Part shown: piece by piece, positions 1 to 37,070 of the stretch
Numbering within the stretch: position 1 is the first letter of the stretch
Layout of the letters: the number at the start of each line of letters is the position of its first letter
NCBI GenBank assembly: GCA_026982635.1
Contig: JALSGR010000313.1
Coordinates: forward strand, 1-37,070
Length of the DNA: 37,070 nt
From: Methylothermaceae bacterium
GTDB lineage: Bacteria; Pseudomonadota; Gammaproteobacteria; Methylococcales; Methylothermaceae
Reading direction: 5' to 3'
The notes under the pieces: generated by a model
What the model was told of the DNA's origin: nothing
The model's database searches: none
Seen by the model: only the letters and a program-made list of their open reading frames with translations
Translations under genes and position numbers: made by a program

Positions 1-672
1 CGCGCCGCAGCAGTTCGAGGGAACCGCGATAGTCGGCACCCGGCCGGGCCTGGCGATAGAGCCGGGGCACGGTTTCCAGGTTGTGGTTGAACACTTCCGG
101 TGGCTGTTGGGCCAGGATTTCCAGGGCCTTTTCTTCCCGACGGCGAAAATCCGGTGTGAGAATTTCGATGAAGGTGTCCGGTGAGGTGGCGCGGATCGCG
201 GCGATGCAGCGGGCGAACTGCGTGGCGCCGCCGTCGCGAAGGTCGTCGCGGTTGACCGATGTGATGACCACGTAGCGCAGACCCAGCTCGGCGACCGCCT
301 GCGCTAGTCGCTCCGGTTCCGCCGGATCGGGGGGCAGGGGACGTCCGTGGGCGACGTCACAGAAAGGGCAGCGCCGCGTGCACAGATCGCCCAGAATCAT
401 GAAGGTGGCGGTACCGTGGCTGAAGCATTCCCCCAGATTGGGGCAGGCAGCCTCCTCACAGACGCTGGCCAGGCGGTGCTGTCTCAGCAGGCGCTTGACC
501 CGCACCACGTTGACGTCGCTGTGGAGGCGGACGCGCAGCCATTCCGGTTTGCGCAGGGGGCGTTCCGTGGGCTCGACCTTGACGGGAATGCGGGCCAGTT
601 TGGCGGCGCCCCGTTGGTGGGTGGTCGGCGAGGTGCGCGACGGCGCCCGCAGATCTTCAGGCTGATTGCTCA
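1..672 (-). CDS. lipA: Lipoyl synthase (N-terminal part; gene continues beyond window start)
   Basis: Reverse-strand reading gives [50 protein letters not shown]...[37 protein letters not shown]: the LipA CEEAxCPN..EC cysteines and the radical-SAM CxxxCxxC motif. Start codon complement of 670-672. Adjacent to lipB. Confidence 0.95.
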
Positions 673-1328
673 TGGTCGATGCTCTGATCCGGTAGTTGAC
701 GATGACAGGCGGCGATATGGTCCTCGCCCAGTTGGGCCAGCAGGCAGCCGAGCAGTGGAACGGCCGCTTCATGGGTGCGGACGTCGATGCCCAGATCCGC
801 CAGCCGGGTCATGGGCATGCCGGGAAATCCGCAGGGGTCGATGGCGGCGAAGGGCGACAGATCCACCTCGACGTTGAGACTGAGGCCGTGATAGCTGCAC
901 AGCCGGCGCACCCGAATTCCCACGGAGGCGATTTTGGCCCGTTCCACGTAGACGCCGGGGGCGTCGGGACGCGCTTCGGCCCCGATGCCGTATTGGCGCA
1001 ACAGTTCGATGACCGCCCGCTCGAGGGCGGTGACCAGATCGCGGACGCTCAGGCGGCGGCGCGCCAGGTCTAGCAGGGGATAGACGACCAGTTGCCCCGG
1101 GCCGTGGTAAGTGGTCAGCCCGCCGCGGTCGCACCGGATCAGGGGGATGCCGTCGATGGAATCCCGCTCGGGGCGGCCGCGGACCCCTGTGGTATAGACG
1201 GGGTCGTGCTCCAGCAGCCAGATCTCGTCGGCGGATTCGGCGCTGCGATTGGTGGTGAAGCGCCGCATGGCGCGCCAGACCGGCAGATAGGGGCAGCGTC
1301 CCAGCCAACGGACGATCACGCCGGTCAC
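657..1328 (-). CDS. lipB: Octanoyltransferase LipB
   Basis: 223 aa; [27 protein letters not shown]...YHGLSLNV motifs typical of LipB; overlaps the lipA start. Confidence 0.95.
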
Positions 1329-1585
1329 AGGACCATGACCACGTCCGGGAGCGCGCGAAGATCGGCGTACAACGCCTCCAGTTGGGCCCGGTCGCGCGCC
1401 TGGATGGTGACGGTGACCGCCTGATATTTCCCCCCCTGACTGCGGCGGCAGCGCACCGCGTTTTCCCGCAGGTCGCCCGCGTGGCGACGGACGACGGCGA
1501 CCACCGCCAGTTCGAAGTCTTCGGTGGCCGGGCCGAACGCCTTGATCGGCCAGTTGCAGGGGAATTCCACGATTTCCCGATTCAT
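1325..1585 (-). CDS. DUF493/YbeD family protein
   Basis: 86 aa starting MNREIVEFPCNWPIKAFGPATEDFE...; YbeD-like sequence next to lipB; start at complement 1583-1585 chosen over the long upstream ORF extension. Confidence 0.85.
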   Translation of the reverse strand: MNREIVEFPCNWPIKAFGPATEDFELAVVAVVRRHAGDLRENAVRCRRSQGGKYQAVTVTIQARDRAQLEALYADLRALPDVVMVL

Positions 1586-2427
1586 CGTTCCCCGCGGAAA
1601 GCCCGTTTGTAATCCTGGAAACGGTGGTAGAGGCGGTGCCACAGCGGCCCCGGCCGGCCGTCGCCCACCGGATTTCCGTCCAGCTCGATCACCGGCACCA
1701 ATTCCCGGGTCGAGCTGGTGAGCCAGATTTCCCCGGCCTGCGCCAGTTCCCCGGCGCGGAGGTCGCGCTCCTCGACGGGCAGGTTTTCCGCCCGCGCCAG
1801 TTCGAGAACGAAATCGCGGGTGATCCCGGGAAGCAGATGACGGCCCTTGGCCGGCGTCACCACGATCCCATCGATGACCGCGAAGACGTTGCTGGCCGCC
1901 CCTTCGGTCACCTTGCCGTCGCGGATGAGGATCACTTCGTGGCAATCCTTTTCGAGGGCCTCCTGGCGCAGGAGAACGTTGGCCAGCAGGGTGATCGCCT
2001 TGATGTGGCACCATTGCCAGCGAATATCCTCATGGGTGAGGACCCGGGCCGGTCGGGGCGGTCCGGTGTCCAGGGGAGTGGCCCAGGCGACCACGGTCGG
2101 CCGTGTCCGGCTCGGAAAGGCGTGATCCCGTTTGGGTGCCGCCCCCCGCGTGATCTGCAGATAGACCGACTGGTCGGCGCCCTCTTGAACCAATTCCTGG
2201 AGAACGGTGCGCCACTGGGAATGGGTCAGGGGGGGATCGAGGCGGATGGCGCGCAGGCTGTGGTCCAGGCGTTCCAGGTGCTGGTCGAGACGGAAGAGCC
2301 GTCCCCCGTACGCCGGAATGACTTCATAGACCCCGTCGCCGAACAGGAAACCGCGGTCGAGGACCGAGATTTTGGCCCGGCCGAGCGGCATGAATTCACC
2401 GTTGAGGTAGGCGAGCTGTTCAGTCAC
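1582..2427 (-). CDS. dat: D-amino-acid aminotransferase (class IV PLP)
   Basis: 281 aa; YLNGEFMPLGRAKISVLDRGFLFGDGVYEVIPAYGG; class IV aminotransferase pattern (EGAASNVFAV). Confidence 0.9.
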   Translation of the reverse strand: MTEQLAYLNGEFMPLGRAKISVLDRGFLFGDGVYEVIPAYGGRLFRLDQHLERLDHSLRAIRLDPPLTHSQWRTVLQELVQEGADQSVYLQITRGAAPKRDHAFPSRTRPTVVAWATPLDTGPPRPARVLTHEDIRWQWCHIKAITLLANVLLRQEALEKDCHEVILIRDGKVTEGAASNVFAVIDGIVVTPAKGRHLLPGITRDFVLELARAENLPVEERDLRAGELAQAGEIWLTSSTRELVPVIELDGNPVGDGRPGPLWHRLYHRFQDYKRAFRGER

Positions 2428-3580
2428 GTTGCTCTCTCCTCCACTGGTCGATCAACAGCCAGCCCTCGTCGAGAAGACGCCTCATCCAATTGCCGGTGTC
2501 GATCGTTTCGAGGGCGACGATGGGATGGCGGCTGATGACTTCGTCGTTCAGCTTCACGGTGAGACTGCCCAATTCCTGTCCCCGTTCCACCGGGGCGATG
2601 ATCCGGGGAGCGATTTGGATCTCGGTGGTCAGTTGTTTCTCCTGGCCCTTGGGTACGGTCACGTACACGGGGATGGGAAGACCCACCAGCACCGTTTCGG
2701 TGTTCCCCTTGTAGATGCGAACCTCCCGTAACGGTTTGTCGGCGTCGAACAGTTTCCGGGTGACGTAGAAACGGAAGCCGTAATTGAGCAAGGCCTGGGA
2801 GGCGCCGGCCCGGGCGTTTTCACTGGCGGTCCCCAGGACCACCGAGATCAGGCGCCTGCCGTCGCGTTGAGCGGAGGCGACCAGGCAGTAGCCGGCTTCC
2901 TCGGTATGGCCGGTTTTGACGCCGTCGACGCTGGAATCGCGCCAGAGGAGCAAATTGCGGTTGCGCTGGGTGATGCCGTTGTAAGTGAATTCCTTGATCT
3001 TGAACCAGGCGTAGTAGCGGGGGAATTCCGCGATCAGCGCCCGGGTCAGAAGCGCCAGGTCGTGGGCCGTGGTGTAGTGATCCGGGTCCGGCAGGCCGGT
3101 GCTGTTGGTATAGTGGGTGTTCGTCAGGCCGAGCCGACGGGCGTGTTGATTCATCAGTTCGGCGAAGGTGCGCTCGTCGCCGGCGATGTGTTCCGCCAGG
3201 GCGATGCTGGCGTCGTTGCCGGACTGGACGATGACCCCCTTGAGCAGGTCCGCCACCGATACCTGCTTGCCGACCTCGATGAACATCCGCGATCCCGGGG
3301 CCCGCCAGGCCTTTTCGCTGACGGTGACCTGGTCGTCCAGGCGCAGGTTCCCCTGCGCCAGCTCGTGTAACACCACGTACACCGTCATGATCTTGGTCAG
3401 GCTGGCCGGCGGCAGGGGCACGTCCTCCTGGCGGCGGGCCAGGGCCTTGCCGCTTTGGAAGTCCATCAGATAGTAGCTCTTGGCCTGCGGTTCCGGCGGC
3501 GCCGGAATGATGGCGGCGACCGGTCGTGCCAGTAGCAACAGGGGAATCAGCACGAAATGGAGAGCTTTCAGGCGTCCCAT
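2420..3580 (-). CDS. dacC: D-alanyl-D-alanine carboxypeptidase (PBP5/6 type)
   Basis: 386 aa; signal peptide, SLTKIMT (SxxK), SGNDA (SxN), KTGHTEEAG (KTG) motifs. Confidence 0.9.
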   Translation of the reverse strand: MGRLKALHFVLIPLLLLARPVAAIIPAPPEPQAKSYYLMDFQSGKALARRQEDVPLPPASLTKIMTVYVVLHELAQGNLRLDDQVTVSEKAWRAPGSRMFIEVGKQVSVADLLKGVIVQSGNDASIALAEHIAGDERTFAELMNQHARRLGLTNTHYTNSTGLPDPDHYTTAHDLALLTRALIAEFPRYYAWFKIKEFTYNGITQRNRNLLLWRDSSVDGVKTGHTEEAGYCLVASAQRDGRRLISVVLGTASENARAGASQALLNYGFRFYVTRKLFDADKPLREVRIYKGNTETVLVGLPIPVYVTVPKGQEKQLTTEIQIAPRIIAPVERGQELGSLTVKLNDEVISRHPIVALETIDTGNWMRRLLDEGWLLIDQWRREQRD

Positions 3581-3588
3581 GGTTTCCT

Positions 3589-4335
3589 TCAGTCGTTCAC
3601 GATGGCGGGGGTGATGCCGAGCGCCTTCAGTCGGCGGGTCAGATCGTCCACCTGACTCTGGGAGGTCAGGGGACCGAGACGGACTCGGTACAGGGTCCGT
3701 CCCCGACGCCGGTAGGGGGCGATCCGGACGTTGGCGAGGCGATGGCGGTCGAGGCGGGCGAGCAGCCGTTCGGCGTTGGTGCGGTCGGAGAAGGCGCCCA
3801 ACTGCAGATAGACGCCGCGACCGGATGTCGCCGGGGGTTCCAGGGCCCGGACTTCCACCGGCGCCGTGCCGGAAAGGTCCATTCCCAGTTTGACCGCGGC
3901 GGCGTAGGACAGGTCGATGATCCGGTCCGGATGGAAAGGACCCCGGTCGTTGATTCTCACCACCACGCTTTTGCCGTTGCGCAGATTGGTGACGCGGACG
4001 TAGCTGGGGATGGGTAGGGTGCGATGGGCGGCGGTCATCCGGTACATGTCGTACGGTTCACCGCTGGCCGTTCGGCGGCCGTGGAACTTGCGTCCGTACC
4101 AGGAGGCGATGCCTCGTTCCACGTATCCGGACGCGCTCTTCAGCACCCGGTAGCGCCGTCCCCGCACCTCGTAACTGTCGGGGTTGGCCGACCGACTACG
4201 GGCCTCGAAGCGGGGTACCGCGTCGGGAAGGGTGCCGACATCCCGAGGGTGGAGGGGAGGGCCGTCGGTGGTATAAGAACTGCAGCCGGCCAGGAGCGCC
4301 AGCCAGCCGGCCAACGCGGTCGGAAAACGTCTCAT
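3589..4335 (-). CDS. rlpA: Septal ring lytic transglycosylase RlpA family lipoprotein with SPOR domain
   Basis: 248 aa; lipobox LAGC, GIASWYGRKFHGRRTASGEPYDMYRMTAAHRTLP...NDRGPF, C-terminal SPOR-like YLQLGAFSDRTNAERL. Confidence 0.93.
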   Translation of the reverse strand: MRRFPTALAGWLALLAGCSSYTTDGPPLHPRDVGTLPDAVPRFEARSRSANPDSYEVRGRRYRVLKSASGYVERGIASWYGRKFHGRRTASGEPYDMYRMTAAHRTLPIPSYVRVTNLRNGKSVVVRINDRGPFHPDRIIDLSYAAAVKLGMDLSGTAPVEVRALEPPATSGRGVYLQLGAFSDRTNAERLLARLDRHRLANVRIAPYRRRGRTLYRVRLGPLTSQSQVDDLTRRLKALGITPAIVND

Positions 4336-5306
4336 GGCGTCTCGATCCGGGAACGGATGGCCTCGCTCAGTTGATAGACCGCCATGGCGTAGAGCCGGCT
4401 GTGGTTGTAGCGGGTGATGACGTAGAAATTGGGAAAGCCGAGCCAGACCTCAGGCCCCCGCTCGCCGTCGAATGCCATCACGACCGCCTTGTGGGAGTCC
4501 GGGTAAGGCAGATCCAGGCCGGCAAGGCCCTGGGCCTTGAGTTCCCCCAGCGTCCGCCGCGGTTCCAGCCCGGTGTCCGCCAGAGCGACCGCCACCTTGG
4601 GCAGCGGCACCGCCACCGGTTCGCCTTTGCGCCAGCCGTGTTCGACGAAGTAGTTGGCGATGCTGGCGATCACGTCCCCCGGGTCGTTCCAGATGTCCCG
4701 TTTGCCGTCGCCGTCGAAATCCGCCGCATAGCGGCGATAGCTGGACGGCATGAACTGGGGCCAGCCCATGGCGCCGGCGTATGATCCCAGGGGGCGGCGC
4801 GGGTCCATCCCTTCCTCCCGGGTGAGCAGGAAGAATTGTTCCAGTTCTCGGCGGAAGAAATCGGTGCGCCGGGGGTAGGCGAAGGCCAGCGTCGCCAGGG
4901 CGTCGAGCACGCGGAACGAGCCGGTGCGGGTGCCGTAGAAAGTCTCCACGCCGAGGATGGCGACGAGGATCTGCGCCGGCACCCCGTAAGTCCGCTGCAC
5001 CTGTTCCAGAATCGCCCGGTGCCGTTTCCAGAAGGCGACTCCGCGATCGATCCGCTTCCGGGTCAGGAAGATTTTGCGATATTCGGGCCACGGTTTGCCC
5101 TCGGCAGGACGCCGCATCGCCTCGAGGATCGTGGTTTTGATTTCGGCGTCCTGGAGGGCCGCCGTCAGCTCCCCGGGCTCGATGCCATGACGCCGGGCCA
5201 TTTGCCCGACGAACCGCCGGGCGGCGGGGTAGTCGTCGAACGAGAGAGCGGAAACGGAACCTGTGACCAGAGCCAGCAGCAGACCGAGGGGCTTTGCGGC
5301 GTTCAT
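4332..5306 (-). CDS. mltB: Membrane-bound lytic murein transglycosylase B
   Basis: 324 aa; GVPAQILVAILGVETFYG, GSYAGAMGWPQFMPSSYRRYAADFDGDGKRDIW. Confidence 0.94.
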   Translation of the reverse strand: MNAAKPLGLLLALVTGSVSALSFDDYPAARRFVGQMARRHGIEPGELTAALQDAEIKTTILEAMRRPAEGKPWPEYRKIFLTRKRIDRGVAFWKRHRAILEQVQRTYGVPAQILVAILGVETFYGTRTGSFRVLDALATLAFAYPRRTDFFRRELEQFFLLTREEGMDPRRPLGSYAGAMGWPQFMPSSYRRYAADFDGDGKRDIWNDPGDVIASIANYFVEHGWRKGEPVAVPLPKVAVALADTGLEPRRTLGELKAQGLAGLDLPYPDSHKAVVMAFDGERGPEVWLGFPNFYVITRYNHSRLYAMAVYQLSEAIRSRIETP

Positions 5307-6428
5307 TCAGGACGGCACCAGTTTGCGATGGGTGTGCAAGGACATCATGATACCAAAGCCGGCCATCAGTGTGACCATCGAGGTGCCGCCGTAGCTGATG
5401 AGAGGGAGGGGGACCCCCACGACCGGCAGCAGGCCGATCACCATGCCGACGTTGACAAAGACGTACACGAAGAAGGTCAGGGTCAAACCGGCGCAGAGCA
5501 GGCGGCTGAAGCTGTCCTGGGCTTGGAGGGCCATGAGAAGTCCGCGGGCGATGATCGCCAGGTACAGAACCAACAGACTCAGGGCGCCGAGTAGGCCGAA
5601 TTCTTCCGCCAGCACCGCGAAGATGAAGTCGGTATGGGGTTCGGGCAGGAATTCCAGGTGAGCCTGGGTGCCGCCCATCCAACCTTTTCCCCATATGCCG
5701 CCGGAACCGATGGCGATCTTGGCCTGGATGGTGTGGTAGCCCCGCCCGAGGGGATCCTGCTCCGGGTTCAGGAACATCAGGATGCGGTCCCGCTGATAAT
5801 CGTGCAGCTGGGTCCATAGCACCGGCAGCGCCGCGAGCACGGCGCCGATCAGTCCGCCCAGGATGCGCCAGGAGATGCCGGAAAAGAACACCACGGCGGA
5901 GCCGGCCGCAGCCACCAGGATCGCGGTCCCCAGATCCGGCTGTTTGGCGATCAGAAGCACCGGCAGCAGAATGAAAAGCCCCGCCAGGGCCAGGGTTTTG
6001 GGCTGAGGCGGCAGCGGATGCTGGGCGAGAAAGCGAGCCACCAACATGGGCGTGAAGATCTTGACGAATTCCGACGGCTGGAAACGGACGATCCCGAGAT
6101 CGAGCCAGCGCCGCGCTCCCTTACCCACGTCGCCGAAGATCAGGACGGCGATCAACAGCAGGATGCCGAGCCCGTAGAGATAGGGGCTCCAGCGGTAGAA
6201 GCTGCGGGGATGGATTTGCGCCAGGGCCGTCATGACGGTGAAGGCGATCCCCATGCGGATCATCTGGTTGTAGACCAGTTTCATATTGCCGTCGGTGGCG
6301 CTGTAGAGGACCGCAAGGCCGATGCCCGCCACCAGCAGCAGCCCGAAAAGCAGCACGGGGTCCAGGTGGATGCGGTGCCACAGGCTTTTGGGAGCGGCGG
6401 GATAGGCGTGGCGAATGATGCTGTTCAT
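5307..6428 (-). CDS. rodA: Rod shape-determining peptidoglycan glycosyltransferase RodA (SEDS)
   Basis: In-frame start MNSIIRHAYPAAPKSLWHRIHLDPVLL at complement 6426-6428; SEDS signatures QPDLGTAI, FLPEPHTDFIFAVLAEEFGLLG, PLPLISYGGTS. The ORF track extends further upstream but that part overlaps mrdA. Confidence 0.93.
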   Translation of the reverse strand: MNSIIRHAYPAAPKSLWHRIHLDPVLLFGLLLVAGIGLAVLYSATDGNMKLVYNQMIRMGIAFTVMTALAQIHPRSFYRWSPYLYGLGILLLIAVLIFGDVGKGARRWLDLGIVRFQPSEFVKIFTPMLVARFLAQHPLPPQPKTLALAGLFILLPVLLIAKQPDLGTAILVAAAGSAVVFFSGISWRILGGLIGAVLAALPVLWTQLHDYQRDRILMFLNPEQDPLGRGYHTIQAKIAIGSGGIWGKGWMGGTQAHLEFLPEPHTDFIFAVLAEEFGLLGALSLLVLYLAIIARGLLMALQAQDSFSRLLCAGLTLTFFVYVFVNVGMVIGLLPVVGVPLPLISYGGTSMVTLMAGFGIMMSLHTHRKLVPS

Positions 6429-8266
6429 GGTCGTTGGTGTTCCAGGTAGTGTTCGATGAGCCGGCGGGCGATGGGGGCGGCGGCGGAGCCGCCGTGTCCG
6501 GCGTTTTCCGCGATGACGGCCACGGCGATTTGGGGATGGTCGGCCGGGGCGAAGGCGATGAACAGGGCGTGGTCGCGGAGCTTTTTCGCCACTTTGCTGG
6601 CGTGGTATTCCTCGTCCTGTTTCACCGTGAACACCTGGGCGGTGCCGGTCTTGCCGGCGATCCGGTAGTCGAGGCCCAGACCGATGCGCCGCGCGGTGCC
6701 TCTGGCGCCGTGTACCACGTTGACCATGGCGTCGATGATGGTGCGCAGATGGCGGGGATCGAGGCGGAGCCGGGCTTCCGGTTCTTCCAGATACAGCGGT
6801 GACGATTTGCCGTCGATCACTTGGTAGGCGGCCACGTGGGGCGTCACGATGGCGCCGCGGTTGGCGAGTATGGCGGTGGCTTTGGCCAGTTGCAGGGGCG
6901 TCACCTGGAGGAAGCCCTGACCGATTCCGGTGATCAGGGTCTCGCCGGGATACCAGGGTTGATGGAAGGTTTTGCGTTTCCAGTCGCGGGAAGGCAGCAG
7001 GCCCGCCTTTTCCCCGCCCAGGTCGATGCCGGTGCGCCGGCCGAATCCGAAGCGCGACAGGAAGCGGTGCAGGCGGTCGATTCCCAGGTTGTGGGCCAGA
7101 TCGTAGAAGTAAACGTCGCAGGATTGGGTGATCGCGCTCTTGAGATCGACGCTGCCGTGGCCCCATTTTTTCCAGTCGCGGTAACGATGCGATATCCCGG
7201 GCAGGCGGTAGAAGCCCGGGCAGAAAATTTCCTTCCGGGCGTCGATGACGCCGTATTCGAGACCGGCCAGGCCGACGAACGGCTTGACGGTCGAACCGGG
7301 CGGATAGCGCCCCCGCAAGGTGCGGTCGAACAGGGGGCGGTCGGGGGATTTCTGCAGTTCCCGATAAGCCTTGCGGCTGATGCCGAACACGAAGACGTTG
7401 GGATCGAATCCGGGTTTGCTCACCAGGGCGAGCACTCTGCCGGTTTGCGGTTCCAGGGCCACCACCGCGCCGTTGTGTTCCCCCAGGCCCCGGTAAGCGA
7501 TGTCCTGCAGGTCGATGTCGATGGACAGATGCAGGTCACCGCCGGGCCGGGGCGGGGTTTCTTTCAAAACCCGCAGCTCGCGGCCGGTGGCGTTGGTCTC
7601 GATTTCGGCGTAGCCGGTGTGGCCGTGGAGCAGGGTCTCGTAGGATCGCTCGACCCCCACTTTGCCGATGTGGGTGGTGCCCCGGTATTCGATCGGATCG
7701 AGCCGTTTCAGTTCGCTCTCGTTGATGCTGCCCACGTAGCCCACCACGTGGGAGACCAGCTCCCCGTAAGGGTAGTGGCGGACGAGGCGGGCCCGGATGT
7801 CGACGCCGTGGAAGAAAGGACGTTTGACGGCGAAGCGGGCCACCTCGACGTCGGTCAGGTGTAGTTTCAGGGGAACGCTTTCGAAACGCCGATGCCGTTT
7901 GAGGCGACGCCGGAAGCGCCGGATTTCCTCGTCGCCGATGTCGATCACCTCGCGCAATCTTGCCAGGGTGCCTTCCAGATCGTCCACCTGTTCCGGAACG
8001 ATTTCCAGGCTGTAGACCGAAACGTTCTCCGCCAGAATCCTGCCGTTGCGGTCGTAGATGAGCCCGCGGGTCGGTGGCAGGGGAATGATTTTGACCCGGT
8101 TGTCCCGGGCCAGCATGGCGTAGTGTTCGTGCCCCAGGATTTGCAGATAGATCAACCGGGCCACCAGGCCCAGGGTCATCAGTATGACGAGGACGGCCGC
8201 AGCGGTGATCCGGTTGAGAAACAGGCGGGTTTCTAGGGCGGCGTCCTTGAGCCGGAAGGCGGGCAT
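6425..8266 (-). CDS. mrdA: Penicillin-binding protein 2
   Basis: 613 aa; PPTRGLIYDRNGRILAENV, YPPGSTVKPFV (STVK), SCDVYFYDLA, GKTGTAQV motifs; next to rodA. Confidence 0.95.
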   Translation of the reverse strand: MPAFRLKDAALETRLFLNRITAAAVLVILMTLGLVARLIYLQILGHEHYAMLARDNRVKIIPLPPTRGLIYDRNGRILAENVSVYSLEIVPEQVDDLEGTLARLREVIDIGDEEIRRFRRRLKRHRRFESVPLKLHLTDVEVARFAVKRPFFHGVDIRARLVRHYPYGELVSHVVGYVGSINESELKRLDPIEYRGTTHIGKVGVERSYETLLHGHTGYAEIETNATGRELRVLKETPPRPGGDLHLSIDIDLQDIAYRGLGEHNGAVVALEPQTGRVLALVSKPGFDPNVFVFGISRKAYRELQKSPDRPLFDRTLRGRYPPGSTVKPFVGLAGLEYGVIDARKEIFCPGFYRLPGISHRYRDWKKWGHGSVDLKSAITQSCDVYFYDLAHNLGIDRLHRFLSRFGFGRRTGIDLGGEKAGLLPSRDWKRKTFHQPWYPGETLITGIGQGFLQVTPLQLAKATAILANRGAIVTPHVAAYQVIDGKSSPLYLEEPEARLRLDPRHLRTIIDAMVNVVHGARGTARRIGLGLDYRIAGKTGTAQVFTVKQDEEYHASKVAKKLRDHALFIAFAPADHPQIAVAVIAENAGHGGSAAAPIARRLIEHYLEHQRP

Positions 8267-8267
8267 G

Positions 8268-8756
8268 TCAAAGGGTGGGGAGATGGCGCCGTTTCAGGAA
8301 ACCGCAGCCGGTCAGGACCAGCGGCCAGGCCAGCGTGCCGGTGACGCAGGGCAGCCAGTAGCTCCACGACAACAGGGGCCTGCCCCGCAGGGCCTCGAGG
8401 CAGAAAAGCAGCAACTGGGCGCTGAGCAGGAAAAGCAGGATCAACGGCAGTTGCTGGCTCAGGGGAAAGACCCGCAGGCGGGTGTGAAACCGGACGCAGC
8501 AATAGGCCGCCAGGGCATAGATCAGGGCGTGCTGGCCCAGGAGCGGCCCCGTCGCCGCATCGACCCACAGGCCGGTCAGCCAGGCCGAGCCGATGCCGAA
8601 ACGCTCCGGAAAGGTCAGGCACCAGTAGATCACGACCAGCAGCACCCAGTCGGGATTGAGTTGAAGGAGGGGTTGGGGTAGCGCCAGCAGCCGGAGCACC
8701 AGGGCGAGCGCCAGGGTGAAGCCGATCAGCAGATAGACGTGGGTGTCAAGAGTCAT
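8268..8756 (-). CDS. mreD: Rod shape-determining protein MreD
   Basis: 162 aa hydrophobic protein (PDWVLLVVIYWCLTFPERFGIGSAWLTGLWVDAATGPLLGQHALIYALAAY) between mreC and mrdA. Confidence 0.9.
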   Translation of the reverse strand: MTLDTHVYLLIGFTLALALVLRLLALPQPLLQLNPDWVLLVVIYWCLTFPERFGIGSAWLTGLWVDAATGPLLGQHALIYALAAYCCVRFHTRLRVFPLSQQLPLILLFLLSAQLLLFCLEALRGRPLLSWSYWLPCVTGTLAWPLVLTGCGFLKRRHLPTL

Positions 8757-9630
8757 GGCTGGCGGCAGGTCGCGAATCGGCGTCGCCGGGCAGGAAGGGC
8801 TGGGAACCGTCGTGGGTCCAGGTGATGAGCACCTCGCGGATGCGGTCCAGGGCCGCCAGCGGCCGGGCCTGGATTTGGGCGAAATGTTTGTCCGGCTGCG
8901 AGGCGACTTCCGTGACCACCCCGACGGGGTAGCCCTGGGGAAAGACGCCGCCCAGGCCCGAAGTGACCAGGAGGTCGCCGGGGCGCACGTCGACGTTGTT
9001 CGGCAGATTGGGAAGCGCCAGCCGGTTGATGTCGCCGGTGCCCAGGGCGATGGCCCGCAGGCCGTTTCGGTTGACTTGCACCGGAATCGCGTGACTGGGA
9101 TCGGTGATCAACAGTACCTCGGCGCTGATCGGGGTGACGCGGACCACCTGACCGACGACGCCGTCGACGCTCAACACCGGCTGGCCCACGTGGACGCCCA
9201 GGTGGCTGCCCTTGTTGATCAGGACCCGGTGTTCGTAGGGAACCAGATCGACCGCCACCAGCTCGGCCACCAGCATTTGTTCGCCCAGTTTGAAGGATTT
9301 GTCGAGAAAGGCGCGCAAGCGGTCGTTTTCCTTCCGCAGGGCCTCGTATTTGAGGGTGCGGCGCTTGAGTTCGGCGACCTGGCGGTGCAGGCGCCGGTTT
9401 TCCGCCACCAGTTCCCGGTGAATGGTGAGCCATTCACCGGCCCAGTCCCCCAGCCGGACCGGCGCGGCCGCCAGCCACTGGACCGGATAGGCGGCGACGG
9501 TCAGGAAAGTGCGCAGTCCGAAGGCCTGTCCCCGATGATCGGCCACCATCAGGAGACCGGACAGGATCAGACAAAGCATCAGACGGGTTTCCAGCGAGGG
9601 GCCGCGGGTGAAGATGAATTTCAGGGCCAT
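8746..9630 (-). CDS. mreC: Rod shape-determining protein MreC
   Basis: 294 aa; one N-terminal TM, coiled coil, V..VVDQVGRV-like region HVGQPVLSVDGVVGQVVRVTPISAEVLLITDPSHAIPVQVNRNG. Confidence 0.93.
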   Translation of the reverse strand: MALKFIFTRGPSLETRLMLCLILSGLLMVADHRGQAFGLRTFLTVAAYPVQWLAAAPVRLGDWAGEWLTIHRELVAENRRLHRQVAELKRRTLKYEALRKENDRLRAFLDKSFKLGEQMLVAELVAVDLVPYEHRVLINKGSHLGVHVGQPVLSVDGVVGQVVRVTPISAEVLLITDPSHAIPVQVNRNGLRAIALGTGDINRLALPNLPNNVDVRPGDLLVTSGLGGVFPQGYPVGVVTEVASQPDKHFAQIQARPLAALDRIREVLITWTHDGSQPFLPGDADSRPAASHDS

Positions 9631-9642
9631 TCCCAGCTCGGA

Positions 9643-10692
<1,050 letters not shown>

Positions 10693-10800
10693 CTAACCTT
10701 GAAAATCTGCCTACTTTAGCAATCGGGGGAGGAATCGGGCAAGCGATCGTTTATGATATTGGCTTTGGGAAAACCTGCGTCGAATTACAGGGGAGTCGCA

Positions 10801-11088
10801 ATGGCTTTGACTCTGGAGCAAGTGAAACAAATCGCCTATTTGGCTCGTATCGGGATCGGCGACGAGGATGCCGCCCGTTACACCCATGATCTTTCCAGTA
10901 TCCTGGATTTTGTGGCTCAGATGGACGCCGTCGATACCACGGACATCGAGCCCATGGCCCACCCGCTGGATTTGCCTCAGCGCCTTCGGCCCGACGAAGT
11001 GACAGAGGAAAATCAACGCGAGAAGTTCCTCGCCATCGCCCCGGCGGTGGAAAACGGCCTGTACCTGGTACCGAAAGTCATCGAATGA
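10801..11088 (+). CDS. gatC: Asp/Glu-tRNA amidotransferase subunit C
   Basis: [55 protein letters not shown]; start ATG at 10801 preceded by aggggagtc. Confidence 0.95.
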
Positions 11089-11103
11089 TATTACAGGACT
11101 GTC

Positions 11104-12555
11104 ATGCATACCAAGACCCTGGCTGAACTGGCCCAAGGATTGAAGCGACGCGAATTCTCCAGTCGCGAACTGACCCAGCATTTTCTCGATCGCATCCGGC
11201 GCCACGACGGCACGCTGAACGCGTTCATCACCGTCACTCCCGAACGTGCCCTGGCCGACGCCGACGCCGCCGATGTCGCCCTGGACCGCGGCGAGGGCGG
11301 TCCCCTGACCGGCATTCCCCTGGCCCAGAAGGACATCTTCTGTACCGACGGCATTCGCACCACCTGCGGTTCGCGCATGCTCGACAACTTCCCACCCCCT
11401 TACGACGCCACCGTGGTCGCCCGTTTGGCCCAGGCCGGCACCGTTTTGCTGGGCAAGCTCAACATGGACGAATTCGCCATGGGTTCCTCCAACGAGACCA
11501 GCTACTACGGCCCGGTGCGCAATCCCTGGAACACCGACTGCGTTCCCGGGGGTTCCTCCGGCGGGTCGGCGGCGGCGGTCGCCGCGGGCCTGACGCCGGC
11601 GGCGACCGGGACCGACACCGGTGGTTCGATCCGGCAGCCGGCCGCATTCTGCGGGATCACCGGCCTGAAACCGACCTACGGCCGGGTGTCGCGCTGGGGA
11701 ATGATCGCCTTCGCCTCCAGTCTCGACCAGGGCGGTCCCATGGCGCGGAGCGCCGAGGATTGCGCCATGCTGCTCCAGGCCATGGCCGGCTTCGATCCCA
11801 AGGATTCCACCAGCGTGGATCGCCCGGTCCCGGACTATGGCGCCGCCTTGGATCGGGATCTGAGAGGGATCAGGATCGGTCTTCCCGAGGAATATTTCGC
11901 CGACTTGGATCCCGCCATGGCCCAAGTGCTGGAGGCGGCCATGGCGGAATACCGCCGTCTGGGGGTGGAATTCAAGGCGGTGTCGCTTCCCAACATCGGT
12001 CTGTCGGTGCCGGCCTACTACGTCATCGCTCCGTCGGAATGTTCCTCCAACCTGGCCCGCTACGATGGGGTGCGCTACGGCTACCGCTGCCGCGATCCCC
12101 GGGATCTGGAGGACCTATATCTGCGTACCCGGGCGGAGGGTTTCGGCGCCGAGGTCAAGCGCCGGATCCTCATCGGCACCTACGCCCTGTCGGCGGGCTA
12201 CTACGACGCCTATTACCTCAAGGCCCAGAAGATCCGCCGTCTGATCGCCGACGATTTCCGTCGCGCCTTCCAGGAGGTGGACGCCCTGCTGGGCCCCACC
12301 ACGCCCACCCCGGCCTTCCGTCTGGGGGAGAAGACCGGCGATCCCATCGCCATGTACCTGTCGGACATCTATACCATCGCCGTCAATCTGGCCGGTCTGC
12401 CGGGCATGTCGGTGCCGGCGGGTTTCATCGACGGCAGGCCGGTGGGAATGCAACTGATCGGTGACTACTTCGCCGAGGACCGGCTGCTCAACATCGCCCA
12501 CCGCTACCAGCGGGAGACCGACTGGCACCGGCGCCTGCCGCCCGAGTTCGCTTAA
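11104..12555 (+). CDS. gatA: Asp/Glu-tRNA amidotransferase subunit A
   Basis: 483 aa; amidase signature [36 protein letters not shown]. Confidence 0.97.
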
Positions 12556-12586
12556 CCGTGACCGTGCACATCGAGGTATCGAGTTG

Positions 12587-14026
12587 ATGGAATGGGAACC
12601 TGTCATCGGGCTGGAAATCCACGTCCAGCTGCTTACCAGATCCAAGATCTTTTCCGGCGCGTCTACCGCTTACGGCGCGCCGCCCAACACCCAGGCCTGC
12701 GCCATCGACCTGGGAATGCCGGGCACCCTGCCGGTTCTCAACGAGGCCGCCGTCCGCCTGGCGGTCAAGTTCGGCCTGGCGGTGGAGGCCGAGATCGCCC
12801 GCCGCTCGGTCTTTGCCCGCAAGAACTATTTCTATCCCGATCTCCCCAAGGGGTATCAGATCAGCCAGTATGAACTGCCGGTGGTGGGCAAGGGCCATCT
12901 GACGATTCATCTCGATGGGCGGGAGAAGCGGATCGGCATCACCCGGGCTCATCTGGAGGAGGATGCCGGCAAATCCCTTCACGAGGATTTCCACGGCCTG
13001 ACCGGGATCGACCTCAACCGGGCCGGCACCCCCCTGCTGGAGATCGTCTCCGAACCGGACCTGCGTTCTCCCGAGGAGGCGGTCGCCTACATGAAGAAGC
13101 TGCACCAGCTGGTGGTGTGGTTGGGTATCTGCGACGGCAACATGCAGGAGGGCTCGTTCCGCTGCGACGCCAACGTCTCGGTCCGTCCCCTGGGGGAGCG
13201 CGCCTTCGGCACCCGGACCGAGATCAAGAACGTCAACTCGTTCCGCTTCGTCGAGCGGGCCATCCAGTTCGAAATCGAGCGCCAGATCCGGGTGCTCGAG
13301 TCCGGCGGTACGGTGGTGCAGGAAACCCGGCTTTACGATGCCGACCGGGACGAGACCCGGCCGATGCGCACCAAGGAGGAAGCGTTCGATTACCGCTACT
13401 TTCCCGATCCGGACCTGCTGCCCCTGGTGATCAGCGAGGACTTCATCGAAGAGGTGCGCCGGGAGTTGCCCGAGTTGCCGGAAGCCCGCTACCGCCGCTT
13501 CATCGAACAGTACGGCCTCAAACCGTACGACGCCGAAGTGCTGACCGCGACCCGGGCGCTGTCGGACTACTTCGAGGCCGTGGTCCGGCAGGCGGCGTGC
13601 GATCCCAAACTCTGCGCCAACTGGGTCATGGTGGAGCTGAGCGGCGCCCTGAACCGGGCCGGATTGGAAATCGACCAGAGCCCGGTCGACGCCGACCGGC
13701 TGGCGGGACTGCTCCGGCGCATCGCCGACGGCACCATTTCCGGGAAGATCGCCAAGCAGGTGTTCGAATTGATGTGGGATAGCGGCAAGGACGCCGACAC
13801 CCTGATCGAGGAGAAGGGCCTGAAGCAGATCACCGACGCCGGGGCCATCGAAAAGATCATCGACGAGATCATCGCGGCTAATCCCAAGCAGGTGGCCCAG
13901 TACCGGGCCGGCAAGGAAAAACTGTTCGGGTTTTTCGTCGGTCAGGTGATGAAGGCCACTCAGGGCAAGGCCAATCCGCAACAGGTCAACGCGCTGTTGA
14001 AGGAAAAGCTGCAGGGTGGAGGATGA
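12587..14026 (+). CDS. gatB: Asp/Glu-tRNA amidotransferase subunit B
   Basis: Starts [15 protein letters not shown]; contains [18 protein letters not shown] and the C-terminal YqeY-like region; start at 12587, not the track's 12461. Confidence 0.96.
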
Positions 14027-15837
14027 GCTCCGGATCCCGCCGGCAAGTGCTGCTGGCCTTGGCCGGTGACGAAGGCGTGCTGGCGTCCCTGACGCCCGAA
14101 TCGCCCCTGGTTCGTCACCTGGCGCCGGCCCGGGCGGCGGTGGAAGCCTTCTGCCGCGGCGATGACGCGGCGATGGAGGCGGCCCTGGCTCGGCTGCCTT
14201 TCCGCTCCCCCTACCGGGACCTGCGCTGGCTGCTCAAGGGCCTGGCCTGCCATCCGGACAATCCCGCCGACGGGCGGCGCTTCCTGGCCCGGATCGCCCC
14301 GGATTCCCCTTTTCGCGAGCCGGCCCGGGTCGCCGAGGCGGTGTTGACCGGCGAGATCGCCGCCTTGCCGCCGCCGCTTCGGGAATTCGCGGCCGCTTTG
14401 CGTCCTGCCGGATCGACCGATAAACTGGCCGTGGTTCGGCGCCTGATCGACCGGAGGGACATTGAAACCATGAAGGGAGCGCTGGTGCATCTCCCTGCCG
14501 CCGTGTCCCTCTACCAGGAGCGGATCGCTCCCCTGCCGGCGGCGGAGCGCTTGCGCATCGAAGCCCTGCACCAGGAACATTACGGGGATCGCCGGCGGGC
14601 CTGTGAATTGTGGGGCGAGCTCCTGGCGCACTATCGGGAGCGGGAACCGCTGCAGGCCGCCGCCATCGCCGAACACCTGGCCGAATTGACCGCCGACCTG
14701 GCCGGGCCCGAGGGTCCCCAGGTGGCACGGTGGCTCGAGACGGCCGCAGGCCTCGATCCGGACGATCGGACCGTTTGGCTGAAGCTGGCCGATCACTATC
14801 GCCGGTGTGGGAAAAGCGCTGATCTCAGGAAAGCCCTGGCCCGGGCGTTGGCGCGCTTTCCCGACGACGGTGAACTGCGGCGGCTCGCCGCCCAGGCGGC
14901 CCTGGACCGGGGCGCCTATGGGCGGGCCGTCGCTCATGTGAAGCGTCTGCTGCGCCGGGATCCGCTCGACGCCCGCGCCCGGGACCTCCTGTTCCAGGCC
15001 CGGGTGGCCCAGGCCAGGAAGTACCTGGCCGCCGGGCGGGAGGCCCCGGCCCGGCGGGTGCTGGCCGATGCGTGGGAGGCGGCGGGGGACGAGCGCCGTC
15101 GGGCGCAGGTTCTGGCGTTGGAGGGAATGGCGGCGCTGCTCGGGGACTGTCCTTCCCAGGCCGATGCCTGCTTCCATCAGGTCCGCCGTCTGCTGCCGCC
15201 GCCGCTGGCCGACTGGCGGATCGCCGCCGAAGCCCTGTCCACCCGGCAGCCCGCCCAGGTCGTCGGCGCCTTGCTGAAATCGCTGCGACTGGTTCTGGCG
15301 CACGCGGCGCTCAATCCGGACAAATCCATCCTGACGGTGCTGCTCGACGACGCTGTCGAAGTGGCCCGGATCGATCCGGACGCGGCCCGGCTGTTGTTGC
15401 AGGCCGGCCGTGGTTATTTCCCCAGGATGGTGCGACTGGCATGGTCGCTGGCGGAGATCGACGCCGTGGGAGATCGCCTGTTGACGCTGGAACGTTACCA
15501 GTGGCTGCGGGATCTGGTGCGGAATCACCCCGGCTGGCGGCAGAGGCCGCCCTTGCTGGTCTATCTCGACATCGCCGCCAAATGCCGCGGAGTGGCGGAA
15601 AATTTGAACCTTCACGACGTCGCCTGTCTGGCGCGGGCGCTCGAGCAGGTGGGTGAGGATCAACCCCGGCTGCGCGGGCGGATCGAGGCGCTGCTGGCCG
15701 ACTTTCAAGCGGCGTTTTCCCGGTCCCCGTCGTCCGGTTTCCTGAGTGATGCGCCGGTGGTTTTGTCGGAACAACGGATGGAGACGGCGGTGAAGGCGGT
15801 GGCCGCATGGCTGGATCCCAGGCGGTGGGTGTCATGA
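14023..15837 (+). CDS. Large alpha-helical TPR-like protein of unknown function, first gene of Hsp70 accessory array
   Basis: 604 aa, Ala/Leu/Arg-rich helical repeats (e.g. [55 protein letters not shown]); ATGA overlap with gatB stop and with next gene. Confidence 0.8.
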
Positions 15838-16133
15838 GCCCTTCTCCCTTCGAGATTCTCGGGGTGCCGGCGGATGCCGACGACGAGCGGATTCGCGCCG
15901 CCTATCTGCGCCAGGTGCGCGAGCATCCCCCCGAGCGGGATCCGGAGGCGTTCCGCCGCATTCACCGGGCCTACGAAGCCGTTCGGGACGCCCGGGCGCG
16001 GATCGCCTACCGCCTGTTCCACGTTCCCGACTGGCGGACGATCGTCGCCTCGGTTCCCGAACGGCCCACCCCGGCGCAGTTTCAGGCCATGCTGCGGGCC
16101 TGTGCCGAACGGATGAGCGAAGCGGATGGATGA
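15834..16133 (+). CDS. Divergent J-domain protein (HPP in place of HPD)
   Basis: 99 aa: SPFEILGVPADADDERIRAAYLRQVREHPPERDPEAFRRIHRAYEAVRDARARIAYRL: J-domain helix II/III pattern; ATGA overlap with upstream gene. Confidence 0.82.
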   Translation: MSPSPFEILGVPADADDERIRAAYLRQVREHPPERDPEAFRRIHRAYEAVRDARARIAYRLFHVPDWRTIVASVPERPTPAQFQAMLRACAERMSEADG

Positions 16134-16743
16134 CGAGGAGCTGTTGCAGGCGTTTCGGCGCCTGCTGGAAGAAGCGCCGGAGCCCCCGGCGGAAGAGATC
16201 GGCTTGGCCCGGCTCTTTACCGAGTTGGCCGCCTTGCGTACCGAGGTGCATGCCGAAGGGCGGCAGGCGAAGGACGCCCTGGCGTTGTTACGCCAGAGTC
16301 TGGAAACCCTGGAGCGGCAGTACGACCACCTCGAACGGGCGGCTGAATTGCAACGGCGCCAGACCTTGGAGCCGGTCCTCCTGGATCTGGTGGATCTGCG
16401 GGACCGGCTGGCGAGGGGAATCGACGGTCTGGCGTGCTGGCGGCCCAACTGGTTCCGCCGTTTGCTGCTGGGCCGGGAGCTCGATCGCCTGAAGGCCGTC
16501 GTCGAGGGACAGCGCTTGACCCTGGAGCGTTTCGACCAGTGGCTCCTCGGTCTCGGGCTGCAACCCATCGACGCCCTCGGACATCCCTTCGACGCCGAGC
16601 GGATGCGGGCGGCGGAGATCGTGAGTCGTTCCGATCTGGACGACGAAACCGTGGTGGCGGAGCTGCGCCGCGGCTACCTATGGCAGGGGCGGGTGCTGCG
16701 ACCAGCGGAAGTCGCCGTCAACCGTGTCGACGAACCGACGTGA
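16126..16743 (+). CDS. GrpE-like nucleotide exchange factor
   Basis: 205 aa; N-terminal coiled coil and C-terminal GLQPIDALGHPFDAERMRAAEIVSRSDLDDETVVAELRRGYLWQGRVLRPAEVAVNR, matching the GrpE beta-domain pattern. Confidence 0.85.
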   Translation: MDDEELLQAFRRLLEEAPEPPAEEIGLARLFTELAALRTEVHAEGRQAKDALALLRQSLETLERQYDHLERAAELQRRQTLEPVLLDLVDLRDRLARGIDGLACWRPNWFRRLLLGRELDRLKAVVEGQRLTLERFDQWLLGLGLQPIDALGHPFDAERMRAAEIVSRSDLDDETVVAELRRGYLWQGRVLRPAEVAVNRVDEPT

Positions 16744-16747
16744 AGCG

Positions 16748-18463
16748 ATGAAGGAACCGATCATCGGCATTGATCTCGGCACCACCTATTCGGAGGTGGC
16801 GCTGCTGGAGGCGGGGCGCCCCAAGGTGCTGGCCGACGCCGAAGGCAGGCGTTTGCTGCCTTCGGTGGTCGGCCTCGACGGTCAGGGCCGGCTGCTGGTC
16901 GGCGAAGCGGCCCTGAACCAGCACCGCCTGTTTCCCGAGCGCACCGTCAGATCGGTGAAGCGCAAGATGGGAACGGCGGAAACGCTGAAACTGGGCGATC
17001 GCTCCTATACCCCCCAGGAGATTTCCGCCATGATCCTCCGGGTACTCAGACAGCGGGCCGAAGCCTATCTGGGGCGTCCGGTGACGCGGGCGGTCATCAC
17101 CGTGCCGGCTTTCTTCAGCGAGGCCCAGCGCCAGGCCACCCGGGAGGCGGGGGAGATCGCCGGTCTGGAGGTGGTGCGGCTGCTCCATGAACCGACGGCG
17201 GCCTCGCTGGTGTACGACAGCGATCTCGACCGCAGCCGCACCGTGATGGTCTACGATCTGGGGGGCGGCACCTTCGACGTCTCCCTGGTGCGGATTCAGC
17301 AGGGGGTGGTGGAGGTGATCGCCAGTCACGGCGACAACCATCTCGGCGGTGACGATTTCGACCGAGCGTTGGTCGAACTGTTCGCCGAGCACATCGAGGA
17401 ACGAAGCGGCCGCGACGTGCGCGGGGATGCGGTGGTGGTCGCCCGTCTGCTCCGTGCCGCCGTGGCCGCCAAGCATGCCCTTTCCCAGCGGCCTTTCGTC
17501 CAGATCCGGGAGGAGTTCCTGTTCGAGCGCGGGGATGCGCCGTTCCATTTCACCCTGGAGCTGTCCCGTCGGGAATACGAGGCGCTGATCGCGCCCTACG
17601 TCGATTGCACTTTCGACGCCGTCCATAGGGTCCTGCAGGACGCCGGGCTCGGTATCGCCGATGTCGACGACGTCCTGTTGGTCGGCGGCTCGACCCGGAC
17701 CCCGCTCGTCGTCGAGCGTCTGGAAGCGCTCTTCGCCCGGCCTCCCAAGGCCGCCGTCGATCCGGATCTGTGCGTGGCCATGGGGGCGGCGATTCAGGCC
17801 GGCATGCTGGCGGGGGAACCGGTGGCCTCGGTCCTGGTGGACGTGACTCCCTACACCTTCGGCACCGCCATCGTCGGGGAGCTCGACGGGCGCCCGCATC
17901 CCAAGGTTTTCGTGCCCGTCATCCGCAGAAACACGCCCCTGCCGGCTTCCCGGAGCGAGGTGTTCTACACCCTGGAAGACGGGCAGGAAGCGGTGGAAGT
18001 GAACGTCTATCAGGGGGAAGATCCCGACGCCGGCAACAATCTTCTCGTCGGTTCGTTCACCGTGGAAGGTCTGCGTCGGGCGCCGGCTCCCGATCCCATC
18101 GTGCTGCGCTTCGATCTGGACCTCGACGGAATGCTCCGGGTGACCGCCACCGAAAAGGCCACCGGCCTGGAAAAACAGGTACGCATCGACAAGGCGGTCG
18201 AGCCCCTGGATCGCCGGGCGCTGGCGCGCTCCTACGGTAAGGTGGCGGCCCTGTTCGACGAGAAGGATGAGCCGGCGCCGAGGATACGTCGCCTGCTGAA
18301 CCGGGCGGAAGCCGTGCTCGCCCGGGTGAACCTGGCGGAGGACCGGGCGGAGATGACGCGGTTGATCGAATCCCTGCGGGCGGCGATGGATCGGGGGAAC
18401 CAAGGGGAGATCGAACGGGCCGCGGAAGCCCTGGAAGAATTGCTGTATTATCTGGAAAGCTGA
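16748..18463 (+). CDS. Hsp70 family chaperone (short, HscC/DnaK-like)
   Basis: 571 aa; IIGIDLGTTYSEVALLE, VITVPAFFSEAQRQATREAGEIAGLEVVRLLHEPTAASLVYD, VYDLGGGTFDVSLV, VLLVGGSTRTPLV; short lid, no canonical EEVD-like tail. Confidence 0.95.
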   Translation: MKEPIIGIDLGTTYSEVALLEAGRPKVLADAEGRRLLPSVVGLDGQGRLLVGEAALNQHRLFPERTVRSVKRKMGTAETLKLGDRSYTPQEISAMILRVLRQRAEAYLGRPVTRAVITVPAFFSEAQRQATREAGEIAGLEVVRLLHEPTAASLVYDSDLDRSRTVMVYDLGGGTFDVSLVRIQQGVVEVIASHGDNHLGGDDFDRALVELFAEHIEERSGRDVRGDAVVVARLLRAAVAAKHALSQRPFVQIREEFLFERGDAPFHFTLELSRREYEALIAPYVDCTFDAVHRVLQDAGLGIADVDDVLLVGGSTRTPLVVERLEALFARPPKAAVDPDLCVAMGAAIQAGMLAGEPVASVLVDVTPYTFGTAIVGELDGRPHPKVFVPVIRRNTPLPASRSEVFYTLEDGQEAVEVNVYQGEDPDAGNNLLVGSFTVEGLRRAPAPDPIVLRFDLDLDGMLRVTATEKATGLEKQVRIDKAVEPLDRRALARSYGKVAALFDEKDEPAPRIRRLLNRAEAVLARVNLAEDRAEMTRLIESLRAAMDRGNQGEIERAAEALEELLYYLES

Positions 18464-19110
18464 TGGCGAACTGCCCGGTCTGCCGTGCCGAACTGGAACA
18501 GGCGGTGTGCCGGCGCTGCGGCTGTGATCTGGAACTGGCCCGCCGGGCCGGTCGGGCGGCCGAGCGTTTGCTGCACCAGGCGCTGGCGGCACTGCGGGAG
18601 GGGCGTGACGATGACGCCTTCCACCTGGCACGCCAGGCCCGGGCCCTGGATCATTGCCGCCTGGCCGCATTGATCGAGGAACTGGCGCGGTGCAGCTGGC
18701 GCTATTGGATTCCGGAGGACCGTCAGCTTCACCAGATCCGGGAAACGGTGCGCGAGGCGGCGGACCGGGTTTACCGAAAACTGGGCGCCGGGCTGCGCCG
18801 AGAGGTCTACGCCACCGCCCTGACGCTGGAATTCGCCGGCCGGGAGCTTTCCTTCGAAACCGCTGTGCCGGTGAAGGTGGCCTACGGCGGCGGGGAGTTC
18901 ACGACTTCCTACCGCATCGACTGGCTTTTCGCCGGCCGGCTTGCGGTGTCTCTGGGAGAAGCCGATAATTCTGAGCGGCTGCGACGGGATTTGGCCGCCA
19001 TGGTGCGACTGGCGCGCCTGGAGGCGGGGATATGGCTGGTCTTCCCGCTCGGGGAGCCGCCCCGAACGGGATGGGTGTTGTCGAGACGGAGTGGAGGGAG
19101 CGAGTCATGA
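18463..19110 (+). CDS. Zinc-ribbon protein with C-terminal GxxExxY-like (PD-(D/E)XK superfamily) domain, probably catalytically inactive
   Basis: N-terminus CPVCRAELEQAVCRRCGC (CxxC...CxxC); C-terminus VYRKLGAGLRREVYATALTLEFAGRELSFETAVPVKVAYGGGEFTTSYRIDWLFAGRLAVSL resembles the GxxExxY family; start/stop overlap with Hsp70 gene. Confidence 0.65.
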   Translation: MANCPVCRAELEQAVCRRCGCDLELARRAGRAAERLLHQALAALREGRDDDAFHLARQARALDHCRLAALIEELARCSWRYWIPEDRQLHQIRETVREAADRVYRKLGAGLRREVYATALTLEFAGRELSFETAVPVKVAYGGGEFTTSYRIDWLFAGRLAVSLGEADNSERLRRDLAAMVRLARLEAGIWLVFPLGEPPRTGWVLSRRSGGSES

Positions 19111-19532
19111 GAAAGCAGCGATTTCTGAGCTGGATCGGATTGGCGGCACTGCTGCATCTGGCGGGATGTGCCACCAGCCCCTATCCGTATCAGGGAGGTA
19201 CCGTCGGTGCCGCGGTCGGTGCGGCCGCCGGCGCGTTGATCGACAAGGAGAACCGCTGGCGCGGCGCCGTGATCGGCGGTGCCCTGGGCAGTGCGCTGGG
19301 TGCCCTGACCACGGAGATCGCCGCCCGGGCCGCCCGGGAGGCCGCCGTGGCGGGCCGGCCGGTGACCTATCAAAGCGTCGATGGCTGGCAGCGGGTGGAA
19401 GCCCAGCCTCTAGGTTACGACGCCAAGACCCGCTGTCACAAAGTGCACGAGCGGATCTGGCAGGACGGCAGACTGGTGCAGGATCGTATCCGCGAGGTTT
19501 GCCGGGGGGAAAAGATCGAACCGGGATATTAA
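19107..19532 (+). CDS. Glycine-zipper outer-membrane-type lipoprotein
   Basis: MRKQRFLSWIGLAALLHLAGCATSP lipobox; GGTVGAAVGAAAGALIDKENRWRGAVIGGALGSALGAL glycine zipper; ATGA overlap with upstream gene. Confidence 0.85.
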   Translation: MRKQRFLSWIGLAALLHLAGCATSPYPYQGGTVGAAVGAAAGALIDKENRWRGAVIGGALGSALGALTTEIAARAAREAAVAGRPVTYQSVDGWQRVEAQPLGYDAKTRCHKVHERIWQDGRLVQDRIREVCRGEKIEPGY

Positions 19533-19541
19533 GGATCGTTC

Positions 19542-20831
19542 ATGAAAGTCTTGATCGTCGGCAGTGGCGGCCGGGAACATGCCCTGGCCTGGAAGATGGC
19601 CCAGGGGGAAGGCGTGGAACGGGTCTACGTGGCGCCCGGCAACGCCGGTACCGCCCTGGAGCCGGGAGTGGAAAACGTGCCCGTCGAAGTCGGTGACATC
19701 GCGGCCCTGGTCCGGTTCGCCGAGGAACGGCGGATCGACCTGACCGTGGTGGGCCCCGAAGCGCCCTTGGTGGCGGGGATCGTCGATGCCTTCCGGGAAC
19801 GGGGGCTGCCCTGCTTTGGCCCGACCCGGGCCGCCGCCCGGTTGGAGGGCTCCAAAGCCTTCTGCAAGGATTTCATGCGGCGCCACGGGATTCCCACCGC
19901 CGCATACGCCGCTTTCACCGAACCGGAGGCGGCCGTCGCCTACGTCCGGAGCCGGTCCCTCCCCATCGTGATCAAGGCCGACGGCCTTGCCGCGGGCAAG
20001 GGAGTGGTGATCGCCCACTCCCTGGCGGAAGCGGAGGGCGCCATCCGCGCCATGATGACGGACAAGACGTTCGGCGAGGCGGGCAGTCGGGTGGTGGTGG
20101 AGGAATATCTGCCCGGGGAGGAGGCCAGTTTCATGGTCATGGCCGACGGTCGGGACATCGTTTGCTTCGCCACTTCCCAGGACCACAAGCCCCTGCTCGA
20201 CGGCGACCAAGGCCCCAACACCGGTGGAATGGGGGCCTATTCCCCGGCGCCGGTGATCACCCCGGCGGTTCACCGGCGCATCCTCGAGCGGATCGTCCGC
20301 CCCACCATCGAGGGCATGGCGGCCGAGGGGACGCCCTACACCGGCTTTCTCTATGCCGGTCTGATGATCACGCCGGAAGGCGAGCCCAAGGTGCTGGAAT
20401 TCAATTGCCGCCTCGGGGATCCGGAAACCCAGCCGTTGATGATGCGGCTCAGGAGCGATCTGGCCCAACTGTGCCTGGCTGGTACGGAAGGAGGGCTGGC
20501 GCGCCTGGCGACCGAATGGGACGAGCGTACCGCCCTCGGTGTGGTCATGGCGGCGGAAGGCTATCCGGGCAAGGTGCGGACCGGGGATGTCATCGAGGGT
20601 CTGCCGGCGGAGGAGACCGAGGACGTCAAGGTGTTCCATGCCGGCACCCGCCTGGCGGACGGCAGGGTGGTGACCGCCGGCGGGCGGGTGTTTTGCGTCT
20701 GCGCCCTGGGCGAAACCGTGGCCGCGGCCCAGCGCAAGGCCTATGAATGGGTGGAGCGGATCCGCTGGCCCGGGGTCCATTACCGCCGCGACATCGGCTG
20801 GCGCGCCTTGCAGCGGGAGCGGAAAGGCTAG
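19542..20831 (+). CDS. purD: Phosphoribosylamine--glycine ligase
   Basis: 429 aa; MKVLIVGSGGREHALAWKMAQ, DQGPNTGGMGAYSPAPV, EFNCRLGDPETQPLMMRL. Confidence 0.98.
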   Translation: MKVLIVGSGGREHALAWKMAQGEGVERVYVAPGNAGTALEPGVENVPVEVGDIAALVRFAEERRIDLTVVGPEAPLVAGIVDAFRERGLPCFGPTRAAARLEGSKAFCKDFMRRHGIPTAAYAAFTEPEAAVAYVRSRSLPIVIKADGLAAGKGVVIAHSLAEAEGAIRAMMTDKTFGEAGSRVVVEEYLPGEEASFMVMADGRDIVCFATSQDHKPLLDGDQGPNTGGMGAYSPAPVITPAVHRRILERIVRPTIEGMAAEGTPYTGFLYAGLMITPEGEPKVLEFNCRLGDPETQPLMMRLRSDLAQLCLAGTEGGLARLATEWDERTALGVVMAAEGYPGKVRTGDVIEGLPAEETEDVKVFHAGTRLADGRVVTAGGRVFCVCALGETVAAAQRKAYEWVERIRWPGVHYRRDIGWRALQRERKG

Positions 20832-21658
20832 AGGGCCTGCCACACCGGCGTCACGCCGGGCGGCAGGGGTGCCAACCGACCCAGCTCGGTCCAGGGGAAG
20901 GCGGGGTCGTGGAAGTCGGAGCCTACCGAGCCCAACAGGCGGTAGCGACGGGCGTAATCGGCGCAGGTAGCGATCTGTTCGGCGGTGCTGTTGCCGCTGA
21001 CCACCTCGATGCCGAGGCCGCCGGCGGAGCGGAAGGCGGTCAGGAAACGGCGCAGCCAGCTGGCGGTGATTCGGTAGCGCAGTGGGTGGGCCAGCACGGC
21101 GATGCCGCCGGCTTCCCGGATCCATTCCAGGGCCTGTTCCAAATCCGCCCACCGGGTGGCGACGTAGCCGGGTTTGCCCCTCACCAGATAGCGTTCGAAC
21201 GCTTCCGCCACCGACGGGGCGTAATGGCGGGCCACCAGGAAACGGGCGAAGTGGGTGCGGGTGATCATGCCGTCGCCGGCCATGTCCCGCACGGCTTCCA
21301 GACTGCCGCCGATGCCGTGCTTCTCCAGGTCGGCCGCCATCCGTTCGGCCCGCAGGTCACGCAGACGTTGCAGTTCCGCCAGCCCCCCTTTCAAGACCTC
21401 ACAGTCGGGATCGGTGCCGAGGCCGATGACGTGAAAACATTTCTTCTCCCAGGTCACCGAGATTTCCACCCCGGGGATGAGTTCTAGGGGTAGATCTTCG
21501 GCCGCCCGCCGGGCCGCGGCGATGCCGGAGACGGTGTCGTGGTCGGTGAGGGCCAGGTGGCGCACGCCGTGCGACGCGGCCCGGCGCACCAGTTCGGCCG
21601 GTGACAGGGCGCCGTCGGAGGCGGTGGAATGGCTGTGGAAGTCGTAGCCGGAACTCAC
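20828..21658 (-). CDS. PHP-domain phosphoesterase, RNase AM/YciV-like
   Basis: 276 aa; YDFHSHSTASDGALSPAELVRRA...LTDHDTVSG, PGVEISV, AHPLRY, GSDFH. Confidence 0.88.
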   Translation of the reverse strand: MSSGYDFHSHSTASDGALSPAELVRRAASHGVRHLALTDHDTVSGIAAARRAAEDLPLELIPGVEISVTWEKKCFHVIGLGTDPDCEVLKGGLAELQRLRDLRAERMAADLEKHGIGGSLEAVRDMAGDGMITRTHFARFLVARHYAPSVAEAFERYLVRGKPGYVATRWADLEQALEWIREAGGIAVLAHPLRYRITASWLRRFLTAFRSAGGLGIEVVSGNSTAEQIATCADYARRYRLLGSVGSDFHDPAFPWTELGRLAPLPPGVTPVWQAL

Positions 21659-23481
21659 GACAGGGCCTGCTGGCGTTCCCCGTAGAGCCGGGCGTACAGA
21701 CCGCCCTGGGCCATGAGATCGTCATGGCCGCCCTGTTCGCAGATTTGCCCGTCCTCGAAGACATAGACGTGATTGGCCTGGCGCACCGCGCTGAGGCGGT
21801 GGGCGACGATCAGGGTGGTGCGGCGCTCCAGGAAATCCGCCAGCGCCCGGTGGAGGCGGCGCTCGGTTTCGGTGTCCAGGGCGGAGGTCGCCTCGTCGAA
21901 GATGACCACCTTCGGGTCGGCCAGAATCATACGGGCGATAGCCAGACGCTGGCGCTGGCCCCCCGAAAGGCGCATTCCGGCGCGTCCGATGACGGTATCG
22001 AGACCGTGGGGAAGGGCCGCGACCGTGTCGCTCAATTGGGCGATCTCCAGCGCCTGCCACAGGCGGCGGTCGTCCATCTCCCGGCCCAGGGTGAGGTTGG
22101 CGCGGATGGTGTCGTGGAACAGCACCGGATGCTGGAGTACGGTCACCACGTGCTCCCGCACCACGTCCATGCCGATGCGGGTGATCGGCTCGCCGTCGTA
22201 ATACACCATGCCCCGCTGTGGGGCGTAGAGACCGATCAACACCTGGACCAGGGTGGACTTGCCCCCGCCGCTGGCGCCGACCAGGGCGACGGTTTCCCCG
22301 GCCGGAATGTCGAGGCTGACCCCTTTCAGGACCTCCTGTCCGTGGCCGTAGCGGAAATGGAGGTTTTCCACCCGAACGCCGACGGTCCGTTTGCCGAGGA
22401 AGGGATTGGCCAGATGGGGGTAGCGGGGTTCCTGCTCCAGTTCCAGAAGGCGGTTCAGGCGGGCCAGGGCGGCCTGAGCGCTGTAGAAGGCGTACTGGAT
22501 CCCCAGAAGTTCCTGGACCGGGGACATCATGAACCAGAGGTAGCCGAACACCGCCAACATCTGGCCGATGGTCAGGTCGGAGAACAGCACCATGGCCATG
22601 GCCGTGGCCCGGAACAGATCGACGCCGTGCAGGAACACCACGAAGCTGAGGCGGTTGAGGGCGTCGCTCTTCCAGGCATAGTGGGTCGCGGTCCGCCGGA
22701 CCCCGTCGGCGTGATCCGCCAGACGCTCGAAGTAATGACGTTCCCGGTTGCTGGCCCGGATTTGGTGAATGGCCTCCAGGGTTTCCGTCAGGGCCTGCTG
22801 GAAAGCTTCCAGGGCGCCGTTCTCCTTCTTTTTCAGCCGTTTGACCTGCTTTCCCAGGGCTCGGGTGAAATAGATCACCATGGGGTTGAGACAGAGGATG
22901 AACAGGGCCAGGGGCCAGTGGATCCACAGCAGGATGGCGGCGGTGCCCAGTATGGTGAGGAAGGCGATGAGCGAACGGCTGATGGTGGTGCCGAGGAAAT
23001 GGTCCAGGGTGTCGACGTCGGTGACCAGATGGGTCACCACGGTGCCGCTGCCGAGGGATTCGTATTCGGCCATCGACACCCGTTCCAGCCGCCGCAGCAG
23101 ATCGCGGCGCAACCGGTAGGTGACATCCTTGGAAATTTCCGTGAATCGGCGGGTCTGCCAGACGTTGAAGCCTAGGGCGAGCAGGCGCAGCAGAAAAGAG
23201 ACCAGCAAGATGACCGCGATGTACCACAGGGTGTCCTGCCATCGGGGGGGCAGGGGCGGTGCCGGCAACCATCGGTCGATGAAAGCGGTCACCGGGCCGC
23301 GGTGGCCGAGCAGGACCTCGTCCACCAGGGTCGGGATCAGCAACGGAACCGGGACCGCCGCCAGCGCCGCTAGCAGGGCGACCACGTGGGCACCGATCAA
23401 CTTGCGCCGGTGTTCCAGGGCCAGGCGGATCAACAAGCGCCAGTCGTAGCGGCGCGGCGGCAGGGAGACGGTCCGGGACAT
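21655..23481 (-). CDS. ABC exporter (fused permease/ATPase, MsbA-like fold)
   Basis: 608 aa; six-TM-type N-terminal half; Walker A GASGGGKST, LSGGQRQRLAIARMILADPKVVIFDEATSALD. Confidence 0.93.
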   Translation of the reverse strand: MSRTVSLPPRRYDWRLLIRLALEHRRKLIGAHVVALLAALAAVPVPLLIPTLVDEVLLGHRGPVTAFIDRWLPAPPLPPRWQDTLWYIAVILLVSFLLRLLALGFNVWQTRRFTEISKDVTYRLRRDLLRRLERVSMAEYESLGSGTVVTHLVTDVDTLDHFLGTTISRSLIAFLTILGTAAILLWIHWPLALFILCLNPMVIYFTRALGKQVKRLKKKENGALEAFQQALTETLEAIHQIRASNRERHYFERLADHADGVRRTATHYAWKSDALNRLSFVVFLHGVDLFRATAMAMVLFSDLTIGQMLAVFGYLWFMMSPVQELLGIQYAFYSAQAALARLNRLLELEQEPRYPHLANPFLGKRTVGVRVENLHFRYGHGQEVLKGVSLDIPAGETVALVGASGGGKSTLVQVLIGLYAPQRGMVYYDGEPITRIGMDVVREHVVTVLQHPVLFHDTIRANLTLGREMDDRRLWQALEIAQLSDTVAALPHGLDTVIGRAGMRLSGGQRQRLAIARMILADPKVVIFDEATSALDTETERRLHRALADFLERRTTLIVAHRLSAVRQANHVYVFEDGQICEQGGHDDLMAQGGLYARLYGERQQALS

Positions 23482-23488
23482 CGGACGG

Positions 23489-25447
23489 TCAAAAGCGCAG
23501 GCAGGGATGGATCTTGTCCACCTGGTCCGCGCTCAATTCGGCCGTCGGGGGGCTGAGACGGCGGTAGAGCGCCAGTTCTTCCAGGGACAAGGGGCCGGCG
23601 ATCCGTTCCAGTTGGGTCAATTTCAATCCCTGACGCACGAGGAAGCGGAGATAGGTGTGCCGCAACGCTTCCGGCGTGACGGTTTCCGGTTCCTGGATTT
23701 CCGCTTCCACTGCGGTGAGATACAGCATTTTGTTCACCTCGTCCTCCCGGCTGGGAAGCAGCGGCGTGTTGCCGCTGGCCGCCAACCAGGTTTTCAGGCG
23801 CGGCCCCAGTGGCAGAGGGCGGCGATGGGGAGACGGGGCGAACAGCAGATTCTGACGGAAGTCGAAATCGGTGGCGTTGATGCGGGTGATTTCGTCCGGG
23901 GTCAGGCCGCTGAGAAGCAGAGCGATCGTTTGTCGGGTCCGCAGGTCGGCGTGGGTCAGCAGGCGGTCGAGTTCGTCGCGGCTCAGCTCGCGGGGGGAGG
24001 GGCTTTCCAGTTCCGCGGCCGGTGCCGCTTGCCGTGCCAGGGAGTCGGCCGCCGGCCGGATGGCGTCGATCAGCGGACGGCCCTCCGTCTGGGGATAGAC
24101 GTGGACACCGGCGAGGGTCAGGCGGGTTTCCGGCGGATTCTCCTCGCGCCGGGTAAGGTATTCCAGCAGCCAGACCGCCAAGAGGCCGGTTCCCAGTGCC
24201 CCGAGCGTCACCAGGGCGGCGTCACGCCAATAATGGGGGCGGATCGGGTACTGGGGTCGGTAGGCCCGTTCCACCACTTCCACCTGGGGATATTTTTCCA
24301 TTTGTCTGACTTCCAGCCGGGTGATGCGATCCTGGAGCTCGCGCTGGGTTTCCTCCAATTGCGCCAGTTCCTTGATCAGCGCTTCGTGTTCGGCGAAGCG
24401 GTTGCTGAACTCGGTCGCCAGGCGTTTGTGTTCCTGCAGTTGCTTCTCGATTTCGATGACGGCCCGGCGAGCGCCGGCATAGTCCTGTTCCGCTCGGGCC
24501 AGCACGATGCGTCGTCCCCGTTCCACCAGGGAGGCGATTTTCGCCTCCACCTCCCTGAGCTGCTCGGGAATCTTGCGGTAGGCGGGATTGAGGCGGATGT
24601 ATTCCGGGGTGAAGCGCTGCTGCAGTTCGGTCAGCCGTTCTCGCAGGGCCTGGGCCCGTTCCTCCAGCATGGCCAGCACCCGCTTGTCCTCGTCGGGTAC
24701 CACCGGCTTGCCGCGCTCGATCGCTTCCCGGATGGCGTCCAGATGGGCCTTGGCCTTCACCGCCGCTTCGTTGGCGTCGTTGAGGGAGCGGGTCAATCCC
24801 TTGAGGCGGGCGAGGGTCGCGTTTTCACTGCGTTCCAGCGAGGCGATGTCGTGGCGGCGACGGAATTCGTCCAGGGTTTTCCGCTTGGCGACGATCTTTC
24901 CCTCCAGGGTGGCTAGTTGCCGCCGCAGGGCGTCGAGGGTGGCCCCGGTGGTCGCCTGAATCTCCCGGGCACGGGTTTCCATGTACACGTCGATCCACGT
25001 GTTGACCAGCGGCGCCAGCAGGTCCCGGTCGGTGCCCTCGGCGCGCAGTTTCACCAGATTGGTGTCCGGGACCGGTTCCACGCTCAGCATCCCCTTGAGA
25101 TCGGCGGGAGTGATCCCTTCCGGCAATAGGCCCTGCCATTCCAGGCGGTTCAGGGTCTCCACCAGCAGGGGTTGGCCGGTCAGCAGCACCCGCTGGATCG
25201 CCACGTGCTGGGGATCGACGACGATTTCGCTCTGATCGGCGGCGGGCGGCGGCGTGGTGAGCAGGGAGGCGCTGGCTTGGTATACCGGGGAACGCAGGAA
25301 CACGATCAGCAGACCCACCGCCAGCACGATGCCGCTGACCACGGCGAAGACCCGCAGTCGTCTCGACCGGTACCAGGGGATTGCAGGTGGGGCAGGCGTT
25401 TCCGGTTGCTCCGGTCCCGACAGGCGTTCGATATGAAGCTGGGCCAT
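23489..25447 (-). CDS. Wzz/GumC-type polysaccharide co-polymerase with C-terminal degenerate tyrosine-recombinase-like domain
   Basis: 652 aa; N-terminal TM (RVFAVVSGIVLAVGLLIVFLRSPVYQASASLLTT), long coiled coil, YPQVEVVERAYRPQYPIRPHYWRDAALVTLGALGTGLLAVWLLEYLTRREE (second TM), then the C-terminal LSRDELDRLL...LLLSGLTPDEITRINATDFDF...TPEALRHTYLRFLVRQG. Confidence 0.8.
   Translation of the reverse strand: MAQLHIERLSGPEQPETPAPPAIPWYRSRRLRVFAVVSGIVLAVGLLIVFLRSPVYQASASLLTTPPPAADQSEIVVDPQHVAIQRVLLTGQPLLVETLNRLEWQGLLPEGITPADLKGMLSVEPVPDTNLVKLRAEGTDRDLLAPLVNTWIDVYMETRAREIQATTGATLDALRRQLATLEGKIVAKRKTLDEFRRRHDIASLERSENATLARLKGLTRSLNDANEAAVKAKAHLDAIREAIERGKPVVPDEDKRVLAMLEERAQALRERLTELQQRFTPEYIRLNPAYRKIPEQLREVEAKIASLVERGRRIVLARAEQDYAGARRAVIEIEKQLQEHKRLATEFSNRFAEHEALIKELAQLEETQRELQDRITRLEVRQMEKYPQVEVVERAYRPQYPIRPHYWRDAALVTLGALGTGLLAVWLLEYLTRREENPPETRLTLAGVHVYPQTEGRPLIDAIRPAADSLARQAAPAAELESPSPRELSRDELDRLLTHADLRTRQTIALLLSGLTPDEITRINATDFDFRQNLLFAPSPHRRPLPLGPRLKTWLAASGNTPLLPSREDEVNKMLYLTAVEAEIQEPETVTPEALRHTYLRFLVRQGLKLTQLERIAGPLSLEELALYRRLSPPTAELSADQVDKIHPCLRF
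23495..24003 (-). other. Integrase-like C-terminal domain within the Wzz/GumC-like CDS
   Basis: Pattern match to tyrosine recombinases: SGLTPDEI (TGLRxSEL position), RRPLPLGPRLKTWL (R-x-VPL), TPEALRHTYLRFLVRQG (tpHxLRHTxat.l...G), IAGPLSLEELALYRRL (LGHssi.tt..Y). Confidence 0.6.
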
Positions 25448-25464
25448 GGGTCGCCTCGCGGTGT

Positions 25465-26544
25465 TCAGGGTAACAGCGCCAGCAGATGGTGCAGCCGGGC
25501 CTCCAAAGCCCGGGCGCTCGACGCCCGCACGGTGGCGTGGCCCACCTTCCGCCCCGGACGCTCCGCCTTGCCGTAGAAGTGGCAGTGAACCCCCGGTTGC
25601 TCCAGCACGTCAGCCAGGGTGGGGAGAACGCCGATGAAATTCACCATGGCGGCATGTCCCACCGGTTCCGTGTCCCCCAGGGGGAGATCCAGGATGGCGC
25701 GCAGGTGATTCTCGAACTGGCTGATTTCGCTTCCCTCGATGGTCCAGTGCCCCGAGTTGTGCACTCTCGGCGCCATTTCGTTGGCGAGCAGCCGGCCCTG
25801 GACCTCGAACATTTCCAAGGCAAGGACACCGACGTAGTCCAAATGTTCCAGCAGACGGCGGGCGTAGTCTTGCGCCGTGGCCGTCTGGGAGTCCCCGGGG
25901 CGGCAGCGGGCCACGTGGAGAATGCCGTCTTTGTGAACGTTCTCGCTCAAAGGATAGAACGCCGTGTCGCCGTTGCGGCGGCGCACCGCGATCATGGACA
26001 CTTCCCGCTGGAAGGGGATGAAGCTTTCCCCGATCAAGGGTTGGCCGCCGAGTTCCCGCCAAGCCCGTTCCATGTCGGCGGCGGTTCGCACCAGGATCTG
26101 TCCCTTGCCGTCGTAGCCGAAGCGGCGGGTTTTGACCAGGAACGGCCAGCCCAGGGTTTTGGGGGCTTCCCCCAGATCGCCTTCGTCGTCGATAGGGAGG
26201 AACTTGGCGGTAGGGATGTCGAGACGGCGGAACAGGTTTTTTTCCCGCAGCCGGTCCCGGCTTTCCGCCAGCGCTTGCAACGGAGGATGAATGCGGGTGC
26301 GCCCTTCCAGTTCCTCCAGTCCTTCCAAGGAGACGTTCTCGAATTCGTAGGTGATGACGTCGCAATCCTCGGCCATCCGGGCCAGGGCGTCGCGGTCGTC
26401 GTAGGGGGCGCAGATGTGATCGGCCAGGGGAGCGGCGCAGGCGTCCCGGGCCGGATCCAGCACGGTGAAACGCAGCCCCAGGGGATAGCCCGCCAGGATC
26501 AGCATACGCGCCAATTGCCCTCCGCCGATGATACCCACCCTCAT
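25465..26544 (-). CDS. purK: 5-(carboxyamino)imidazole ribonucleotide synthase
   Basis: 359 aa; [48 protein letters not shown]. Confidence 0.97.
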
Positions 26545-27047
26545 GGCTGTTCCCCCCGGGGATCGGGATGGGCCAGGACCGCTTCGGTCTGGCGCTGCCG
26601 GAAGGTTTCCAGGGCGGTGCCTACTTCCGGATATTTCCCGGCGAGGATGGCCGCCGCCAGCAAAGCGGCGTTGGTGGCGCCGGCGCGGCCGATGGCGAGG
26701 GTGGCGACGGGAATGCCGGCGGGCATCTGCACGATGGACAAGAGGGAGTCGAGGCCGTTGAGGGCCTTGGACGGCACCGGGACTCCCAGCACCGGCAGCG
26801 TGGTCTTGGCGGCCACCATGCCGGGAAGATGGGCGGCTCCGCCGGCCCCGGCGATGATGACCTGGAGTCCCCGTTGCTTGGCTTTGCCGGCATAGTCGAA
26901 AAGCAGGTCCGGCGTGCGATGGGCCGAGACCACCCGGACTTCGAAGGGAATCGCCAGTTGCTCCAGTATGTCGGCGGCGTGATGCATGGTTTCCCAGTCG
27001 GACTGGGAGCCCATGATCACCCCCACCAGCGGTTTGCTCTGCATCAT
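26541..27047 (-). CDS. purE: 5-(carboxyamino)imidazole ribonucleotide mutase
   Basis: 168 aa; [40 protein letters not shown]. Confidence 0.97.
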
Positions 27048-27209
27048 CTTCTTCGGTTCGCGGCTGTCGTTGGCTTGCTCCGGTTTGTTATTATGACAAA
27101 TCCCGTGTGCGAATGCGTGATCGCGCGGGCGGTCGCTTGATAATTTCCGCCATCGTCCTCACATAAGGGAACGTTCAAAAAATACTGCCGACAAAGGGAG
27201 ATTCGACCG

Positions 27210-27659
27210 ATGACCATCATGGGTATAAGCCAGTTCGAACGTTTTTTCCGTCAGGCCGCCTCTCTGGACGTGGACAAATCGGATCTGAAGCGGATGTCCG
27301 ACTTCCTCAATCAGAAGTTGTACGACCTGCTGATCATCGGGGTGGCCAAGGCCAAGGCCAACGGCCGGGATGTCATCCAGGTCCACGACCTGCCGATCAC
27401 CAAGGGGCTGCAGGAAAGCATCCACCGCTTCCGCGATCTGGAGATCGCCCTGGAACTGGAGCCGATCCTGGCCCAGCTGGCGACCCTGCCGCCGCTGGAT
27501 CTGGCCTACAGCGACGAAGTGGAGGCCAAGCTTCCCGAGATCGTCGGTGGCTTGACCTACGCGCTGGCCCAAAGCTTCAAGATCATCGATCCGAGCGTGA
27601 AGAACCCGGTCACCGAACACTGGGATCGGGCGATCGCGATTTTCGATCTGTTGCTGTGA
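27210..27659 (+). CDS. DUF1931 family (histone-fold) protein
   Basis: 149 aa; QFERFFRQAASLDVDKSDLKRMSDFLNQKLYDLLIIGVAKAKANGRDVIQVHDLPITKGLQESIHRFRDLEIALELEPILAQLATLPPLDL...NPVTEHWDRAIAIFDLLL, matching recalled Aquifex/Thermus DUF1931 proteins with a doublet histone fold. Confidence 0.83.
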   Translation: MTIMGISQFERFFRQAASLDVDKSDLKRMSDFLNQKLYDLLIIGVAKAKANGRDVIQVHDLPITKGLQESIHRFRDLEIALELEPILAQLATLPPLDLAYSDEVEAKLPEIVGGLTYALAQSFKIIDPSVKNPVTEHWDRAIAIFDLLL

Positions 27660-27680
27660 CCGGTAGCTGCCGGCGTTCCG

Positions 27681-27705
27681 AAAAGCCCGCGAATGCGGGC
27701 TTTTT
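27681..27705 (+). terminator. Rho-independent terminator
   Basis: aaaagcccgc-gaat-gcgggcttttt: GC-rich perfect stem followed by T-rich tract, 20 nt after the DUF1931 stop. Confidence 0.88.
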
Positions 27706-27756
27706 CGTTTGTTTTTCTAAGATATAATTCCAAAGTCATCGACTCGGGGATTGATC

Positions 27757-28380
27757 GTGCTGGAGATCATCGAGGCCGGCGGTTGGCTCATGTGGCCTAT
27801 CCTGGCCTGTTCCGTACTGGCGACCGCCATCGTCTGCGAGCGCTTCTGGAGCCTGCGGAGCAAGCGCATCATTCCTCCCCATCTGGTCACCGAGGTATGG
27901 CGCCTGTACCGCCAGGGGGAGCTCGATGCCGCCCGGTTGCGCCAATTGCAAAGCAGTTCGCCGCTGGGCGCCATTCTGGCCGCCGGTCTGGCCAATCACC
28001 GGTACGGGCGCGAAGTCATGAAGGAAGCCATCGAGGACGTCGGCCGTCAGGTGGCTCACGAACTGGAGCGTTTCCTGGATCTTTTGGGCACCATCGCCTC
28101 GGTCAGTCCGTTGCTGGGGCTGCTGGGGACCGTGATGGGCATGATCAAGGTGTTCAGCGCCATCACCGCCGCCGGCGTCGGTGATCCCAAGGTGCTGGCG
28201 GGAGGCATCTCCGAAGCGCTGATCACCACGGCGGCCGGTTTGTCGGTGGCGATTCCGGCCCTGATCTTCCACCGTCATTTCCAGGCCAAGGTGATCGACC
28301 TGGTGCTGCGGATGGAAAACGAATCGTTGCGCTTCATCGAGATCATGCACAGCCGCTCGGAAGCGGAGCAAGAAGCGTGA
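27757..28380 (+). CDS. exbB: MotA/TolQ/ExbB proton channel family protein
   Basis: LEIIEAGGWLMWPILACSVLATAIVCERFWSLR; DLLGTIASVSPLLGLLGTVMGMIKVFSAI. Start GTG 27757 (ORF track uses TTG 27751). Confidence 0.9.
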   Translation: MLEIIEAGGWLMWPILACSVLATAIVCERFWSLRSKRIIPPHLVTEVWRLYRQGELDAARLRQLQSSSPLGAILAAGLANHRYGREVMKEAIEDVGRQVAHELERFLDLLGTIASVSPLLGLLGTVMGMIKVFSAITAAGVGDPKVLAGGISEALITTAAGLSVAIPALIFHRHFQAKVIDLVLRMENESLRFIEIMHSRSEAEQEA

Positions 28381-28793
28381 ATTTCCGCCGGCATCGCCGT
28401 GAGCGCATCGAACTCGGCCTGACGCCGCTGATCGACGTGGTGTTCTTGTTGCTGATCTTCTTCATGGTCACGACCACGTTCCAGCGCGAGGCGGCTCTGA
28501 AGATAGAACTGCCCAGGGCCCAGGGGGTTCAGGAACCCAGACGCCAGGTGCTCGAAGTGGTCGTCGACGCCGAAGGTCGCTACTACATCGACCACCACGA
28601 ACTGATCAACACCCGAATCGAAACCCTCAAGAAGGCCATGCGCCGGGCTTTGCGGCCGGACACCCGCCCGGTGGTGGTCATCGCCGCCGACAGGCGTACC
28701 CCCCATCAGGCGGTGATCCGAGTGCTGGACGCCGCCCGGCAATTGGGTCTGAACCACGTTTCCTTCGCTACGGAAACGCGCGGTGAAAGGTGA
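28377..28793 (+). CDS. exbD: ExbD/TolR family biopolymer transport protein
   Basis: 138 aa; LTPLIDVVFLLLIFFMVTTTF TM with Asp; ADRRTPHQAVIRVLDAARQLGLNHVSFAT. GTG start. Confidence 0.93.
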   Translation: MNFRRHRRERIELGLTPLIDVVFLLLIFFMVTTTFQREAALKIELPRAQGVQEPRRQVLEVVVDAEGRYYIDHHELINTRIETLKKAMRRALRPDTRPVVVIAADRRTPHQAVIRVLDAARQLGLNHVSFATETRGER

Positions 28794-28796
28794 GTC

Positions 28797-28985
28797 ATGG
28801 ACAAGAAACTGCTGGAAATTCTGGTATGCCCTTTGTGCAAGGGCAAGCTGATCTACGATGCCGAGGCGGAAGAATTGATCTGCAAGGCGGACCGTCTGGC
28901 GTTCCCCATCCGGGACGACATCCCGGTGATGCTCGAGGAAGAGGCGCGCAAGCTTAGTCTGGAAGAATACGACCGGCTCAAATGA
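28797..28985 (+). CDS. Trm112/YcaR family protein
   Basis: 62 aa; [51 protein letters not shown]. Confidence 0.95.
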
Positions 28986-29743
28986 CGGCATTCAAAATCG
29001 TCATCCCCGCCCGCCATGCCTCCTCCCGGCTGCCGGGAAAACCCCTGCTGGAACTGGCGGGGAAACCGATGATCGTCCACGTCTGTGAGCAGGCCCTGAA
29101 AGCCGGGGCCGACGAGGTGGTCCTGGCCACCGACGATCCTCGGATCGCGGAAGCGGCCCGGGTGACCGGGGTGAAGACGCTGTTGACGGCGGCCGCCCAT
29201 CACAGTGGCACCGAACGGATCGAGGAAGTCGCCCGGCGGTTGCAGTGGAAGGCGGACGACATCGTGGTCAACTGGCAGGGGGACGAACCCTTGCTGGAGC
29301 CGGCGCTGGTGCGCCATCTGGCCCGGTCGCTGGCCGATCATCCCGATGCCGTGGTGGCGACCCTCGCGGCACCGGCCACGGAAGCGGAGGTTTTCAATCC
29401 CCATGCCGTGAAGGTGGTCCTGGATCAGGCCGGTTACGCCCTCTACTTCAGCCGGGCTCCGATCCCCTGGCACCGGGACGGGTTCGCCGATACCGACCCG
29501 AAGCTGGTAAGGGAGCAGTATTGGCGCCACATCGGCGTGTATGCCTATCGGGTCGGCCTGTTGCACCGTTATGTGGCCTGGCCGCCGGCGCCGCTGGAGC
29601 GGTTGGAATCCCTTGAACAATTGCGGATCCTGTGGCACGGTGAGCGTATCGTCGTGCTTACCGTGCCCCACGCTCCGGAACCGGGGGTGGACACGCCGGA
29701 GGATCTCGACCGGGTCGATCGGCTGTTGCGGGTGCGCGGATAG
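28982..29743 (+). CDS. kdsB: 3-deoxy-manno-octulosonate cytidylyltransferase
   Basis: 253 aa; [51 protein letters not shown]. Confidence 0.97.
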
Positions 29744-29759
29744 GTGAACCGGAGGTGGA

Positions 29760-30251
29760 ATGATGATGATGCGGATACTGTTTGTGTGCATGGGGAACAT
29801 TTGCCGTTCACCCATGGCCCAGGGCGTCTTCGAAAAGTTGCTGGGCGAGCATGGCCTGAGCGATCGGGTGCTGGTGGACTCGGCCGGCACCCATGCCTAT
29901 CACTTGGGCAAGGCGCCGGATGAGCGCGCCGTGCGCGCCGCCCGCGAACGGGGTGTCGAAATCGCCCACCTGCGTGCCCGCCAGGTGGAACCGGGCGATT
30001 TCGACGAATACGACCTCGTGGTGGTGATGGATGAGCAAAATTACGACGCCCTGCGTTTCATCAGTGCCGAACGCCATCGGCACAAGCTGAAATTCCTGCT
30101 CGACTACGCCCCCCATCTGAAAACGCGCAATCTGCCCGATCCCTATTATGGGACCGACATGGGGTTCGAGCGGGTGCTGGACATGATCGAAGACGCCTGC
30201 ACCGGCCTCCTGCAGCATTTGCAGGAACGGATGGGGAGGCGGATTTCATGA
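29760..30251 (+). CDS. Low-molecular-weight protein-tyrosine phosphatase
   Basis: 163 aa; LFVCMGNICRSPMAQGVF (CxxxxxR S), NLPDPYYG. Confidence 0.95.
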   Translation: MMMMRILFVCMGNICRSPMAQGVFEKLLGEHGLSDRVLVDSAGTHAYHLGKAPDERAVRAARERGVEIAHLRARQVEPGDFDEYDLVVVMDEQNYDALRFISAERHRHKLKFLLDYAPHLKTRNLPDPYYGTDMGFERVLDMIEDACTGLLQHLQERMGRRIS

Positions 30252-30324
30252 ATGACGGTTTGGCGGGGGGCGGCTCGGGGGAACGAGGTAGGCTCGAACA
30301 CCGCGTCACCCGCTGAAAGCGGTC

Positions 30325-31809
30325 ATGGCTGAACCCTGCTCCTTCGCCATTTTCGGCGCCACCGGTCACCTGGCCCGGACCAAGTTGCTGCCGGCTTTGT
30401 ACCGCCTGGATGCAGCGGCGGCCTTGGCCGACGCCACCCGTATCGTGGGGATCGGGCGCCGCGACTGGGACGATGCCGCCTGGCGCCGTCGGGTGACGGA
30501 CCACCTTCGTGAGCAGCTGCCTCTCGATGAGGCCGTTCTGGAGCGCTTTCTGGCCCGGCTGTACTTCGTGCGCCTGGATCTGGGTCGTCCCGGGGATTAC
30601 GCGCGTCTGGCCGCCGTGGTCGCCGATCCCGGTTTCGTTCCCAACTGGGTGTTCTATCTTTCGATCCCGCCCCAGGAATACGCCCGGGTGGCGCGCAACC
30701 TGGCGCAGCATCGGCTCAACCGCGAGGATCAGGGCTGGCGGCGCCTGGTGGTGGAAAAGCCGTTCGGCTACGATCTGGAAAGCGCCCGGGTTCTCGATCA
30801 AAGTCTCCATCGGGACTTCCGGGAGGCGCAGATTTACCGCATCGACCATTACCTGGGCAAGGAGACGGTCCAGAACATTTTCGTGTTCCGCTTCGCCAAT
30901 CTGATGCTGGAACCGTTGTGGAACCGCAACTATATCGATCACGTCCAGATCACCCACGCGGAAACCGCGGGGATCGGCGAGCGTGCCGGTTATTACGACG
31001 GCATCGGCGCCCTGCGGGACATGATCCAGAGCCATCTGCTGCAAATGCTCGCCATGGTGGCGATGGAGCCGCCGCCGCGGATGGACGCCGAATCCCTGCG
31101 TGACGAAAAGGTCAAGGTGCTCAAGTCCGTGCGTCCCATCCGTCCCGATGCCGTGCACGCTCACGCCTTCCGGGCCCAATACGCCCGGGGATGGAGCCGG
31201 GGGGAGGAGGTTCCCGGCTATCGGGAGGAGGCGGGCGTCGATCCCGACAGCACCACCGAGACGTTCGCGGCCCTCAAGCTCTATCTGGACAATTGGCGCT
31301 GGCGTGGGGTGCCGTTCTATCTGCGTACCGGCAAACGCCTGGCCGAGGACCGGGCGCTGATCGCCATCCGTTTCCGGCATCCCCCCCAGCAATTGTTCCG
31401 TGGCACCCGGATCGAACGCCTGGAGCCCAACTGGCTGCTGATGGGCATCCAACCGGACCAGTGCATCCGGGCCGAGGTCTACGTGCGGGAAAGGGGCGCC
31501 ACCATGCGAGTGCGCAAGATTCAGCTGGATGCCACCACTTGCGGTATCGACATCGACCGTCTCGGCGCCTACGAGACCCTGCTCCTCGACGTCATCGCCG
31601 GCGATCATTCCCTGTTTCTGCGTTCCGACGAGGTGCTGTGGGCCTGGCGGGTGGTCGATCCGGTGTTGCGGGTATGGGCGGTGGAGCGCGATTACATCCC
31701 TACCTATCCGGCGGGCAGCTGGGGACCGGAGGAGGTACGCGGTCTTTTCGACCGCGAGGATCATCGATGGCGCAATCAACTGGAAGCCGATTCGGAGGAA
31801 CAACCATGA
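30325..31809 (+). CDS. zwf: Glucose-6-phosphate 1-dehydrogenase
   Basis: 494 aa; [54 protein letters not shown]. Confidence 0.96.
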
Positions 31810-32531
31810 CGATTCAGACCCGAGAAGTGGAATACTTCGATGGCGATACCCGACTGTTGGGGTTCTTGGCCTGGGACGACGCCAGGACCATTCCCATGCC
31901 CGGTGTCCTGATCGCCCACATGTGGGGGGGCAGGGAGGCGTTCGTCTGTGACAAGGCGAGAGCATTGGCGGAACTGGGTTATGCCGCTTTCGCCCTGGAT
32001 CTGTATGGCGACGCCAGGACCGGCTCGGGGCCGGAGGAAAACGCCAGGCTGATGCAGCCTTTCCTGGACGACCGGGTTCTGTTGCAGCGTCGCATGTCGC
32101 TGTCTTTGGCGGCCCTGCGCCAGCAGCCGATGGTGGATCCGGACAAGACTGCGGCCATCGGTTATTGCTTCGGCGGCCTATGCGTTCTCGATCTGGCCCG
32201 CACCGGCGCCGACGTCGCCGGTGTGGTCAGCTTCCACGGCCTGCTCAAGCCGCCGGGCAACACCCAGGGCAACCGGATCCAGGCCAAGGTGCTGGTGCTC
32301 CACGGTCACGACGACCCCATGGTGCCGGTGGAGGACGTCGTCGCCCTGGAGCAGGAATTGACCGAGGCGGGGGCCGACTGGCAGATCCACGTCTATGGCC
32401 ATACCATGCATGCCTTCACCAACCCGAAAGCGAACGATCCGGGCTTCGGAACCGTCTATAATCCGGTGGCCGACCGTCGCTCCTGGATCGCCATGCAGAA
32501 CTTCCTCGACGAGATTTTCACAGCCCCATGA
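31806..32531 (+). CDS. Dienelactone hydrolase family protein
   Basis: [25 protein letters not shown]...[33 protein letters not shown] (Cys nucleophile), HTMHAFTNP. Start ATG 31806. Confidence 0.92.
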
Positions 32532-33496
32532 AAAACAGCCTCAACTACCTGGACTTCGAGCAACCGATCGCCGAACTGGAAGCCAAGATCGAGGAGCTGC
32601 GCCGCGTCGGCTTCGACAACGAGATCAACATTTCCGAGGAGATCGCCCGGCTGGAGGAGAAAAGCCGCAAGCTCACCGCTTCGGTGTTCTCTTCCTTGTC
32701 CGCCTGGCAGATTTCCCAGCTGTCGCGGCATCCGCTCCGTCCCTACACCCTGGATTACATCCAGTTGATCTTCACCGACTTCCACGAGCTCCACGGCGAC
32801 CGAGCCTTCGCCGACGATCCGGCCATCGTCGGTGGCCTGGCGAGGCTGGAAGGGCGGCCGGTGATGGTCATCGGCCACCAGAAGGGGCGCGACACCAAGG
32901 AAAAGATCCACCGCAACTTCGGCATGCCCAGGCCGGAGGGTTACCGCAAGGCGTTGCGCCTGATGCGGCTGGCGGAAAAGTTCCGCCTTCCGGTGTTGAC
33001 CTTCATCGACACCCCGGGCGCCTATCCCGGCATCGACGCCGAGGAGCGGGGCCAGAGCGAGGCCATCGCCCGCAACCTGTACGTGATGTCCCAGCTCAAA
33101 ACCCCGATCGTCTGCACCGTCATCGGCGAGGGCGGCTCCGGCGGTGCGTTGGCCATCGGCGTCGGTGATCGACTGTTGATGCTGGAATATAGCACCTATT
33201 CGGTGATTTCCCCGGAAGGTTGTGCCTCCATTCTGTGGAAGAGCGCCGACAAGGCGGAACTGGCCGCCGAGGCCATGGGGATTACCTCCAGACGGCTGGA
33301 AGAACTGGGGCTGATCGACGAGATCGTCCCCGAACCCTTGGGCGGTGCCCACCGCGACCGGAAACAGGCGGCCGCCAACCTCAAGGAAGTGCTGCTGCGT
33401 CATCTGGAACAACTGGCGCATGTTCCGCTGCCCCATCTGCTCGATCAGCGTTACCGGCGCTTGATGCAATACGGGGTGTATGAAGAAGGCGCATGA
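32528..33496 (+). CDS. accA: Acetyl-CoA carboxylase carboxyltransferase subunit alpha
   Basis: 322 aa; [59 protein letters not shown]. Confidence 0.98.
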
Positions 33497-34866
33497 GGCG
33501 GTTGCTCGGGCAGCTGCGCCACTTCCTGAGCCGCCATCCGGCCCGCCGCTACTGGATCGGCTACAGCGGCGGGCTCGACTCCCATGTGCTGCTCCATCTG
33601 TGCGCCCGGCTGCGCTCCGAGCTGGGCGGGATCTTCCACGCCGTCCACGTCAATCACCATATCCATCCGGCGGCGGATCGCTGGCAGCGGCATTGTCAGA
33701 CGGTCTGCGAAGCGTTGGGAATGCCGTTCCGGGGCGTCGACGTCGATGGCCGGGCGGCGGCGGGGGAGAGTCCGGAGGAAGCCGCCCGCAACGCCCGTTA
33801 CCGGGCCTTCGCCCGCCTGTTGCGAGCGGATCAGGCCCTGCTGTTGGCCCATCACGAGGACGATCAGGCGGAGACCGTGTTGCTGCAACTGCTCCGGGGC
33901 GCCGGTCCTGCCGGTCTGGCGGGAATGCCCGCCGCCGCGCCGTTGGGGCAGGGATGGTTGCTCCGGCCGCTTTTGCCGGTCTCCAGAACGGTGCTGCGGG
34001 CGTATGCCGAAGACAACCGGCTAGATTGGATCGAGGATCCCAGCAATGGGGATCTGGACCTCGACCGCAATTATCTACGGCACCGGGTCATGCCCCTGCT
34101 GAAACGACGGTGGCCGGCCTGTGCCCGGACCATTTCCCGCAGCGCCCGCCATTGCGCCGCTGCCGAAAAATCGCTGGAAGCGAGTCTGAGCCCGCGATTG
34201 TCCGAAATCCTCGACGACCAGGGCCGCATCGATGCCGCCGCGCTCGGAGAGCTCGATCCCGGCCAACAGGCGCAACTCCTGCGTGTCTGGCTGAGGCGGA
34301 AGGGATTGCCCCTGCCGTCGGAAGCCTATCTGCGCCGGATCGTCACGGAGGTGCTACCCGCCGGGGACGACCGCATGCCCCTCGTCCGCTGGAGGGGCGG
34401 CGAGGTCCGGCGCTACCGGAACCACCTTTACGCCCTGCCGCCCCAACCCCTTCCCGATCCCTCCTGGCGCCGGACCTGGGATGGTGTCGGATCTCTCGAT
34501 CTCCCCGACGGTACCCGGCTGGAAAGCATCACCACGTTCGGCGAAGGAATCGCCGGACACTGGTTCCGGAAGGGGGCCGAGGTGGCTTACCGCCGTGGGG
34601 GGGAACGCTGTCGGCTGCCGGGACGGAGCGGCAGTCGACCACTCAAGAAATTGCTTCAGGAAAAGGCCGTTCCGCCCTGGTTGCGTCAGCGTCTGCCTCT
34701 GCTCTACATCGACGGGGAATTGGCCGCGGTCGTGCCTTTCTGGGTATGTCGACCCTTTGCGGCAGGAGTAGATGAAGCCGGCGTCATCCTGCGGTGGTCA
34801 GGGCTGGCCGCCGGCGGTGAAACGGAAAGCGGATCGGTGGTGCGCTCTGAAGTCCTTCGCCCTTGA
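33493..34866 (+). CDS. tilS: tRNA(Ile)-lysidine synthase
   Basis: 457 aa; [19 protein letters not shown]-loop; [37 protein letters not shown]. Confidence 0.96.
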
Positions 34867-34890
34867 ATCCTGTGCCCGAGGCTTTATAAT
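34863..34890 (+). promoter_or_regulatory. Sigma70-like promoter for tRNA-Thr
   Basis: TTGAAT (34863-34868), 16-nt spacer, perfect TATAAT (34885-34890), 13 nt upstream of the tRNA 5' end. Confidence 0.75.
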
Positions 34891-34903
34891 TTTCGGAATT
34901 TCC

Positions 34904-34979
<76 letters not shown>

Positions 34980-35032
34980 CTTCAATCCATTCCCATAACC
35001 TTTCAGCATGTTGAATTGAAGAAGGTTATGGG
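34980..35032 (+). repeat. Interleaved inverted repeats between tRNA-Thr and parA
   Basis: CTTCAAT (34980-34986)/ATTGAAG (35015-35021) and CCCATAACCTT (34992-35002)/AAGGTTATGGG (35022-35032), both perfect; the last arm contains the likely Shine-Dalgarno and touches the parA GTG start. Confidence 0.7.
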
Positions 35033-35765
35033 TGATTATCACGATTTGTAGTACCAAAGGCGGCGTCGGCAAAACCACGCTGACCGCCAGTCTGGGGGCG
35101 ATCCTAGCCGATTTTGGCAGACGGGTTTTGCTCGTCGATGCCGACCCTCAGCCAACCCTGTCCTCGTTCTTCAGTCTTGCCCATCAGGCAGAGTATGGGC
35201 TGGTTGAGTTTCTGGTCCAGACGGAATCCTCAGGATTCATCAGCCGGACTGAGATCGAGCGGCTTGACCTGATTTACTCCAACGACCCGGAAGGCCAGTT
35301 GCGCGACTGGATCCGGGACGCGGTGGACGGCCGGGTCCGCCTCAAGCATCTTCTCAACCGGCTGGATTACGACGTCATCCTGGTCGATACCCAGGGTGCT
35401 GTCGGTCCCCTTCAGGATGCCGCCGTCGCAGCGGCCGATCTTCTCCTGACACCCATCCCCCCGAAATTCTTTCCGCCCGTGAATTCGTCCGGGGCACCCT
35501 CAACATGCTCGAACGTCTGAAGCCCATGGCACTCCTGGGGGCGCCCATCGGTCCGATGCGGGGGCTCATCTACCGCATGGATCGGACTTTGGATGCTAGA
35601 CAAATCGCGGCGGAATTGCGGAGCGCCTCCTACGGGCCCAGCAAGGGAGCGATCACTATCCTGGATACCGTCATTCCCGCCACGGTCGTCTATCGGGAGT
35701 CGGCCACCCATAAAACGCCGCCCCACCGACTTGAACGTCATCGCAAAGGGCCCACACCCAGCGCC
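35032..35765 (+). pseudogene. ICE-type ParA ATPase, frameshifted at a C6 run (35457-35462) and truncated at 3' end
   Basis: Frame 1: MIITICSTKGGVGKTTLTASLGAILADFGRRVLLVDADPQPTLSSFF...DVILVDTQGAVGPLQDAAVAAADLLLTPIPP; continues in another frame as EILSAREFVRGTLNMLERLKPMALLGAPIGPMRGLIYRMDRTLDARQIAAELRSAS...VIPATVVYRESATHKTPPHRLERHRKGPTPSA. Confidence 0.8.
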
Positions 35766-36649
35766 CCGGGGAGGAACACTACATTCCCGCCGCCGGCGGC
35801 AATACCCGGCTGAAGGCCGTGCGGGAATTGTGGGAGGAGACCGGCGACGACCGTTTCCGAACCCTCGAGGCTCTCTACAAGCCCTGGATCAGTGAAGAAT
35901 GGGTATTGATTTCCCACCTGGTGGAGAACGAACTCCGCGGGGAAATGCGATTCATCGACAAGGCACGGGCCATTGCCCGAATCCACGCCGAGCTTGAACG
36001 GAAACAGGGCGAACGGGTATCGGAAAGAGCTTTCGAGAAACATCTGACCCAGCTTGGTCTGCCGCTGTCACGGCGGCAGATTCGCCGGCTGCTGTATGCA
36101 GCTTCTCTTGAGACTGTCATTCCCAACGCCCTGCCTCATCTGGGACCGACCCATATCGATCGCCTGTCGAGGCTGGAAAAAATTTTCACGGAGATAAACG
36201 GAGCGTGTCCGGACGATTCTTTCCGGAAACTGCTCTCAGACATGGATGCCCCCGATCTGGATCCTGCCTTGGTCGAATCCGCCATCAAGAAGGCGGCCGT
36301 CCGGTCCGGATCACCCATAAGCAACCGGCCCCGTCTGGAGGGAAACGGGAAGCCGGGACGAAATCCCAAATCAAACGACAAGAAACTGCTCGAGGCAGCC
36401 GCGGACTGTCTGGGCGCCCACGATCTGGTTGAAGAGCAAGCATCGAAGCCCAAGCGCTCCGAGAGACTGCGATACGCCGCCTGGTGGAGCCTGAATGCGC
36501 TTCGGCGGGGGCACGGGGAAACGCCGGATGATCCGGTTCCGGAGGAAATTGAATTCCTCCTGCACCTGCCCCGCGACCGGCAGGTCCTCGATGCTGTCTT
36601 GAACCACCTTGGAGGAGTCCTCCCGGGGGAGGAGGACTATGAACGATGA
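35756..36649 (+). pseudogene. ICE-type ParB-like protein lacking its N-terminus (intact ORF from internal ATG 35819)
   Basis: TQRPGEEHYIPAAGGNTRLKAVRELWEETGDDRFRTLEALYKPWISEEWVLISHLVENELRGEMRFIDKARAIARIHAELERKQGERVSERAFEKHLTQLGLPLSRRQIRRLLYAASLE; resembles the PFGI-1-class ICE ParB family; the part before TQRP is absent. Confidence 0.7.
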
Positions 36650-36671
36650 GGAATATCGAAAGAATCTCTGC
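36639..36671 (+). pseudogene. 5' end of an ORF (MNDEEYRKNLC...) interrupted by an IS element
   Basis: ATG 36639 after ggaggagg, overlaps the ParB-like stop; coding is cut by the IS end starting GGCATTGTTGCATAA at 36672. Confidence 0.5.
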
Positions 36672-37070
36672 GGCATTGTTGCATAACTCCCCTGTATCAG
36701 CTGTCCAACGCTGGAATGTCTGTTTTTGGTTGACGACCTGAAGATGACGACGGAGAAGCCGAGGTACCGGATCAAGAACTGGGCTGCCTACAACGATGCG
36801 CTGGTCCAACGCGGTTCGATCACGCTGTGGATCGACGAGGCGATCTGCGCGCGGTGGTATGCCAATGAACGAGTCGGCAAACCGGGGGCGCCGACCCGCT
36901 ACTCGGATTGGATGATCCAGATGGCATTGGAGATGCGGTCGGTGTTCCGGCTGCCCCTTCAGGCCTTGGAAGGCTTTCTCCGTTCGATCGTGCGGCTTTT
37001 GGGATGGGAGGGGATTTCGGTCCCCGATTACACCACCTTCTGCCGAAGGCAGCGATGTCTCCGAGTCACC
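36672..37070 (+). mobile_element. IS5 family (IS903-like) insertion sequence, left part; continues past window end
   Basis: Terminal GGCATTGTTGCATAACTCC typical of IS903-group ends, followed by the transposase N-terminus. Confidence 0.75.
36744..37070 (+). CDS. IS5/IS903-like transposase (partial, N-terminal 109 codons)
   Basis: MTTEKPRYRIKNWAAYNDALVQRGSITLWIDEAICARWYANERVGKPGAPTRYSDWMIQMALEMRSVFRLPLQALEGFLRSIVRLLGWEGISVPDYTTFCRRQ; open to window end, so not on the ORF track. Confidence 0.9.
   Translation, partial: MTTEKPRYRIKNWAAYNDALVQRGSITLWIDEAICARWYANERVGKPGAPTRYSDWMIQMALEMRSVFRLPLQALEGFLRSIVRLLGWEGISVPDYTTFCRRQRCLRVT

Follow-up and report, generated by a model that had tools for sequence, protein, structure and literature searches.

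The window, by which we mean the whole analysed stretch of DNA (37,070 nucleotides), comes from a draft assembly of 328 contigs (genome G000), and at positions 23489 to 25447 it holds a 652-aa ORF that an earlier note had described as a Wzz/GumC-like chain-length protein fused to a degenerate tyrosine-recombinase-like domain. The coordinates given there are correct and the gene lies on the minus strand, where it runs from ATG to stop with no break in the frame; the plus strand has internal stops over the same positions. The gene, its parts and its nearest neighbours are as follows.

23489..25447, minus strand: whole ORF (652 aa), PCP-2-like co-polymerase with a C-terminal degenerate tyrosine-recombinase domain (ORF reading, full-length relatives)
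25292..25363, minus strand: TM helix 1, residues 29-52, preceded by RSRRLR, N terminus predicted inside (hydropathy; AF2 helix 29-52)
24236..25291, minus strand: periplasmic part, residues 53-404, with a long coiled coil (141-385), matches to TIGR03007 and EpsF and a weak match to Wzc (profiles, AF2)
24152..24235, minus strand: TM helix 2, residues 405-432 (hydropathy, AF2)
23987..24151, minus strand: variable and probably disordered cytoplasmic linker, residues 433-487 (pLDDT below 50; dN/dS above that of the flanking domains in most pairs)
23492..23986, minus strand: degenerate tyrosine-recombinase-like domain with C-terminal extension, residues 488-652 (profiles, AF2/Foldseek, hhalign)
23900..23902, minus strand: Thr516 at the catalytic Arg I position (Arg in 27/27 recombinases, 0/54 in the family)
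23819..23821, minus strand: Arg543, hairpin Arg, retained in 53/54 (family and joint alignments)
23669..23671, minus strand: Glu593 at the His II position, His in 0/54 (family and joint alignments)
23660..23662, minus strand: Arg596, Arg II, retained in 51/54 (family alignment)
23591..23593, minus strand: Pro619 at the His/Trp III position, His in 2/54 (family alignment)
23564..23566, minus strand: Tyr628 at the nucleophile position, Tyr in 44/54 (family alignment)
21655..23481, minus strand: MsbA-like ABC exporter, 7 nt downstream; only part of the order keeps the two genes adjacent
25465..27047, minus strand: purK and purE, immediately upstream, an arrangement that only the window's genus conserves

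The N-terminal part (residues 1-432) looks like a PCP-2-type polysaccharide co-polymerase (PCP). Residues 117-437 match TIGR03007, the chain length determinant of the XrtA system (6e-13), and EpsF (TIGR03017, 8e-9), with bit scores far under the curated cut-offs (47.7 against 278.9 (278.85) and 34.7 against 422.8, respectively), and by this score the ORF is not a member of TIGR03007. A profile of the full-length family compared with structures finds Wzc at 7e-10, also under curated cut-offs, and a match of the ORF to PF02706 is weak (E=0.037). Hydropathy and AF2 agree on two TM helices flanking a large and presumably periplasmic coiled coil, which is the PCP-2 layout, and together with the profile matches this supports both the Wzz/GumC-type identity and the TM, long coiled coil, TM arrangement claimed previously. 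The AF2 models are of moderate confidence and were built from a five-sequence alignment; Foldseek with the full-length model was uninformative, giving generic coiled coils only, with Wzc at rank 46. The PCP-2 layout and the basic residues before TM helix 1 suggest that the tail lies on the cytoplasmic side. In domain-profile searches of the ORF no kinase family was matched where a C-terminal P-loop tyrosine kinase domain might have stood. The tail does occupy the position of the BY-kinase, as had been proposed, whereas replacement of a kinase is not proven; since TIGR03007 and EpsF, the nearest named families (498 and 444 model positions), are themselves without a kinase domain, the tail is better called an addition at the kinase position.

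Residues about 488-634, previously aligned by eye to a phage-integrase catalytic domain, are by profile comparison a true homologue of the catalytic domain of tyrosine recombinases (YRs). When a profile of the tails of 44 relatives was compared with PDB, the top of the list consisted of YRs only (XerA 6.5e-12, IntI4 8.4e-10, P2 integrase 1.1e-8, XerD 5.9e-6), and the first non-recombinase appeared at E=0.1. Alignment of the tails by hhalign with YRs of related genomes gave probabilities of 97.4% for Xer and 98.7% for other recombinases; a specific Xer origin is not supported, the non-Xer YRs having scored higher. In single-sequence searches the ORF of the window matches PF00589 at E=0.0055, which is under the curated cut-off, and NCBIfam XerA at 3e-6, while PF00589 is matched individually by 33 of the 44 tails and its cut-off is reached by one relative. 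The AF2 model of the tail has a pLDDT of 67, and its best 13 Foldseek matches are all YRs, with low global TM-scores (about 0.4). Remote-homology and structure comparison, two of the checks that the earlier note had put forward, both lead to YRs and bear out its alignment. The tail is preceded by the disordered linker and a TM helix, and neither profiles nor AF2 indicate an N-terminal core-binding (SAM-like) domain.

The catalytic pentad R-K-H-R-H and a Tyr nucleophile characterize an active YR (PMC8138268), and the family does not carry this full set. Among 54 sequences the Arg I column contains Thr (30) and Ser (17) and never Arg, and the His III column contains Pro (20), Tyr (13) and His (2); the catalytic Lys, found in 27/27 recombinases, corresponds to a gap in 44/44 tails in the joint alignment. 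Since Arg I, Lys, His II and His III have been lost, catalysis by the tail can be ruled out with high confidence from these alignments. The residues read by eye in the earlier note (Thr for Arg I, Glu for His II, Pro for His III, with Arg II and Tyr retained) were right, and so was its non-catalytic tail (Arg I 0/54, His II 0/54, Lys deleted in 44/44); the loss of the hairpin Lys, the retention of Arg543 and the order-wide conservation of the architecture go beyond it. Gly514 and Gly618 are kept in 54/54; G514, L613 and G618 are invariant across genera, and R543, Q606, Y599 and R596 nearly so. A family signature, Y-x-x-x-L-V-R-Q-G-(L/I)-(R/K), occupies residues 599-609 (window 23621-23653, minus strand), and position 609 is Lys/Arg in 49/49 family proteins and Asp in Xer proteins; this signature may mark a new binding surface.

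Compared with the 27 recombinases, which come from related genomes, conserved basic residues at positions 516, 541, 576, 577, 580, 581, 588, 593 and 611 are mostly lost in the tails. At 541, 576, 577, 580, 581, 588 and 611 hydrophobic, acidic or small residues mostly replace them, and the helix 573-588, basic in recombinases, is hydrophobic or acidic in the tails. Mean net charge and pI are -5.1 and 5.3 for the tails against +7.0 and 9.7 for recombinase domains from related genomes, and the ranges of net charge do not overlap (-12 to +1 for tails, +2 to +16 for 27 YR domains), the window's own tail being neutral (net charge 0) and this measure still being compatible with a local basic patch. 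The acidic charge and the lost basic positions argue against DNA binding, which we regard as unlikely, and towards protein docking or oligomerisation. The earlier suggestion of a DNA- or protein-binding module is thus disfavoured in its DNA half, by the acidic tails and the loss of the basic helix, and favoured in its protein half.

A family member was found in 83 of 251 genomes of the order Methylococcales, all but one at E <1e-60, and 49 distinct full-length relatives from many genera of the order were aligned. Samples of Gammaproteobacteria and Pseudomonadota from outside the order yielded five full-length members, a sporadic occurrence. Nine fetched proteins, all of one genus-level group (g12), stop before the tail, and in a tree of the PCP part, in which some deep branches are long and of unsure placement, they form one nested clade with support 99/92; the tail has been lost once, in this clade. 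The existence of such a clade means that the tail is dispensable for the PCP. No stand-alone copies of the tail were seen in the tail-less genomes, where even the best matches do not go beyond E 1e-7 and were rejected as stand-alone tails, being weak and resembling ordinary recombinases. In 11 close pairs dN/dS is 0.07-0.26 for the tail and 0.04-0.18 for the periplasmic part, the linker being mostly looser; purifying selection thus acts on the tail. Three genomes (G235, G223 and G145; e.g. L047 and L048) each have two paralogues of the fusion protein, the second being strongly diverged.

In the window, purE, purK, the fusion gene, the ABC exporter and a PHP-domain gene follow one another closely on the minus strand (20828-27047), with 17 nt between purK and the fusion gene, and the block looks like one operon from its layout. 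The ABC-PHP order is common to two families, and the exporter adjoins the fusion gene in 13 loci; as a functional partner it is a weak candidate, because orthologues with 59-66% identity are present in genomes that have no fusion gene. Neighbourhoods differ between families, and most copies, including that of the window, lie outside sugar clusters. In three loci from the f8 family the co-polymerase gene is immediately preceded, on its own strand, by a gene for an SNF2/SWIM helicase of about 1100 aa (L040:10738-14067, L048:9914-13147, L058:10158-13475). Elsewhere in the window, a 650-aa ORF on the minus strand (16718-18670) matches PF10712 (NAD-GH) and is antisense to a long ORF on the plus strand (16724-18463); it is probably a shadow ORF and its match spurious.

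A connection with the XrtA/PEP-CTERM system was looked for at the level of genomes. An exosortase-like match is present in 77 of 83 genomes with the family and in 69 of 168 others, counts that ignore kinship of the genomes and include many matches below the XrtA cut-off; at that cut-off the numbers are 53/83 and 18/168, kinship again being ignored. In one case (L059) the fusion gene sits just upstream of genes for a TIGR04063 glycosyltransferase and the XrtA/PEP-CTERM amidotransferase TIGR03108. No match to the XrtA exosortase was obtained in the draft assembly of the window's genome, nor in a near-complete genome with the family (G142). Since a separate, true XrtA chain-length protein (TIGR03007) is present in 10/10 genomes checked, the fusion protein may serve another polymer.

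Comparison with known systems helps to place this architecture, of which we found no description in the open-access literature searched; the earlier note gave no characterised example, and the fusion of co-polymerase and recombinase is apparently undescribed. PCP-2 proteins of TIGR03007 and TIGR03017 resemble it over residues 117-437 and in the TM, coiled coil, TM order, whereas a recombinase tail is absent from those families. Wzc, a weak profile match, likewise is a PCP whose second TM helix is followed by a C-terminal cytoplasmic domain; that domain is a P-loop kinase, in contrast to the recombinase fold of the fusion protein. PCPs act as rings, and the BY-kinase domain of Wzc controls ring assembly and disassembly. 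Xer and phage YRs (PF00589; XerA 4a8e/5hxy, XerD 1a0p, IntI4 2a3v, P2 Int 5c6k) belong to the same catalytic-domain family as the tail, which keeps their Arg II, RH, the Gly and Glu of box I and, for the most part, Tyr; unlike them it is without Arg I, Lys, His II, His III and a core-binding domain, and it is acidic and membrane-anchored. EcpK of Myxococcus xanthus is a BY pseudokinase proposed to be a scaffold for the PCP-2 protein EpsV without phosphorylation (PMC12004946). It is the nearest functional analogy, being a dead enzyme domain with a proposed non-catalytic scaffolding role for a PCP-2 protein (PMC12004946), although it is a separate pseudokinase whose fold is unrelated to that of the tail. 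Animal Crypton-derived genes (PMC3212892) are also tyrosine recombinases turned host genes, but they are eukaryotic and unrelated to membrane sugar assembly.

The explanation towards which we incline, as somewhat probable, is a kinase-less PCP-2-like co-polymerase carrying a pseudo-recombinase that serves for docking or oligomerisation. The gene would provide Methylococcales with a second polysaccharide co-polymerase, PCP-2-like and lacking a kinase, whose two TM helices and periplasmic coiled coil would assemble into a ring serving polymerase or export machinery, probably in the setting of an XrtA/PEP-CTERM exopolysaccharide. A domesticated YR domain would have been added at the cytoplasmic base of this ring, where it would not cut DNA and probably would not bind it. 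By binding a cytoplasmic partner or neighbouring subunits it may control assembly and disassembly of the ring, a job analogous to that of the BY-kinase in Wzc and to the one proposed for EcpK towards EpsV.

A narrower version, which we judge unlikely, is that the tail has a structural role only and joins neighbouring PCP subunits by a recombinase-type exchange of the C-terminal helix, with no outside partner. Recombinase tetramers are held in a cyclic exchange of this helix and PCPs work in rings; the extension after the Tyr is conserved (S632, P633, G637, H647/Y, P648), and hhalign matches its HP pair to the HPR(G/A) terminus of Xer proteins. However, the tail is closer to non-Xer YRs than to Xer, so that the HP match may be by chance, and the 55-residue disordered linker would tether the tails loosely. 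Still less probable is a membrane-tethered DNA-binding regulator, which would bind a chromosomal site and couple polysaccharide assembly to transcription or chromosome position in the manner of membrane regulators of the ToxR/CadC type. In its favour, the tail shares its fold with DNA-binding enzymes and retains Arg543, Arg596 and Tyr628, and the SNF2-type helicase gene adjoins in three loci; against this, the charge range of the acidic tails is separate from that of YR domains, and the tails no longer have Arg I, the hairpin Lys, His II, His III, Arg611 or the basic helix 573-588. The N-terminal core-binding domain, which in Xer forms much of the DNA clamp, is also absent. That the tail is a vestigial passenger, an old fusion drifting without function, would fit its loss in one clade and the missing catalytic residues, but is very improbable in view of purifying selection in 11 pairs, residues invariant across genera, and retention both across many genera and by distant Gammaproteobacteria. 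Chance resemblance or chimeric assembly, to which the single-sequence Pfam score under the curated cut-off might point, is hardly credible given profile E-values down to 6.5e-12 and full-length members in many independent genomes, several of them single-contig, which exclude the assembly error that the earlier note had named as fatal to its reading.

Returning to the pseudo-recombinase as a docking or oligomerisation module, we propose tentatively, and with more doubt than for the explanation itself, a class of co-polymerases independent of phosphorylation, whose cytoplasmic control module would be a domesticated pseudo-recombinase and not a BY-kinase or pseudokinase. Such a class would offer a testable alternative to tyrosine phosphorylation in the control of polysaccharide co-polymerases. 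For annotation there is a trap, since profile searches may call such membrane proteins integrase or recombinase. If the proposal is true, a DNA-recombination fold would here, in bacteria, have become a docking module of a membrane protein. The family shows a site-specific recombinase domain recruited to cell-envelope machinery across a whole bacterial order, its catalytic and DNA-binding features gone and its fold retained by selection. The host group consists of methanotrophs, whose polysaccharide output is relevant to biofilm growth and biotechnology.
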